From: Akkermansiaceae bacterium
Lineage (GTDB): Bacteria > Verrucomicrobiota > Verrucomicrobiia > Verrucomicrobiales > Akkermansiaceae
Direction: 5' to 3'
Length of the DNA stretch: 64,000 nucleotides
NCBI GenBank assembly: GCA_029253285.1
Contig: JAQWZU010000132.1
Coordinates: forward strand, 124,001 to 188,000
Below, piece by piece: positions 1-64,000 of this stretch. The position numbers and the translations under genes are program-made. The number at the start of each line of letters is the position of its first letter. Position 1 is the stretch's first letter. The notes under the pieces were generated by a model. It saw only the letters and a list, made by a program, of their open reading frames with translations, was not told the origin of the DNA and ran no database searches.

Positions 1-297
1 CATCCCCCCTTCTTCAACCCAGTCCAGGGCGCGCATGCCCATTCCCTTTGTAGATAGAAACGAGGCCGGGATCATGATGATGTCCATATCTTCCTCGACC
101 TCGGACCAAACAAGCGAGCTTTTCGCATTATAACCATGTGCGCTCAGGAAGCGTTCCGCGGCGAGGTATGGATTAATCCGCGCCGTGCCCCGATAGCCCA
201 ATGGGATTTCTTCCACCTCCCACTCGTCGGGATTAGTGCGGCTTTTTTGACAAGCGGTTAGCAGGAGGCTAAAAGAGAAGATCAAAAGAAGCTTCAT
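1..297 (-). CDS. DUF4350-like lipoprotein, N-terminal part (runs off left edge)
   Basis: Reading the minus strand from an ATG at 297 gives 99 codons that stay open to the window edge, so the C-terminus is missing. The product begins with a short charged start, a hydrophobic stretch and a lipobox ending LLTAC at residue 16, so it should be lipid-anchored and exported. The next residues (NPYLAAERFL, then a hydrophobic region with D-x-D-hydrophobic and an S-x-x-G turn) resemble the DUF4350 domain, a Rossmann-like fold of unknown function. The ATG overlaps the TGA of the upstream DUF4129-type gene by four bases, so the two are translationally coupled. In other bacteria DUF4350 proteins sit beside DUF4129, SpoIIM-like, RDD and MoxR ATPase genes; a MoxR gene may lie beyond the edge. 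Family assignment is by resemblance and context. Confidence 0.7.
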   Translation of the reverse strand, partial: MKLLLIFSFSLLLTACQKSRTNPDEWEVEEIPLGYRGTARINPYLAAERFLSAHGYNAKSSLVWSEVEEDMDIIMIPASFLSTKGMGMRALDWVEEGGM

Positions 298-1859
298 GAC
301 TTTCCTCCTTCCCCAAATGGCCATTGGTTCCAAATTCTCTGCATCAATTCGTCTTCAGGAGATGAGAGGGCGTATGCTTGTATCATCCAAGCTGTGGTGA
401 GTGCTTCGAAATATTGTGGATTGGCAGGTTCACCGGTAGAAAGAACCCGATGCAGACAATCCATCTCGGTATCGCTCTCCTCGATATCGACGAGTTGTCT
501 TGTCACGAGAGAACTGATCGCCCCTCGATACAGCAAGCCAAGAGCTTCTTTTTGAAGCCCCTGATTCCAGAGCTCCCGCGCCACCTCCACCAAACGCTTT
601 GGAAGGGACTCCGCGGTCACATTCATTCCGGCGACCGTCCTGATTATCTTTTTCTTTTCTCCCGAGCTCTCTCCCGGCCCAACCTTGAAAATCTGCCGGT
701 TTTTGATAATCAACCAAATGAGGCCCACCACCACTAAGGTAACAATCACCCAGAAAATGATACTCCCTCCCTGCACAAAAAGCGACATGCCATCACCCGA
801 ACCTGGATCTGAGGAGGCACTGCTGCTTGCCTCTTCTTTCTCAATCTCATCCTCAGGTTTCTCCTTCTCTGTCCAAACCTCCCGTTTTTGAACCTCAAAG
901 TCATCGTCCGCTAAAATACTCTCAATGCTGACCTCATTAGTCTCGGCTCTTGCAGATTGAGTAGTCGCAGAAAAACAACATGCCAACAATACCAGTCCCA
1001 CACGCTGTCCCAGCCTCTTGAAGGTCAACTCAATATCCCAGCCCTCGATCCAGATCCGGCTATTAACATACAGTCCAAATCCCCCACCCACATAAAACCA
1101 GGTCGTCAAGGTCATTGCCGCGACATAAAACAAGGCTGCAACAGCAATAACCCAACTGGGTAGTCCTCCCGGACCTCCTTCAAAAAAATCATTGATCAAT
1201 TGTTGATACCCCCAGTCGCTACCATCCGGCACCATGAGATCAATGTAGTAAAACTGGCTCATGAAGACAAAAAACTCCATTGCCAGACACAAAGCAGTCA
1301 ACGCCGAAGCCGTCCCCGAACTCCGGAATGAAAGCGCTTGGGACCGCGCCCGGTATTGTTGTTTATCCAGACCCTCGAGAAACTTAATCGGCAAAACGAG
1401 GGATCGGTAAAGATTTGACCGGTAAAAAAAAAGCCCCAGAACAACGAGCCAATAGAGCACAGCCAAGCCAGCTTCGCCGGGGCTATCAGCTCCCTGGTGA
1501 GCAGCCAATCCGATTAAGGTCAACACAAGCCCAAGCGCAATAAATTTCCAGTTATGCGACAACTCCAGAGGTAACACCCTAATGGCCTGGGAGAGCTTTG
1601 GAGTCTCTCCAAATAGACTTCGGCTTAGTGGAAAAAGAGTCACCCTTTCCCAAATCGGCTTCATCCACCAGATCAGAAAGCAGCCCCAGAAGAGGGCATT
1701 CCAAAAGAGACCCAGAATTACAAGACAAAGTGGAATGATCGAACATAGCCAAATTTTGGCCAGAAGGCCGGCGTGTTGACGGACGAGGCTGATCCCCAGA
1801 TCAACCGCCTCCCACTGGGTCCGGGGGCGAATCTCCGCCGTCACTTTTTCAAGCTCCAT
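294..1859 (-). CDS. Multi-pass membrane protein with C-terminal DUF4129-like domain
   Basis: A 521-residue membrane protein. Hydrophobic segments lie near residues 30-65, 103-122, 128-148, 185-205 and 235-265, with another candidate near 290-305. A Glu/Lys/Ser-rich loop (about 305-360) precedes a last helix (about 367-390), followed by a soluble tail. The tail carries the DUF4129 pattern of alpha-helical repeats (AxELWNQGLQKEALGLLYRG), which resembles TPR-like helices. It overlaps SpoIIM-like upstream by 11 bases and the DUF4350 lipoprotein downstream by 4, so it is the third gene of a four-gene block. The molecular function of DUF4129 proteins is unknown; they are often linked to envelope or polysaccharide functions in actinobacteria and Bacteroidetes. 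The start ATG at 1859 is well placed inside the overlap. Confidence 0.75.
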   Translation of the reverse strand: MELEKVTAEIRPRTQWEAVDLGISLVRQHAGLLAKIWLCSIIPLCLVILGLFWNALFWGCFLIWWMKPIWERVTLFPLSRSLFGETPKLSQAIRVLPLELSHNWKFIALGLVLTLIGLAAHQGADSPGEAGLAVLYWLVVLGLFFYRSNLYRSLVLPIKFLEGLDKQQYRARSQALSFRSSGTASALTALCLAMEFFVFMSQFYYIDLMVPDGSDWGYQQLINDFFEGGPGGLPSWVIAVAALFYVAAMTLTTWFYVGGGFGLYVNSRIWIEGWDIELTFKRLGQRVGLVLLACCFSATTQSARAETNEVSIESILADDDFEVQKREVWTEKEKPEDEIEKEEASSSASSDPGSGDGMSLFVQGGSIIFWVIVTLVVVGLIWLIIKNRQIFKVGPGESSGEKKKIIRTVAGMNVTAESLPKRLVEVARELWNQGLQKEALGLLYRGAISSLVTRQLVDIEESDTEMDCLHRVLSTGEPANPQYFEALTTAWMIQAYALSSPEDELMQRIWNQWPFGEGGKS

Positions 1860-2817
1860 AGCCCCTCCGTCCTACCACTGTGAAATAGAGGAGATGCAAG
1901 ACCCAAAAAATAATCCCTACGAAATACTTCGTTGAAGCCGTGATCGGTTGTGCTGACCAAAACCCCTCAATTACAGCTGCAAAGGTCGTCATCGAAGCTC
2001 CACCCAACAATAATGGAAGCGAGCGCCTTCCCGCTCTCGCCAAGGCTTTTCCGCGAGGATAATTCCCCGGAGCCAGGAGAGAAAACCCCAGCCTCAATCC
2101 AGCCATACCTACCACAATCATCCCCAGGAGCTCAAAGGAAGAATGCCCCGCCACAAAGCGCCAAAGCTTCTCGGGATCTCCGGCATAGTCGATATATCCA
2201 ACGGTTGCGCCAATGTGCAGCCCGTTGAAGAAGAGGTAAAAGATCGTCCCAAGCCCGAAGAGAATTCCTCCTCCGTAAAGCTGGAAATCAATCCCAACAT
2301 TATTTTGAATGTAATGGGCGAACATTTCGAAGTTGGACCCGTGTTCCTGTCTTAGGTGCTCCACGGTGTTGGCATTCTTGCCATACATTCCTTCGAGTGA
2401 ATTCATACTCTCCGGACCGAGAAGCGACTGTATCCAAGCGATTTCCCGATGGGCCGACCACCACATCAAAAAGAAAGGGACCCAGAAAATAAACGACGAA
2501 ACAACAAAGAGCTTCCAGTCACGCCGAAAGGCTTGTGGGAAAGTGCGCAGAAAGAAAATTAGAAAACCTTCGCCAAAAGCTCCCTTCGAACGATGAATAG
2601 ATCGGTATCCTTGAATTGCCAGAGTGTTTAAGCGATCACATATCCGTGCTCCGAACATGCGATACTGGGCCAATGACAAGTCGTAACAAATTTTACGAAA
2701 CTTCGACGGGATTGACGCTGCGCTCGAAAGGTCTTCATTTTTATCAACCGACTTTAGCTCGACCTCAAAGGTCTGCCACTCCGCCGAGTTTTTCTGTTCA
2801 AACTCCTGCCTGTTCAT
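1849..2817 (-). CDS. SpoIIM-like (stage II sporulation protein M family) membrane protein
   Basis: A 322-residue membrane protein. A soluble N-terminal helical region (1-100) is followed by about five hydrophobic segments near 104-124, 180-208, 222-249, 260-280 and 295-315. The central GHSSFELLG stretch matches the conserved His/Phe-Glu motif of the SpoIIM/DUF95 family, followed by a helix rich in Gly. In sporulating Firmicutes SpoIIM acts with SpoIID/SpoIIP in peptidoglycan remodelling. In non-sporulating bacteria the family's role is unknown and it travels with RDD and DUF4129 genes, as here. The ATG at 2817 overlaps the stop of the RDD gene by 4 bases. Nothing suggests sporulation in this organism. 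Confidence 0.82.
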   Translation of the reverse strand: MNRQEFEQKNSAEWQTFEVELKSVDKNEDLSSAASIPSKFRKICYDLSLAQYRMFGARICDRLNTLAIQGYRSIHRSKGAFGEGFLIFFLRTFPQAFRRDWKLFVVSSFIFWVPFFLMWWSAHREIAWIQSLLGPESMNSLEGMYGKNANTVEHLRQEHGSNFEMFAHYIQNNVGIDFQLYGGGILFGLGTIFYLFFNGLHIGATVGYIDYAGDPEKLWRFVAGHSSFELLGMIVVGMAGLRLGFSLLAPGNYPRGKALARAGRRSLPLLLGGASMTTFAAVIEGFWSAQPITASTKYFVGIIFWVLHLLYFTVVGRRGYGA

Positions 2818-3524
2818 CGACGAGCCTCCAGCCAGTTTGCCATTCCCAATACTTGATTCACTCCCTTGGTGTCATCCATCCCGGTGATCGAAACGAGATG
2901 GTTCCCCAATTCTGCCTGCCGACCTTCGGACCAACCTCCGCTACGATCCCGAAAAGCCAAGATGGCAGCCTCCTCCTCCCGTGTCAGGGTGATATTGACT
3001 GGCATCGAATTCAATGAGGGCGGTCCCGGCATCATGGGGTCCAATCTCGCTCTCGAATACACTACCAGGGTGCCTGCTGCGAGATCACCGAGCCGCTGAA
3101 ATCGTGGATGGAAAAATGGCAGCAAAGGCACGATCGGAATGATCATTTCAAAAAAACGAATGAAATTCCGAATCATCGACTGCCCCATGGTCACCGGCCC
3201 TCCGGCTTCGTTCACCACTCTCAGCCCCATTGCTTTCTTCCCAAGCGTGGCTCCCGACTTACTCACTTCGAAGAGGACATGGTAAAACCAAAGGATCAAA
3301 AAGTATCCCAACAAGAAAAACCCGGAGGCGACATTGTCCCCAAATACCGGACCCGTCATACCTATCAGCAGCGCATAGACAGCAATTAAGGCGCCTTTTG
3401 AGAGAAGGTCGATGAACCACGCTAAAAATCTTAGATAAGGACCTGCCACCCGGAGATGAATCTCAATCCCTTCGGCGAGTTCGACCGTTTGCAGTGTATC
3501 TATTCGCCTCGCAGGTGTCGCCAT
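2814..3524 (-). CDS. RDD family membrane protein
   Basis: A 236-residue protein with the RDD signature. An RFLAWFIDLL-type first helix (about 30-60) carries the conserved Arg and Asp, a second helix lies at about 70-90, and a GATLGKKAMGLRVV loop matches the family consensus before a third hydrophobic stretch near 128-140. The C-terminal 70 residues are soluble and charged. RDD proteins are small integral membrane proteins proposed in some cases to act as sodium/proton antiporters, but most are uncharacterised. It is the first gene of the overlapping RDD-SpoIIM-DUF4129-DUF4350 block and starts 47 bases after the stop of purU on the same strand. Confidence 0.85.
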   Translation of the reverse strand: MATPARRIDTLQTVELAEGIEIHLRVAGPYLRFLAWFIDLLSKGALIAVYALLIGMTGPVFGDNVASGFFLLGYFLILWFYHVLFEVSKSGATLGKKAMGLRVVNEAGGPVTMGQSMIRNFIRFFEMIIPIVPLLPFFHPRFQRLGDLAAGTLVVYSRARLDPMMPGPPSLNSMPVNITLTREEEAAILAFRDRSGGWSEGRQAELGNHLVSITGMDDTKGVNQVLGMANWLEARR

Positions 3525-3571
3525 CTTCTCTAAGAATAGAAATTAGCGCAGTGTCACCCCGGGTAAAGCAT

Positions 3572-4426
3572 TCAATCCGGAAAGACGATGGCCCTGTGGC
3601 CATCAATAATCGTCCGATCTTGAACGTGATAGCGAATCCCCTTAGCCAAAGCCGATCTTTCGCAATCTCGCCCCAGCCTTACGAGGTCGTGGACACTGTG
3701 GTGATGGTGCACCCTTTCGACCTGCTGCTCGATGATCGGACCGGCATCGAGTTCAGAGGTCACGTAGTGACAAGTCGCTCCAATGAGCTTTACCCCCCGC
3801 TCGTAAGCCTGACGATACGGGTTGGCTCCGATAAAGGCAGGAAGAAAGCTGTGGTGAATATTGATCATCTTGCCCTGATACTTCTCACACATCCACTCCG
3901 GCATTATTTGCATGAAGCGCGCCAGGACAACCAGTTGCACCTCTTGCTCTTCGAGTAAGGAGTCAATATCTTGAAATCCAACTTCCTTATTCTCCTTCAT
4001 CTCGATGAAGTGGAATGGAATTCCAGCCTTCTCGGCAATCACCCGACAATCCTCACGATTACCAATAATGGAGGTGATTTCAACCGGCATTTCTCCGAGT
4101 TGCGCCCGCCAAATAATCTCGTTCAAGCAATGGTCGGTTCGGGTCACGAGCACGGCCGTGCGCATGCGATAGGGCAAACGACGAAAATGCCAGTCTGCAT
4201 CGAGAGATTTACCCAGGACGGAAAATCCTGCCATGAAATCATCTTGGGAAATGTCTAAATTTGAGGTGTCGATTTCGAGGCGGGCGTAAAAAGCATCCCT
4301 TTCCCGATCAGTAAATTGATTAAACTCGACCAAGTTCGCCTGATACTCCGAGGCATAACTGGCAATTCGGGATACAAGGCCGGGCTTGTCTGGACAGGAA
4401 AGTTTAAGAATAAGACCCTCACGCAT
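3572..4426 (-). CDS. purU: Formyltetrahydrofolate deformylase
   Basis: PurU hydrolyses 10-formyl-tetrahydrofolate to formate and tetrahydrofolate, balancing one-carbon pools and supplying formate for purine synthesis. The protein begins with an ACT domain (LSCPDKPGLVSRIASYASEY) and continues with a formyltransferase fold. The catalytic region is visible as INIHHSFLPAF (Asn and His) and GATCHYVTSELDAGPIIEQ (catalytic Asp). The length, 284 residues from the ATG at 4426, is normal for the family. A GTG at 4441 would add five residues (VQVVE); neither start has a clear ribosome binding site and I prefer the ATG. It lies 16-31 bases downstream of a LysR-type gene on the same strand and may be co-transcribed with it. 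Confidence 0.93.
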   Translation of the reverse strand: MREGLILKLSCPDKPGLVSRIASYASEYQANLVEFNQFTDRERDAFYARLEIDTSNLDISQDDFMAGFSVLGKSLDADWHFRRLPYRMRTAVLVTRTDHCLNEIIWRAQLGEMPVEITSIIGNREDCRVIAEKAGIPFHFIEMKENKEVGFQDIDSLLEEQEVQLVVLARFMQIMPEWMCEKYQGKMINIHHSFLPAFIGANPYRQAYERGVKLIGATCHYVTSELDAGPIIEQQVERVHHHHSVHDLVRLGRDCERSALAKGIRYHVQDRTIIDGHRAIVFPD

Positions 4427-4457
4427 TTCAACGACTTGCACTAGTTTACTGAAAAGA

Positions 4458-5351
4458 TCAAGTGAGACTCTTGAGGTGATCTTTGGCCGTTCTGAGAAAC
4501 TCCTGCACCAACCCCTTTGGTTTGCCTTGATAGAGCGCTCCGACCACCAGGGGCGGGAAACCTTTCAGAGGAAGAGCTCTGACTCCTGTGGGCGGTTTCA
4601 ATCCCGGAATAAGGATTCCGATTCCAGTCCCAAACCCACGTGCCACATAGTCCCGGATGATGTCGGTTGAATTCACCTCGACCGAAACTGGCCAGGAAAT
4701 ATTCCGATCCTCAAACTCACGCTGAATCAGTTGCTGAAGAACTTCATGGGAAGGCAATCCGATTAAAGCCCCCAATCCCAAACGTCGATCTGTGGAAAAC
4801 GGATCTTTCTCCAGAACGTCCCGCCAGGTCTTGGCTTTGGAATCAGCAGGCACCCAAAGCACAGTCGGGAGTTTCATCAAGGGATGGGATTTCAATCCAT
4901 CTGCCAGTCGCCCGGCTAACACTCCGATTGCAATATCGACTTTTTGGGAGGTGATTAAAGTGTGGATTTCCGACGGAGCAACCTCGCAGAGCGACAGCTT
5001 TAGACCAGGCTCGCCCTCTTTGAGTTTTTCAAGCACGTCGGGCAGGTGATTTCTTAAGGTCGAAGCTGAAGCCGCAAGGCGTAAGTGGCGGCTCTCCTCC
5101 CCACGTAATCGCTCCTCGACATCTCCCAACCTAGAGAAAAAGGGGTAAATGAAATCGTAAAGCTCATCTCCGCTGGGTGTCAGCGCGAAGGGCCGGCGAT
5201 TGAACAATTTCACCCCAAGCTGTTCCTCCAATTGCAAAATTTGACCACTCACCGCTGGTTGCTGAATTCCATAAGGCATCTTGCGAACCGCCGCGGTAAT
5301 CCCTTCAAACTTCGCGACATAATAAAAAAGCTCCAGATGGTGGATATTCAT
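4458..5351 (-). CDS. LysR-type transcriptional regulator
   Basis: A 297-residue LysR family regulator. The N-terminal winged helix-turn-helix (residues 1-65) shows the family pattern: MNIHHLELFYYVAKFEGITA, QPAVSGQILQLEEQLGVKLF and RRPFALTPSG. The remainder fits the two-lobed periplasmic-binding-protein-like effector domain. It is divergent from the DUF2339 gene across a 98-base intergenic region and upstream of purU on its own strand. LysR proteins commonly control the divergent gene or their own operon, but I cannot name the effector from sequence. Several related CY-type inhibitors of nitrogen or sulfur metabolism look similar, so no symbol is given. Confidence 0.9.
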   Translation of the reverse strand: MNIHHLELFYYVAKFEGITAAVRKMPYGIQQPAVSGQILQLEEQLGVKLFNRRPFALTPSGDELYDFIYPFFSRLGDVEERLRGEESRHLRLAASASTLRNHLPDVLEKLKEGEPGLKLSLCEVAPSEIHTLITSQKVDIAIGVLAGRLADGLKSHPLMKLPTVLWVPADSKAKTWRDVLEKDPFSTDRRLGLGALIGLPSHEVLQQLIQREFEDRNISWPVSVEVNSTDIIRDYVARGFGTGIGILIPGLKPPTGVRALPLKGFPPLVVGALYQGKPKGLVQEFLRTAKDHLKSLT

Positions 5352-5449
5352 ACGGCTTTAAAGTTACCAGATTCGAGTATCGATTCAATCAATGATATCG
5401 GCGAAAGATTCGATAAGACGTAAATCTAAAACTGAAATACCGTCCCCAA

Positions 5450-8101
5450 ATGGACTCCCTCACTGCTCGGATCTCTCTTCTGGAAAGTAAGGTCGAACGA
5501 CTCGTCATGGAAGCTGGAGATATTTCGACGGATCTCCAGGACCTCAAATTGCAAATCCCGCATTCTGAAGAGGATGCTCAGCAATTGCCGCCTCCCCTCC
5601 CTGAGGTCACTGTTCCAACTCCTGAGTCAGTGGTTTTAACTCCAGAAATCGAAGCCCCCCGGAAGGAGCCCAAACCTCAAGCCACTCAAAAATCAGTCGC
5701 AAAGCCTGTCTATAATGGCGGACTTGAACTCCAACTCGGAAGGGTCTGGTTTGTGAGAATTGGCATCATTCTTCTCACGACCGGCTTGGTCTTCCTCAGT
5801 AGCTACACATACAACAACTACGTCCGCGACTTGGCACCCGAAACCCGCTTGGGTTTATTTTATTTCCTCTCAGCTCTCATTACCGGCGCGGGTCTTTTTT
5901 GTGAAACCTGGAAGGAATCGCTGAAAAGCTACGGCAGAATCGTAGCTGCAGGAGGACTGGCTTCCATCTACTATTGTAGTTTCACGGCTTATCATGTCGA
6001 AGCCCTCAAGGTCATAGAAAACCCAATCGCGGCATCCCTCCTCCTAACTTTAAGTGCCGGCCTCTTTTGCGGGGTCTCTCTTTGGAAGCAATCCCGTCTC
6101 ATGTTGAGCACCAGCCTGGGACTGGCATTTTACAGTGTCTCGATCAATCCGAACGGCCTCATGGTTTGCGTATCCTCCCTCATCCTCGCGACCTTTGGCA
6201 TCACCATGATGAATCGAACCAAATGGATGGCCACAGGATTTGTCGTCCTCATCGGCAGCTACCTTTCCTTTATCTGGTGGCAGATAACCATCGCTCCCTC
6301 ATCAGTCGACACCCGATTTTTCCTGATCGCGTACTGGGTTCTCTTCGTCGGCGCATCACTACTGCCTAGGAAAACTGGCGCCGAAAAAAATCAGGGAATA
6401 TTCAGCGCGATCAACCACTCCTCTTTTTTCCTCCTCTTCTCACTCGACCTTCAGTCCTTCACCTGGATCGATCATCACTGGGCCTTCTGCTTAATCCTGG
6501 GCGGCGCTCTTAACGGGATCGGCTTATTGGGTAGAAACCGTCTTCCTCATTCGTCGATCATCCTGCATCACACTAAAGGAATAGGCCTGATCACTCTGGG
6601 GATTACTTTGAAATTCACTGGCCATACTCTTTTCCTGACTCTCCTGATCGAGAGCCTTCTTCTACTCGCCGTCTGCTTCCGTCATCCCCATCCCTTTGCT
6701 CGGCTCGCCTCACAAGCCGTCGCCGCGCTGGCGATCTACTTCTCTCTCATCACGGCAGTCGGCAACTCCACGTTTCCATCCATTGCCTGGACAATCGCAG
6801 CCACGCTCTGCCTTGCCTATAGCGTGATGGATCGACTCGTTCAAAAAGATCTCACCAACGTTAAGGAAAATCCCGTATCCATCGTGGCTGCCATATTAGC
6901 GCTAGGATTCATTTTCTTTGGAAGCACCTCCAACTGGAATTTCGAACAGAAGATCTTCCTTCTGGCAACTCCGGGAATCCTTGCGCCATTTGGAATGCTC
7001 AACCCCCGGATTCGTTCCTTCCTGTTCGACACCCTTATCGTGACTATTGCGATATCACCCATCTTGCTGATTTCCCTGATTGGAAATCTTAGTTCGTCAT
7101 CGACGTTCTTCACTGGGGCCTTCATGGCTCTTTTGGCTTCTGCTGCACACTCTTATGCCCAGATGAAAAATCAGATTCTCGCGTGGAAGAGGAGTGATGG
7201 GATCGTTTCAGGAGTTCAACTGGCTATCGCCGTCCTTTTCGCCGCCATTGGAATCATCCTCGGAGATTTCACCAACGAAACTCAACTCATATTTCTGTTG
7301 TTCGTTCCTATCGTGGGAACATTGATCGCTCAGTGGAGCAAGCTCCTCATCCACTCGAGCATTCCAGCCTTGTCCTACGCCGCTTTGATCTTCGTTGGCC
7401 CCGTGAGTGCCTTCACCTTGTTCTTTGGCTGTGTGCTTTCTGTTGGACATTTGCTCATCCTTAGAAATCTCCACCGCAATTGGGACAAAAACATTCTCGA
7501 AGGGACCGCCTATCTCATTTCGACCGCGATATTTCTTTCCTGGATCCTGGCGAGTTTCAGTCAACCACTCGTTCTGATTAGTTGGAGCGCAACCGGGCTT
7601 TTGCTCAGCGCCCGCTATTTCCCAAAAACCCTCACCTCCATCTCAGCGTCGGTATACTTTTTCATCGGAGTTTTTCACCTCCTGCCCATTCTATCCCAAA
7701 GCACCTCGTTAGCCGCCTACCTTGCTCTCCTGGCCCCTGCCTCCCTGCACCTTTGGCACAGCTATAAAAAACTCCTCCCGAAATTCAACCTCCTCGCTGT
7801 CGGTTCCTTTCTCGGGCTTTGGATTCAAGTCACCCACGATAGTCCCCTCAGCAGCCTATCGGCAGCGTGGGCGATTACCGGAACCGTGCTTCTGCTCACA
7901 GGACTGCTTTTGAGAAGCCGTGCATTTCGTCTCTCGGCCCTCGTCATTCTGCTCTTCAGTCTGGGACGCGTGATGCTCGTCGATATTATTAATCTCGATC
8001 CACTTCCCCGCATTCTCAGTTTCATCACGCTTGGCCTTGGACTCTTGACACTTGGGTTTGTCTATAATCGATGGCAAGAGCGCTTGAAACAAATCCTCTG
8101 A
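5450..8101 (+). CDS. DUF2339 multi-pass membrane protein
   Basis: An 883-residue protein with a short N-terminal coiled coil (about 5-35), a Pro/Glu-rich linker (about 38-80) and then more than twenty hydrophobic segments covering the rest. The start of the membrane part (LGRVWFVRIGIILLTTGLVF) and the repeated aromatic-hydrophobic helices match DUF2339 proteins, very long membrane proteins of unknown function found in many Gram-negative bacteria. It is divergent from the LysR gene, and dtd follows 18 bases after its stop. No catalytic motif can be recognised. A role in envelope or polysaccharide biology is possible but unproven. Confidence 0.8.
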   Translation: MDSLTARISLLESKVERLVMEAGDISTDLQDLKLQIPHSEEDAQQLPPPLPEVTVPTPESVVLTPEIEAPRKEPKPQATQKSVAKPVYNGGLELQLGRVWFVRIGIILLTTGLVFLSSYTYNNYVRDLAPETRLGLFYFLSALITGAGLFCETWKESLKSYGRIVAAGGLASIYYCSFTAYHVEALKVIENPIAASLLLTLSAGLFCGVSLWKQSRLMLSTSLGLAFYSVSINPNGLMVCVSSLILATFGITMMNRTKWMATGFVVLIGSYLSFIWWQITIAPSSVDTRFFLIAYWVLFVGASLLPRKTGAEKNQGIFSAINHSSFFLLFSLDLQSFTWIDHHWAFCLILGGALNGIGLLGRNRLPHSSIILHHTKGIGLITLGITLKFTGHTLFLTLLIESLLLLAVCFRHPHPFARLASQAVAALAIYFSLITAVGNSTFPSIAWTIAATLCLAYSVMDRLVQKDLTNVKENPVSIVAAILALGFIFFGSTSNWNFEQKIFLLATPGILAPFGMLNPRIRSFLFDTLIVTIAISPILLISLIGNLSSSSTFFTGAFMALLASAAHSYAQMKNQILAWKRSDGIVSGVQLAIAVLFAAIGIILGDFTNETQLIFLLFVPIVGTLIAQWSKLLIHSSIPALSYAALIFVGPVSAFTLFFGCVLSVGHLLILRNLHRNWDKNILEGTAYLISTAIFLSWILASFSQPLVLISWSATGLLLSARYFPKTLTSISASVYFFIGVFHLLPILSQSTSLAAYLALLAPASLHLWHSYKKLLPKFNLLAVGSFLGLWIQVTHDSPLSSLSAAWAITGTVLLLTGLLLRSRAFRLSALVILLFSLGRVMLVDIINLDPLPRILSFITLGLGLLTLGFVYNRWQERLKQIL

Positions 8102-8119
8102 TCGAGACACTCTTCTCCG

Positions 8120-8572
8120 ATGAGAGTGGTTTTGCAAAGAGTCAGCGACGCACAGGTTTCGGTATCGAACAAGGTCATCTCCAGAATCGGTGCGGGCTTT
8201 CTTGTCCTCCTCGGAATCGAGGAAATAGACACTCTCGATGATGCCACCTGGTTGGTCGGGAAGATTAGTAAGATGCGCGTCTTCGATGACTCCGAAGGTA
8301 AAATGAATCTCTCCCTCAAAGACATCTCCGGGGAAGCTCTCGTCGTCAGTCAGTTCACCCTCCATGCCGGCACCAAGAAAGGTAATCGACCCAGTTTCAT
8401 CAAGGCTGCGCAACCAGCGCACGCCAAACCCCTTTATGAGAACTTTTGTGATTCCTTATCCACAGAGATCGACAAGCCGGTCAGCCGTGGAGAATTCGGA
8501 ACAATGATGGAGGTCTCACTCACCAACGATGGTCCGGTCACCATCCTCATTGACTCCCAAAACAGAGAATGA
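8120..8572 (+). CDS. dtd: D-aminoacyl-tRNA deacylase
   Basis: Dtd removes D-amino acids (and glycine mischarged on tRNA-Ala) from tRNA in the cytoplasm. The 150-residue length is typical. Family signatures are present: the start MRVVLQRVSDAQV, the catalytic SQFTL motif near residue 78, and the Gly-cisPro element in NDGPVTILID near the C-terminus. The gene begins 18 bases after the DUF2339 stop and is probably transcribed with it. It converges on the HhH membrane gene with only three bases between the stops. Confidence 0.95.
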   Translation: MRVVLQRVSDAQVSVSNKVISRIGAGFLVLLGIEEIDTLDDATWLVGKISKMRVFDDSEGKMNLSLKDISGEALVVSQFTLHAGTKKGNRPSFIKAAQPAHAKPLYENFCDSLSTEIDKPVSRGEFGTMMEVSLTNDGPVTILIDSQNRE

Positions 8573-8575
8573 ATC

Positions 8576-9613
8576 CTACTCCTTCACTCGTACCGATGTT
8601 CCGCAGTAAATGCAGCGGAACCAACTAAAGAGGAGAACATGGAAGCAGGTTGGGAAAATATATCCTAAAAACTTAATATGGTGAGCCTTCACATGCTTGC
8701 GGCATGCCTTGGTCCCATAAATCGGCTGGCCGCAAATGCGACAACTCATCCCCCGGGCGAACATGAAATAAAGCAAACTCATCACCACAAAACCCAGCGG
8801 AATCCAAGCGATCCAGACCGGGTAACTGAGGAGCAACAAGACTCCGGACACCATACTGGCAGGAAGCATGATCATGGTGATGATGGTAAGAATTGCCGCA
8901 ATTCTAATCCGAATTGGTTGTGGGTGAAGAACGCCCCGAATGTATCCACGGGAATGAGGGGTTTTACCGGCATTTAGTCCTGTGCTTGGTGCCTTCCGAA
9001 TATTAGCACTATCGGAAACAAGTGGCTGAATGGGTGTCTTATCACGCTCCTTGGAAAGGATTGGTTTTATTTCAACTGCCTCCCTCGCTTTGGGCTTAAT
9101 GTGAACCACCCTGGGCGGCGCAACTTTTGGAGCATCCTGCTCCGGAGGGAGCTCGGCAGTTCGAGAGAGATCCTGACTCGCCTCGGGGACTTCAACCTTC
9201 TGACTAACTGGCTCCTCTTCCTCCCCCTCAACGAATGAGTCCATCGCAGGAATATCTTTTACAGAAATTTTCTGCTTTACCATGTGCGCTACAGGTACCG
9301 CTATGGCATGGAGGATCTCTGACGCCACCTTCTCTGCTTCTTCCTCGACGGGCTCCAACCGACGGACCTCCACCGCAGGATGGTAGTCAAGAAGGTTCCT
9401 CGATTGTTCAATCCACAACTGGATTTCAGAAGCTGCGGGCAAAGTGGGTGTCAGCTGTAACATTGCATTAGCCTGCTCCATCTCACTGAAAAGGATATGT
9501 GCGTCACTTTCAGCAAGAGCCTTCAGGCTCTCGACGCCGGTGGCCTCCAGGAGTTCGCGGGACTCCTCGGTTAAACCTTGGATATCGCTAATATCTTCCG
9601 TGATTTCCGTCAT
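8576..9613 (-). CDS. DUF4332-like helix-hairpin-helix protein with membrane segments and C-terminal cysteine cluster
   Basis: From the ATG at 9613 the product is 345 residues; a TTG at 9661 would add 16. Residues 1-75 (IQGLTEESRELLEATGVESL) look like a helix-hairpin-helix module of the DUF4332 kind. A long Pro/Glu-rich linker (about 80-225) leads to two hydrophobic segments (about 238-285). The last 55 residues hold CRIC-GQPIYGTKAC, paired histidines (KHVKAHH), a further hydrophobic stretch and CIYC, a likely zinc-binding arrangement. The gene starts 55 bases after the valS stop on the same strand. DUF4332 modules may bind nucleic acid, but here the domain is tied to a membrane. Function unknown. 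Confidence 0.7.
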   Translation of the reverse strand: MTEITEDISDIQGLTEESRELLEATGVESLKALAESDAHILFSEMEQANAMLQLTPTLPAASEIQLWIEQSRNLLDYHPAVEVRRLEPVEEEAEKVASEILHAIAVPVAHMVKQKISVKDIPAMDSFVEGEEEEPVSQKVEVPEASQDLSRTAELPPEQDAPKVAPPRVVHIKPKAREAVEIKPILSKERDKTPIQPLVSDSANIRKAPSTGLNAGKTPHSRGYIRGVLHPQPIRIRIAAILTIITMIMLPASMVSGVLLLLSYPVWIAWIPLGFVVMSLLYFMFARGMSCRICGQPIYGTKACRKHVKAHHIKFLGYIFPTCFHVLLFSWFRCIYCGTSVRVKE

Positions 9614-9667
9614 CTGGATAAATGGTAAAAAAGAGTCTTTTGAGCCTTCTGAACAGAACAATTCTCG

Positions 9668-12364
9668 CTATCCGAGATTTGTCCGCATTTCCTGAAGCTG
9701 CTCGAGCTTTCCTTCCCATTCGGAAAGGCGCCCTCGCTCAACCTCAACGACCTCGGGCTTGGCATTGGCGACAAATTTCTCGTTGCCCAGTTTCCCGCGA
9801 CATTTGCCTACCTCCTTCTGAACTTTCTCGATCTCCTTGTCCAAGCGGGACTTCTCCGCCTCCACGTCGATCAATCCGTCGAGTGGCATGAACAACTCTC
9901 CCGCTGCAGTCACAGCTCCGGGAGTTCCCTGTTCGGGAACGTAGGATTCATCACGGGTGATCGATTCCGCACCAACCAACAAAGCGATCGTCCCAGCCTC
10001 GTCTTCCAACCACGCTGGTCCGGACTTGGCAACAAAGCGCACATCCTTGCGGGCTGCCACCCGATACTCGGCTTTCAAATTTCGTAAACATCCGGCTGTT
10101 TCGTAAACTGCGTCGGCTTGAGCCTGTGCCTCTGACACTACCTCTGGTGAAACACCATCAAGCAAGCCATTGCCTGGCAGCAGTTTCTCCATGAGGAATT
10201 CACCCTCACTGAGATAGCCCATCCGGGAACTTAGCTCTTCCGTCAAATGCGGCATGTAGGGATGTAACATCTGAAGGTAACGTGCCATCACAGTATCGAA
10301 AACACCAAGAGTGGTATTCCGCTGCTCTTCCGAAGCATCATCACGAAGATCACCCTTCACGGCTTCAAGAAACTTGTCGCAGAACTCGGCCCACAGGAAA
10401 TCATAAAGCTGCCCGCCCACTTCGTTAAATCTATACTCGGCATAAGCAGCATCGAGCTTCATTGCAAGAGCGTCACAGCGTGCGAGGATATCGAGATGAT
10501 ATGGACGCAGGTTGGTGCACGCGACGATGTCGAAATTGACCCGCGAATCACTTCCCGCCATGCGACGGAATCGGCATGCGTTGTAGATCTTATTGGCGAA
10601 ATTGCGTCCTTCCTCGATTTGCACTTCATCAAAACGGACATCCGATCCAACCGGAGCGATGCGCATTAATCCGAAGCGTAAGCCATCCGCGCCATACTTA
10701 TCCATCAGATCGATCGGGTCAGGAGAATTCCCGAGCGACTTGCTCATTTTTCGCCCCTGAATATCGCGAATGATTGCGGTGAAGTAAACGTTCTTGAACG
10801 GTAGTTCACCTTTGAAGTGATACCCCGCCATCACCATTCGGGCGACCCAGAAGAAGATGATGTCCGGTCCGGTCACGAGATCGGCGGTCGGATAGAATTT
10901 CTTCACCAGGTCGGACTCCTCTCCCACGTTTTGCATCGTCGCAAAGGGCCAGAGCCACGAGCTAAACCAGGTATCGAGGACGTCTTCTTCTTGAATCCAA
11001 TTCTCAGGATCCGCTGGCGGCTCCGTGCTTACATGAAGATTACCGGCCTCAAGATCACCCAGGGTCAGTGATTCCGCAGCCTGCAGATCTTCCGACTTTT
11101 CCTTACGATACCAAACCGGAATCCGGTGACCCCACCACAACTGACGAGAAACACACCAATCCTGAATTCCGTTCATCCAGTTGGCGTAAGTCTTTGCCCA
11201 GTGAGCCGGACAATACGAAATTTCATCTTCAGCAACTGCCTTGGTAGCATCATCGACAGCAGGATATTTCAAAAACCACTGCATCGAGATCCGCGGCTCA
11301 ATCGGCACATCGGCGCGCTCGGAGAAACCTACTTTGTTTTCGTATTCCTCGACCTTGATCATCAAGCCCAGCTCTTCGAGCATCGCGGCCGCCTTCTTGC
11401 GAGCCACGAAGCGATCAAGCCCATCGAGATCTTTGACCTCCGGGCAATTCACCGTGCCGTCGGCATGGAAGACATCGATGATCGCCAAATCATTCCGCAT
11501 TCCGATTTCGAAGTCGGCCTTATCGTGCGCTGGCGTAATCTTAAGCGCACCTGTTCCGAATTCAGGATCCACGTGTTCATCGGCAACCACGGGAATTTCC
11601 GCTGCCGGGAAAGGACGGCGCACTTTCTGGCCGACATACTTTCCGTAACGCTTATCCTTGGGATTCACAGCAACCGCAACATCGCCCATGAGCGTCTCGG
11701 GACGGGTAGTCGCGATTTCAAGAAACTCTCCTGGCTGGTCTACCAACTCATACTTCAGGTAATAAAGCTTGGAGTTCTGAGGCTTCATGATGACCTCTTC
11801 ATCAGAGAGAGCCGTCAAGGAAACCGGACACCAGTTCACCATCCGCTTGCCGCGATAGATTAGCCCTTGCTTGAAGAGGTCTGAAAAGACTTTGGAGACC
11901 CACTTGGAATACTCCTCGTCCATCGTAAAACGCTCACGACTCCAGTCGCAAGAACACCCCAATCGCTTGAGCTGATTGATGATGATTCCACCGTGCTTCT
12001 CTTTCCATTCCCAAACCTTTTCGAGAAAGGGCTCACGTCCAATATCTCGGCGTGTCTTCCCCTCCTCCTCGCGGAGTTGCTTTTCCACTTTAGTCTGCGT
12101 CGCAATACCAGCGTGATCTGTTCCAGGCAACCAGAGAACCTCACACCCCTTCTGACGGGCGCGGCGAGCCAAGATATCCTGAATAGAGTTATTTAAGACG
12201 TGTCCGAGATGCAAAATCCCCGTTACATTAGGGGGAGGAATAACAATCGAATAAGCAGGCTTCTCGGAAGAAGGATCCGCTTCAAAACACTTCCCGTCGA
12301 TCCATGCTTGATACCAGGACTTCTCGACTTCGGTGGGCTCGTAGGCTTTGGGCAACTCAGACAT
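9668..12364 (-). CDS. valS: Valyl-tRNA synthetase
   Basis: ValRS charges tRNA-Val and edits threonine. I place the start at the ATG at 12364 (MSELPKAYEPTEVEKSWYQ), giving 898 residues. An upstream TTG at 12469 would add 35 residues that do not resemble the family. Visible motifs: class I HIGH signature as HLGH in GILHLGHVLNNS (about residue 50), KMSKS in GRKMSKSLGNSPDP (about 540), the WWGH motif of the catalytic core, and the C-terminal coiled-coil arm (ELFMPLDGLIDVEAEKSRLD). The enzyme is complete. The HhH membrane protein gene follows after 54 bases. Confidence 0.96.
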   Translation of the reverse strand: MSELPKAYEPTEVEKSWYQAWIDGKCFEADPSSEKPAYSIVIPPPNVTGILHLGHVLNNSIQDILARRARQKGCEVLWLPGTDHAGIATQTKVEKQLREEEGKTRRDIGREPFLEKVWEWKEKHGGIIINQLKRLGCSCDWSRERFTMDEEYSKWVSKVFSDLFKQGLIYRGKRMVNWCPVSLTALSDEEVIMKPQNSKLYYLKYELVDQPGEFLEIATTRPETLMGDVAVAVNPKDKRYGKYVGQKVRRPFPAAEIPVVADEHVDPEFGTGALKITPAHDKADFEIGMRNDLAIIDVFHADGTVNCPEVKDLDGLDRFVARKKAAAMLEELGLMIKVEEYENKVGFSERADVPIEPRISMQWFLKYPAVDDATKAVAEDEISYCPAHWAKTYANWMNGIQDWCVSRQLWWGHRIPVWYRKEKSEDLQAAESLTLGDLEAGNLHVSTEPPADPENWIQEEDVLDTWFSSWLWPFATMQNVGEESDLVKKFYPTADLVTGPDIIFFWVARMVMAGYHFKGELPFKNVYFTAIIRDIQGRKMSKSLGNSPDPIDLMDKYGADGLRFGLMRIAPVGSDVRFDEVQIEEGRNFANKIYNACRFRRMAGSDSRVNFDIVACTNLRPYHLDILARCDALAMKLDAAYAEYRFNEVGGQLYDFLWAEFCDKFLEAVKGDLRDDASEEQRNTTLGVFDTVMARYLQMLHPYMPHLTEELSSRMGYLSEGEFLMEKLLPGNGLLDGVSPEVVSEAQAQADAVYETAGCLRNLKAEYRVAARKDVRFVAKSGPAWLEDEAGTIALLVGAESITRDESYVPEQGTPGAVTAAGELFMPLDGLIDVEAEKSRLDKEIEKVQKEVGKCRGKLGNEKFVANAKPEVVEVERGRLSEWEGKLEQLQEMRTNLG

Positions 12365-12499
12365 CGCGTGCGGGGAATGCCAGACCCACGCCAAATATTC
12401 AAGCACGGGTCGAGCGAGCTGGAAATTAGCCTCGTTCCCAGCAATTTCCTCGCTCTTACTTTCCCTCAAAATGACGCTGAGGATTTTAGTCCCTGCAGT

Positions 12500-12796
12500 T
12501 TAAACGCCTACTTTTTCGGCGATTCCCGCACCGACACCGGAAATATCGCCTGGGAATTTAATGGTAGCTTGGGAGACAGCTATCCCAGCCAATCCTTCAG
12601 TGATGGCCCGACTAGGCAAAACACCTCGATCTGAGCGTCCAAAAGGCTCCTCAAGCCAGTGGACACCGGATTTGATGCAGAGGGAGCGAAAGTCACGAAC
12701 GACTTCTATCCAAGGCCTAGTATTGGAGATTTCATGAGATAAACTCAGGATCTGTTCATGAATTCGCTCATTTTCGATGCTTTGCCCGAAGTTTTC
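12500..12796 (-). CDS. Small hypothetical protein
   Basis: An open frame of 98 codons from the ATG at 12796, preceded by a G-rich stretch (GGGGGGA) that could serve as a ribosome binding site. The N-terminal half is acidic and helical (SIENERIHEQILSLSHEI). The C-terminal third is glycine- and isoleucine-rich (GLAGIAVSQATIKFPGDIS). I recognise no family. It lies between valS and the divergent pyc start. An earlier ATG eight codons upstream is also possible. It could be a chance open frame, but the residue composition is protein-like. Confidence 0.4.
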   Translation of the reverse strand, partial: ENFGQSIENERIHEQILSLSHEISNTRPWIEVVRDFRSLCIKSGVHWLEEPFGRSDRGVLPSRAITEGLAGIAVSQATIKFPGDISGVGAGIAEKVGV

Positions 12797-12849
12797 CATT
12801 CCCCCCGCGCCCCCTCTTCCCATAGGTTCCCCGCAAGTTAGCAACCAAC

Positions 12850-15800
12850 ATGGCAACTCCTCAGAAACTTCTCGTAGCAAATCGTGGCGAAATCGCCATT
12901 CGTGTCTTCCGTGCCGCCACCGAGCTCGGCCTCCGCACTGTCGCCATCTATGCCGAAGAAGACCGCTTTTCACGTCATCGCTTCAAGGCGGATGAAGCCT
13001 ACCAGCTCGATAAATCAAAAGGCCCCGTCGGAGCCTATTTGGACTACGAAGGCATTGTCGCTCTCGCCAAATCCAAAGGCGTTACCCTGATCCACCCGGG
13101 ATACGGTTTCCTCTCCGAAAATGCCGACTTCGCCCGCGCTTGCGAACGTGAAGGCATTACCTTCATCGGACCATCTGCTGACCTCCTCGGCTCCATGGGT
13201 GACAAAACCGCGGCCCGTGCCCAGGCCATCGCCGCCAATGTCCCCGTCCTTCCCGGGACCGACGACGCCATCTCTGATCCCGACCAAGCCCTCACAGTCG
13301 CTCACGAAGTCGGGTTCCCTCTCATCATCAAGGCAGCCTTCGGTGGCGGCGGTCGCGGAATGCGCATCGTCGAAAAACCGTCCGAACTGCAAAGCCGCCT
13401 CAAGGAAGCCCAGGAAGAAGCCCTCAATGCCTTCGGAAACGACGCCGTCTTCCTCGAGCGCTACATCAAACGCGCCAAGCACATCGAGGTGCAGATTCTC
13501 GGCGACCGACACGGTAACGTCGTACACCTCCATGAGCGTGATTGCTCCGTCCAACGACGATACCAGAAGGTCGTCGAAATTGCTCCGTCCATCGATCTCG
13601 AAGGAAACCTCCGTGAAGAATTTTGCGAAGCGGCGGCTCGCCTCGCCCGCGATATCGGATACGACAATGCCGGAACCGTGGAATTCCTCTACGACATGGA
13701 TTCCAAGGAGTGGTTCTTCATCGAAATGAACCCCCGTATTCAGGTTGAACACACCGTAACCGAATGTGTCACCGGAGTTGACCTTGTCCGCTCCCAGATT
13801 CTCGTCGCCCAGGGCGAAAAACTTCACGAGCCCGCCATCGGAATCCCCGCGCAAGCCGACATTCCGTGCAATGGCTTCGCTATCCAGTGTCGTATCACAA
13901 CCGAAGATCCCGAAAAAGGCTTCGCCCCCGACTACGGCCGCATCACCAATTACCGTTCGGCTGCGGGTTACGGCATCCGCCTCGACTCCGGCAACGGCGA
14001 CGCCGGAGCCGTCATCACTCCTTACTATGACTCCATGCTGGTGAAGCTCACCGCCATGGGACGCGACTTCGAAACCGCCTGCCAACGCATGGACCGTGCC
14101 CTCCGCGAATTCCGTATTCGCGGAGTGAAGACCAACATCCCCTTCCTTGAAAACGTCATTGAGGATAAGACCTTCCGCTCCGGCGACGCACACACAAAAC
14201 TCATCGACGACCTTCCAAGTCTCTTTGAGTTTGTCCCTAAGCGCGACCGCGCTACCAAGCTCCTCAACTACCTTTCCGACATCACTGTCAACGGTAACCC
14301 AGGTGCCAAAAACTGGCGCCCCGCCAAACCATTCGATACCCCGCGCATTCCCGAAAGCTCCCCAAAAATCGAGTTCAATGGCTCCCGCGAGATCCTCCTC
14401 GAAAAAGGCCCCGAAGCCTTCGCCGACTGGATCAAAAACGAGAAGCGTCTTCTCGTCACTGACACCACCATGCGGGACGCGCACCAGTCGCTCATCGCGA
14501 CACGCATGCGGACCTACGACATGCTTGCCATCGCCGAGGCTTACGCCAACCGCACTCCGAATCTCTTCTCCATGGAAATGTGGGGTGGCGCCACTTTTGA
14601 TACCGCAATGCGCTTCCTCAAGGAAGATCCTTGGGACCGCCTTCGCGCACTCCGTGAGCGCATTCCAAATATCTGTTTCCAGATGCTCTTTCGTGGCTCG
14701 AACGCCGTCGGGTATTCGAACTACCCCGATAATGTCGTCGCTGGTTTCGTGAAGCACGCTGCGGATTCCGGCATGGACATCTTCCGCATCTTCGACTCCC
14801 TCAACTACCTTCCCAACATGAAGGTGGCCATGGAAGCCGCTCGCGAACACGGCAAGGCCGTTTGTGAAGCCGCCGTTTGTTACACCGGCGACATCACCGA
14901 CCCCGACCGTGCGAAATACTCTCTTAAGTATTACGTCGATAAGGCCAAGGAACTCGAAAAAATGGGCGCACACATTCTGTGCATTAAGGATATGGCCGGC
15001 CTCGCGCACCCATCCGCCATCAGCAAGCTCGTCTCCACTCTCAAGCAGGAGGTCGACATCCCGATTCACTTCCACACTCACGACACCTCGGGCCTCAACG
15101 CCGCCTCCATCATGTCGGCATCAGACGCTGGCGTGGATATTGCTGACATGGCCCTTGCGTCCATGTCTGGATCAACCAGTCAGCCGAATCTCAACTCGGT
15201 CAACGCCGCCATGAGCGGAAACGAGCGCCACCCCGGCCTCGACAACGACACTGTCAACGAGTTTTCCGACTATTGGGAAGAAATCCTCACCCATTACGAA
15301 CCTTTCTACTCTGCTCCTCGGAGCGGCACCGCGGAAGTCTATCTCCACGAAATGCCCGGCGGCCAATACACCAACCTCAAGGAGCAAGCCAACTCGATGG
15401 GCCTCGGTCATCGTTGGCAGGAAATCGCGCACACCTATGCCGACGTCAACCACCTCTTCGGCGACATCGTCAAAGTAACGCCATCTTCAAAAGTGGTTGG
15501 CGACATGACGATGCTTCTCGTCACCCAAAACCTAAAAACCGACGATCTCCTCAACGGCACCGCACCCAACCTCGACTTCCCAGAATCCGTCATCGACATG
15601 CTCGCCGGCGGCCTAGGTCAACCCGACGGCGGTTGGCCCAAAGAAATCCAGAAACTCGTTCTTGGTGACAAAGTTCCCGTCACGGTGCGTCCCGGCGAAC
15701 TCGCGCCACCCTGCGACCTCAACGAAACCAAAGAAGCCGTCGCCGAGCAACTCGGCCGCCCGGCTACCGACGATGATCTTTACAGCCATCTCATGTATCC

Positions 15801-16296
15801 GCAGGTCTTTGCGGACTTTCAACAAACCCTCACTGACTTCGATCGTCTCACTGTTCTTCCAACACCAGCCTTCTTCTACGGCCTGCAGACCGGCGAAGAA
15901 GTCCACGTCGACATCGGCCCCGGAAAAACACTCTTCGTCAAACTCATCTCCATCGGAGAAGCAGATTCAGAAGGACGCCGCACCCTGTTCTACGAACTCA
16001 ACGGCATGCCCCGTGAAGCCGTCGTCGTCGATAAAGCCCTCGGCAAGGAAGCCATCGCCAACATCAAAGGAGAGCCAGAAAACGCCAAGCACGTCATCGC
16101 CCCACTCCCCGGCATGATCAGCGAAGTCGCCGTTAAAGCCGGAGACGAAGTCAAAGAAGGTGACAAATTAGTTGTTATCGAAGCCATGAAAATGCTCACC
16201 ACTGTCAGCGCTCCGGAAAATGGCGTTGTGGGAGAAGTCCTCCTCGGAAAAGGAAAAGCCGCGGATACCGGAGATCTTTTGGTGCGTATCGAATAG
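12850..16296 (+). CDS. pyc: Pyruvate carboxylase (single chain)
   Basis: Converts pyruvate, bicarbonate and ATP to oxaloacetate, the main anaplerotic reaction feeding the TCA cycle and gluconeogenesis. The 1148-residue chain carries all domains in order. Biotin carboxylase (1-450) starts KLLVANRGEIAIRVFRAA and contains the glycine-rich AFGGGGRGMR loop and the EMNPRIQVEHTVTE motif. The carboxyltransferase barrel (about 535-805) has DTTMRDAHQSL and metal-binding HFHTHDTSG. The PYC-OADA region follows, and the biotinyl domain ends the protein with VIEAMKM, whose Lys is biotinylated. Length and order match alpha4 pyruvate carboxylases. A 537-base region with no intact gene follows. Confidence 0.97.
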   Translation: MATPQKLLVANRGEIAIRVFRAATELGLRTVAIYAEEDRFSRHRFKADEAYQLDKSKGPVGAYLDYEGIVALAKSKGVTLIHPGYGFLSENADFARACEREGITFIGPSADLLGSMGDKTAARAQAIAANVPVLPGTDDAISDPDQALTVAHEVGFPLIIKAAFGGGGRGMRIVEKPSELQSRLKEAQEEALNAFGNDAVFLERYIKRAKHIEVQILGDRHGNVVHLHERDCSVQRRYQKVVEIAPSIDLEGNLREEFCEAAARLARDIGYDNAGTVEFLYDMDSKEWFFIEMNPRIQVEHTVTECVTGVDLVRSQILVAQGEKLHEPAIGIPAQADIPCNGFAIQCRITTEDPEKGFAPDYGRITNYRSAAGYGIRLDSGNGDAGAVITPYYDSMLVKLTAMGRDFETACQRMDRALREFRIRGVKTNIPFLENVIEDKTFRSGDAHTKLIDDLPSLFEFVPKRDRATKLLNYLSDITVNGNPGAKNWRPAKPFDTPRIPESSPKIEFNGSREILLEKGPEAFADWIKNEKRLLVTDTTMRDAHQSLIATRMRTYDMLAIAEAYANRTPNLFSMEMWGGATFDTAMRFLKEDPWDRLRALRERIPNICFQMLFRGSNAVGYSNYPDNVVAGFVKHAADSGMDIFRIFDSLNYLPNMKVAMEAAREHGKAVCEAAVCYTGDITDPDRAKYSLKYYVDKAKELEKMGAHILCIKDMAGLAHPSAISKLVSTLKQEVDIPIHFHTHDTSGLNAASIMSASDAGVDIADMALASMSGSTSQPNLNSVNAAMSGNERHPGLDNDTVNEFSDYWEEILTHYEPFYSAPRSGTAEVYLHEMPGGQYTNLKEQANSMGLGHRWQEIAHTYADVNHLFGDIVKVTPSSKVVGDMTMLLVTQNLKTDDLLNGTAPNLDFPESVIDMLAGGLGQPDGGWPKEIQKLVLGDKVPVTVRPGELAPPCDLNETKEAVAEQLGRPATDDDLYSHLMYPQVFADFQQTLTDFDRLTVLPTPAFFYGLQTGEEVHVDIGPGKTLFVKLISIGEADSEGRRTLFYELNGMPREAVVVDKALGKEAIANIKGEPENAKHVIAPLPGMISEVAVKAGDEVKEGDKLVVIEAMKMLTTVSAPENGVVGEVLLGKGKAADTGDLLVRIE

Positions 16297-16410
16297 ATGT
16301 AGTTCCCTCCGTGTAGCTCGTCAGCTCGGGTTTCGTTAGGCTCCGAGAATACAAGCTCCTTTCGATCCTTAAAATAAAGGGGTGCTTAGTTGAAATCACA
16401 TATAAACTAG

Positions 16411-16590
16411 GAGCTTCAACACGAACTCGCGAAACAAGCTGCAGGCTTCTCGGCCCCAGCTGGACTCACGATGGCGCTTAGTAATAAGACATTCTACGAG
16501 CAGTCCACTTCCACGGCTTTGAAGAGCAACAAGGAAATGACGGTCAACATCTGGCAGGAGAAGTCCGCGATCACTTTAATCAAACTCTAA
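16411..16590 (+). other. Short open frame in gene-free stretch, possible gene remnant
   Basis: The 537 bases after pyc (16297-16833) hold no intact gene. This stretch is open for 59 codons between a TAG (16408-16410) and TAA (16588-16590). An internal ATG at 16471 would encode 39 residues (MALSNKTFYEQSTS...). The composition is protein-like (ELAKQAAGFSAPAGLTMALS), with faint resemblance to an amphipathic helical protein such as a phasin, but that is a guess. No ribosome binding site is visible. It may be a decayed gene like the one that follows it. Confidence 0.25.
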
Positions 16591-16665
16591 AGAAGACATT
16601 CGTTGGGAGGACGATCAGACTCTGCGCCCCAAAGGGCCGAACCACCGCAGCCTTGAGAATAGCCA

Positions 16666-16806
16666 TCGCAAATCTCCGTGAGTAATCATCTTGGTGAAGA
16701 TCTCGCCTGGGCGCCCCGGGAGTCACGCACCCGCCTGATGAACATCGCTGTGGAAAACCTGCAAGCCTTTCTAGCGGGAACTCCTATCAACATTGTCGGA
16801 GCCTAG
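16666..16806 (+). pseudogene. C-terminal remnant of a D-2-hydroxyacid dehydrogenase
   Basis: Read in one frame, the last 37 codons before the TAG at 16804-16806 give HLGEDLAWAPRESRTRLMNI followed by AVENLQAFLAGTPINIVGA. This is the characteristic C-terminus of D-2-hydroxyacid dehydrogenases of the glycerate dehydrogenase type, which end with a W-A-x-R-E-A-R-x-R-L-M helix and a FLAGxPxNVV tail. The frame is closed by a TAG just upstream (16660-16662). No NAD-binding domain or start can be found before it, so only the tail survives. I infer a deleted and decaying gene. It is too short to encode a functional enzyme. Confidence 0.7.
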
Positions 16807-16833
16807 CCACCCAAGGTGTTGATCGCGCTCCCA

Positions 16834-17106
16834 TCACTCCACCTCAAGGAGCTCATCAATTTCACTTTGCACCGCGGCACCTGAAATTTTTCTAATCTCC
16901 TGCAGAAACGGACTAATGATTGGCGTCACGACAGCATTCGCCTTCATCAAACTCCATAAATTTTGGCTCGCTCTCATCGCTCGGGCTTCTTTTTTCCCGG
17001 CGAGATCCTGCAGAAGCTTCTGAACCTTCTTTGCCTCCTTCACCGAAATACCGGCACCTTCCCAATTGAAATTCCGCAGACGTTTCCAAAGTGGGTCCGA
17101 ACTCAT
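16834..17106 (-). CDS. Hypothetical protein (90 residues) coupled to a membrane protein gene
   Basis: From the ATG at 17106 the product is a 90-residue soluble, largely helical protein (MSSDPLWKRLRNFNWEGAGI, then a Lys/Glu-rich segment and an acidic C-terminus DELLEVE). The ATG overlaps the TGA of the upstream membrane gene (17103-18026) by four bases, so translation is probably coupled and the two products may act together. I recognise no family. A longer in-frame reading upstream lies inside the neighbour's coding region and is a shadow. Confidence 0.6.
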   Translation of the reverse strand: MSSDPLWKRLRNFNWEGAGISVKEAKKVQKLLQDLAGKKEARAMRASQNLWSLMKANAVVTPIISPFLQEIRKISGAAVQSEIDELLEVE

Positions 17107-18026
17107 AGCGAAAAAATCGGATAGAGGACCTTCGCTACCACGGCACCGATGAATAAGGGCGCCAGCATCAACCAAGCGACGGAGGGGTAATGAATTCGAC
17201 GCTTGAGATAGATCGGGGAAATTGGAGCGACCAAGCTGCTCTGATGATCGAGGCGATGAAACCATCCCTGCCGGGTCCAGAATTCCACATTCTCGCCATC
17301 GTCGGAGTCATAATACACTCCGGTGATTGGAGCGACATAAGCCATTCCAAGAAAGACTGCAGCGATTCCAATGACGCAGGTGATCCCGGCATCCAGCAAA
17401 TTTTCATCTCTGATTCCGACGAAGAGAGCCGCCCCGACCATTAAGAGAGCTATCAACTGAAGGCCCCAGGGTCTCACTATTCCTTCCAAACGACGAATGA
17501 CGGCGGCGGCCTCTTGTGAGCTATTCTTGCCCGAGCTATCCACAATCTTTCGCGGCCTCAGCAGAGAACTCGCCTCGACGGCTTGATCACCATCAGTAAA
17601 AGGACCGATCTCAACGACCAATTCCCCACCTGGGCGCAATATCTTCACGAATATTTCAGCGTGATTATTTCGGCAGATATCTAAGCGAATATCTTCAGCC
17701 AAGGGAACCCGGGACGTCCACAAAGTGATACCCATCAATCGCCTCCCGACCTTAATCTCCCGGTTAACGACTCCTCGAAACACAGCCCGGCTCAGGGCCC
17801 AAAGAACAACATACGTCCCTGCGCCGCCCAAAAGAATGATCGCCTTTAAGCGGAAGCGATCAATTGATTCAGCTGGCGCCATATGAAAGCAAATCGCAGC
17901 CAGCACCAGGGTCACTCCGATCAAGCCCCACTTGATCCGGGAAGACTCGGGATCTCTCTCCGGGATCAATTCCACAACCTCGACCGAGCGGCCGCGGGTG
18001 CGTGTCATCTTTTCAATGATCCTCAT
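17103..18026 (-). CDS. Hypothetical multi-pass membrane protein
   Basis: A 307-residue protein with about five hydrophobic segments: two near the N-terminus (about 33-50 and 62-88), two in the middle (about 190-210 and 213-240) and one at the C-terminus (about 280-305). A soluble loop (about 90-180) with beta-like content separates the first two from the rest. No catalytic or ligand motif is evident and I do not recognise the family. The short gene 16834-17106 overlaps its stop. The ATG at 18026 is followed by a basic stretch (MTRTRGR), consistent with a cytoplasmic N-terminus. Confidence 0.65.
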   Translation of the reverse strand: MRIIEKMTRTRGRSVEVVELIPERDPESSRIKWGLIGVTLVLAAICFHMAPAESIDRFRLKAIILLGGAGTYVVLWALSRAVFRGVVNREIKVGRRLMGITLWTSRVPLAEDIRLDICRNNHAEIFVKILRPGGELVVEIGPFTDGDQAVEASSLLRPRKIVDSSGKNSSQEAAAVIRRLEGIVRPWGLQLIALLMVGAALFVGIRDENLLDAGITCVIGIAAVFLGMAYVAPITGVYYDSDDGENVEFWTRQGWFHRLDHQSSLVAPISPIYLKRRIHYPSVAWLMLAPLFIGAVVAKVLYPIFSL

Positions 18027-18120
18027 GAGTGCTTCAAACTAGTGGGAATTTTTCAGATGTAAAATCCCTCCGTCTAATATTTTCAAGCGCTGACATCTCA
18101 TTCAGCCTCTCACCATTTGA

Positions 18121-18303
18121 CTGCATCTGACAAAACTGCTTGAAGGAATCGACAAGTTTACTACCTACGAACACTTTCCCGAGGCGCAGAGCCAGCTCCA
18201 CTACGAAATCGACAAATGCTTCCGTGAAGCCGACATCGAAATCGCTTTTTCTCAAACCGATATTCATATTCGCTCCATGCCCGCACCGGTGGAAGAGAGG
18301 TAG
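18121..18303 (+). pseudogene. C-terminal remnant of an MscS-family mechanosensitive channel
   Basis: The 350 bases between the membrane gene and argC hold no intact gene. One frame, open for 60 codons up to a TAG at 18301-18303, ends LHYEIDKCFREADIEIAFSQ then TDIHIRSMPAP. This matches the cytoplasmic C-terminal domain of MscS channels, which close with a helix and the motif G-I-E-I-P-F-P-Q-x-D-x-H-I-R. A TGA lies immediately before the fragment and no membrane helices remain upstream, so this is a truncated relic. The P-F-P-Q core has changed to A-F-S-Q, consistent with relaxed selection. Confidence 0.7.
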
Positions 18304-18376
18304 AAACCCTAACAAACACCTCCCCGGGCGTAGTCTATGCTTGCGCCTCAGGGTCAGACACCACAAAAACCCCTTC

Positions 18377-19417
18377 ATGTCGGAAGTTACAAAAATCGCT
18401 ATCATTGGAGCCAGCGGCTACACCGGTCTTGAGCTTCTCCGCCTACTTTTTTGCCACCCTCAAACGAAAGTCGTCGCCATCACGTCCCGCGCCAATGCCG
18501 GCAAGGCGGTGACTGAAGTTTTTCCGCGCTTTGAGGGGCACCCCGGCACTAGCCTTCAATTCATTGACCCCGACATGGATGCGGTCGCCGCAGCCGGGGC
18601 AACGGTCGCTTTTCTTGCGCTACCGCACGGAGCGGCCGCACCTTTTGCCAAAGCACTTCTCGAAAAGGGTCTTAAGATCGTCGATTTAAGTGCTGACTTC
18701 CGTCTCGATGATGCCGAAGTCTATGCCGATTTCTACGATCATCCGCATCCTGCTCCGGAATTGTTGGACGAAGCGGTCCTCGGCCTCCCTGAGGTTTACG
18801 CCGAGGAAATCAAAGGCGCCCGTCTCATTGCCTCTCCCGGATGTTATCCCACTTCGATCATGCTTCCACTGATCCCTCTCGTGAAAGCCGGCCTGATAGA
18901 GTTGGATTCCATCACCGTCTCATCGATGAGCGGAGTGAGTGGAGCAGGACGCAAAGCTGATCTCTCGCTCATCTTTGCCGAGGTCAACGAAAGCGTGCGC
19001 TCTTACGGTCTCCCCAGACACCGGCATCTCTCGGAGATCGAGCAAGAACTCGGCAAAGCGGCCGGAGAGCCTGTCACGATTTCCTTTGTGCCCCACCTTA
19101 TCCCCGTCACCGCCGGAATTTGCACCACCACCTTTGCCAAACTGAGGGGAGACTTTGGCAAAGTCGGCCAAGCTCTCGAAGCGGCCTATGCAGACGCTCC
19201 TTTTGTAAGATTGCGGGGGGAAGGCGTGTCCCCCGACACTAAGAATGTAACCGGGACCAACTATGTCGATATTGGTTGGCATCATGACGCCCGCACCGGA
19301 AGACTTATCCTTCAGAGCACCGAGGATAACCTTGGCAAGGGTGCCGCCGGCCAAGCGGTTCAGAGCTACAATCTCATTTCCGGAATCTCTCAAACTGTCG
19401 GATTGCAAAACCTCTAG
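18377..19417 (+). CDS. argC: N-acetyl-gamma-glutamyl-phosphate reductase
   Basis: ArgC reduces N-acetylglutamyl phosphate to the semialdehyde with NADPH, the third step of arginine synthesis. From the ATG at 18377 (MSEVTKIAIIGASGYTGLEL) the protein is 346 residues. The Rossmann GASGYTG loop and the active-site cysteine motif ASPGCYPTS (about residue 155) are present. A much earlier in-frame start exists but runs through the MscS remnant and is not credible. argJ follows 24 bases downstream, so the two form an arginine operon. Confidence 0.96.
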   Translation: MSEVTKIAIIGASGYTGLELLRLLFCHPQTKVVAITSRANAGKAVTEVFPRFEGHPGTSLQFIDPDMDAVAAAGATVAFLALPHGAAAPFAKALLEKGLKIVDLSADFRLDDAEVYADFYDHPHPAPELLDEAVLGLPEVYAEEIKGARLIASPGCYPTSIMLPLIPLVKAGLIELDSITVSSMSGVSGAGRKADLSLIFAEVNESVRSYGLPRHRHLSEIEQELGKAAGEPVTISFVPHLIPVTAGICTTTFAKLRGDFGKVGQALEAAYADAPFVRLRGEGVSPDTKNVTGTNYVDIGWHHDARTGRLILQSTEDNLGKGAAGQAVQSYNLISGISQTVGLQNL

Positions 19418-19441
19418 GCTCCAGCCAATCTCCGCCCCGAG

Positions 19442-20695
19442 ATGGATCAGCCTTATACCAGAATCAAAGGCGGCGTATGCGCCGCGCAGGGTTTCTTCGG
19501 AAGCGCCGTTTCCTGTGGTATCAAAAACCCGGAATCCGACCGGTTGGATCTAGGACTTATCTACTCGGAGCACCCTTGCATCTCAAGAGGGGCGTTCACC
19601 CAAAATCGGGTTAAGGCAGCTCCTCTCCAGGTCACCCAACTCAATCTCAAGACCACCCATCCCCGTGCCATCATCACCAATAGTGGCAACGCCAATGCCT
19701 GCACCGGTCCGATAGGAATATCTGATGCCAAAACAATGGCGAAGAGCACGGCAAAACTTTTAGGAATCAAACAACGGGAAGTAGCGGTTTGCTCCACCGG
19801 CGTGATCGGTCTGCCCCTTCCGATGGCCCGGATCAATCCGCACTACGAGGACTTGGTTCGAAAACTGGGACCTAAAAACGGAGGTGATGTTGCCAGGGCA
19901 ATCATCACCAGCGACACTCACGAAAAGGAATTTGCGATCTCATTTCCAATCGGGGATCAGCGAATCCGCATCGGCGGTTGCGCCAAGGGAGCCGGGATGA
20001 TCAATCCCAACATGGCGACCATGCTCTGCTACATCACGACCGATGCCAATATTGCTGAAGCCAGTCTGGAACGAGCGTTTAAAGGTGCACTTGAGCACAC
20101 CTTTAACCGCATCACCATCGACGGTGACACCAGCACGAACGACACAGTTCTCGTTCTCGCAAATGGAGCGGCCGGAAACAAAACAATCAGGCGCAGGAGC
20201 AAGGAATGCCAGATTTTCGAACACGCTCTCCGCTTTGTCATGAACAAGCTCGCCAAGACCATCGTTCGCGATGGTGAGCGCGTCACGAAGTTCGTCACCG
20301 TTAAGGTCAAAAACGCCCGCACCAAACCAGACGCCAAGAAAGTGGCTCAGGCAGTCGCCAACTCACAACTCGTGAAGTCTTCCTGGAATGGCAACGACCC
20401 CAACTGGGGCCGAATCATTCACGCTGTTGGCTATTCCGGCGCGCTGATTAAGGAAGAAATCATCGATATCTTCTACGAATCAAAGCCCGCTTGTGAAGGT
20501 GGCTTGCAGGGGAAAACCAATCCCGAGGTTCTCAAAAATATTGTTTCCAAGCCAAGCTTCACCATCACCATTGACCTCAATCAAGGGAAGGCGGAACACT
20601 ACATCTACACCTCGGACCTTTCTCCAGAATACGTCGATTTTAACCGCTCGGAATACGCCTATTGGAAACAAGCCAAGGAAGACGGCTTTATTTAA
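19442..20695 (+). CDS. argJ: Bifunctional ornithine acetyltransferase / N-acetylglutamate synthase
   Basis: ArgJ transfers acetyl from N-acetylornithine to glutamate, running the cyclic arginine pathway, and in many species also makes N-acetylglutamate from acetyl-CoA. The 417-residue precursor self-cleaves before a conserved threonine; the site is visible in KGAGMINPNMATMLCYI near residue 192. The N-terminus (IKGGVCAAQGFFGSAVSCGI) and the C-terminal GNDPNWGRI motif match the family. Its stop overlaps that of the convergent cystathionine gamma-synthase gene by four bases. Whether it is mono- or bifunctional cannot be read from sequence. Confidence 0.95.
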   Translation: MDQPYTRIKGGVCAAQGFFGSAVSCGIKNPESDRLDLGLIYSEHPCISRGAFTQNRVKAAPLQVTQLNLKTTHPRAIITNSGNANACTGPIGISDAKTMAKSTAKLLGIKQREVAVCSTGVIGLPLPMARINPHYEDLVRKLGPKNGGDVARAIITSDTHEKEFAISFPIGDQRIRIGGCAKGAGMINPNMATMLCYITTDANIAEASLERAFKGALEHTFNRITIDGDTSTNDTVLVLANGAAGNKTIRRRSKECQIFEHALRFVMNKLAKTIVRDGERVTKFVTVKVKNARTKPDAKKVAQAVANSQLVKSSWNGNDPNWGRIIHAVGYSGALIKEEIIDIFYESKPACEGGLQGKTNPEVLKNIVSKPSFTITIDLNQGKAEHYIYTSDLSPEYVDFNRSEYAYWKQAKEDGFI

Positions 20696-22164
20696 GCATT
20701 GTCCAGCGCCCGGGCCAAAGCTCCGAGGATTACCTCTCCGTCCTCCGTGCCGACAGATAGCCGCAAGAGGTTCGGCGAAACCCCACAGGCTTCGGCCCAA
20801 TCGAGTTCAAAGTAATGCGCGAGCATGGTGTAGGGAGAGGCCAGCGAGAAGTTTGTCCCGAGGCTCGGCCCTTTGCAGAGTTCCAGAGCATCGTAAACGC
20901 GCGGCATCTTACGAGGTTGCTTTAGCGTGAAGGAAACAAGCCCTCCATATCCCCCGCCTTCGCGACGAATAAGATTATATTCGTGTGGCGTGTTGATTTT
21001 TGGAAACCAAACCCGGCCGACCGCCGGATGCTCGGCCAGGTAATCCGCCACAAGTTCAGCATTACCGTTGGAAGTCTTCACCCTCTCAGGGAAGTCCTTC
21101 ATATTTGAAATAAGGGCCCGGCAATCGGCAGAATAAAGAAGCGAGCCTCCCTGTGTTTCCTCTGAAAAGAAGGTTCTGAAATCTGATACCCAAGGTGAAT
21201 TTTCATTCACCGTCACCATTCCCGCCATGACATCACCACTGCCGGAAATCCACTTCGTGAGACTTGTAGTGACGAGATCCGCGAACTGCAGGACGTCGAT
21301 ATTCACACAAGTCGCCACGGTGTCATCGATCACCAAGGGCACACCACCCTGACGACAAGCCTCCGCGAGGCGGGGAATATTAATCGTTCTCAAAAGCGGG
21401 TTACTGGGGACCTCGCAAAAGACTGCCGCGAACTCTCCAGCCTGAATCCGTCGCACCGCTGCGTCAAAATCCTCACCTTCCGCATCGTAAAGAAAAACCA
21501 CGCCATTTCCGAATCTCTCTTGAAGCTTCAGGGCATCGACATAGGGAAATTCAAGCTGCAGTGTCTTCTTGCTTGGGAAAAGATTCAACGCCGCTTTGTA
21601 AGCCGAGAAAATCGCAGACATTCCGCTCTCGAAAATGAAATGATCATCGAGATCAGCTCCAGTGTGTTCCGCCAGCTGTTGCTTAAGGATCACAGTTGAG
21701 CCACCCTCACTCTCTTTTTCTGCCAAAAGATCCTCGGCATGACGGCTGCTTACGATCTGCCCGGCAAAGCGCCAATATTCCATCGCCACCCCAATTGCTT
21801 CCTCTGGCACGATCAGGGCCTGCAAGCCATCATCGTAACTGGCAATTCGCGTCGCCACCGCCAATTTCCGCTCAACGTAACGCTGGGCACCCTGTGCGGC
21901 ATTCTTGTGAGGAAAGACAATGGCTCTCTTTCCGGACTCGGCAATCTCCTCGGTAGCCTTGGCAAAAAGCCGTTTCACCAGTGGATGGAGAAAAAAACGG
22001 GGGTATCCCATCTCCATTTTGGCTAAGATCTTGTCCCGGCCCTCTTCATAGCCGATTACCGAATCCCAAGTCGGAAGGGACACTGCACAGGCATGCGGAC
22101 TATCCGGAAGTGGATGTCCAATCGAGCGGGCCTCCCAGTGAGGCTTTTTGCGGAGATCTCGCAC
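20692..22164 (-). CDS. Cystathionine gamma-synthase of fungal type (PLP-dependent)
   Basis: A fold-type I PLP enzyme of the Cys/Met metabolism family, with the PLP lysine in VTTSLTKWISGSGDVMAG and the aspartate in PLVIDDTVAT. The N-terminal part GHPLPDSPHACAVSLPTW, IGYEEG and MGYPRFFLHPLV matches the extended N-domain of fungal cystathionine gamma-synthases (yeast STR2 type) rather than the compact bacterial MetB. Expected reaction: an activated homoserine ester plus cysteine gives cystathionine. Length is about 490 residues from a GTG at 22164. The start is uncertain: the frame stays open upstream to a TTG at 22335 inside rplM, and TTG at 22200 is also possible. It is divergent from rplM and convergent with argJ. 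Confidence 0.8.
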   Translation of the reverse strand: MRDLRKKPHWEARSIGHPLPDSPHACAVSLPTWDSVIGYEEGRDKILAKMEMGYPRFFLHPLVKRLFAKATEEIAESGKRAIVFPHKNAAQGAQRYVERKLAVATRIASYDDGLQALIVPEEAIGVAMEYWRFAGQIVSSRHAEDLLAEKESEGGSTVILKQQLAEHTGADLDDHFIFESGMSAIFSAYKAALNLFPSKKTLQLEFPYVDALKLQERFGNGVVFLYDAEGEDFDAAVRRIQAGEFAAVFCEVPSNPLLRTINIPRLAEACRQGGVPLVIDDTVATCVNIDVLQFADLVTTSLTKWISGSGDVMAGMVTVNENSPWVSDFRTFFSEETQGGSLLYSADCRALISNMKDFPERVKTSNGNAELVADYLAEHPAVGRVWFPKINTPHEYNLIRREGGGYGGLVSFTLKQPRKMPRVYDALELCKGPSLGTNFSLASPYTMLAHYFELDWAEACGVSPNLLRLSVGTEDGEVILGALARALDNA

Positions 22165-22310
22165 GCGGGGATTACTGAGGGCTAACGCCAGGTTTCGCAA
22201 GTCTTGGTGTAGGATAATTGCATTGACAGGGATGAATTCGACTCCTAGCTTCCCCTTCCCTTCAAGTCGGGAGGCAATTTCGCCCCCTGACCAACGGAAC
22301 CCACAGTAAA

Positions 22311-22745
22311 ATGAACCAGAAAACGTTCTCAGCAAAACCAGCTGACGTCGAGCGCTCTTGGCACATCATCGATGCCAAAGACCAGATCGTCGGAAAAGTC
22401 GCTGTCGAGGCTGCCCGCCTCCTCCGCGGCAAACATAAGCCCATCTTCACACCTCACATTGATACCGGCGACTTCGTTGTCATCATCAATGCCGAGCAAG
22501 CCCGCTTCACCGGGAACAAGGAGAGACACAAGATCTACGCACGTCACTCCGGTTACGTCGGCGGTCAGACCATCGAAACCCCTTCCAAGGTGCGCGCACG
22601 CAAGCCTGAGCTCATTCTCGAGTGGGCCGTCAAAGGAATGGTCCCCAAGAATAAGTTGGGCCGCGCCCAACTCAGCAAGCTCAAGGTCTATGCAGGCAGC
22701 GAGCATCCACACGAGGCCCAAGAACCTCAGTCCGTCGAACTCTAA
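22311..22745 (+). CDS. rplM: 50S ribosomal protein L13
   Basis: A 144-residue large-subunit protein. The typical L13 pattern is visible: SWHIIDAKDQIVGKVAVEAA, the lysine-rich RGKHKP turn, DTGDFVVIINAE, and the GMVPKNKLGRAQLSKLKVY helix that contacts 23S rRNA. It starts 15 bases before rpsI after its own stop, the conserved rplM-rpsI order. Its promoter must lie in or near the start of the divergent cystathionine gamma-synthase gene. Confidence 0.98.
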   Translation: MNQKTFSAKPADVERSWHIIDAKDQIVGKVAVEAARLLRGKHKPIFTPHIDTGDFVVIINAEQARFTGNKERHKIYARHSGYVGGQTIETPSKVRARKPELILEWAVKGMVPKNKLGRAQLSKLKVYAGSEHPHEAQEPQSVEL

Positions 22746-22760
22746 AACCCTTTCTGAAAA

Positions 22761-23150
22761 ATGAGCGAAACTTATACCGCAACCGGTCGCCGAAAAACTG
22801 CCGTGTCCCGCGTTTGGATCACTGCCGGAACTGGCGAAATCAGCGTCAATGGCGATGCCTTTGAGGACGTCTTCACCACCCTCACTCTCCAGGGCCAGGT
22901 CCTCGAGCCACTTCAGGTAACAAACCTGAAGAACAAGTTCGATGTCCGAGCGGTCACCAAGAGTGGCGGAATCCACGGACAGGCTGACGCCGTCAAACTG
23001 GCTATCGCCCGTGCCTTGATCATTCACGATCCCGAGCTCCGTCCTGCCCTCAAGGCAGCCGGTCTCCTTCGCCGTGACCCACGTGCGAAAGAGCGTAAGA
23101 AGCCTGGTCAGCCAGGTGCTCGCAAGCGCTTCCAGTTCTCGAAGCGTTAA
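22761..23150 (+). CDS. rpsI: 30S ribosomal protein S9
   Basis: A 129-residue small-subunit protein with the S9 signatures TATGRRKTAVSRVW at the start, the GGIHGQADAVKLAIARAL helix in the middle, and the basic C-terminal tail ending KKPGQPGARKRFQFSKR. The final SKR is conserved because it reaches into the P-site. Follows rplM after 15 bases and is followed by a strong hairpin terminator. Confidence 0.98.
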   Translation: MSETYTATGRRKTAVSRVWITAGTGEISVNGDAFEDVFTTLTLQGQVLEPLQVTNLKNKFDVRAVTKSGGIHGQADAVKLAIARALIIHDPELRPALKAAGLLRRDPRAKERKKPGQPGARKRFQFSKR

Positions 23151-23172
23151 TCCGCCCAGCGAAACTTTTTTC

Positions 23173-23214
23173 AAACAGCCGCGATTCCCTCTGGGTCGTG
23201 GCTGTTTTTCTTTT
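23173..23214 (+). terminator. Intrinsic terminator after rplM-rpsI
   Basis: Arms AAACAGCCGCGA (23173-23184) and TCGTGGCTGTTT (23196-23207) pair over 12 positions with one G-U, separated by an 11-base loop and followed by a T-rich tail. It lies 22 bases after the rpsI stop and just before the exonuclease gene. Confidence 0.88.
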
Positions 23215-23225
23215 AACGTATCGCC

Positions 23226-23990
23226 ATGAAACTCATATCCTGGAACGTCAACGGCCTGCGCGCCGTCCTGAAGAAAAACTTTACCGACTTCGTTCTCGAA
23301 CATCAGCCAGATTTCCTCTGCCTTCAGGAAACCAAGGCCCGCCCCGAGCAAGTCGAACTTCCACTCGATCTCGGCGGCTACAAAACCTACTGGAATTCCG
23401 CCGAAAAAGCTGGCTACTCTGGAACCTGCATCTTTGCCAAAACCGAACCCCTCGACATTCGCCTTGGAATCGGAATCGACGAACACGATAAAGAAGGCCG
23501 TGTGGTCACTCTGGAATACCCCGAATTCTTCCTCGTCAACGTCTACACACCCAACGCTCAAAACGAACTCAAGCGCCTCTTATATCGCATGAGTTGGGAC
23601 GAAGCCTTCCGCAGCTACCTCAAATCGCTGGAATCCGAAGGTAAGCCCGTCCTCCTCTGCGGTGATCTCAACGTCGCCCACAAAGAAATCGACCTCGCTC
23701 GCCCAAAAACTAATCGCAAGAGCGCCGGATTCTCCGACGAAGAGCGCGCTGGATTCACCTCCCTCGTCGATGCTGGATTCGTCGACACTTTCCGTCATTT
23801 CCACCCTGACGCCACCGAGGCCTATTCCTGGTGGAGCTATCGCGGCGGTGCCAGGGCGAACAACGTCGGATGGAGAATCGACTATTGGTGTGTCTCTGAG
23901 CTACTTACGCCAAAGCTCCAATACGCAGCCATCAATTCCGACGTCCTCGGCTCCGATCACTGCCCGGTCTCCCTTGAAATCGATCTTTAA
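23226..23990 (+). CDS. xth: Exodeoxyribonuclease III (AP endonuclease)
   Basis: A 254-residue EEP-fold nuclease that cleaves at abasic sites and degrades 3' ends in base-excision repair. Motifs: LISWNVNGLRA (metal and catalytic Asn), LCLQETKA (metal Glu), LVNVYTPNAQ, LCGDLNVAHKEIDLA (catalytic Asp and Asn), and the terminal SDHCPVSLEI with the catalytic His. All catalytic residues are intact. It lies just behind the rpsI terminator, so it needs its own promoter. Confidence 0.96.
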   Translation: MKLISWNVNGLRAVLKKNFTDFVLEHQPDFLCLQETKARPEQVELPLDLGGYKTYWNSAEKAGYSGTCIFAKTEPLDIRLGIGIDEHDKEGRVVTLEYPEFFLVNVYTPNAQNELKRLLYRMSWDEAFRSYLKSLESEGKPVLLCGDLNVAHKEIDLARPKTNRKSAGFSDEERAGFTSLVDAGFVDTFRHFHPDATEAYSWWSYRGGARANNVGWRIDYWCVSELLTPKLQYAAINSDVLGSDHCPVSLEIDL

Positions 23991-24007
23991 AGAGCCGAGA
24001 TCCCAGC

Positions 24008-24035
24008 TTGCACCGGAACCTCCTTCCGCTAGTTT
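24008..24035 (+). promoter_or_regulatory. Predicted sigma-70 type promoter of sodN, short leader
   Basis: TTGCAC (24008-24013), 16-base spacer, TAGTTT (24030-24035). The sodN ATG is at 24045, nine bases after the -10 box, so the expected transcript would have almost no leader. Prediction from consensus only. Confidence 0.5.
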
Positions 24036-24044
24036 TCCCCCGTT

Positions 24045-24503
24045 ATGAAACGAACTATCCTCGCTCTCTGCGCGCTCGCTGTCTTCACTCCGGCCTCTAT
24101 CTCTGCTCACTGCCAGGTCCCCTGCGGAATTTACGCTGACGATAACGTCATCGGAAAAATGCATACGGATTACGAAACTATCGAAAAGGCCTCGAAGCAG
24201 ATCATCGAACTTTCAAAAAACCCAGCTAAGAATGCCCACCAACTCACTCGCTGGATCCTAAACAAGGAATCCCACGCTCAGTCCATCCAGACCACCGTGA
24301 CCGATTACTTTCTCGCCCAGCGGATCAAACTCGGCGAAGCATCAACCGACAAGGAGTCCTATCTAAAGAAAGTCACTTCCTGCCACCGCGTCATCGTAGC
24401 CGCCATGAAATGCAAGCAGTCCACCGACGCCAAGGCCGTGGAAACATTGCATAACGAACTCCACACCTTCATGGAGCTCTTCGGAACCAAAATTGAACAC
24501 TAA
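24045..24503 (+). CDS. sodN: Nickel superoxide dismutase with Sec-type leader
   Basis: The protein (152 residues) starts with a classical signal peptide of 21 residues (MKRTILALCALAVFTPASIS then A). It is followed directly by HCQVPCGIY, the nickel hook of Ni-SOD (His1, Cys2, Cys6 ligands; consensus HCxxPCGxY). The remaining helices fit the small four-helix-bundle family (NAHQLTRWILNKESHA). In actinobacterial and cyanobacterial Ni-SODs a short propeptide is removed by the SodX protease to expose His1. Here the predicted signal peptidase cut after S-I-S-A would expose His1 itself, and no sodX-like gene lies nearby. It should therefore act outside the cytoplasm. A strong terminator follows. Confidence 0.88.
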   Translation: MKRTILALCALAVFTPASISAHCQVPCGIYADDNVIGKMHTDYETIEKASKQIIELSKNPAKNAHQLTRWILNKESHAQSIQTTVTDYFLAQRIKLGEASTDKESYLKKVTSCHRVIVAAMKCKQSTDAKAVETLHNELHTFMELFGTKIEH

Positions 24504-24520
24504 TTCACTCCTATTTCTTA

Positions 24521-24554
24521 AGGGTCGCAGAGTTTACTCTGCGACCCTTTTTTT
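24521..24554 (+). terminator. Intrinsic terminator after sodN
   Basis: Perfect 12-base arms AGGGTCGCAGAG and CTCTGCGACCCT with a TTTA loop and a seven-T tail, 17 bases after the sodN stop. The convergent symporter gene ends at 24664. Confidence 0.95.
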
Positions 24555-24663
24555 ATCTCCATATCCCAACGACAAGCGCCCTAATATTATTGCGCTCCCG
24601 GAGCGCAGAAGGAGCGCCACCAAAACATGGCATTCCCAAAATATCCACGATTTCAGGGAAGAA

Positions 24664-25656
24664 TTATGAGTTTTTTGAGATCTCCTCCTGATCTCTCAGT
24701 GAACCTTTTCGACTCCAGATGCTCGCCAGAAAACTTCCAATCATACAGTGAAAGAAGGCCGAGATGGCACAGGGTGTCGCAGCCAACATCGTGAAATGGG
24801 TTTTGGCCAAAGAGGATCCGAGCCCCGAATTCTGCATCCCCACCTCAATGGAAAAAGTCCGCTGTTCTTTTTCGCCTAGCTTGAAAATCTTTCCCCAGAG
24901 ATACCCCAGCCCGAATCCCAGAACATGGACGATAAAGACCGCCGGAAGAAGGGTCTGCCAATGACTCTCAATTGCGTCCTTGGTGGCACCCACAATCGCT
25001 CCAACAATTAAGACGATCACCAGCACTGACACAAGAGGTGCGATCGATTTCACCGAGTTAAGTTGCTTCCCAAGATAGCGATTAAGCAAGAGTCCCCCAA
25101 TTACCGGGAGAAGAACAATCATCACCATCGAGACCACCATCGCCATGGCATCCACTTCTAGAATGGCCGACGCATAGGTCTTCGTCAGCAAGGGGGTGAG
25201 TCCAACCGCCAGCAAAGTCGAACACATCGTCATCAGAACACTCAGCGCAAGATTTCCCCGTGCCAGATAAGTGACAACATTCGATGCCGTTCCGCCCGGG
25301 CAACAACTCACCAGGATGATCCCAAGTTTGAACTGGTCCGGCAACGCAAAGAGGTTGGCCACGCCCCAACCAATGAGGGGCATGATTAAAAACTGAGCCA
25401 ATACACCCAAGCCAACTACTTTCGGCATTTTTAAAACCTCTCCGAAATCAGCAAAGGTGAGCGTCATTCCCATCCCCAACATGATGATACCCAAACCAGC
25501 CGCCACCATGGAAAGATTACTCCCGGGGATCTTCCCAAGGAACCAAGTGAAATGTCCCGGAGTGATCCACGCCCACGCTGTTCCCAGTAAGGTCCACAAC
25601 CAGAAAAGATTTACCAATCGAACAATCACGCCGCTACCCTGCCGGAATTCCCCCAC
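24664..25656 (-). CDS. Bile acid:sodium symporter (BASS) family transporter
   Basis: A 330-residue membrane protein with nine to ten hydrophobic segments. The family pattern MLGMGMTLTFADFGEVLKMP near residues 59-78 and LVSCCPGGTASNVVTYLARG around 115-135 match BASS transporters; the second motif forms part of the sodium site. Bacterial members carry organic acids such as pantoate or 2-keto acids rather than bile acids, so the substrate is open. The GTG start at 25656 sits before the first helix and has no obvious ribosome binding site. It converges on sodN through the terminator. Confidence 0.9.
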   Translation of the reverse strand: MGEFRQGSGVIVRLVNLFWLWTLLGTAWAWITPGHFTWFLGKIPGSNLSMVAAGLGIIMLGMGMTLTFADFGEVLKMPKVVGLGVLAQFLIMPLIGWGVANLFALPDQFKLGIILVSCCPGGTASNVVTYLARGNLALSVLMTMCSTLLAVGLTPLLTKTYASAILEVDAMAMVVSMVMIVLLPVIGGLLLNRYLGKQLNSVKSIAPLVSVLVIVLIVGAIVGATKDAIESHWQTLLPAVFIVHVLGFGLGYLWGKIFKLGEKEQRTFSIEVGMQNSGLGSSLAKTHFTMLAATPCAISAFFHCMIGSFLASIWSRKGSLRDQEEISKNS

Positions 25657-25682
25657 AATGAAAAGCGGTCTTGTCCTCCCTC

Positions 25683-25856
25683 ATGAGAATGACAGCCTTC
25701 CGCTTACTCAAGATCGCTGTTTTCATACCCCTCGTCGGATCGCTGTTTGCCGCGGGGCCTCGAATCAGCGAAATCGGCCCATCTGTCCAAGGTCAAATCT
25801 CGCCGGTCTTATTCGCCACCCTCAACCAAGATTACGGTCGTGAAAATCTTTCCTGA
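25683..25856 (+). CDS. Short secreted peptide or N-terminal fragment of a decayed exported protein
   Basis: The 306 bases between the symporter and the propeller gene hold one open frame of 57 codons from the ATG at 25683. It starts with a credible signal peptide (basic MRMTAFRLLK, hydrophobic IAVFIPLVGSLF, cleavage near A-A-G) followed by PRISEIGPSVQG and a TGA after 30 more residues. The segment after cleavage resembles the first residues of larger surface proteins, so a truncated gene is as likely as a small secreted protein. The remaining bases up to 25962 show nothing further apart from a TTGACG that could be a -35 element. Confidence 0.3.
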   Translation: MRMTAFRLLKIAVFIPLVGSLFAAGPRISEIGPSVQGQISPVLFATLNQDYGRENLS

Positions 25857-25962
25857 TTCAATTGACGAAATCTAGGAGTTCGTCACAGTTTCTGTCGATC
25901 ATCCCACCCGCAAACTTCACTGTCGCCTTCGTGGGAGCTGCAACCCTAACCGCCAATTCACT

Positions 25963-27189
25963 ATGAAAGCCCTCACGCTCTCACTTCTCCTCGCTGGATT
26001 TACCCTCGCCGCCGATTGGCCACATTGGCGTGGCCCCACCTCCAACAACCATGCCGCGGCCGCGGCCAAACCGGTCACGGAATGGTCCACTGAAAAGAAT
26101 GTCCGCTGGCAGACCGACCTCCCAGGATTGGGGCATTCCACGCCCATCGTGGCTGGTGATCGAATTTATCTCACCACTGGAGATGAGAAAGCTGACACGC
26201 AATCTCTTATCACTATCGACCGGACGAGTGGAAAGATCCTTTGGACGAAAATTATTAATGAGGGCGGACTCCCTAAAGGCATCCACAAGGAAAACACTCA
26301 TGCCTCGCAGACTCCCGTTTGGGACGGCGAGCGCGTCATTACCCTCTTCCACAATCGCGGGAAGCTCCAGCTCACTGCAGTTAAACCTAATGGCGATATT
26401 GCCTGGGATAAAGTGATTGGCGGTTACCTTCCCGACCGCGACTTCGGATACGGCTCGACTGCGGCCTATCATAAAGGGCTCATCTACATCACTTCAGACT
26501 ACGAGCCCAAGGGCTATCTCGTCGCCATCGAAACGAAAACTGGAGAAGAAAAATGGCGCACCGACCGCAACACCATGGCGAGTTGGTCCACCCCTGTGGT
26601 GGGACATGTCGCAGGAAAAAATCAGCTGCTCAGCTCTGGTCAGTTAAAAGTCACCAGCCAGGATCCGCTTACGGGAAAACTTCTCTGGGAAGCGCCTCAC
26701 ATTTCCAAAAGCACCTGCGGCACGGTTGTTTGGAATAAGGACTCGGTCTTCGCAAGCGGAGGCTTTCCTAAAAACCAAACAGCCGCCTACGCCGCCGATG
26801 GCTCGGGCAGGCTCCTCTGGCAAAACAAAGAGCGCACCTACGAACAATCCATGTTGGTTCACGGCAACGAACTCTACACCGTTACCGACAAAGGCTTCGC
26901 CTTCTGCTGGGATACCAAAACCGGCAAGGAACATTGGAGCCAACGCCTCGGACGTGGCGGAGTCATGGCGTCTCCAACTTTCGCAAATGGTCTGATCTAT
27001 GCACCTATCAAAAATGGACAGACCACGGTGTTCAAAGCCACCCCGGAAAAGTTCGAGCAAATCGCGCAAAACCAACTTGGTGACGACACTTATGCTTCAC
27101 CTGTCTTCATCGGCGACGAACTCTACATGCGCGTCGGTTTCCGCACCGAAGGCACCCGCCGCGAAGTCCTCTACTGTCTCGGCGAGTAA
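25963..27189 (+). CDS. Secreted PQQ-type beta-propeller repeat protein
   Basis: A 408-residue protein with a short signal peptide (about 1-17, MKALTLSLLLAGFTLAA). Eight-bladed propeller repeats of the PQQ/BamB kind follow. Each blade shows a D-x-x-T/S-G-K-x-x-W pattern (TIDRTSGKILWTK, AIETKTGEEKWRT, SQDPLTGKLLWEA, CWDTKTGKEHWSQ). The start WPHWRGPTSNN is typical of the PQQ-like propellers abundant in Planctomycetes and Verrucomicrobia. There is no cytochrome domain and no clear catalytic residue set, so it may be structural or ligand-binding rather than a PQQ dehydrogenase. The 200 bases before uvrC (27190-27389) show no supported gene. Confidence 0.88.
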   Translation: MKALTLSLLLAGFTLAADWPHWRGPTSNNHAAAAAKPVTEWSTEKNVRWQTDLPGLGHSTPIVAGDRIYLTTGDEKADTQSLITIDRTSGKILWTKIINEGGLPKGIHKENTHASQTPVWDGERVITLFHNRGKLQLTAVKPNGDIAWDKVIGGYLPDRDFGYGSTAAYHKGLIYITSDYEPKGYLVAIETKTGEEKWRTDRNTMASWSTPVVGHVAGKNQLLSSGQLKVTSQDPLTGKLLWEAPHISKSTCGTVVWNKDSVFASGGFPKNQTAAYAADGSGRLLWQNKERTYEQSMLVHGNELYTVTDKGFAFCWDTKTGKEHWSQRLGRGGVMASPTFANGLIYAPIKNGQTTVFKATPEKFEQIAQNQLGDDTYASPVFIGDELYMRVGFRTEGTRREVLYCLGE

Positions 27190-27389
27190 TTCATATGGGC
27201 TAAAAGAACGCCTTGTATAATCAGGAGCTGAAACCCCGGCCCCTTCAAGTTCAAATCGGGCGTTCATAGCACTATGGCCAAAGCCCTTCAGGAGTTTTTC
27301 CATGGCCCAGTGAACCAATTTGTGAAAGCCAGAAGGTTCACTCCATGCCGGAATCAGATTGTCCTTCAACAAATTGCTCGCCATAAAAA

Positions 27390-28949
27390 TCAATTACTTC
27401 GTAGAAAATTAAGAATCTCCTCCGCCGACTTTTTCGAAAAACCAGGGAGGGCTGCGATATCCTCTGTCGTCTTTTTTCGAATCCTTGCCACTGAACCGAA
27501 TTTCTTGAGCAAAGATTGCTTCTTCGCTGGAGACATTCCCGGACAATCATCGAGGAGACTTTCCTTCACCCGCTTCCGGAGCAGCAGCTCGTTGTAGCCA
27601 TTAGCAAAGCGATGCGCTTCGTCGCGAATTCGCTGCATCAACTTCAAGGCTCCTCGATCATGGGGAATGCTCACGGGAATGCTTTCTCCAGGCTGAAAAA
27701 TCTCCTCGCGTTGTTTTGCCAATCCTACAATAGGCAAACCACCCAAACCCAGCCGCTGTAACTCGGTCATCGCCGAACTCAGCTGACCTTTACCACCATC
27801 CACAATGACAAGATTAGGCAAAGTGATGGGACTCTTTCCTTCCCCTGCCAATCTCCGCAGTGCTTCGACCGGTCCCTCCTGACTCTCTTCAGCAAGGTCA
27901 GGATTGGCCTTCATATTCTCCATGAGAATTCTGCCATAGCGACGTCGAACCACTTCGGCCATGCTGGCAAAGTCATTTTGCCCCTCCACCGTCTTGATCC
28001 GATATCGACGGTAGTTTTGATTATCAGGCAGACCGTTTTTAAAACGCACCATCGAGGCCACGATGTGTGTTGAGGAAATATTCGAGATATCGAAGCACTC
28101 CATGATCTCAGGCGGGCCCTCCAGCGAAAGCCAATCAGCCAACTCAGCGAGATCCTCCTTGGGCTGCACCGTCGTCGGAACCCCTCGCCCTCGCGAAAAC
28201 TGCCTCGCTGGACTGAGCGCCCGTTCAATATTCATGATGACATCGCGCAACTTCGCGGCGCGCTCGAAATCCTGCCTCATCGCCGCTTGCTCCATCTCAA
28301 CTCTGAGCCCTTTGAGTCTTTCGCGTTTCCCCTTTCCGCTCAAAAGCCCACAAGCCTCCTCCACCCGTTCAAGATAGCTGTCCCGCTCGATCTTCCCGAT
28401 ACAAGGGGCCGAGCAATTCCGAATGATATCGGCATTACAGTGTTTGTAATCCTGTTCGCCGGGATTTCTTGGGCGACAGCTCCGCAGACCCAACTCGCGA
28501 TTCAGCCAGCCGACAATCCCCTTCACCGCTGCGGCTTGCACGAAAGGACCGAAATATTTCGCCTTGTCGCCCTTTTTCAGCCGGGTCGTGGAAAACTTTG
28601 GCCAGGGATCGTTCAGGTTCACCTTCACCATCAGAAAGCGCTTGTCGTCCCGAAAGCTCACGTTGTAGCGGGGCCGGTATTGCTTGATTAACTTTCCCTC
28701 GAGAAGAAAGGCCTCCTCTTCATTGCGCACTTCGTGGGTTTCGAAGTCACAGATCGAGTCAATGAGCGCCCGGGTCTTAATATCGGCCCGCTTTTTGCCC
28801 GATGGCATAAAGTAGGTTTGTAGACGTTTTCGGATATTTCGCGCCTTCCCAACGTAGATAATCGAACCCAATCGATCCTTCATCAGGTAGACCCCTGGTT
28901 TTTGGGTTACCTGTGGCAGGCGGGCTCTGAGGGCTGGTAATTGCGACAT
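27390..28949 (-). CDS. uvrC: Excinuclease ABC subunit C
   Basis: UvrC makes the dual incisions in nucleotide excision repair. Domains in order: GIY-YIG nuclease (QKPGVYLMKDRLGSIIYVGK, about 14-95), the cysteine-containing region, the UVR motif binding UvrB (about 210-240, QDFERAAKLRDVIMN), the RNase H-like second nuclease (MECFDISNISSTHIVASMV with its Asp, VDGGKGQLSSA) and a C-terminal HhH pair (about 480-519, IAALPGFSKKSAEEILNFL). At 519 residues it is shorter than the usual roughly 600, mainly in the linkers; both nuclease centres and the HhH are retained. I consider it functional. Confidence 0.93.
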   Translation of the reverse strand: MSQLPALRARLPQVTQKPGVYLMKDRLGSIIYVGKARNIRKRLQTYFMPSGKKRADIKTRALIDSICDFETHEVRNEEEAFLLEGKLIKQYRPRYNVSFRDDKRFLMVKVNLNDPWPKFSTTRLKKGDKAKYFGPFVQAAAVKGIVGWLNRELGLRSCRPRNPGEQDYKHCNADIIRNCSAPCIGKIERDSYLERVEEACGLLSGKGKRERLKGLRVEMEQAAMRQDFERAAKLRDVIMNIERALSPARQFSRGRGVPTTVQPKEDLAELADWLSLEGPPEIMECFDISNISSTHIVASMVRFKNGLPDNQNYRRYRIKTVEGQNDFASMAEVVRRRYGRILMENMKANPDLAEESQEGPVEALRRLAGEGKSPITLPNLVIVDGGKGQLSSAMTELQRLGLGGLPIVGLAKQREEIFQPGESIPVSIPHDRGALKLMQRIRDEAHRFANGYNELLLRKRVKESLLDDCPGMSPAKKQSLLKKFGSVARIRKKTTEDIAALPGFSKKSAEEILNFLRSN

Positions 28950-29034
28950 TTCCTTGGAAGATCAACGGCTAGAGACTCGTAATGCAGCACGACGCCACGT
29001 GCAACCCAGCATTTAAATGAGGCTTTTCCTGCAC

Positions 29035-29063
29035 TTGCACCCCCGGCGCAGAACAGTTAGACT
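29035..29063 (+). promoter_or_regulatory. Predicted promoter of the ExbB/ExbD/TPR operon
   Basis: TTGCAC (29035-29040), 17-base spacer, TAGACT (29058-29063), followed by the ATG at 29076 only 12 bases later. Good match to the sigma-70 consensus with near-absent leader. Confidence 0.6.
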
Positions 29064-29075
29064 TTCCTAACAAAT

Positions 29076-29852
29076 ATGAAACACCCTTTCATCCCGGCGC
29101 TTCTCCTCGCGCTCCTTCCTTCGTTGGCTTCCGCTGCCGAAGAGACCGCGAAAAAAGATCTCACCATCATCGAGCTCCTCTCGAAAGGCGGTTGGGTCAT
29201 GACGGCGCTTGTCGCGCTTTCCATTTTCACCCTGATTCTGGTCCTCCTCTATTTCCTGACCCTGCGCCGCAGCACGGTCGTCACCAACAAGTTCATGAAT
29301 GCCGCCGAGGCCATGATCCGCAAGCGCGACTATCTCGGCCTCATCGCTTACTGCCATCGTCGCAGTGAGTCTGTCGCCAGAGTGACCCAAAAGACCCTCG
29401 ACTTCCTGACTAAGAATCCCACCGCGAGCCGCCCCGAGATCCGCGAGATCGCCGAGGCCGAGGCCTCCCGCCAAAGCGGCATTCTCAGCCAGCGAATCAG
29501 CTACCTCGCCGACATCGGTGGGATCGCCCCCATGATCGGTCTTCTCGGCACAGTCATCGGAATGATCAAATCCTTCATGGAAATCGCTAATGGCAATATT
29601 GAGGGCACCAAGCAACTCGAACTCGCCGAAGGAGTCTGGGAAGCCCTCATTACCACCGCAGCCGGATTGGTTATCAGTATCATTGCGATGACTTTCTATT
29701 CCTACTTCCGCGGACGGGTGCAAAACCACATTGCTGAACTCGAAGCCGCCGGCACGCACATCCTCGCGCTAATCGGCGGCCAGATCACCGAAGAACGCAT
29801 CGCCTCCCAAGGCTCTCACGAAGTCTACCGCCCGGCCGGCATGAGCGAGTAA
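29076..29852 (+). CDS. exbB: MotA/TolQ/ExbB family proton channel protein
   Basis: A 258-residue inner membrane protein with a cleavable-looking leader (MKHPFIPALLLALLPSLASA) and three transmembrane helices (about 43-65, 152-175, 195-215). The GGIAPMIGLLGTVIGMIKSF motif and ITTAAGLVISIIAMTFYSYF match the TolQ/ExbB channel. With the ExbD-like partner it converts proton-motive force to mechanical energy for TonB- or Tol-linked envelope work. ExbD follows 23 bases later, then a TPR protein, so all three are probably one operon. TolQ versus ExbB cannot be settled by sequence; the leader favours the ExbB type seen in PVC bacteria. Confidence 0.9.
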   Translation: MKHPFIPALLLALLPSLASAAEETAKKDLTIIELLSKGGWVMTALVALSIFTLILVLLYFLTLRRSTVVTNKFMNAAEAMIRKRDYLGLIAYCHRRSESVARVTQKTLDFLTKNPTASRPEIREIAEAEASRQSGILSQRISYLADIGGIAPMIGLLGTVIGMIKSFMEIANGNIEGTKQLELAEGVWEALITTAAGLVISIIAMTFYSYFRGRVQNHIAELEAAGTHILALIGGQITEERIASQGSHEVYRPAGMSE

Positions 29853-29875
29853 CCGTTTTTTCACCTGCACCAAAA

Positions 29876-30319
29876 ATGCGCATCCGCGATAACACTCCGC
29901 CTCCGGCCAGCTTCCAGCTCGCGCCGATGATCGATATCGTGTTCCTGCTCCTCATCTTTTTCCTCGTGACCTACCAAATCACAGAACAGGAGAAAGACAC
30001 CCGTGTTTCCGTGCCCACTTCCACCCAGGGATCCCAGGAGGCCCGGGTCTCGAACGAGATTGTGGTCAATCTCACCAAGGACGGCATCATCACTATCAAC
30101 AACGAGGTTTACACCAAGGATCAGTTGCGGGAAATGCTCGAGCGTATCATGGAGAACGCCAAGATCGCCGGTCAGGACCAAGCCGATCAACAACCGGTCC
30201 GCATTCGGTGCGATGCCGATGGTACCAACCAGATTCTCTTTGAGGTCATGGACGAAATCCAGAAGGCCGGCATCTGGAATATCCGCTTCGCCAACCGCGC
30301 TTCGGCTCCGTCTAAATAA
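29876..30319 (+). CDS. exbD: ExbD/TolR family biopolymer transport protein
   Basis: A 147-residue protein with one N-terminal membrane helix that carries the conserved aspartate (LAPMIDIVFLLLIFFLVTYQ; the D is the proton-carrying residue of the ExbD/TolR family) and a periplasmic domain. It partners the ExbB-like protein immediately upstream. The 35 bases to the TPR gene contain no terminator. The charged segment from 45 to 95 (EQEKDTRVSVPTSTQG) is typical of the linker. Confidence 0.93.
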   Translation: MRIRDNTPPPASFQLAPMIDIVFLLLIFFLVTYQITEQEKDTRVSVPTSTQGSQEARVSNEIVVNLTKDGIITINNEVYTKDQLREMLERIMENAKIAGQDQADQQPVRIRCDADGTNQILFEVMDEIQKAGIWNIRFANRASAPSK

Positions 30320-30354
30320 ATCTCCTCCCGGGCCTCGCTTCTACCAGCAACTCC

Positions 30355-32685
30355 ATGAGACTTTCCATTTTTCTCATTCTCCTTTCTCTTCCGCTCGCGG
30401 CCCAAGAACCAGAAGCGCCCGCCTCGAAGCCGCTTGAGTCAAACCCCGTTCAGGATCTTTACGACCTTGCTTCACATTACTACAACGAAGCCAAGGGAGA
30501 GGAGAACCCCGACGCAAAAAAAGAAGCCTACCGCCTCGCTGCCACAAAATTCGATCGCCTCCTTCGTTCCCACCCAAAAAACACCAAAGCCATCGAAAGC
30601 TGGTATTTCCTCGCTCTCTGTTATCGCGAATTGGGCGAAGATAAGGCCAGCCGCAATTGCTTCGAAACCACCGCGACCCGCTGGACCAGTGGCCCTTTCG
30701 TCTCTGCAGCTTCCCATTATCTTGCGACCGACGACTACGAACAACAACAATGGCTTTCAGCGTCAAAATGGTTCCGTATTCTTGCGACAACCACCGACAA
30801 AGACAAGATCCGCCACGACGCCCTCTACAAACGCTTCGTCTGTTTCCACAAACTCAAAAACGACGCTCTCACCATTCCGGCCCTCAACGCCGTGCTCGAA
30901 GATAAAGGCAGCCCCTACACCGAGCGGGCCCGCCTCACCTTGGCTCAACTTTACCAACAAAAGAACCAGCACCGACAGGCTTGCGAACTTTACGTCGCCT
31001 TAACCGACTCGAAAAACAAGGAGGTCAAAACCGACGCCATTCTCCAAGCCGCTCTCCTCTCCCAAAAACTCGGCGACAAGAAAGCCACCAAAGTTTGGTT
31101 CACAAAATCCATGAGCGACCCCGGCTCCCGCGAATGGCACGGGCAAAGCCAGGTTGCTCTGATGAATCTCCACTATCAGGACAAGGAATGGCAATCCGTC
31201 ATCGACGTCTTCAAAAAGGGGGACTTCAAGCTCGATCAAAAAACAGCTCTCCAACGCCTCATCATGACCGCCAAGTCACACGAGGCGCTTGGCAACACCA
31301 AAGAAGTCTCCAGGTTCGAAGTCGAAATCTCCAAGCTCTCGCCCAAGACTATGACAGGCTATCAGGCCTCCTATCGCGCCCTTGTTCGCAGTCACTTGAC
31401 GAAAGCTTCCGATTTCCCCCGCAAAGCCGAAGTTTTCCTTAAGCAGTATGGAGAGGAAGAAAAGCTCGATGCCAAAACCCACTCGATTCGCCTTCTTCTG
31501 GCGAACCACTACTACAAGAAAAAGAACTACCGCTCCGCCCTCGATCACTATCAGGAACTTCGTCTCGGACTTATTGATAAATCAAACCTACTAGGAACCC
31601 GCTATCACCTCGCCAAGTCAGCGATCGCTTTGAACCTGGAGAAAGAAAGCCTCGATGCCATCGCCGCCTTCTTCCGCGGACACCCCGGAGCCAAACAGGA
31701 AACCTCCCTCCTTCTTAATCGCGCCGAAATCTACTCCAAGCAAGGTCAGACTGATGCCGCGCTTAAGGATTACGAAACCATCCTCACCAAGACCACTGAC
31801 GAGAAGCTCCGCCTGAATCTCATGCAGCGCCTCAGCGCGCTTTACCAGGAACGCAAGGATTACCCCAAGCTAGTTGACGTCCAAGAACAGCTCCTCGCGA
31901 TTCCCACGCTCGATAACGAAACGAAAGCCTCGGCCAACTTCTGGCTCGGATGGAACGAATACCGTCTCAAAAACCACGCAGAGAGCCTACCCTACCTTGT
32001 TAAGGCCCGGGAATTAGCACCCGTAAAATTCACCACCCAAGTCGGCCCCATTCTTATCCGATGCGCCTTTCAGGCCAGCGACCTAGAACTTCTACAAAAG
32101 GAAATCGAACTCCTCCGCCAAAGCGATCGCAACGCCCCGCTTCCTTCTGCCATCACCACCTGGCTCGGTGCCAATCTCGCCAAAACGGAACAACATCAAA
32201 AAGGTTGGGCCTTTCTCAAGGAAGGCATTTCCACCAGCAAAGAGAAAATCCAGCCGGTAATCTGGCGACTGTTCGCGGAATCCTCGCTCGCTGCCAAGGA
32301 ACCTGCCGACGCTCTCAAAGCCGCTGAGGAGATTCTCAAACTTGAAGAATCCCCTTACCGAAAAGCGGAAGCTCATTTCTTCCAATCCCAAGCTTACGTT
32401 GAATCCCAAAAATTCGAAGAAGCTCGTCAGGCTGCCTCCGATGCCCTCGACCTCCGCCCGCAAGGCGAACTAGACATCGCCCTCCGCCTCCACGCCGGTG
32501 ACATCGAAATGGCCGCCAAGAAACCCGGCGAAGCCCTCCGCCACTACCTCATCGTCGAAAGCCTCTACTCCAAATCCCCCGAGGACAAAAAGGCCGCCGC
32601 AGCCAAAGTTGTCACCTGCCTCAGAGCCATCGGCACGCCCGAGGCTCTCAAGAAACTCCCCGAGTTCCAGGCGAAGGCGAAGTAG
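30355..32685 (+). CDS. Periplasmic tetratricopeptide repeat protein
   Basis: A 776-residue protein with a signal peptide (MRLSIFLILLSLPLAAQ) followed by TPR repeats along most of its length. The first (about 34-80) reads ASHYYNEAKGEENPDAKKEA; later ones include YRSALDHYQELRLGL and QTDAALKDYETILTK. It is third in the ExbB-ExbD operon, a position comparable with CpoB/YbgF or other accessory TPR proteins of the Tol/Ton systems. I therefore infer a scaffold role coupling the channel to envelope proteins. The length is much greater than CpoB. No enzymatic motif is seen. Confidence 0.88.
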   Translation: MRLSIFLILLSLPLAAQEPEAPASKPLESNPVQDLYDLASHYYNEAKGEENPDAKKEAYRLAATKFDRLLRSHPKNTKAIESWYFLALCYRELGEDKASRNCFETTATRWTSGPFVSAASHYLATDDYEQQQWLSASKWFRILATTTDKDKIRHDALYKRFVCFHKLKNDALTIPALNAVLEDKGSPYTERARLTLAQLYQQKNQHRQACELYVALTDSKNKEVKTDAILQAALLSQKLGDKKATKVWFTKSMSDPGSREWHGQSQVALMNLHYQDKEWQSVIDVFKKGDFKLDQKTALQRLIMTAKSHEALGNTKEVSRFEVEISKLSPKTMTGYQASYRALVRSHLTKASDFPRKAEVFLKQYGEEEKLDAKTHSIRLLLANHYYKKKNYRSALDHYQELRLGLIDKSNLLGTRYHLAKSAIALNLEKESLDAIAAFFRGHPGAKQETSLLLNRAEIYSKQGQTDAALKDYETILTKTTDEKLRLNLMQRLSALYQERKDYPKLVDVQEQLLAIPTLDNETKASANFWLGWNEYRLKNHAESLPYLVKARELAPVKFTTQVGPILIRCAFQASDLELLQKEIELLRQSDRNAPLPSAITTWLGANLAKTEQHQKGWAFLKEGISTSKEKIQPVIWRLFAESSLAAKEPADALKAAEEILKLEESPYRKAEAHFFQSQAYVESQKFEEARQAASDALDLRPQGELDIALRLHAGDIEMAAKKPGEALRHYLIVESLYSKSPEDKKAAAAKVVTCLRAIGTPEALKKLPEFQAKAK

Positions 32686-32774
32686 CCCCACTGATAAACT
32701 CCTCCAGAGTCCAAGAAAAGGTCCGCGTTAATTAGCGGGATCCGCGCTCAAAAGATCCAAACTCACATCCCCAC

Positions 32775-32804
32775 TTGACCACTCACAGAATACTGTTCTA
32801 ATGA
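32775..32804 (+). promoter_or_regulatory. Predicted imuA promoter overlapping the LexA box
   Basis: TTGACC (32775-32780) followed after 16-18 bases by TCTAAT (32797-32802) or TAATGA (32799-32804). The -10 element lies inside the LexA box, so bound repressor would block RNA polymerase. The GTG start at 32809 falls at about the expected +1. Confidence 0.5.
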
Positions 32805-32807
32805 ACA
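32794..32807. promoter_or_regulatory. LexA box at imuA
   Basis: TGTTCTAATGAACA is a perfect TGTTC-N4-GAACA palindrome ending two bases before the imuA GTG. This is the form I recall for verrucomicrobial LexA. A second copy precedes dnaE2, which supports the assignment. Confidence 0.85.
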
Positions 32808-32808
32808 T

Positions 32809-33417
32809 GTGTCTGCGCTTTTAGAGATCGATGAACTTCGCCGGGAACTTCGCGAAAAGTTCCCCGCCGCGCATCGTCCTGCCCCTCTTCCCGAAGAACC
32901 CCACGCCGCCTCCAACCTCATCTTCGAACGCGGCAGCATCAACGAAGTCGTCTCCTCTCAGCCCAATCAGGGCATGGCTTTGTTCATTTCTGAACTCCTC
33001 TCCCAAAAATGCGATCTCCCCCTCGCCCTCGTCGACGGACGCGATTCCTTCGACCCCGGCTCTCACGGCAACCTCAAATGCCGGCAGCTCTTCTGGATCC
33101 GTTGCCGCGAGATTTCCCAGGCCATCCAATGTTCCGATCTCCTCCTCCGCGACGGCAATCTCCCGCTCGTCTTGCTCGATCTCCATCTCACTCCGGCCCG
33201 CGAACTCAAACGCCTTCCCATGTCCACCTGGCATCGCCTGCGAAATCAAGCCCGCGAAAGTGGCACCACCTTGCTCGCGCTTACTCCACAACCACTTCTC
33301 CCCTCGGTCAAACAACGACTCACCCTCACCGGGAATTTCAGTCTCGATCATCTCGAACTCCACCCGCCCCGATTACAGTTTCAGGAAAAATCCCTCGCGC
33401 AACGCGCCGCGCTCTAA
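32809..33417 (+). CDS. imuA: ImuA-like SOS mutagenesis protein
   Basis: A 202-residue protein starting with GTG at 32809 directly behind the LexA box. It shows the RecA-like helical core of the ImuA/SulA-type proteins (ERGSINEVVSSQPNQGMALF, LALVDGRDSFDPGSHGN, LRNQARESGTTLLALTPQ) but no Walker A phosphate loop, as expected for ImuA. ImuA acts with ImuB and DnaE2 in damage-induced mutagenesis. imuB follows 7 bases later. No Shine-Dalgarno sequence is visible because the LexA box occupies that space. Confidence 0.85.
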   Translation: MSALLEIDELRRELREKFPAAHRPAPLPEEPHAASNLIFERGSINEVVSSQPNQGMALFISELLSQKCDLPLALVDGRDSFDPGSHGNLKCRQLFWIRCREISQAIQCSDLLLRDGNLPLVLLDLHLTPARELKRLPMSTWHRLRNQARESGTTLLALTPQPLLPSVKQRLTLTGNFSLDHLELHPPRLQFQEKSLAQRAAL

Positions 33418-33424
33418 CCCCGCC

Positions 33425-34912
33425 ATGTTCTCCTGCTTCCACTTCCCGGCCTTTTCCCTGAACTGTCTCCTCGCGCGCGACGACATCGCTCCGGAACAAG
33501 CCGCCGTTCTTCTCTCGCGAGGCGAACGCGAAAAGTCATCGCTCCTCGAAGTCAACGAAGCCGCCCGGCAACACGGACTTCTCCCCGGCCTCCGCACCAC
33601 CCGCGCCCTCGCTCGCTGCGCGGATCTTCTTTTGATGGAACCCGACGAAGAGGCCGAGATCGCAACCCGCCGCGAACTCCTCGCCTTCATCGAAAGCCTT
33701 ACCCCTGACTTCGAACTCACCTCACCGGAAACCTTCCTCCTCGATCTCTCAAGCATTCTCTATTCATCCGAAAATGATTGGCTCCGCAACAGCCTCGACG
33801 CATCGAAGCACCTCGCTCTCCCCGTGCAAGCCGCCCTCGGATCCACCCCCGACCTCGCTCACCTCACCGCGCTTTCCCGCCACACCGCGGCCCGACCGGG
33901 ACATCTTCCCGAGAACTTCTCTCCCTTCGCCTTACCTTTGGACGAACTCATCAAAAGCGGCAGCTTCCCTCTCAAAGATCTCGAAGTCCTCCACCTCTGG
34001 GGACTTCACACCCTCGGAGATCTCGCCGTCTTGCCACGCCAAGGACTCGCCGAACGCCTCGGCCCCGATCTTGCCCGACTTCACGATATCCTCCACGAAA
34101 AAAGCACCCGCCTCCTCAAACTCCACCAGCCTTTACGCGTCTTTCAGATCAGCCACACCTTCGAACCTCCCGTGGAAAATCACGAACCCATTCTCTTCAT
34201 CGCCCGACGCCTCCTCCAGACCCTCTGCAATCGTCTCGCCCACCACCAACGCGCCGCCGCCGAGATGGCCTTCCACCTTTCCTTCGAAAATGGCGCCGGC
34301 CACACCCGCACCATGGAGATGTCCGAACCCACCCTCTCGCCCGACATCCTTCTCAGCTCCCTCCACACACATCTCGAGAACTTCTCGGCCCCCGCGCCCA
34401 TCAATGAATTCCATCTCGAGCTCATCCCCACGCTCCCACGACACGCCCAACATCAACTCTTCCATCGCGGCATCAAAGATCCGCATCAGTTCGATGACAC
34501 CTTGCGCCGCCTTTCAGGTATCGTCGGAGCCCACCGACTCGGCATTCCCCAGGTCGCCAACACCCATCGACCCGACATCCTCGAACTCCACCCGCTCACT
34601 CCCGACTTCACCAAGCCCACCGGCATCGATCACTGGCCGGGCTCCCGTCTCCCCATGTCCCGATTCCGCCCGCCACTCACCGTTCATCTAGCCACCCAAA
34701 AGGAAGAAAAATTCCCGCGCCCCCTCGCCATCCTCACGGGCCCGCACCAAGGCACCGTCACCACCCTCCGCGGCCCCTTCCCCTTATCCGGATCATGGTG
34801 GCAACACACCTGGCAACAAGTCGAATGGGACATCGAACTCAACAGAGAAACCCTCCTCCAACTCTCCTTCACCCCCCCCGAAACCTGGGCCCTCACCGGA
34901 ATCTATGGATAG
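33425..34912 (+). CDS. imuB: ImuB, Y-family polymerase-like mutasome hub protein
   Basis: A 495-residue protein with Y-family polymerase architecture but without catalytic acidic residues. The position of the first metal Asp reads FPAFSLNCLL instead of D-x-D/F, so it should be polymerase-dead like other ImuB proteins. It acts as the platform joining DnaE2 to the sliding clamp and ImuA. The N-terminal palm/fingers (1-170) have EVNEAARQHGLLPG and FLLDLSSIL. The thumb/HhH region (about 180-240) holds LGDLAVLPRQGLAERLG, and the little-finger domain follows. I start it at the ATG at 33425. The same frame remains open back into imuA, but that part is a shadow of imuA. Confidence 0.88.
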   Translation: MFSCFHFPAFSLNCLLARDDIAPEQAAVLLSRGEREKSSLLEVNEAARQHGLLPGLRTTRALARCADLLLMEPDEEAEIATRRELLAFIESLTPDFELTSPETFLLDLSSILYSSENDWLRNSLDASKHLALPVQAALGSTPDLAHLTALSRHTAARPGHLPENFSPFALPLDELIKSGSFPLKDLEVLHLWGLHTLGDLAVLPRQGLAERLGPDLARLHDILHEKSTRLLKLHQPLRVFQISHTFEPPVENHEPILFIARRLLQTLCNRLAHHQRAAAEMAFHLSFENGAGHTRTMEMSEPTLSPDILLSSLHTHLENFSAPAPINEFHLELIPTLPRHAQHQLFHRGIKDPHQFDDTLRRLSGIVGAHRLGIPQVANTHRPDILELHPLTPDFTKPTGIDHWPGSRLPMSRFRPPLTVHLATQKEEKFPRPLAILTGPHQGTVTTLRGPFPLSGSWWQHTWQQVEWDIELNRETLLQLSFTPPETWALTGIYG

Positions 34913-35071
34913 AGTTTCAAAACTCCTATTCGAAATTTACTGTTCTCAATCCATTCACTACTTAAAAATGCTTGTCATAACTCATCAGAATCGCCGGACG
35001 CCTCCTCGTTAAACGCGCCATCGGAGATTCGACGCGAAAGGCGATTCCATCCTCTCAAACTCACAATTAAA

Positions 35072-35095
35072 ATAATTGTTCAAATGAACAATTAT
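35072..35095. promoter_or_regulatory. LexA box at dnaE2
   Basis: The core TGTTCAAATGAACA (35077-35090) again fits TGTTC-N4-GAACA. The palindrome extends to perfect 10-base arms, ATAATTGTTC and GAACAATTAT, around AAAT. It lies 19 bases before the dnaE2 ATG. The 200 bases after imuB hold no gene. Confidence 0.88.
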
Positions 35096-35114
35096 CACTT
35101 AGGATCGCTGGGCC

Positions 35115-38100
35115 ATGGAGCTCCTCGCAAAATCCTCTTTCTCCTTTCTCCGCGGTTCCAGCCTTCCTGAAGATCTTTTTACTCGCGCCGCCGAACTTGG
35201 ACACAAAACCATCGGCCTCGTCGATCACATGGGCTTCTACGGTTCCGCCCGCGCCCACCACACCGCACAAAAACATGGCATCCGCGCCATCGTCGGCGCG
35301 ACCTTGGAAAGCCTCCCGCTCTCTGGGAAATCCTTAACGATCTCCCAACTCCCTGTTCTCTGCCAATCCCGACAAGGCTACCAAAACCTCTCGCAACTCC
35401 TCACCCGCTGTCATTGCGCACCCGACTCGCAACACTGGGAAGAGCATTCGCTTTCGGGCCTTCATGCCGTTCTCACGCCCGAGTCTTTTACCAAACTGAC
35501 CCGACAAAAACTCCTCGCCTCTGCCATCGCGCTCAAAGAACTCTTCGGCCCCCATAACGTCTCACTCGCCCTCTTCCGTCATCACCGACGGGGCGAGGAA
35601 CGCCGAAATCAACTCATGCGTGATCTCGGTGAACATCTCAAGCTCCCCCTGCTTGCAAGCAACGCGCCGCTTTATGCCAAACCCAAAAATCGTCTCCTCA
35701 CGGACGCCTTCACCTGTCTCCGTGAAAAAACCACGCTCGATGACGCCGGACGCCGCCTCGAGATGAATGGAGAACGTTTTCTGAAATCTCCCGTGGAACT
35801 CCAGCAACTCTTCTCCGCTTATCCTGAAGCAACACGACACGCCTACGAATTGAGCGAGCGCTGCGCCTTTTCACTCGAAAACCTCGGTTACCGCTTTCCC
35901 CGTTTCCGTGATCCTGAAACCAACGAACTCCTCAGCGATGAAGCCCAACACGAAACCCTCAGAACTCGCGTCGTCTCCGGTCTCAAAACCCGCTTCAAAA
36001 AAGTCAGCCCACAACACAGACAACAAGTCAGGCACGAACTCAGCACGATCCGTCAACTCGGTTTCTCCGGTTACTTTCTCATCGTATGGGACCTCGTGCG
36101 TTTCGCTCGATCCCACGGAATCCTTTGTCAGGGCCGGGGTTCCGCGGCCAACTCGCTCGTCTGTTACGCCCTCGGCGTCACCAGTGTCGATCCCGTCGCG
36201 GGAGGGCTTCTCTTCGAACGCTTCCTTTCAGAAAACCGCCAATCCTGGCCCGATGTCGATATCGACTTCCCCTCCGGCGAGCGGCGTGAATCCGTCATCC
36301 AATACCTATTCCAAAAATACGCCCCACACGGCGCGGCGATGACAGCCAATGTTATCACCTACAAACCGCGCTCCGCCTTCCGGGAAATGTCCAAGGTTCT
36401 TGGCTTCCCCGAAACAATCGCCAACCGCTTCACCGAACTCTGTGCCTCGCCCAAGGTTCACGACACCAAGCAAGAGAAGCCGCCCGAAGAACTCTCGATG
36501 GACAACTACTACCCACGCAGCCAAGTCATGGATCTTGCCGACACCATCGAGCGCTCCGGAGTTCCCGCCAACCATCCCCGCTTCAACGCACTCCTGCAAC
36601 TCTATCACGACATTCTCCACTCCCCCCGTCACCTCGGACAGCATTCCGGCGGCATGGTCTTTTGTGACGACGGGCTCGATCAGATCGTGCCGCTCCAACC
36701 CGCCGCCATGCCTGGGCGCACCGTGTTGCAGTGGGACAAGGACGACTGCGAAGACCTCGGCATTATCAAAGTCGATCTCCTCGGACTGGGCATGCTCGCG
36801 GCCATGGAAGACGCCCTCCGCATTTGCGAACAACGCGGCCGTCCCGTCGATCTCGCCAAGATCCCTAAAGATGACCCCGCTACTTATGACCTCCTCTGCC
36901 GCGCCGATACCATCGGCACCTTCCAGGTCGAATCCCGAGCCCAGATGGCCACGCTTCCCATCATGCAACCCAAGACATTCTACGATCTCGCGGTGCAAGT
37001 GGCCATCATTCGACCTGGCCCCATCGTAGGCGATCTCGTTCACCCCTACCTCAATCGACGCACCGGACGGGAAGCGATCGAGTATATCCATCCCTCTTTC
37101 GAGCCGATCCTCAAACGAACTCTCGGCGTCCCTCTCTTCCAGGAACAAGTTCTCCGTATGGCCATGGAGATTGCCAACTTCACCGGCGTGGAAGCCGACT
37201 ACTTACGCAAGGCGATGTCTTTCAAACGTTCCGACGAACGTATGATGGAGATTTCCCAAAAACTGCAAGCCCGCATGGCTGAGCGAAATATTCCCAAAGA
37301 AGTCCAGGAGCGCGTGGTGCAATCCATCGGAGCCTTTTCGCTTTACGGGTTCCCCGAATCCCACGCCATCTCCTTCGCGCTCATCGCTTACGCGTCCTGC
37401 TGGCTGAAGCAACATCGCGCCGCCGAATTTTTCTGCGGACTCATCAACAACCAACCGATGGGATTTTACTCCGTCAACACTCTCATCCAGGACGCCCGAC
37501 GACACGGCGTGCGCACAAAGCCGGTCTCGCTCAATGAATCGATGATCGAAACGACCGTCATCGACGACGCGACCCTGCGCCTCGGCTTTCATCACCTAAA
37601 AGGAATCCGCAGTCACACCAATGACCGCATTCTCGAGGAACGCAGCCAACTCCGCTTCACCTCCTTGAATGACTTCCTCCATCGCGTTGCGCCTAACAAA
37701 AGAGAACGCCGCGCCCTCGCCGCCATCGGCGCACTTAATGAACTCCCTGAAATCGAACACCGCCGTGATGCCCTCTGGCAGAGTGAACAACTCCCCTTCG
37801 ACGACCTCTTCGCCAAACAAGAGAACTCCAAGGAACAAGTCCTCGAAATGATGCAACCCGCCGAGCGACTTGAGACCGACTTCACCCTGCAAGGAACCAG
37901 CCTCGGTCCTCACCCGATGCGGCTTTGGCGCCAAGCTCAGCGCGATTCCAAACTAGTTACCTCCGACGATCTCAAACGTCTCTGGCACGGCAATCCGCTG
38001 AGCATCGCCGGCATGGTCATCTGCCGCCAACGTCCCGGCACCGCAAAAGGACACTGCTTCATCTCCCTCGAAGATGAATACGGCATCGCGAACCTCTTCG

Positions 38101-38273
38101 TACCTCGCAAAACCTTCAAACACTTCCGGCTCACCATCATCAGTGAATCCTTCCTCCTCTGCCAAGGCCGTCTGCAAATCACCGAAGGCCGGCAACCCAC
38201 CATCTATGTCACTTCGGTCAAGCCCTTAGCCAAAGCCCCCGGTATGGCATCTAGCTCACACGATTTCCATTAA
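35115..38273 (+). CDS. dnaE2: Error-prone DNA polymerase III alpha subunit DnaE2
   Basis: A 1052-residue C-family polymerase used in translesion synthesis. The PHP domain leads (MELLAKSSFSFLRGSSLPED, about 1-280). The polymerase core has GQGRGSAANSLVCYALGVT with the catalytic PDVDIDFPSGERR (two Asp) and a later Asp in IIKVDLLGLGMLA. The fingers, the HhH (about 780-800) and OB-fold (about 935-1010) complete it, and it ends in SHDFH, the tail typical of DnaE2 and absent from replicative DnaE. An AGGA at 35101-35104 is a possible ribosome binding site. It is expressed from its own LexA-controlled promoter rather than from imuAB. Confidence 0.95.
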   Translation: MELLAKSSFSFLRGSSLPEDLFTRAAELGHKTIGLVDHMGFYGSARAHHTAQKHGIRAIVGATLESLPLSGKSLTISQLPVLCQSRQGYQNLSQLLTRCHCAPDSQHWEEHSLSGLHAVLTPESFTKLTRQKLLASAIALKELFGPHNVSLALFRHHRRGEERRNQLMRDLGEHLKLPLLASNAPLYAKPKNRLLTDAFTCLREKTTLDDAGRRLEMNGERFLKSPVELQQLFSAYPEATRHAYELSERCAFSLENLGYRFPRFRDPETNELLSDEAQHETLRTRVVSGLKTRFKKVSPQHRQQVRHELSTIRQLGFSGYFLIVWDLVRFARSHGILCQGRGSAANSLVCYALGVTSVDPVAGGLLFERFLSENRQSWPDVDIDFPSGERRESVIQYLFQKYAPHGAAMTANVITYKPRSAFREMSKVLGFPETIANRFTELCASPKVHDTKQEKPPEELSMDNYYPRSQVMDLADTIERSGVPANHPRFNALLQLYHDILHSPRHLGQHSGGMVFCDDGLDQIVPLQPAAMPGRTVLQWDKDDCEDLGIIKVDLLGLGMLAAMEDALRICEQRGRPVDLAKIPKDDPATYDLLCRADTIGTFQVESRAQMATLPIMQPKTFYDLAVQVAIIRPGPIVGDLVHPYLNRRTGREAIEYIHPSFEPILKRTLGVPLFQEQVLRMAMEIANFTGVEADYLRKAMSFKRSDERMMEISQKLQARMAERNIPKEVQERVVQSIGAFSLYGFPESHAISFALIAYASCWLKQHRAAEFFCGLINNQPMGFYSVNTLIQDARRHGVRTKPVSLNESMIETTVIDDATLRLGFHHLKGIRSHTNDRILEERSQLRFTSLNDFLHRVAPNKRERRALAAIGALNELPEIEHRRDALWQSEQLPFDDLFAKQENSKEQVLEMMQPAERLETDFTLQGTSLGPHPMRLWRQAQRDSKLVTSDDLKRLWHGNPLSIAGMVICRQRPGTAKGHCFISLEDEYGIANLFVPRKTFKHFRLTIISESFLLCQGRLQITEGRQPTIYVTSVKPLAKAPGMASSSHDFH

Positions 38274-38287
38274 GCCAAAGCGCACAC

Positions 38288-39100
38288 CTAAATCCCAACC
38301 ACCGAGATCTTGGCTTCCTTGCACTTTCTTGCCACCTCGTCACGACCAAGAAAGAGAGTCTTCCCGGCCTCGACCGCAATGCAAGACACCCCCGCTTCGC
38401 GGCAGCTGTCGATTGTCTTGGGGCCGATGACGGGGACGTCGAAGCGCATATCTTGATTTGGTTTGGAAACTTTCACCAGGGTCACTTCTTTTCCGTTTCC
38501 AAGCTTTCCGCCTCGCTTGATACATTCATCGGTTCCTTCGAAGGCTTCAACTGCAAGAACGGTGCCGCGTCGGACCACGACGCTTTGTCCAATATCGTGG
38601 GCGCTCGTTGCCTTCACAATCTTATATCCGAAATGAACGTCCTCCCAATCCCGCTCGGAAATCTCGGAGCCGAATAGAAGCCCTTCCGTAGACATCTGAT
38701 CTTCCAGGAAGGTCGTCGCAGGCAGAAGAGTGATACCGTCCTTCTCCAACTCGCCCGCAATCGCTCCGAAGAGAGACTCGGCATTCCGCTCTTTCACCCC
38801 ATAAAGCATTTTCGCCATCCGCATATCAGGCCAGAGAGAGAAAAGATTTTGGGGGGCGATCTGGCCAACCATAATCGCTTCGGTGGCCCCCTGCTTTTTG
38901 AAAAACTTGATTAATCCTCCCAACTGCCCCACGCGAAACAGCTTAAAGGCACCCACCTGCTCGCTCAAACCCTCTCTGGTCTCGCCCTTAAAGGCAGCCA
39001 TCACCAGCTTCACCCCACGCTTCCGGGCCGCATTCACAAAGGTTTCGGGGTAAATCCCGTTCCCCGCGATGATTCCGATGACGCGCTCCGCATTGTTCAC
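38288..39100 (-). CDS. lpxI: UDP-2,3-diacylglucosamine pyrophosphatase LpxI
   Basis: A 270-residue cytoplasmic enzyme of lipid A synthesis that hydrolyses UDP-2,3-diacylglucosamine to lipid X. The N-terminal domain starts VIGIIAGNGIYPETFVNAAR and includes VGQLGGLIKFFKKQGATEAIMVGQI. The C-terminal catalytic domain shows IGQSVVVRRGTVLAVEAFEGTDE and FDVPVIGPKTIDSCREAGVS, all typical of LpxI. The start codon is GTG at 39100. It converges with dnaE2 15 bases apart and is divergent from floA. Confidence 0.95.
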   Translation of the reverse strand: MNNAERVIGIIAGNGIYPETFVNAARKRGVKLVMAAFKGETREGLSEQVGAFKLFRVGQLGGLIKFFKKQGATEAIMVGQIAPQNLFSLWPDMRMAKMLYGVKERNAESLFGAIAGELEKDGITLLPATTFLEDQMSTEGLLFGSEISERDWEDVHFGYKIVKATSAHDIGQSVVVRRGTVLAVEAFEGTDECIKRGGKLGNGKEVTLVKVSKPNQDMRFDVPVIGPKTIDSCREAGVSCIAVEAGKTLFLGRDEVARKCKEAKISVVGI

Positions 39101-39143
39101 CCGACGAGCATCATTTTAATCTTCAGGAAATTCAAACTTCAAT

Positions 39144-39171
39144 TTGCATCGCGGTCTCCTTTGGGTAATCT
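39144..39171 (+). promoter_or_regulatory. Predicted floA promoter, leaderless
   Basis: TTGCAT (39144-39149), 16-base spacer, TAATCT (39166-39171). The floA ATG at 39180 is eight bases later, at about the expected transcription start. Confidence 0.55.
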
Positions 39172-39179
39172 AACACGTC

Positions 39180-40211
39180 ATGAATACCATCCCCGTCCTC
39201 GCGAACCTCCTTCCTTTAATCCTTGCCGTCTTTGGAGTCCTCGTTCTCCTGGTGATCGGCCTGATCTTCGTCAATTTCCTTGGTTTGTGGATCCAAGCCA
39301 AAGCCGCTGGGACTCCAGTGAGCTTTCTTAATCTGGTTTTCATGAGATTCCGGAAAGTTCATCCCGCAACGATTGTCAACAGCCGGATCACCGCGGCAAA
39401 AGCGGGTCTGGACTACACCACCGACCAACTTGAAGCCCACTACCTTGCCGGTGGTGACATCATCAATGTCGTTCTTGCACTCGTGGCGGCTGAAAAAGCG
39501 GGCATCAGTCTCTCTTTCGACCGCGCCTGTGCCATCGACCTTGCCACCAAAGATACAGGCAAGACCGTCCTTGAAGCCGTTCGCACCTCGATCAACCCCA
39601 AGGTCATCGACTGCCCGAATCCGACAGCCGGAATCACCAAGATTACCGCGGTGGCAAAAGACGGTATCGGTGTCAATGTCCGCGCCCGGGTCACTGTCCG
39701 CACCAACCTCGACCGCTTTGTCGGTGGAGCTACCGAAGAAACGATCATCGCCCGGGTTGGCGAAGGGATCGTGACCTCAGTGGGCTCGGCGGCTTCTTAT
39801 AAGACCGTTCTTGAAAATCCCGATTCCATTTCCCACCTCGTTCTCGGCAAAGGAGTCGATGCCGCCACCGCCTTTGAAATTCTCTCCATTGATATCGCCG
39901 ACGTCGATGTCGCGGACAACGTTGGAGCCCGACTCCAAACCGAACAGGCGGAAGCCGACAAGCGCGTCGCCCAAGCGAAGGCCGAAATGCGTCGCGCCGC
40001 TGCGGTGGCGTCCGAGCAGGAAATGTCCGCCCGCACCCAAGAGATGCAGGCGAAGGTTGTCGAAGCCGAAGCCACCGTTCCCATGGCAATCGCCGAAGCT
40101 TTCCGCAACGGCCAACTCGGCGTCATGGACTACGCAAAGTATCAAAATGTCGTCGCTGACACTAAAATGCGCGACTCCATCGGCGATGAACCTAATGAGA
40201 CCCAGTCCTGA
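39180..40211 (+). CDS. floA: Flotillin-like protein FloA
   Basis: A 343-residue membrane-anchored SPFH protein that scaffolds functional membrane microdomains. An N-terminal hydrophobic hairpin (about 10-38) precedes the family's conserved block [20 protein letters not shown], the SPFH beta-rich domain ([19 protein letters not shown]) and the long alpha-helical coiled region (about 255-320, [20 protein letters not shown]). The length is typical for the UPF0365/FloA family. The next gene's ATG overlaps the TGA by one base, implying coupling. No nfeD gene is present beside it. Confidence 0.95.
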
Positions 40212-40723
40212 TGCTCGCTGAAATCGACATCAACCCCAATGTAATCATTGTCTTCGTGGCAATGATCATTGCCGGGCTCAAAGCTCTCATCGAAAAGAGG
40301 AATCAGCAAAACCAACCTCCCCAGGCAGAGGACGAGGAAGGCTACGAGGAACTCTACGATGCCTACGAGGCCGAGTTGGAAGCGCAGAGACAGCAACTAC
40401 AGATTCCCGCAACCGCTCCACCGGCTCTTCCTACTCCGACTCCCGTCCAAGCCCCCGCAACCGCTCCACCACCTCTTCCTACCCCGTCTCTAGCTCAGGT
40501 CCCCGCTCGCGCTCCCCAGCCCCAGAAAGTAAGGTTGCCAACTTTGAGCGCTGCGGAGGAAGCAGCTCTAGATCGATTCAACTCAAGGTCCAATGGACCG
40601 CGGCGAAAAACCAGTTCCTTATCAAGCAAGACCCGCCTGAGGGCCCATCTTTCAAGCCCAACCGCAGCGAGAGAGGCTCTTCTCCTCGCCGAAATCTTCG
40701 GGCCACCCAAGGCTCTCAAGTAG
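40211..40723 (+). CDS. Membrane-anchored proline-rich protein coupled to FloA
   Basis: A 170-residue protein overlapping the floA stop by one base. A single N-terminal membrane helix (about 8-24, NPNVIIVFVAMIIAGLKAL) precedes an acidic coiled stretch (about 30-60). Two near-copies of a Pro/Thr/Ala repeat follow (ATAPPALPTPTPVQAP and ATAPPPLPTPSLAQVP, about 65-100), then a basic C-terminus ending EALLLAEIFGPPKAL. That ending resembles proteins found beside floA or SPFH genes in other PVC bacteria. I infer an accessory of the FloA assembly; no enzyme motif is seen. Confidence 0.75.
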   Translation: MLAEIDINPNVIIVFVAMIIAGLKALIEKRNQQNQPPQAEDEEGYEELYDAYEAELEAQRQQLQIPATAPPALPTPTPVQAPATAPPPLPTPSLAQVPARAPQPQKVRLPTLSAAEEAALDRFNSRSNGPRRKTSSLSSKTRLRAHLSSPTAAREALLLAEIFGPPKALK

Positions 40724-40817
40724 CACTGGTCTGACCTAGTCAACAGAGAAGATTTCCTACTGCGGAAACTTTTCCATTATCGCTTGAGGTTATCTTGCGT
40801 TAAATTATGACACGCGC

Positions 40818-42929
40818 ATGAAGATTCCCTTTAGATTTTTGTCTGCGCCCTGTAGGCTTGCCTTCTTCTATTTCACTTCGCTAGCCACCGGACAAGAAAC
40901 CGAAACCCTCGCTCCTGTGGTCGTCACAGCTTCGCGAATCGAAGAGTCCGTTCTCGATAGCGCCAATAATGTGTCCGAACTTACTTCGGAGAATTTCACG
41001 AAGAATGGTTCGCGCACTCTACCTGAAGCTCTGGGAGAACTCCCCGGTGTGATGGTTCAGAAAACCGCGCACGGACACGGCTCGCCCTACATTCGCGGAT
41101 TCACAGCTTTCCGAAACCTCCTGCTCGTCGACGGTATTCGTTTTAACAACTCCATTTTTCGCGAAGGTCCCAATCAATACTGGAACACCATTGATCCCTA
41201 CAGCAGCGACCGGATGGAATTAGTCTACGGTCCCGGCTCCACTCTCTATGGGTCAGACGCCATCGGTTCGACGCTCAACCTATTCTCAAAGAGCTCTGAT
41301 TTTAAAAATGAAGACCACGGGGAATTCTACCAGCATGGGAGCGTCCTTTACCGTTTTGATACCGCCAGCGAGAGCCACGTTGGACGACTCGAGCAGGAAC
41401 TCGGTGAAGGTGGAAAATACGGTCTCCACCTGGGGTTTAGCACGAAGAATTTTGGAGATGTCCGTTCGGCTGATATTGTACGTCAAAAAAATACCGGCTA
41501 CGATGAAATGGGTTACGACCTCCGCTTTGACTACTCCGTTTCAGAGAATACTACCCTGACATTACTTCACCAAGACGTCTCACAAGACGACGTCTGGCGA
41601 ACTCACAAAACAATCTATGGAACTCCCTGGCAGGGAAGCGCGGTTGGCAATGAGCTTCGCCGATCTTTTGATCAGGATCGCAGCCTCTCTTACTTGCGCC
41701 TTCGCGGAGAGGCAGCCTCGACTTTGCTCGACGTCTATGAAGCTACGCTCTCCTTCCAAAGAACCGAAGAAGAGCGCTTCCGGATTCGAAATGACGGGCG
41801 TCAGGATCAGCAAGGGTTCGACGTCGACACCATTGGAATTGCACTCCAAATGGAATCCGATTGGGACGGAGGAAGACTAGTTTACGGCTTTGATTTCTAT
41901 CGAGATAATGTCGATTCCTTCCGCAGAGACTACAACCCAGACGGAACATTCCGCAGCAAATCCCTCCAAGGTCCCGTGGGAGACGATGCCACCTATGACC
42001 TTCTTGGAATCTATCTTCAGAATCGCTGGGAGATGGACCAGGTCACCTTGACTCTCGGAGGACGCTACACCTATGCCGAAACTGAAATCGGACAAGTTCA
42101 GGATCCAGCGACTGGCAATGCATTTTCAATCGCCGAATCATGGGATTCTGCAGTTTTCAACTTCAGAGCCAACTACGAATTAAACGATACCAATTCTATC
42201 TACGCCGGTATCTCCTCAGCCTTCCGTGCCCCCAACCTCTCAGACCTTTCTCGACTCGACTCGGCGCGCTCAAGCGAGATCGAAGTAGCTTCCCCCGGCC
42301 TCGATCCGGAAACCACCCTCACCTACGAAATTGGTCTGCACCACGAATCGGACCGCGCCCGATTTAATGCCACCGTCTTCTACACCGACATCCGGGACGG
42401 CATCACCCGGACGCCAACCGGAGCCATCGTAGAAGACGAAACGGTCGTCATCAAACAAAACACTGGTGATGGGCAGGTCTATGGCGTCGAACTCTCCGGT
42501 GATTGGGAATTTGCCGAAAACTTAAGTCTTTTCGGTAATTTCAGCTGGATCGAAGGAGAGCAAAAAACCTTCGCGACTTCTCTTCCCGTTCTCTCAAGTG
42601 AGCCTCTCAGCCGACTCGCACCAGCGATGGGGCAACTGGGAGTCCGCTGGACCCACCCCGATGACAAATTCTGGATCGAAGGCCTAGTGAAAGCCGCTGC
42701 CAAGGCCGGCAAGCTTTCCACCCGTGACAAAGCCGACACGCAGCGTATTCCGCTGGGCGGAACGCAATCTTACATCGTTCCGACTGTTCGGGGCGGTTGG
42801 CAAGTCAACGAGGACACTCTCTGCGCTCTCAGCCTCGAAAACCTCACCAACGAGGACTACCGAATCCATGGATCTGGCCTCAATGAAGCCGGTTTTAATG
42901 CTACGCTCTCTGTTACATTAAGCTGGTAG
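40818..42929 (+). CDS. TonB-dependent outer membrane receptor
   Basis: A 703-residue receptor with a signal peptide (about 1-26, ending SLATG) and a TonB box APVVVTASR near 33. A plug domain (LPEALGELPGVMVQKTAHGH, IRGFTAFRNLLLVDGIRFN) leads into a 22-strand beta barrel ending AGFNATLSVTLSW with the terminal aromatic typical of outer membrane proteins. The substrate is not readable; siderophore, heme or cobalamin are all possible. The candidate Fur-type palindromes and AraC regulator downstream favour iron. ExbB/ExbD for energy lie elsewhere in this window. Upstream, TTATCG-N17-TTAAAT (40779-40808) is a plausible promoter. Confidence 0.92.
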   Translation: MKIPFRFLSAPCRLAFFYFTSLATGQETETLAPVVVTASRIEESVLDSANNVSELTSENFTKNGSRTLPEALGELPGVMVQKTAHGHGSPYIRGFTAFRNLLLVDGIRFNNSIFREGPNQYWNTIDPYSSDRMELVYGPGSTLYGSDAIGSTLNLFSKSSDFKNEDHGEFYQHGSVLYRFDTASESHVGRLEQELGEGGKYGLHLGFSTKNFGDVRSADIVRQKNTGYDEMGYDLRFDYSVSENTTLTLLHQDVSQDDVWRTHKTIYGTPWQGSAVGNELRRSFDQDRSLSYLRLRGEAASTLLDVYEATLSFQRTEEERFRIRNDGRQDQQGFDVDTIGIALQMESDWDGGRLVYGFDFYRDNVDSFRRDYNPDGTFRSKSLQGPVGDDATYDLLGIYLQNRWEMDQVTLTLGGRYTYAETEIGQVQDPATGNAFSIAESWDSAVFNFRANYELNDTNSIYAGISSAFRAPNLSDLSRLDSARSSEIEVASPGLDPETTLTYEIGLHHESDRARFNATVFYTDIRDGITRTPTGAIVEDETVVIKQNTGDGQVYGVELSGDWEFAENLSLFGNFSWIEGEQKTFATSLPVLSSEPLSRLAPAMGQLGVRWTHPDDKFWIEGLVKAAAKAGKLSTRDKADTQRIPLGGTQSYIVPTVRGGWQVNEDTLCALSLENLTNEDYRIHGSGLNEAGFNATLSVTLSW

Positions 42930-43076
42930 TTCACAAGGCAATTTCTCAGGACTGGAAGTATTACTTCACTGAGGAAGGGATGTTTCGCGGAGCGAGTTCA
43001 CGCTCCTGGTAAATACGCTGGAGGCCCTGTCAAAAGGCTAGCTGAGATGTCGACTGTCGACTAAACGCCATCTGCA

Positions 43077-43274
43077 TCATCCGCTTCTGCGAAAGATTTC
43101 GTTTCCAGAGTTCTCGTCGCTCACGAAGATGTGATCGAGGCTTGTCCGAAGGGCCGCAAACTCGCGACCTCCGCTGGCGATGCAGAAGCTGAGGACCTCA
43201 TTGGGAGCGTCAAAACCCACCAAAAGGCGGTGTGGTTCCCCGACAGCCAAGTAAAGTAGCCGCCAGTTAATCAT
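43077..43274 (-). CDS. Small hypothetical protein
   Basis: The 950 bases between the receptor and the AraC gene hold no large gene. On the minus strand a 65-codon frame from the ATG at 43274 reads MINWRLLYLAVGEPHRLLVG and continues with protein-like composition to a TAG. I recognise no family and see no ribosome binding site. It may be a small gene or a fragment. Confidence 0.3.
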   Translation of the reverse strand: MINWRLLYLAVGEPHRLLVGFDAPNEVLSFCIASGGREFAALRTSLDHIFVSDENSGNEIFRRSG

Positions 43275-43292
43275 CTTCACGAACCGGAAAAC

Positions 43293-43318
43293 CCTTTGCT
43301 TTGCAGAGGACTTTTTTT
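43293..43318 (+). terminator. Candidate weak intrinsic terminator
   Basis: CCTTTGC and GCAGAGG pair with one G-U around TTT, then AC and a seven-T run. It lies 364 bases beyond the receptor stop, so it would end a long transcript or one from the intervening region. Confidence 0.35.
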
Positions 43319-43320
43319 GT

Positions 43321-43944
43321 ATTTGCGACCCGGCCACACTTTCGGCAATAAAAGGAAGGGTTGCAGATCAAAGCATAGAGCTTCTCAGCTTTTTCTCCAA
43401 ATCCTCGCGGGACCAGTCACAGATTGTTTTCGCCATTGGGGTCTTGTTGCTATTGAGACTCGTTCTCATTGTTTTGATTGACAATGTCAACCGTAGGGGA
43501 TATTTTCACGAAGATTCCGAGATGCCGACGATCACTTCAACTAAACGCTGTTCACCTCCAATTCTTCCAGTCGCGGAACCAATCCTTGATTGGATTGATC
43601 GAGAACTACTCAACGTTTAGAAATCCTTTTCCAATGCCAATATCCTCCTCGAGCTCCGACAGGTTTTCAAACAATCCTCGGCCAGCGCCATTATCACCAA
43701 GTTTTACCGCCTACTTCCTCGCCTCGAGCGTCAGCACTTCCTTCTCGGTTTTCGAATAAGACAATGGGTTTCCATAAACTTTAACCTCGAGGCTTAAGAT
43801 CCACTCAATCGGGTCGGCCCGGAAAACTTCTCCATCTCTCCCCTTGCCCGGGTCCTTCCTCGGGTAAAGTCGCTCTTCTTTGAATTCACCACCGAGAGCA
43901 TCCCTTTCGACGACATCAGAGTGTCCGTGCGGCCCGCCGCATAG
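43321..43944 (+). pseudogene. Reading frame interrupted by two stop codons, probable decayed gene
   Basis: One plus-strand frame stays protein-like for over 200 codons but is broken by TAG at 43618 and TAA at 43795 before a final TAG at 43942. The pieces include a hydrophobic stretch (VFAIGVLLLLRLVLIVLIDN), then LLELRQVFKQSSASAIITKF, then SISPLARVLPRVKSLFFEFT and IPFDDIRVSVRPAA. All three are in register, which argues for a degenerate gene with nonsense mutations rather than chance, but the family is unrecognised. The start of the AraC gene overlaps its end in another frame. Confidence 0.35.
43454..43490. promoter_or_regulatory. Two adjacent palindromes, one Fur-box-like
   Basis: TGAGACTCGTTCTCA (43454-43468) matches 11 of 15 positions of the Fur 7-1-7 consensus. 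Ten bases on is a perfect palindrome, TTGACAATGTCAA (43478-43490). They lie upstream of the decayed frame and about 390 bases before the AraC gene. The proposed metal or regulator link is inference. Confidence 0.35.
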
Positions 43945-44818
43945 AATTCACCCATTTGATTTCAGAACCATCAATTCTCGCCTGCTCCATCGCCAATCCG
44001 GCACCTTGGACTTCGATGTCTTGCACCTAACCAGTCCCAAGGGAAAGGCAGGCAGCTGGTCTTCATTCCTACAGGACTCCTCTCGCCACATTGTTTTAAA
44101 CAAATCCGGAGAGGGCTTGATCATGACCTCGGATACCAGACTTACCCTACTGCCAACTTCCAGCGCGCTATTTACCTGCGCGGGTAGCTCCCCATTTAAA
44201 ACCGCGACTCGTTTCTCGGGGAACAATGCACATGACTTCATCCTACTTGTTCTTCCTCAGGAGGCCACCCGCAAGATCTACGGTGATGTCGCTCCTCTGC
44301 TAAAAAAGAATCTTGGAATGATTCGGCGATGGTCGCCCCGTGAACAATTCTTCTATCAGGATTTTCTGGAGCCACCTGTTCCAGAGACCGCTCAACGTGC
44401 TTGGTTCCTTGCCAAGACTCTCGAAATCCTCTCGCTCTATCTTTTCCACCAACCACAAGTACAAGCTCCGCTCTTCTGTTCCATGGTGAAATCAAGAGCA
44501 CATCGCTATGTTAAAGAGGCGCTTACCCTCCTTCAATCACGACTCGCTCTCCCACTGGACCTAAAGTCGCTCTCACAAGACGTCGGATGTGCTCCGCATT
44601 ATCTCAGCAGGTTGGTAAAACAAGAAACAGACAAAACTCTTTCGCTACATCTCAGGGCCCTTCGGATTGAGAAGGCCGCCGAACTTCTTTCCACCCACCA
44701 GCTCAACGTCACTGAAGTTGCCTTTGAAGTCGGCTACCAATCTCTCTCCCACTTTTCCAAAGACTTTGCCCAAGAGAAAGATCTTACGCCGTCTCAATTC
44801 ATCAAGAGACAAACCTGA
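43880..44818 (+). CDS. AraC-family transcriptional regulator
   Basis: A regulator of up to 312 residues. The C-terminal 100 residues form the double helix-turn-helix: LDLKSLSQDVGCAPHYLSRL and VTEVAFEVGYQSLSHFSKDF ending LTPSQFIKR, the AraC signature. The N-terminal part (about 25-190) is an unrecognised ligand-sensing region, similar in layout to PchR-type regulators of siderophore receptors. No ATG begins the frame; the listed start is TTG at 43880, which overlaps the decayed frame, so the true start may lie later. Its position beside the TonB-dependent receptor suggests that it regulates it. Confidence 0.8.
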   Translation: MNSPPRASLSTTSECPCGPPHRIHPFDFRTINSRLLHRQSGTLDFDVLHLTSPKGKAGSWSSFLQDSSRHIVLNKSGEGLIMTSDTRLTLLPTSSALFTCAGSSPFKTATRFSGNNAHDFILLVLPQEATRKIYGDVAPLLKKNLGMIRRWSPREQFFYQDFLEPPVPETAQRAWFLAKTLEILSLYLFHQPQVQAPLFCSMVKSRAHRYVKEALTLLQSRLALPLDLKSLSQDVGCAPHYLSRLVKQETDKTLSLHLRALRIEKAAELLSTHQLNVTEVAFEVGYQSLSHFSKDFAQEKDLTPSQFIKRQT

Positions 44819-44839
44819 CTCTGACGATCGACTGTTCAA

Positions 44840-45349
44840 TTGCGACAACTGAACTCCACCGAAACTGTCGATCTTTCCGAGGGTGATGAACTTAAGAAGC
44901 CCTACCAAGTCAAAGCTCACAAACTCGTCAAAATCGTTTGCGATCCAGCCTCCCAAATCACACTGTGACGCCTCTTGAATATCGAAAGCGAAACAGGAAC
45001 CAACAAATACAGCCAAACCACCGACGATAACCTCGACTCCGCCTCCTAGGATATCATCTCATTCTCCCGCCCTAACGACGGGGCTCCGGATCGCAGGGAC
45101 CTTCACAAACGCCAAGTGCAGGTCTCATCAGCACCAACGATCTGAGCACGGAAATCACACCATCTGACACACTCCCTAGAGGATTTCGAGGCGATCCAAA
45201 CACCTACTCCTTTCACGACGGAGCCACAACTTCGACCGGCCCATTTACTCTCGGCCGTCTCTCACGTCCGGATCACGGTGGCCCTCCTCGGCACTTCCAG
45301 CTTCATTTACGGCCTTTGTGCCCTGCCCCGCCGCAAAAGAACCCGATAG
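44840..45349 (+). pseudogene. Decayed exported protein with PEP-CTERM-like end
   Basis: The 749 bases before thiC contain no intact gene. A frame opening at 44840 reads LNSTETVDLSEGDELKKPYQ and stops at 44966; further protein-like pieces follow in the same frame with more stops (LLNIESETGTNKYSQTTDDN). Nearer the end another frame gives SFHDGATTSTGPFTLG. The last piece, read to the TAG at 45347, is VALLGTSSFIYGLCALPRRK plus RTR, a hydrophobic helix with a basic tail like PEP-CTERM sorting signals. The pattern of stops and frame changes indicates a degenerate secreted protein. Confidence 0.5.
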
Positions 45350-45408
45350 AAATTGATCGAGCCTATCTTGACAAGCACCTCTGCCGCCGCCACGTTTACC
45401 CGCAACAT

Positions 45409-45493
45409 CGACAGGGGTGTTTTTCCGTTCCGGCGGAGATTCTGAGATCAGACCCTCACCACCGAAGCCGCTGACGCGGATTAGGGAGTCAGA
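45409..45493 (+). ncRNA. TPP riboswitch (THI element)
   Basis: The leader carries the landmarks of the TPP aptamer in order: AGGGGTG (P2 left), a P3 hairpin TCCG-TTCCGG-CGGA, the invariant CTGAGA, ACCCT (P2 right), CACCGAAG, a P5 hairpin CCGC-TGAC-GCGG, and TTAGGGA. It sits directly upstream of thiC, the most common target. The P4/P5 segment deviates from the usual GAACCTGATC, so this is a variant. Binding of thiamine pyrophosphate should switch off thiC through the terminator that follows. A TTGACA at 45368-45373 may belong to its promoter. Confidence 0.75.
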
Positions 45494-45509
45494 CCGAAAT
45501 CTAGCTCAC

Positions 45510-47640
<2,131 letters not shown>

Positions 47641-47641
47641 A

Positions 47642-48448
47642 ATGGCGAAGCCTACTGTCCTCAGCATCGCCGGGTCCGATAGCTCGGCTGGTGCGGGACT
47701 TCAGGCTGACCTCAAGACATTCAGCACACTGGGATGCCATGGGTTGACGGCTGTGACCTGCGTTGTCGCTGAAACTCCGCTTGAAGTTCGGAGCATCCAC
47801 CCGGTTCCCCTAGATATTTTTAGAGATCAGCTGGAGATTCTTTTCGAGAGCTATCCCATCGATGCGATTAAGACCGGACTCCTCTGCACTCCGGAACAAG
47901 TCGCGATCGTCTGTAAACTTCTGCAGGACCGGGACATCCCGCTTGTTGTCGACCCGGTCATGGTTGCATCCACGGGAGATACTCTTCAAACAAGCGATTC
48001 TCTTGGTGCTCTCAAGAAACTCCTCACACTCGCAACCGTAATTACCCCTAACTTTCCAGAAGCCGAAATTCTCTTAAACAGAAAAATTCAAACAAGTGAC
48101 GATCAAGAATCGGCGGCCCATGCTCTCGCCAAACAATTCGCTACCGCCTGCTATTTGAAAGGCGGACATTCTGCATCAAACCGAGAAATCTGTGACCTCC
48201 TCGTAGAACGAGACGGAGCAAAAAGAGCATTAAAAGCGCCCTTCCAGAAAATCCCGCAAACACACGGCACCGGCTGCACCCTGGCTGCAGCCTTTGCAGT
48301 CGGACTTGCTGAGAAGCGAACAATCTATGAAGCCGCCCACCAAGCGCACCAATTTACCCAGAGAGCGATCCGCGATTCCCACAGTTGGAAGGTGCCCGGC
48401 ACAGACGAGGTCATCATGCACCTCGACCAGGTCCAAGGGCAAAATTAA
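47642..48448 (+). CDS. thiD: Hydroxymethylpyrimidine/phosphomethylpyrimidine kinase
   Basis: ThiD phosphorylates HMP and HMP-P to HMP-PP for thiamine phosphate synthesis. I start it at the ATG at 47642 (MAKPTVLSIAGSDSSAGAGL), giving 268 residues; an earlier in-frame start would overlap thiC. Ribokinase-fold motifs are visible: AGSDSSAGAGLQADLKTF, LVVDPVMVASTGDTL, and the anion hole with catalytic Asp position in THGTGCTLAAAFA, where GTGC replaces the usual GTGD-type segment as is normal for ThiD. It is coupled to thiC and controlled by the same riboswitch. Confidence 0.95.
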   Translation: MAKPTVLSIAGSDSSAGAGLQADLKTFSTLGCHGLTAVTCVVAETPLEVRSIHPVPLDIFRDQLEILFESYPIDAIKTGLLCTPEQVAIVCKLLQDRDIPLVVDPVMVASTGDTLQTSDSLGALKKLLTLATVITPNFPEAEILLNRKIQTSDDQESAAHALAKQFATACYLKGGHSASNREICDLLVERDGAKRALKAPFQKIPQTHGTGCTLAAAFAVGLAEKRTIYEAAHQAHQFTQRAIRDSHSWKVPGTDEVIMHLDQVQGQN

Positions 48449-49557
48449 CCACCCTCCAATAAATCCTGTAGTTTCCGCAGTAGCTCTTCCCGATCATCGT
48501 TACTCATGGGTTCAGCTGATCGTCTCGTCCGACGAATAGGCCGATTTGGTTTCATATCGATTTCTTGCGGTTCCTTGGAAAGCAATTCCCTCATCTCCTC
48601 CCCCGGAAGAATCAGAGTGCTGATTCTTCCGGCTCTCGCAATAACCACCCCGACAATTCTTCCCTCCAAGTCAGCCACCGGCAGGCCGGTATCTTCAACA
48701 CCCAATTCCATGTCGGATTGCAGGACATTTGAAAAATTTGATCTCACCCGGTTCTGCTCTCCATCCATTGATTTCATGCGACGGGATTCATATTGCTGAA
48801 CCCGCCTGGGCTGAAGGGTTGGGAATACCAGTCGAGGCTTCCCCTCCCGCACAATCAACAACTCGGGTTTCTCACCGACCTTCAAACGTCGCAACATCGT
48901 CGAAACCTCGTAATACCCTTTAACGATCTTTCCTTTGATCTTCAAGAGGGTATCACCGGGGATAATCCCGGCTTTGTGAGCAGCCGAGTCTTTGAAGACA
49001 CTGGAAATAACAACCCCTTCCCCCATCTCCCGAGGGTCAATGGCAACCCCAAGATATCCTTGATCGGCCTGACGCAAACTCCGTTCATGCACACTCAGAA
49101 CACCCATCGCTTGCGCCTCGCCATCGGGTCGGATCGCAGTCAGAAACGAACCTTCCTCCAATGTTGAAGAGTCAGACCATTGGGCCGCAGGCGCTCCCAG
49201 TCCGGGAGCGCTCAACACAACCAAATCATGGTCCGGATAGGCTCCGATCACGGTCAGACGCACACTTTCGTTCTCCTTACTTAGTGTCACCAGATTCGCT
49301 TGAATCGCAACCTCGCTTGCCTTGGCAATCACACGATCTTTGCCAATGGAGACGCCATAGGCAATCCGGCTCCGGAAAGAATAGATCGGAAAGACCACCT
49401 CCTTGCAACGATGCGACACCCCACGCAGAGCACCAAAGACTTCAATGGCCTGCTTATTAGTGAGCGCTAGATCCTCCTTAGGGATTTGTGGAACCCGCAT
49501 CTGTCCGCTGACAAGGAGAGGTATCAAAATTATAAACTTCGAAACTATCGTTTTCAT
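48445..49557 (-). CDS. Trypsin-like/PDZ protein lacking the catalytic serine
   Basis: From the ATG at 49557 a 370-residue exported protein with a leader (MKTIVSKFIILIPLLVSG). A beta-barrel protease-like domain (about 40-150) and a PDZ domain (about 165-255, GYLGVAIDPREMGEGVVISS, AHKAGIIPGDTLLKIKGKIV) are visible, then a charged tail. The aspartate region DHDLVVLSAPG is recognisable, but the position of the serine motif GNSGGP reads VEDTGLPVADLEGR, with no serine. I also see no convincing catalytic His. It follows the active protease gene by 4 bases and is probably its pseudoprotease partner. It overlaps thiD by four bases, tail to tail. Confidence 0.72.
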   Translation of the reverse strand: MKTIVSKFIILIPLLVSGQMRVPQIPKEDLALTNKQAIEVFGALRGVSHRCKEVVFPIYSFRSRIAYGVSIGKDRVIAKASEVAIQANLVTLSKENESVRLTVIGAYPDHDLVVLSAPGLGAPAAQWSDSSTLEEGSFLTAIRPDGEAQAMGVLSVHERSLRQADQGYLGVAIDPREMGEGVVISSVFKDSAAHKAGIIPGDTLLKIKGKIVKGYYEVSTMLRRLKVGEKPELLIVREGKPRLVFPTLQPRRVQQYESRRMKSMDGEQNRVRSNFSNVLQSDMELGVEDTGLPVADLEGRIVGVVIARAGRISTLILPGEEMRELLSKEPQEIDMKPNRPIRRTRRSAEPMSNDDREELLRKLQDLLEGG

Positions 49558-49561
49558 TATT

Positions 49562-50539
49562 CTATCGCAAATAAAGTTCGTAGACATCTCCAAGGGCGGC
49601 CAGCTTCACAATGAAGGTTTTTCTTTCTTCACCGCGCTTCACGGCAACCCCCACTTCATCTCCAGGTTCCAAATCAATCAGCACATCGCGCATTTCTGTC
49701 GGGTCATCAACAATCTCGTCGGCGACTTTGAGAATTTCATCTCCGACCCGCAAACCAGCCGCATAAGCCGGCGATTTTTCAGGTACTTTTACCGCGCTCA
49801 TAACCGAGTTCTCGTTACTTAGAACCAAGCCTAGCACCGGACGTTTTTCATCCCGATCGATCCCTCCTAGTCGCCCCCAAACGTCGCCTTTACGCATCTT
49901 GTCCCACGAGCGCACATATCCTGAAATGCCCGCGTGGTTGTTGATTTTGCGATCCTTGGCAATATGGGAGTGGATTCCCACGACCCGGCCCTCAAGATCG
50001 AAAAGCGGACCTCCACTGTCTCCTCCCACCACCGTGCAATCGGTCGTAATGAAGCCGTACTCACCCCTCGTCATGATTCGCCCAAAGCGGACCGGAGGAC
50101 GTCGGGTTGGGTCAAATCCCTTCGGATGCCCCATCGCCACAACAAAATCTCCCACCACAAGCTCGTCTGAATTTCCAATTTCGGCAAAAGGCCATGGCCC
50201 CGCACCAATCAATTGAGCCATTGAAGCATCCCGGGTATCATTTGCCCCCAACACTCTGGCCCTCTCCTGTCTCCCGTCTGGGAAAATGACAGTCATCTCC
50301 TTACTCCCCGCAGTGACATGGGCGGCGGTCAGGATCAATCCATCGGCACTGACAATCACACCACTCCCCGAGGAGCCCGATTTTGGCGAAACTAGGGAAA
50401 TAGTGGCGTCGGTTTGGTCCTTCACCACCGCTTTCACCTTTCTCTCCAGAGCGCGAAGGTCGCTCAAACCCTCAATTCTAGGGGCCGCATTAAGGACACC
50501 CGAAACGGTCAAGCATAGGATTGCAATCAATGTTTTCAT
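49562..50539 (-). CDS. Secreted trypsin-like serine protease with PDZ domain (DegP/HtrA type)
   Basis: A 325-residue exported protease from the ATG at 50539 (leader MKTLIAILCLTVSGVLNA). The triad is visible: His in LILTAAHVTAG (about residue 76), Asp in NDTRDASMAQL (about 107), and Ser in VGGDSGGPLFDLEG (about 176). A PDZ domain (about 235-320) includes AYAAGLRVGDEILKVADEIV. Role: envelope protein quality control or regulated proteolysis. The pseudoprotease gene follows after four bases. A longer upstream reading exists, but its leader is less convincing. Confidence 0.88.
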   Translation of the reverse strand: MKTLIAILCLTVSGVLNAAPRIEGLSDLRALERKVKAVVKDQTDATISLVSPKSGSSGSGVIVSADGLILTAAHVTAGSKEMTVIFPDGRQERARVLGANDTRDASMAQLIGAGPWPFAEIGNSDELVVGDFVVAMGHPKGFDPTRRPPVRFGRIMTRGEYGFITTDCTVVGGDSGGPLFDLEGRVVGIHSHIAKDRKINNHAGISGYVRSWDKMRKGDVWGRLGGIDRDEKRPVLGLVLSNENSVMSAVKVPEKSPAYAAGLRVGDEILKVADEIVDDPTEMRDVLIDLEPGDEVGVAVKRGEERKTFIVKLAALGDVYELYLR

Positions 50540-50571
50540 AGTCAGTTCAGGGTGCCTTTTACCAATTAATG

Positions 50572-50620
50572 ATTCCTTTGTTTTGAGAAAATTCAAGTGG
50601 TGATCTCAAAACAAAGGAAT
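50572..50620. repeat. Perfect 17-base inverted repeat between divergent genes
   Basis: ATTCCTTTGTTTTGAGA (50572-50588) is repeated inverted as TCTCAAAACAAAGGAAT (50604-50620) with a 15-base loop. It lies between the protease start (50539) and the PBP1A start (50719). No T-run follows on either strand, so it is not a plain terminator. Confidence 0.9.
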
Positions 50621-50718
50621 TGTGAGGTCACCAGATCCTAACGCGGCATCTTTTTAAAACGATCAGGAAAAATCCTGTCTTGGACTCCGCTTCCAGATCC
50701 GTAAGCTCCCTTCACCAG

Positions 50719-52872
50719 ATGCTAGCCAAGAAGAATGCCCGCAAAAAAAACGCCAAAAAGAAAGGCGCCAAAAAAAAGGGATCGATCGTATTCAAGGCCC
50801 GTCATTTCTTCCTTTCTCCGTTTTACGCCATTTGGTGGATGACAAAAAGAATGCCCGCCTGGCTAAAATGGCCTTCTCGCTTGGGACTCTCGGCAGGGGT
50901 GGTCGCTGGCTCGTTGGCGGTCTTCGTCTCAATTGTCTACTACATCGTCGCCAGCACCTACGATCTTGATGAAGTCGTCACTATGCCGGCCCGAACCGAG
51001 ATTCTCGACCGGGACGGCAACATTCTCAAAAACAGCAAGGGACAGGAAGTAGGCTATCTCCACGGAAAAAACCGCCGCATTGTCAGCTACGACGAGGTTT
51101 CACCTTATTTCGTCGACGCCCTCATTGCTCGCGAAGATGCCCGCTTCCGCGAACACGGGGCTGTTGATCTAAGAGCCTTCGGCCGTGTGGCTTTCCGCTT
51201 CATCACCCGTGGGAAACTTGAAGGTGGAGGTACAATTTCGATGCAATTAGCTCGAAACAGCTATCGACTCAAGAGGCGGGGCGAAAGTTTCCCACGAGGA
51301 GTTCATCGAAAGATTCTGGAAACCTTCATCGCCGTCCGAATCGAATCTCGATTCAGCAAAAACGAGATTCTTGAACATTATATGAACCGCATTTTCTGGG
51401 GCGGTTCCATTCAGGGCATCGAGGTGGCCTCAAAAACCTATTTCAACAAAAAGGCCGAAGACCTTACCCTCTCCGAAGCCGCTGTGCTCGCCGGAATCAT
51501 TCGCGCCCCCAATGCCTTCTCCCCGCTCCGATTCCTCGACAAGGCCCAGGTCGAACGCGATACCGTGCTCGAGCGCATGGTTCACTATGGCTTCATCGAA
51601 AAATCTGTCGCCGACGAAATTAGAGCCACCAAGCTCACCATCCCCGCTGCCGCCGACCGCCTGACCCAGGGCAGCTATGCCCTCGATGCCATCCGACGGG
51701 ATCTGGAACGTATTCTTGAGGAGGAGAACATCCGCGACGGCGGGCTCATCATCACGACAACACTCGACCCCAACCTTCAGGAGCTCACTGAAAAGACAGT
51801 CGAGAAACGCCTTCGTCACGTCGAGAATTACCCTGGATACCGCCACCAAAAAAGATCTGCTTGGAACGGAGAGGGAGATCCTCAATACCTTCAAGGTGCC
51901 GTCGTGGTCATCGAGAATAAGACCGGAGCTGTCCTGGCTCTCGTCGGTGGACGCAATGCCAGCGAATCGCAATATAATCGCGCCCTGCAAGGAGGGCGCC
52001 CCGTCGGCTCCATCTTCAAACCCTTCATCTACCTCGCCGCATTTAAGAATGGCTTGAGTCCCCGGGCCTCCATCAGCGATGCACAAATTCTTCCGGGCGA
52101 AATCACCGGAGCACCGAGAAGTTGGTCTCCCAAGAATTCCGACGAAAAATATTACCGCGCAGTCAGCGTTTTCCGTGCTCTCACCGACTCAAGAAACACG
52201 TCTTCAATCCGCGTTGCAGAAAAGGCAGGCCTTAATGACATCATCGAAGTCGCCAGGGTTTCGGGATTCAACGTCGATAAAATCGACCGTGTTCCCTCGT
52301 CCTATCTCGGCTCCTGGGGGGCCCCGGTAGAGACAGTTGCAAGCGCCTACAGCATCTTTCCCAATGGCGGACAACGATTCCGCCCCTACTACATTCAATC
52401 GATCAAAGATCGCAAAGGAAACATCCTCTGGGAAAACGGCCCCATTCCTTACCGCGCCACAGAGGCCGGACCTGCCTGGGATGTTTCGCGTATCCTTGAA
52501 CAAACCAACAAGATTGGAACCGGTCGGGCGATCCGGAGCAAATACGGTTTCCGCAAGCCTTCGGCTGGAAAAACCGGCACTTCCAACGACTACAAGGACG
52601 CCTGGTATGCCGGATACACCTCTTCCCTAAGTTGCGCTGTCTGGGTCGGGTTGGACACTCCAGCCCCCATTTTAAAAGGAGGATATGGTTCCACTCTCGC
52701 CCTACCAATCTGGGTCGACATTATGAAAAGCGCCGACCCGCTTGGATACAAAAGTGACGCTATTTCACCGGCTACTGCCGAATTGGTGACTCCTGATACA
52801 CCGGACCAACTCCCTCTGAATCCCAATCTACGACAGGACGAGATTCGAGACGCTCTTCCTCTCGATCAGTGA
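50719..52872 (+). CDS. Class A penicillin-binding protein (PBP1A type)
   Basis: A bifunctional peptidoglycan synthase of 717 residues from the ATG at 50719; a TTG at 50680 would add 13 residues. A very Lys-rich cytoplasmic N-terminus (AKKNARKKNAKKKGAKKK) precedes one membrane helix (about 58-80). The GT51 glycosyltransferase shows LIAREDARFREHGAVD and GGGTISMQLARNSY. The transpeptidase shows the SxxK motif in RPVGSIFKPF, an SRN element in TDSRNTSSIRV, and KTGTSNDYKDAWYAG. All active-site motifs are intact. It converges on trkA with a seven-base overlap. Confidence 0.95.
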   Translation: MLAKKNARKKNAKKKGAKKKGSIVFKARHFFLSPFYAIWWMTKRMPAWLKWPSRLGLSAGVVAGSLAVFVSIVYYIVASTYDLDEVVTMPARTEILDRDGNILKNSKGQEVGYLHGKNRRIVSYDEVSPYFVDALIAREDARFREHGAVDLRAFGRVAFRFITRGKLEGGGTISMQLARNSYRLKRRGESFPRGVHRKILETFIAVRIESRFSKNEILEHYMNRIFWGGSIQGIEVASKTYFNKKAEDLTLSEAAVLAGIIRAPNAFSPLRFLDKAQVERDTVLERMVHYGFIEKSVADEIRATKLTIPAAADRLTQGSYALDAIRRDLERILEEENIRDGGLIITTTLDPNLQELTEKTVEKRLRHVENYPGYRHQKRSAWNGEGDPQYLQGAVVVIENKTGAVLALVGGRNASESQYNRALQGGRPVGSIFKPFIYLAAFKNGLSPRASISDAQILPGEITGAPRSWSPKNSDEKYYRAVSVFRALTDSRNTSSIRVAEKAGLNDIIEVARVSGFNVDKIDRVPSSYLGSWGAPVETVASAYSIFPNGGQRFRPYYIQSIKDRKGNILWENGPIPYRATEAGPAWDVSRILEQTNKIGTGRAIRSKYGFRKPSAGKTGTSNDYKDAWYAGYTSSLSCAVWVGLDTPAPILKGGYGSTLALPIWVDIMKSADPLGYKSDAISPATAELVTPDTPDQLPLNPNLRQDEIRDALPLDQ

Positions 52873-54212
52873 ACCAACTTTATGAACTTCTTCTCGGCTT
52901 TGTTCGCCACCACCGCAAAGAGCTGATCACCGGCTTCGAGAACATCATTTGGTCCTGGAACAATTGCTTGTAGTCCTTTGAGTAGGCCAACAAGAACACA
53001 GCCCTTGGGCCATTTAATTTCACTCACTGTTTTGCCCTCAGCTCGGGAACCCGACGACACGTGGGTCTGAATAACCATTCCATCTCCAAGTCGTCGCACC
53101 ATGTGATAACGCTCGGTGGTGACGTAACGCGAAATTTCTTTCCTTGAGGCTTCCCGCGGACTGACCGCGGCGACTACTCCAAAGTGTCGTCCTGAAGCGC
53201 TGATCGCCTTCGCATAGTCCGCGCGGTGAATCAAAGTCAGGCAATTCTTAGCGCCCAAATTGTGCGCCTGAAGGCAGGTCATGACGTTATCCTCATCACT
53301 CCCGCTGGTCGCGACAAAGAAATCAACTCCACCCACTTCTTCCTCCTCGAGTTCCGCCACTGATGTCGCGTCCGCATTGATCACGGTCGTGTTAGAAAGC
53401 CTCTCGGAAAGATCTCGCGCTAGCTCCGGATCCTTTTCAAAAATTCGCACGCGACAATTCCAGCTCTCCAACATCTGTGCCAGCGCAAAGCCATATTCCC
53501 CGCCTCCAAAAACAACCACTCTGGGACCCTCCTTAGTGAGAACTTCTTTTTGAAGCTTTTCCACCAAGGTCCGCAATTTACGAGGAGCTCCGAATACCGT
53601 GACAATGTCACCGCTCTGTAATTCCGTCTCCGCATTGGGGACCTCATGCTCCTGTCCCCGGCTCACCAAGGCAATCCGTGTATTGGCGGGAAATTTGAGA
53701 TCTTTCAGGGGCATTCCGATGACATCGCTTTTGCTAGTGACACGAACCTGCTGCAATTCGATCCGTCCACGCGCAATTTCCTCCACCACGAGGGAATCCG
53801 GATTGCGGATAAACTTAGCCAACTCAATCGCAGCGAGGCGCTCAGATGAGAAAATATGATCGATCCCAAAATGCCCCCTAAAATCAAACAACCACTCCTC
53901 CCGCTGCAAGCCCGGATGGACGCGGCTGATCACACGCTCCACCCCCATCGACTTCACCATCGAAGCACTAATAAGATTCACAGTATTGTCACTCGTCAGC
54001 GCAAGAAATAATTCGCACTCCCCGACGTTCGCTTCAGAAAGCGTGTTTACACTGGAGCCATCGCCGATGACGACCTTCCCTTCGATCTCGCGCTCAAGTT
54101 CAGCTCCACGTTTGGCATCGCTTTCGATCACGGAAACCTGGTGTTCTTTTCGAGAAAGCTCAATCGCGAGATGGCGGCCAATTTCTCCGGCTCCGACAAT
54201 GATAATATTCAT
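52866..54212 (-). CDS. trkA: Trk potassium uptake protein TrkA
   Basis: A 448-residue cytoplasmic regulatory subunit of the Trk/Ktr potassium transporter. Two tandem modules, each an NAD-binding RCK-N domain followed by a TrkA-C domain: the first begins NIIIVGAGEIGRHLAIELSR, the second VVFGGGEYGFALAQMLESW. The aspartate/glutamate at the end of each second strand (VIESDAKRG, IFEKDPELA) is typical of NAD binding. No trkH gene lies in this window, so the membrane subunit must be encoded elsewhere. It lies six bases downstream of phoH on the same strand. Confidence 0.95.
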   Translation of the reverse strand: MNIIIVGAGEIGRHLAIELSRKEHQVSVIESDAKRGAELEREIEGKVVIGDGSSVNTLSEANVGECELFLALTSDNTVNLISASMVKSMGVERVISRVHPGLQREEWLFDFRGHFGIDHIFSSERLAAIELAKFIRNPDSLVVEEIARGRIELQQVRVTSKSDVIGMPLKDLKFPANTRIALVSRGQEHEVPNAETELQSGDIVTVFGAPRKLRTLVEKLQKEVLTKEGPRVVVFGGGEYGFALAQMLESWNCRVRIFEKDPELARDLSERLSNTTVINADATSVAELEEEEVGGVDFFVATSGSDEDNVMTCLQAHNLGAKNCLTLIHRADYAKAISASGRHFGVVAAVSPREASRKEISRYVTTERYHMVRRLGDGMVIQTHVSSGSRAEGKTVSEIKWPKGCVLVGLLKGLQAIVPGPNDVLEAGDQLFAVVANKAEKKFIKLVH

Positions 54213-54218
54213 AGCAAC

Positions 54219-55193
54219 TTACTGGGAACGCTCCTTGTTGTAGGCTTCGATGATTCGACCAACAACGGCGTGACGCACAACGTCGCCTGTGTCAAAATAA
54301 TTAAAGCTAACGCCCTTAACGCCTTTAAGGGCGTTTTCAGCTTCTGAAAGTCCCGACGTCCGATGCTCCTTCAAATCGATCTGTGATGAATCTCCGGTGA
54401 CGACGCAACGTGACCCTTCCCCCAACCGAGTTAGAGCCATGAACATTTGTTCTCGGGTTGTGTTTTGCGCTTCGTCCAAAATAACAAAAGACTTCGAAAG
54501 CGTCCGTCCACGCATGTAGGCCAGTGGAGCGATTTCGATACTGCCGTCTTCCAAACGTTTATCACCTTCCTCAAATCCCAACATATCGTCGATGGCATCG
54601 TACAGTGGCCGTAAATACGGAGCGACCTTGTCTCGCATGTCTCCGGGGAGAAAGCCCAGGGCCTCTCCAGCTTCGACCGCCGGACGAGTGAGTACCACGC
54701 GATTGACCTCCTTGTTCTTGAGCATATGGAGCGCCATCGCCACCGCCAAATAGGTTTTGCCTGTTCCTGCGGGCCCCAAACCAAAGACGACTTCGTTTTT
54801 CTGCATCGCATTGAGATACTCCAACTGATTCCGGGTCCTCGCCACCACGGGCTTCCGCCCGCGAGCTCCCACCAACTGCACACTGACCAAATCCGAAACA
54901 CTGCCTTCTCCATCTTCACTCAAGGCGATATCAACTGCTGTCCGAAAATCCCGGGGTGTAATCTCCGCTCCATTTCGCCGCGCTCCCTCCAAATCCCCGA
55001 AAACCTGTTCCACAATGGCACAGTCCTCGGGATAACCCCGAGCCAGCAACCAACCGTCGCGGGTGACGATTTTAACCCCGGCTTCCTCCTCCAAATACTT
55101 TAATACCTTTTCATCATGGGCAAAAAGAGACTGTAGAAATCGAGGGGTCTCGAATTCCAACTTGATCTGGCTTTCTTCACATTCCGTGGACAC
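54219..55193 (-). CDS. PhoH family ATPase
   Basis: A 324-residue protein with an N-terminal KH-like region (about 15-75, FAHDEKVLKYLEEEAGVKI) and the PhoH ATPase domain. Walker A GLGPAGTGKTYLAVA lies near 140, Walker B SFVILDEAQNTT near 235, and the sensor-like VTGDSSQIDL follows. PhoH proteins are linked to RNA metabolism and often sit near ybeY; here trkA follows instead. The start GTG at 55193 fits the family N-terminus and no better start is seen. It is divergent from the small basic protein gene. Confidence 0.93.
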   Translation of the reverse strand: MSTECEESQIKLEFETPRFLQSLFAHDEKVLKYLEEEAGVKIVTRDGWLLARGYPEDCAIVEQVFGDLEGARRNGAEITPRDFRTAVDIALSEDGEGSVSDLVSVQLVGARGRKPVVARTRNQLEYLNAMQKNEVVFGLGPAGTGKTYLAVAMALHMLKNKEVNRVVLTRPAVEAGEALGFLPGDMRDKVAPYLRPLYDAIDDMLGFEEGDKRLEDGSIEIAPLAYMRGRTLSKSFVILDEAQNTTREQMFMALTRLGEGSRCVVTGDSSQIDLKEHRTSGLSEAENALKGVKGVSFNYFDTGDVVRHAVVGRIIEAYNKERSQ

Positions 55194-55277
55194 AGGGATA
55201 AAATATGACCGCCCAAGGGTTCTGGCGAGGCGGAATCTCAGCCCTTTTGCTTAACTCAAATTAATGAAAGTTCATCC

Positions 55278-55306
55278 TTGCCAAAGTCATCATCGCTTTC
55301 TAGCGT
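55278..55306 (+). promoter_or_regulatory. Predicted promoter of the small basic protein gene
   Basis: TTGCCA (55278-55283), 17-base spacer, TAGCGT (55301-55306), with the ATG at 55334. The hexamers resemble those before sodN and the ExbB operon. Confidence 0.4.
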
Positions 55307-55333
55307 CCGCGCCCGAACCTGACCCAAGATCTT

Positions 55334-55489
55334 ATGTCCAAGCACAACTCACTGAAACGACAAGGCGGCGCCACTGGTAAGCGCTCAGTAATGAAGCGCT
55401 TTGAGCGTGTAAAGCTCATGAAAGAGCGCGGCGAATGGCAAGAAGGCAAAAGCGCCATCGGCCTGCCCAAGACCAAAGCTGAGAGTTAA
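55334..55489 (+). CDS. Small basic protein of the Chlamydiae/Verrucomicrobia family
   Basis: A 51-residue very basic protein reading MSKHNSLKRQGGATGKRSVM then KRFERVKLMKERGEWQEGKS and AIGLPKTKAES. The S-V-x-K-R-F-E-R-x-x-L-L/M-K-E-x-G-x-W-x-E-G and GLPK pattern is that of a short family I know from Chlamydiae, Verrucomicrobia and Planctomycetes, suspected of acting at the ribosome. The gene is followed by a strong terminator and probably has its own promoter. It is a good phylum marker. The function is not established. Confidence 0.88.
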   Translation: MSKHNSLKRQGGATGKRSVMKRFERVKLMKERGEWQEGKSAIGLPKTKAES

Positions 55490-55523
55490 TCTCCGCTGGG
55501 AACTTTTTTACGAATACTTTCAT

Positions 55524-55556
55524 AGCGGAGCCTCATTGCGGGCTCCGCTTTTTTTT
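55524..55556 (+). terminator. Intrinsic terminator after the small basic protein gene
   Basis: Perfect nine-base arms AGCGGAGCC and GGCTCCGCT with an eight-base loop and a run of eight T counting the last arm base. The next gene's ATG (55560) follows four bases after the T-run. Confidence 0.93.
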
Positions 55557-55559
55557 GTC

Positions 55560-56282
55560 ATGACACCTGAAGGAATCCGACTCAACAAATACCTCGCTTC
55601 CGCTGGAATCGGTTCCCGTCGCGGCTGCGATGCACTGGTTCAACAAGGTGAAGTGATCGTCAATGGCGACGTCTGCCTTAACCCGGGATACCGCGTACAA
55701 CCCGGAGATTCCGTTCGGGCTTCAGGAAAGCGCATTGAACCGCTCTTGGTCCAATCCATCGTCCTCCACAAAACCGCCGGGCTGGTGTGCAGCCGGAGCG
55801 ACGAAAACGGACGCGCCACGATTTACGAACTCCTCCCCCCCAAAATGCATCACCTCATGCACGTTGGTCGACTCGATTTGGAATCCGAAGGACTTATCAT
55901 CCTCAGCAATGACGGCGAGCTCTCCCAGGCCCTGACCCACCCAAAGCATAGTATCGAAAAAGTCTATCACGTCACCGTGCAGAACGCCTTCGAGAATTCC
56001 ATTCTCTCCCAGTTCGAAAAAGGCGTCCACACCGAGGTCGGCAAAGCTCGTGCCTCCTCGGTCAAACGCCTTTCCTCCCGTCGCATGGAAATGACCCTCA
56101 AAACCGGCCTCAAGCGACAGATACGTTACATGGTCCAGGCCGTGGGCCACCGTGTGAAGCGTCTCGTTCGAATCCGGATCGGCGACCTCAATCTCGACAA
56201 TCTTGCTCCGGGAAAATGGCGCGCACTGGAAGCCAGTGAACGGGAATCCCTTCTTGCCCTCGCCAAGGCTCCAAAGAAGTAG
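55560..56282 (+). CDS. RsuA/RluB family rRNA pseudouridine synthase
   Basis: A 240-residue enzyme converting a uridine of rRNA to pseudouridine. An N-terminal S4 RNA-binding domain (about 5-50, IRLNKYLASAGIGSRRGCDA) is followed by the catalytic domain with VGRLDLESEGLIILSNDGEL, where the Asp is the nucleophile, and HSIEKVYHV. The C-terminal GLKRQIRYMVQAVGHRVKRL matches RluB/RsuA. I place the start at the ATG at 55560, right behind the terminator. The earlier in-frame start lies inside the hairpin and is not credible. Target site (16S or 23S) is not certain. Confidence 0.92.
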   Translation: MTPEGIRLNKYLASAGIGSRRGCDALVQQGEVIVNGDVCLNPGYRVQPGDSVRASGKRIEPLLVQSIVLHKTAGLVCSRSDENGRATIYELLPPKMHHLMHVGRLDLESEGLIILSNDGELSQALTHPKHSIEKVYHVTVQNAFENSILSQFEKGVHTEVGKARASSVKRLSSRRMEMTLKTGLKRQIRYMVQAVGHRVKRLVRIRIGDLNLDNLAPGKWRALEASERESLLALAKAPKK

Positions 56283-56302
56283 GGATTTGCCACAATCCGG
56301 CA

Positions 56303-56332
56303 TTGTGCCCCCATCGTTCATCTTGTTAAATT
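56303..56332 (+). promoter_or_regulatory. Predicted acs promoter
   Basis: TTGTGC (56303-56308) and TAAATT (56327-56332) with an 18-base spacer (17 if TTAAAT is used), 15 bases before the acs ATG. Confidence 0.4.
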
Positions 56333-56347
56333 TTCTCCAGAGAAAAC

Positions 56348-58297
56348 ATGAGCGATAATATCGAGAGCCACCTGAGCGAAAACCGCATCTTCAAACCCTC
56401 CAAGGAATTTTCGAAAAACGCCCGAATCAAAAGCATGGCGCAGTATAAGCGCATGCATAAGGAATCAATCGAGAAGCCCGGCGTTTTTTGGGGCCGCGAA
56501 GCCAAAGAACTAACCTGGCAAAAAAAGTGGACCAAAGCGCTCGACTGGAAGGCCCCTTACGCCAAGTGGTTTGTCGGCGGAAAACTCAACGTCTGCGAAA
56601 ACTGCGTCGATCGTCACCTCACCAATGGCCGGGCCAACAAAGCCGCCATTATTTGGGAGGGTGAACCCGGTGAGTCCCGCACCCTCACCTACCGCCAGCT
56701 TCACCGCGAGGTTTGCCAATTTGCCAACGTCCTGCTCGCGCAAGGCATCAAGTCCAAGGACCGCGTATTGATCTACATGCCCATGGTCCCGGAAGCGGTC
56801 ATCGCGATGTTGGCCTGCGCTCGCATTGGAGCTGTTCATTCGGTCGTGTTTGGTGGGTTCTCTGCCGAGTCTATTGTGGATCGACTTTCCGACTGTAAAG
56901 CCAAGGCCGTTATCACCGCCGACGGAGGTTACCGCCGTGGCGGAGTCGTTCCTTTGAAAGCCAACGTCGACGAAGCACTCAAGAAATACAAAGCGGTCGA
57001 TACCGTCATTGTTCATCAGCGCATCGGGGACAAAATCCCCATGAAGCGCGGGCGCGATGTTTACTGGCACGACGAAACAGCCAAGGTTTCCGCAAAGCAT
57101 GACGCCAAAGCTTTCGACAGCGAGCACCCGCTTTTCATTCTCTACACCTCCGGATCTACAGGAAAACCCAAGGGAATCCTTCACACCTCCGGCGGTTACC
57201 TCACCGGCACTTACTCCACCTGCAAATATATTTTCGACATGCAGGATGACGATGTTTACTGGTGTACCGCCGACGTCGGTTGGGTCACCGGCCATTCCTA
57301 CATCACCTACGGACCTCTCGCCAATGGCGTGACTCAGGTCATGTATGAAGGTGCTCCCAATCATCCCGACTTCGGTCGCTTCTGGGATATCGTCGAGAAG
57401 TACGGTGTCACCATCTTTTACACTGCTCCAACCGCCATTCGTGCCTTCATCAAAGCGGGGGACCAATTCCCTGATTCGCGCGATCTTTCCTCACTCCGAC
57501 TTCTCGGCACCGTAGGTGAGCCGATCAATCCGGAAGCCTGGATCTGGTACCACAAAAAGATTGGTGGCGGACGTTGTCCCATTGTCGACACTTGGTGGCA
57601 AACCGAAACCGGCGCCATCATGATTTCACCCCTCCCCGGCTGCACTCCCACCAAACCCGGCACGGCAACACTGCCCTTCTTTGGAGTCGACGCTGCCATC
57701 CTCGACGAGACCGGCGAAGAATGCGGTCCCAACGAAGGGGGCAAGCTGGTCATCCGAAAGCCTTGGCCATCAATGCTTCGCAGCATCTATGGCGACAAAA
57801 AGCGTTATCGCGACACTTACTGGAACGACTATGAAGGCATGTATACTGCCGGTGACGGAGCCCGTACTGACAAGCAAGGCAACTTCTGGATCGTCGGCCG
57901 TCTCGATGACGTCCTTAACGTCTCCGGCCACCGCCTTGGGACCGCCGAAGTGGAAAGTGCCCTTGTTGAACACAAAACAGTCGCCGAGTCTGCGGTCGTG
58001 GGACGTCCCCACGAAATCAAAGGACAAGGCGTCGTGGCCTTCGTTACCGTAAAAGGCAATGTCAAAACTTCCGACGCACTCGCCAAGGAACTCCGCAACC
58101 ACGTTGGCAAAGTCATTGGGGCAATCGCCAAGCCCGACGAAATCTATTTTACTCCCTCGCTTCCCAAGACCCGTTCCGGGAAGATTATGCGACGCCTTCT
58201 CAAGGAACTCGTCGCTACCGGAGAGGTTTCGGGTAACCTCACCACTCTTGAGGACTACAGCGTCATCGCCGACCTTCAGAAGAACCTCAAAAAGTAA
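56348..58297 (+). CDS. acs: Acetyl-CoA synthetase
   Basis: A 649-residue AMP-forming enzyme making acetyl-CoA from acetate, ATP and CoA. Visible motifs: the N-terminal [17 protein letters not shown], the P-loop-like [12 protein letters not shown] (about 267), the acetate-pocket and adenylation motif [18 protein letters not shown], the hinge [20 protein letters not shown] and the C-terminal [14 protein letters not shown], whose Lys is the acetylation-controlled catalytic residue. Complete and typical. A coiled-coil gene follows after eight bases. Confidence 0.97.
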
Positions 58298-58305
58298 GAT
58301 TTATC

Positions 58306-59181
58306 ATGACCCGCACCCGATTCGGCTTCGCCGTAATTTTTCAATCATTCGGACTCCTGCGCAAAACAAAGCGTATGACCGACGCGGCTTTTGAAGCCCA
58401 TCTGATGCAGGATGGCGAAGAATTACTCGGGAAATACTGTTGGAAGAACATCGAAAACATCGAAGATCTTTCGATGGAATACTGGAACATCCGCCGCCTC
58501 GAACGAGAGCAAAAAGAAATTCAGGAAAAAATCGACGATGCCGAACAAATTCTGGGAAATGCCCACCAACGTCGCGCCGAAGCCGCTGACCGTTCCAAAG
58601 AAATGGGGCAAGGGCTTTACGAACGACGCGAGGAACTTTTCGAGACCCTTGATAAACTTAAAATCAAACGGGATGACATCAAAACAGAGGCCCAATACAT
58701 CAAACGCAAGTACGAGGCTTTTAGAATGAAGGCCCGCGTCCTCAAAGAAGAAGGACAGGATGATACTGAACAATATCGGGAATGCCGCGAGAGGCTCATC
58801 AAACTCAAGGATACATTTAACGAATTTAAAGAAGTCTTGATGGATGTGGAAAATCGTATCGACGCCGAACAAGGCAATCTCAACGAACTCCAGACCCAAA
58901 TTGATCAGAAGCTGCAAGGCACCAAGGACGAAACATCTGAAAGCTATTCTCAAATTAGTCGCGCCAACAAGGATATCACAAAGTATCAGGCTGAACTTGG
59001 ATTACTTCAGGAAGAAGACAGCGTGCTCTGTCGTGAAATCGGTCGTTATCTCAATCTCAACTTCAAAGATCCTGCCTGCAAAAAAGTCTACGCCAAACAC
59101 TCGGGACTGCTGGAACAGCTAACGCTCCTACGTGACTCTGTCGCCTGGAATCGAAAGTTAGTTGAACGAATCACCAAGTAA
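58306..59181 (+). CDS. Coiled-coil hypothetical protein
   Basis: A 291-residue protein with a short N-terminal segment and long helical stretches rich in Glu, Lys and Gln (about 50-240, e.g. REQKEIQEKIDDAEQILGNA and YERREELFETLDKLKIKRDD). These show heptad-like spacing and predict an extended coiled coil. The C-terminal 50 residues (DSVLCREIGRYLNLNFKDPA) are more globular. There is no clear membrane helix. The ATG at 58375 (MTDAAFEAHLMQDG) is an alternative start that would drop 23 residues. I recognise no family. It lies between acs and tatD on the same strand and may be part of their transcript. Confidence 0.75.
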   Translation: MTRTRFGFAVIFQSFGLLRKTKRMTDAAFEAHLMQDGEELLGKYCWKNIENIEDLSMEYWNIRRLEREQKEIQEKIDDAEQILGNAHQRRAEAADRSKEMGQGLYERREELFETLDKLKIKRDDIKTEAQYIKRKYEAFRMKARVLKEEGQDDTEQYRECRERLIKLKDTFNEFKEVLMDVENRIDAEQGNLNELQTQIDQKLQGTKDETSESYSQISRANKDITKYQAELGLLQEEDSVLCREIGRYLNLNFKDPACKKVYAKHSGLLEQLTLLRDSVAWNRKLVERITK

Positions 59182-59200
59182 ATCATTCCTGTCGAAGGTG

Positions 59201-59980
59201 ATGTTATTCGATAGTCACAATCACCTTCAAAATCACCGCTTTGATCAACATCGTGATGATCTGATCTCGGAGATGCGCAGAGTCGGCATCAGTCGATGCG
59301 TCGTCAATGGCACCACTGAATCAGACTGGCCAAAAGTAAAGAGACTCGCTCAGGACCACCCGGACCTTGTGATTCCCTCATACGGATTACATCCTTGGCA
59401 CCTCAAGCAACGCTCAGACCACTGGTTGAACACTCTTGCGGACCTTCTCATAGAGTCACCAAACGCCGCAATCGGCGAATGTGGACTTGATCGTTGGCTC
59501 AGGGATCACGACATCGGACTTCAACTTCCCATTTTCCAAAAACACCTAGATCTAGCGGTTCAATTTGATCGCCCCATCACCATTCACTGTCTTAAAGCCT
59601 GGGGTCCTCTTCTCACACTTCTCAAGCAAGGCACGGTTCTCCCTACTCGCCTCCTTCTTCATTCCTACTCAGGATCCCTGGAAACGGCGAAAGAACTTCT
59701 AAAGCTCGGCGCTCACTTTTCCTTTTCCGGATATTTCCTTAATTCAAGAAAGGAAAAGATTCAGGAAATCTTCCGCCAGCTTCCTCCTGATCGCATACTC
59801 GTGGAAACGGACGCGCCAGACATGCGCCCTCCATCGCCAAATTATCAGCTTGAAGATCTCAATCATCCCGCAAACCTGAAAGACATCGTAATTCAATGCG
59901 CCCAAGTTCTTAACATTCCTACTGAACAATTTGCGCAAAACTCACGTAACTTTTTTAACATCGCATTATCCCAGAAATGA
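59201..59980 (+). CDS. tatD: TatD family metal-dependent hydrolase
   Basis: A 259-residue TIM-barrel hydrolase, likely a metal-dependent DNase or D-aminoacyl hydrolase. I start it at the ATG at 59201 (MLFDSHNHLQNHRFDQHRDD), with GAAGG just before it. Metal ligands are visible in DSHNHLQ, GECGLDRW (Glu), TIHCLKAWG (His) and ETDAPDM (Asp). The final residues overlap the start of the next gene by four bases. The TTG at 59162 is less likely because it overlaps the upstream gene. Confidence 0.92.
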   Translation: MLFDSHNHLQNHRFDQHRDDLISEMRRVGISRCVVNGTTESDWPKVKRLAQDHPDLVIPSYGLHPWHLKQRSDHWLNTLADLLIESPNAAIGECGLDRWLRDHDIGLQLPIFQKHLDLAVQFDRPITIHCLKAWGPLLTLLKQGTVLPTRLLLHSYSGSLETAKELLKLGAHFSFSGYFLNSRKEKIQEIFRQLPPDRILVETDAPDMRPPSPNYQLEDLNHPANLKDIVIQCAQVLNIPTEQFAQNSRNFFNIALSQK

Positions 59981-62900
59981 AATTCCTTCAAACCCTTCTC
60001 ATCTTCGGCCTCTTCTCGACCCCAGTCTCTGAGGCCGAAAACCCCAAAGTTCACGACGCCAAAAACAAGAAAATCAAAGTCACTCCCCCGAAGAAGGATC
60101 CCGAACTCGCCAAGTTTTACATCAATCGCAAGACGTCACCCCGCGCTAAGACCACCACTCCTTTAGAAACCACCCTTCCTCTTAAATTAGAAAAAGGAAC
60201 CCGCATCGCCCTCATCGGGAATCTCCTCCTCGATGCCGAGCGCCGCTACGGGCATCTCGAAACCCTCCTCCACCAACATCATCCCAATCACGGACTCACC
60301 GTCCGAAATCTCGCCTGGCCAGCCGACGAAATCGACCTCATGCCACGCCCCGATAACTTCGGCGATCTCGATCAACACCTCACCTATTTCAAAGCGGATG
60401 TCATTCTTGCCGCCTATGGATATAATGAATCATTTGCGGGAGAAGAAGGTCTTCCTGCATTTAGAAAACGCCTAGAAAAATTTCTCACTCACCTCAAATC
60501 CCAAGCCTATAACGGCAATTCCGCACCTCGGATTATTCTCCTCTCCCCGCATCTTGCGCCTGATGGCTATTTCCTCAGCCCCGAAAAAGAATTGGCGCTA
60601 ATAGCCAGTCAAAAAAAAGTCGTCGTTCGTTACGCAAGCGTTATGAAATCAGAAGCTCTGAAACATCAAGTTGCTTACGTCAATCTCATTCAAAGCGCCC
60701 CAAAAAAAGTCACCGCACTTCCCCAAACTATCACCATCGACGGCCATGCTCTGAACCTCGACGGTCACGCCGAATTTGCAAACGCCACCTTTAAGGCCCT
60801 TTTCCAAAAAGATCCCACTGCCATCAACGAAGAGCTCCGCTCCATTGTCGTCGATAAAGCCGCCCAGTTCTTCTACCGCTATCGTCCTCTCAATACCTTC
60901 TACTACACCGGAGCTCGCAACAAATCCTACGGCTACCTCGACTTCCTTCCCGCAATGCGAAATTTCGATCTCATGGTCGCGAATCGCGACAAGGCCATTC
61001 ACACCACCGCTTCCACTGGCAAGACCACCAAGCCTGACGATTCCAATCTTCCAAAGATGGACGACGTCCTCCTCTCACGGGGTGCTAACAAATTCCTCTC
61101 CGTTGCCGACGAACTCAAAGCCTTCAAAGTTGACCCTCGTTTCGAGGTGAATTGTTTCGCTTCCGAAGAAGACTTTCCCGAAATGGCCTGCCCCATTCAA
61201 ATGCGTTGGGACGACCGCGGACGCCTCTGGGTCTCAACCTCCGTGACTTATCCGCACGTCTATCCCGGTCAGAAGCCCTGCGATAAAATCATTATCCTCG
61301 AAGACACAGACCAAGATGGAAAAGCTGATAAATGCACCACTTGGGCCGATGACCTTCACATCCCGCTCTCTTTCGTCCTCGATGGAAATGGCGGCGTTTA
61401 TTGCTCGGAAGAACCTCACCTGACCCACCTCACCGATCGTGATGGCGACGGGAAAATGGATCACCGCCAAATCCTCTTCACCGGATTCGGCTGTGAGGAC
61501 TCCCACCATGCCCTTCACGACTTCACCTGGACTCCCGGCGGTGATCTCCTCTTCCGCGAATCCATCTTCCACAACAGCCAGGTTGAAACCGCCTACGGAC
61601 CGATTCGCGCCAAGAACTCTTCCTGGTTTCTCTACCATCCTTCGAACAAAAAACTCACTGCCTTTGGAGCCTATCCCAACACAAATCCGTGGGGCGTCAC
61701 ATTTGACCCGTGGGGCAACCATGTCGCCTCTCACCCCGTCTTCGCCTCTACCTTCCACGCCACCAACCTCACTTATCCCGCACAACATCCCAGAGCCAAT
61801 GGCATGCAAGCCTACTCTGGAGTTTGCGGACAGGATTTTGTTTCCCACGACTTCTGGCCCGACGAAATGCAAGGCGGTTTCATCAAAGCCCGCTACAAAC
61901 CCACCAACAAAATCGAATTTCACACGTGGACTGAAGAAGATGATCACTTCTCGGAGAAATTTCAATTCGACCTCATCTTCTCGACCAATCTTTCCTTTAT
62001 CCCCGTCGACCTCAACTTCGGCCCACGCGGAGCCTGCTACGTCTGTGATTGGTATAACCCCGTCAAAGGCCACGCCCAATACTCCCTCCGCGACCCTCGT
62101 CGCGACCGCAAGGCCGGCCGCATCTGGCGAATCGTCCCCAAAGGAGCCAAGCTCGCCGATGCTCCTAAAATCAACGGCGCATCGATGACGGAATTGTTAG
62201 ACCTGCTCAAATCTCCCCATTACCGCACCCGCTATCGCGCCAAACTCGAACTCCGTGCCCGTAGCAGAGGCTCTCAGCCTCTGACTTCTCCCGACGATCT
62301 TCTCGCGACCTTGAACGCGTGGGCTACCAAACAATCCAATCCTCTCCACCTCCTTGAAGCTCTTTGGCTTTACCAAGCCCTCGACAGCCCAAATCTTGAA
62401 CTCCTCGAAAATCTCATCAAGTGCGACGACCACCTCGTAGCAGCTTCGGCCTTCGGCCCACTTCGATTTGTTGACACTCCATCAGCATTCACTTCAAAGC
62501 TTCTCGCATTTGGAGCAAGCCACCCTTCTCAACACGTTCGACGCGAAGCCAGCCTTTGCGCATCCTACATTGGAGAAAAGGATGCTCTCGAAGCGATTTC
62601 ACCCGTCCTCGACCAACCCGCAGATACTCACCTCGCCTACGCCATCCGCTCGTCATTCAATTCAGAAAAACTCAAAGTCCATTGGCTTCCTGACACCCAA
62701 AAGAAACTCGCAGCCCTCGCCAAGCCGATCGTCGAAGCGAAAACAAAACTCACTCGTGAACAGAAGCAATTCGATCGACAAAAGAACCTTGCCATTGTCA
62801 AAATCGGGACCATCCCCGAGCGCCTTCTTTTCACTCAGGACAGGTTCACTGTTAAGGCCGGGCAGTCGGTGAAGCTGGTCTTCACCAACCCTGACGCTAC

Positions 62901-63165
62901 CGACCACAACCTCCTCATTCTAGCCAAGGGAACGCCTATCCAGGAAATCGGAGAAAAGGCCAATCTCATGGCCGCAGACCCCAAGGCAGCCAGGAAACAT
63001 TATATTCCCGACGACAAACGCATCCTGCACGCAACCAAGATGCTCAAGGTCGGACAAAGCGAAACCCTACGCTTCAAAGCCCCCACTTCTCCGGGGACCT
63101 ATCCTTTTCTCTGCACCTTCCCCGGGCACTGGACCATCATGAAGGGCGAAATGATCGTGGAGTAA
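59977..63165 (+). CDS. Large secreted SGNH-like, dehydrogenase propeller and cupredoxin fusion protein
   Basis: A 1062-residue exported protein with leader MKFLQTLLIFGLFSTPVSEA. Region 1 (about 60-290) resembles an SGNH hydrolase fold (ALIGNLLLDAERRYG, DVILAAYGYNE) but lacks a clear GDS motif. Region 2 (about 385-710) is a PVC-type dehydrogenase propeller (DPRFEVNCFASEEDFPEMAC, MRWDDRGRLWVST, GNGGVYCSEEPHLTHLTDRD). HEAT-like helices follow (about 730-890). Region 3 (about 950-1062) is a plastocyanin/auracyanin-like cupredoxin, with Cys, His and Met ligands in FLCTFPGHWTIMKGEM and an upstream His in ATDHNLLI. ATGA overlap with tatD. It likely oxidises a sugar or related substrate and passes electrons to copper. 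Confidence 0.87.
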   Translation: MKFLQTLLIFGLFSTPVSEAENPKVHDAKNKKIKVTPPKKDPELAKFYINRKTSPRAKTTTPLETTLPLKLEKGTRIALIGNLLLDAERRYGHLETLLHQHHPNHGLTVRNLAWPADEIDLMPRPDNFGDLDQHLTYFKADVILAAYGYNESFAGEEGLPAFRKRLEKFLTHLKSQAYNGNSAPRIILLSPHLAPDGYFLSPEKELALIASQKKVVVRYASVMKSEALKHQVAYVNLIQSAPKKVTALPQTITIDGHALNLDGHAEFANATFKALFQKDPTAINEELRSIVVDKAAQFFYRYRPLNTFYYTGARNKSYGYLDFLPAMRNFDLMVANRDKAIHTTASTGKTTKPDDSNLPKMDDVLLSRGANKFLSVADELKAFKVDPRFEVNCFASEEDFPEMACPIQMRWDDRGRLWVSTSVTYPHVYPGQKPCDKIIILEDTDQDGKADKCTTWADDLHIPLSFVLDGNGGVYCSEEPHLTHLTDRDGDGKMDHRQILFTGFGCEDSHHALHDFTWTPGGDLLFRESIFHNSQVETAYGPIRAKNSSWFLYHPSNKKLTAFGAYPNTNPWGVTFDPWGNHVASHPVFASTFHATNLTYPAQHPRANGMQAYSGVCGQDFVSHDFWPDEMQGGFIKARYKPTNKIEFHTWTEEDDHFSEKFQFDLIFSTNLSFIPVDLNFGPRGACYVCDWYNPVKGHAQYSLRDPRRDRKAGRIWRIVPKGAKLADAPKINGASMTELLDLLKSPHYRTRYRAKLELRARSRGSQPLTSPDDLLATLNAWATKQSNPLHLLEALWLYQALDSPNLELLENLIKCDDHLVAASAFGPLRFVDTPSAFTSKLLAFGASHPSQHVRREASLCASYIGEKDALEAISPVLDQPADTHLAYAIRSSFNSEKLKVHWLPDTQKKLAALAKPIVEAKTKLTREQKQFDRQKNLAIVKIGTIPERLLFTQDRFTVKAGQSVKLVFTNPDATDHNLLILAKGTPIQEIGEKANLMAADPKAARKHYIPDDKRILHATKMLKVGQSETLRFKAPTSPGTYPFLCTFPGHWTIMKGEMIVE

Positions 63166-63169
63166 TTCC

Positions 63170-64000
63170 CTAGTGATCCTCCTTCTTCGGGATGGGCGCC
63201 CTCTCAGCACCTTCGAGAGTGTGTAACCAATGCCAGATCGCCTCGAACTGCGGATCGGCCTTACCCTCGAAGAAGGCCGGGTTGAGCGCCCTTTCCTTAT
63301 CGACAGTATACTTCGGCATGATGGTCAGCGGCTGGAATCGCTGTGGCCAGTACATCCACGAATGGTAGTAGCCCGGGCGAAGACGTTCGCCGGAAAGCTG
63401 AAGGTTAGGCCCCTGCCCCTCAAACGCCTGCAAGGCGGGTGTTTCCCCGGCGGCATGACAGGTAACGCAGGCGTATCCCTTAATGCCCGCAATATCGGCA
63501 CCCATCTTGACAAGTTCGGGGTCGACTTTGAACTCCGACTTCCCGAAATCCATACCAGCCCGATAAGCGAGGCCTTTGGCCAAGTGGTCGGACCGACTGT
63601 GGAAGGTCGGCATTTTGGCACCCATCCAGGGGCGGACTTTTTGATTCTGTCCTTTGAAGAGAGATTGAAGCCAATCCCCGCGCAGTTTCTCACCAGCCAA
63701 CGAAATGTCAGGCAGCTTGTTTTCGCCAGAATGACATGAGTGACACTGCAAACGCTCAATAGTGCGATTGGCATACTCGTGAGGAACAAAGCGGCGCAGC
63801 GCGGTGAAGTTCTTATTCCCATCAATATTCTTGAAAGCAAGAAGCGCTTGCTTGTCCTCGATTCCGAGTCCCAACTCCGGAGCATTTCCTTCCTCCTCGG
63901 AAAGACATCCCTTCTCCATCCACTCGGCATTCCACATCTCCTTCAATCCGACGGCCTCGAACTCATACGTCACGCCCTTGCCAGGCTCGTGGCACACCGC
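63170..64000 (-). CDS. Multiheme c-type cytochrome, C-terminal part (runs off right edge)
   Basis: The visible 276 residues reach the window edge, so the N-terminus is missing. Heme sites are seen at the edge (VCHEPGKGV, whose first Cys lies outside the window), in CHSCHSGENKLPD and in CVTCHAAGET, three CxxCH motifs in all. Between them are the LAGEKLRGDWLQSLFKGQ and LSGERLRPGYYHSWMYWPQR segments with conserved Trp/Arg pairs, as in PVC planctomycete-type cytochromes. The protein should be periplasmic. It is convergent with the dehydrogenase-cupredoxin gene, four bases apart, and the pair probably shares one electron-transfer pathway. Confidence 0.85.
   Translation of the reverse strand, partial: AVCHEPGKGVTYEFEAVGLKEMWNAEWMEKGCLSEEEGNAPELGLGIEDKQALLAFKNIDGNKNFTALRRFVPHEYANRTIERLQCHSCHSGENKLPDISLAGEKLRGDWLQSLFKGQNQKVRPWMGAKMPTFHSRSDHLAKGLAYRAGMDFGKSEFKVDPELVKMGADIAGIKGYACVTCHAAGETPALQAFEGQGPNLQLSGERLRPGYYHSWMYWPQRFQPLTIMPKYTVDKERALNPAFFEGKADPQFEAIWHWLHTLEGAERAPIPKKEDH

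Follow-up and report, generated by a model that had tools for sequence, protein, structure and literature searches.

A probable second LexA operator before dnaE2 in the contiguous imuA-imuB-dnaE2 cassette of a small Verrucomicrobiota clade

Results

Two LexA boxes in a complete mutagenesis cassette

The 64-kb window (the whole stretch of DNA analysed here) belongs to a 4.3-Mb genome of the Verrucomicrobiota and contains a complete ImuA-ImuB-DnaE2 SOS mutagenesis cassette. Judging from the sequence and its conservation, this cassette very probably carries two operators for a single LexA, the second of which, together with a presumed promoter, was gained before dnaE2 in the clade of the window genome. 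Two perfect TGTTC-N4-GAACA palindromes, at imuA and at dnaE2, had been noted in an earlier sequence-only reading as the only such sites in the 64 kb. Both were recovered as exact matches (32794-32807 and 35077-35090), and a scan allowing at most one mismatch returned nothing beyond these two boxes. The features of the region are listed below, with coordinates given as positions within the window.

32775..32804, + strand: putative imuA promoter, with TTGACC as the -35 element (32775-32780), an 18-nt spacer and TAATGA as the -10 element (32799-32804); read from the sequence
32794..32807, + strand: LexA box 1, TGTTCTAATGAACA, 1 nt before the imuA start codon; exact match
32809..33417, + strand: imuA, RecA-like accessory protein of 202 aa with a GTG start; open reading frame and RecA profile match
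33425..34912, + strand: imuB, Y-family polymerase homologue of 495 aa; PF00817 and PF11799
34940..35047, + strand: 108-nt insertion between imuB and the dnaE2 box; absent at the same place in three sister genomes
35072..35095, + strand: LexA box 2, with the core TGTTCAAATGAACA at 35077-35090 inside a palindrome with arms of 10-11 bases; exact match
35101..35104, + strand: AGGA, possible ribosome-binding site of dnaE2; read from the sequence
35115..38273, + strand: dnaE2 (imuC), error-prone DNA polymerase of 1052 aa; NF004225 and Pfam domains

The three genes are contiguous on one strand, with imuA upstream of imuB. DnaE2 scores 1084.8 bits against a cut-off of 939 for the NCBIfam model NF004225 and contains the Pfam domains PF07733, PF17657, PF14579, PF02811 and PF01336. 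ImuA matched none of the Pfam and NCBIfam models, and a search for it on plasmids gave no match either; a profile of seven ImuA homologues nevertheless matched RecA chains of the PDB, with an E-value of about 1e-4 for single-domain RecA. ImuB displays a clamp-binding-like motif, QHQLF, at residues 342-346, with the pattern Qxx[LW][FL] kept in 21 homologues.

A genome-wide scan for the motif, which the sequence-only reading had proposed as a check, gave four exact sites in the 4.3 Mb, versus no match for a reversed control pattern. The chance expectation from a first-order Markov model of the window is 0.064 exact sites in 64 kb and about 4.3 in the genome, so that the total of four does not by itself exceed chance and is not the evidence. 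The evidential signal is the position of the sites and their conservation: three of the four are placed at the start of a gene, with conservation in relatives. The remaining exact site (L003) is inside a 326-codon open reading frame and was treated as a chance occurrence. The genome also contains 40 strand-pairs of one-mismatch sites (a count of 80); among the matches listed, nearly all fall inside long open reading frames, except for two at recA, and apart from that pair they were likewise set aside as chance.

The imuA box overlaps a putative promoter

Box 1 is a constant feature of the cassette. Wherever the sequence could be read in the genus (18 of 18 members), a perfect box is found at -15 from the imuA start; in the wider family, 35 of the 36 scored contiguous cassettes (dnaE2 at least 50% identical) have one ahead of imuA. 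On this distribution, we regard the imuA box as the ancestral one. The TAATGA element, which resembles a -10 hexamer, sits within box 1; TTGAC and its spacing to TAATGA recur in most aligned genus members, where TAATGA usually spans the centre of the box, so that bound LexA would cover the -10 element. A generic sigma-70 scan of the region flagged no promoter, the putative imuA promoter included.

In the window (32794-32811), box 1 ends one base before the GTG and holds the likely -10 element. With imuA starting one base after the box, its transcript may be nearly leaderless, and this arrangement suggests that leaderless or nearly leaderless imuA mRNA may occur across the genus.

The spacer between imuB and dnaE2

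The sequence-only reading had taken the two boxes to split the mutasome into two units, with dnaE2 controlled separately from imuAB, in contrast to the single operon of many proteobacteria. What survives of this is that dnaE2 has its own box and with it a second LexA input. The split itself does not follow, as the genes are contiguous and share one LexA, and neither a terminator-like site nor an attenuator was found in the 202-nt spacer between imuB and dnaE2. The contrast with the proteobacterial operon is beside the point, as most of the genus itself has a contiguous cassette with the imuA box only. Since the genes lie on the same strand under the same repressor with no terminator-like site between them, read-through from imuA may occur.

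Fully independent imuAB and dnaE2 units, with no read-through and the polymerase uncoupled from its accessory proteins, are an unlikely arrangement. The box of dnaE2 would suit it, as would the length of the spacer here, 202 nt versus 3-19 nt in many sister species, and an imperfect inverted repeat (GAATCGCCGGACGCCTC/GACGCGAAAGGCGATTC) inside the 108-nt insertion. The RNA structure of the spacer is not unusual, though (z = -0.68), and, besides the missing terminator and the shared strand and repressor, the insertion is absent from the three sisters that share the second box.

The spacer measures 3-246 nt, and often less than 20, in the 14 other genus members, and 93-95 nt in the four-genome clade, but 202 nt in the window genome. 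The 108-nt insertion lengthens it in the window genome only and could lower read-through. It is present as a single copy in the genome, and a search of 26 further genomes of the genus gave no match; with no obvious target-site duplication either, a repeat or mobile element was rejected as its source. The likeliest arrangement is an extra LexA-controlled dnaE2 promoter in a still-linked cassette, with possible read-through from imuA.

Box 2 as a local gain in one clade

The core of box 2 ends 24 nt before dnaE2 and lies within the palindrome ATAATTGTTC-AAAT-GAACAATTAT. The 10-base perfect arms ascribed to this site are borne out, and they reach 11 bases if the centre is counted as 2 nt. All four genomes of the clade (G000, which holds the window, G060, G031 and G062) have a perfect box at position -38 relative to dnaE2, which is absent from the 14 other genus members whose cassettes are contiguous; the spacers of the four also keep TTAGG, in line with the possible ribosome-binding site. 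With a lone imuA box in most of the genus, box 2 would be a recent local gain. Trees of dnaE2 and of imuB put the clade in the same place, which indicates that dnaE2 was inherited vertically and that box 2 was gained in place. Horizontal replacement of dnaE2 as the source of the box was rejected on the same agreement, and because the stand-alone boxed dnaE2 genes fall elsewhere.

Across the family, six of the seven dnaE2 genes lying apart from imuB have a box of their own, versus three of 41 contiguous cassettes, all three from the window's clade.

Other genera of the family also contain dnaE2 genes that stand alone (L137, L139, L140, L147 and L027), each with its own LexA box, either perfect or with one mismatch; some of these are a second dnaE2 alongside a full cassette in the same genome. 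In two members of the window's genus, G057 (L133) and G074 (L190), imuB is not followed by dnaE2; the dnaE2 of G057 is found on a different contig and has no LexA box that could be recognised, amounting to a physically split cassette.

It is distinctly improbable that box 2 is a chance or neutral palindrome, produced for instance by quasi-palindrome correction, which would have no regulatory role and leave dnaE2 served only by read-through from imuA. The box is indeed young and confined to four close genomes, among which the conservation of its core (variable positions 0/10, compared with 18/81 outside it; Fisher p = 0.20) fits selection but is not significant alone. Moreover, the palindrome arms are imperfect in the sister genome G060 (ATAATTGTTC/GAACAATATT) and perfect in the window genome, an outcome that template-switch correction would equally give. 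Against this, the site is an exact 10-base LexA match upstream of a typical LexA target, for which the prior is near 1e-4 per 100 bp, it is unchanged in four genomes, and the same box recurs at the stand-alone dnaE2 genes of the family. Because the extended arms vary between sister genomes, little weight should be placed on their length beyond the LexA half-site. An operator for some other dyad-binding regulator, to which a palindrome running past the LexA half-sites might point, is extremely improbable, given that the specified bases are identical to those of the genus-wide imuA box and that the LexA core stays constant while the arms differ.

A single canonical LexA and its regulon

The two-operator reading has one repressor available to it: the genome encodes a single LexA of 205 aa, with HTH and S24 peptidase domains (PF01726 and PF00717) and a score above the cut-off of TIGR00498. 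In the protein, we located the cleavage site AAG in GSIAAGMAEA, the catalytic Ser in GESM and the Lys in TTLKR, and the canonical features of a self-cleaving LexA (N-terminal DNA-binding domain, S24 peptidase, Ala-Gly, Ser and Lys) are all present. Together with the recurrence of the motif before recA and lexA across the genus, this upholds the identification of the two sites as LexA boxes.

In the window genome, two LexA-like sites with one mismatch each lie upstream of recA, and one with two mismatches upstream of lexA. Across the genus, recA promoters contain degenerate copies of the motif, often two separated by one base (e.g. TGCTTTTATGAACA-C-TGTTCATATGATT), and lexA promoters contain a conserved degenerate copy, often with a second copy before it. 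These sites are weaker than the boxes at imuA and dnaE2.

The pairing of two degenerate sites one base apart is seen at recA (L017, L198-L222) and often at lexA (L016, L149-L173), whereas imuA and the microprotein gene described below each have a single perfect site. Such a difference between tandem degenerate and single perfect sites suggests graded repression.

TGTTC-N4-GAACA is reportedly the LexA-binding motif of Verrucomicrobia, as described by Erill, Campoy, Kilic and Barbe in 2016 (Front Mol Biosci 3:33). The boxes and the recA and lexA copies fit this motif: the 14-bp palindrome, the phylum, the SOS target genes and the single canonical LexA are all the same, and what is added here would be a further site within a contiguous imuA-imuB-dnaE2 cassette. 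Two later papers (PMC7739468 and PMC8565304) cite the Verrucomicrobia LexA motif study of Erill et al. 2016.

A candidate SOS microprotein under the fourth exact box

The fourth exact LexA box of the genome (G000:C215:23212-23225) includes the ATG of a short, conserved open reading frame outside the window.

G000:C215:23072-23218 (L004:1361-1507), - strand: conserved 48-codon open reading frame (P0001); LexA box and homologues

Strong homologues are encoded in 17 of 27 genus genomes (16 relatives and the window genome itself, E below 2e-6). All 17 genes have their start codon within the LexA box, which is perfect in 16 of them. Substitutions are strongly synonymous (mean pS 0.72, pN 0.22), with dN/dS of 0.04-0.34 where computable. 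In nine of ten fetched stretches the gene is situated about 40 nt downstream of the topoisomerase IV subunit A gene, the tenth ending at a contig end. The proteins are basic and predicted to form one helix followed by a free tail (pLDDT 75, pTM 0.35).

Every microprotein ends in Q[LM]E[LF]PF, the window genome's in QLELPF, and a slightly relaxed form of this pattern, Q[LM][EDS][LF]P[FL], has one occurrence among the translated long open reading frames of the fetched loci (640,232 residues). We take this tail to resemble sliding-clamp-binding motifs such as QLSLPL of Hda. Weaker relatives with the tails QMDLPL, QLDLPL or QLDLPF were detected in three genomes of two other genera. One of these, in G007, has a perfect LexA box over its ATG; no dnaE2 was seen in that genome, which argues that the microprotein is not an obligate partner of the mutasome.

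Searches of Pfam, NCBIfam, PHROGs, the PDB and viral contigs gave no match to the microprotein, and a literature search combining the SOS response, LexA, small proteins and clamp-binding motifs found no such protein. It is thus an apparently undescribed, candidate new SOS protein, probably missed by annotation pipelines because it is so short. We tentatively propose a family of SOS microproteins of about 48 aa in the LexA regulon, encoded 3' of the topoisomerase IV subunit A gene, with the start in the box, one basic helix and a clamp-binding QLELPF tail. Such a protein might occupy the clamp after damage and help to displace the replicase or to free the clamp for polymerases of repair or translesion synthesis, ImuB-DnaE2 among them, a role that we regard as possible rather than probable.

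Discussion

From the directly observed boxes, their conservation pattern, the single LexA, the gene order and the lack of a recognisable terminator, we propose the following course for the two-operator cassette. A single LexA would repress it at both operators, of which the ancestral one overlaps the putative imuA promoter, the box centre doubling as its -10 element. On the ancestral branch of the clade, the imuB-dnaE2 spacer would have grown to about 94 nt and gained a second perfect operator, with which a second promoter presumably came. Upon DNA damage, RecA filaments would trigger LexA self-cleavage and both promoters would open together. dnaE2 would then be expressed from a promoter of its own, to which read-through from imuA would probably add, so that the level of DnaE2 may be raised or re-timed relative to ImuA and ImuB.

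Many arrangements of the imuA-imuB-dnaE2 cassette exist (PMC3901139, PMC8072749). In Mycobacterium tuberculosis, imuA'-imuB and dnaE2 (imuC) are at two loci, both LexA-controlled (PMC3901139). As there, a LexA box separate from that of imuAB precedes dnaE2 here; unlike there, where the loci are separate and the accessory protein is ImuA', the cassette encodes ImuA, is contiguous on one strand and acquired its second box in the spacer. Single operons are formed by imuA-imuB-dnaE2 in many Alphaproteobacteria and by lexA2-imuA-imuB-imuC in Pseudomonas putida (PMC3901139). With these, the window's cassette shares gene content, gene order and control by LexA at the head of the operon, but that description mentions no second box between imuB and dnaE2 for them; the sister species of the window's genus resemble this single-operon type. 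As a separately LexA-controlled dnaE2 is already known, box 2 departs only modestly from known SOS control; the microprotein, exposed by the genome scan for the LexA motif, is the more novel lead.

The locus would represent a regulatory change in progress, in which the polymerase gained an extra LexA operator in one small clade. Its single-box relatives provide a matched natural comparison for asking whether the dose or timing of DnaE2 relative to ImuB alters induced mutation.
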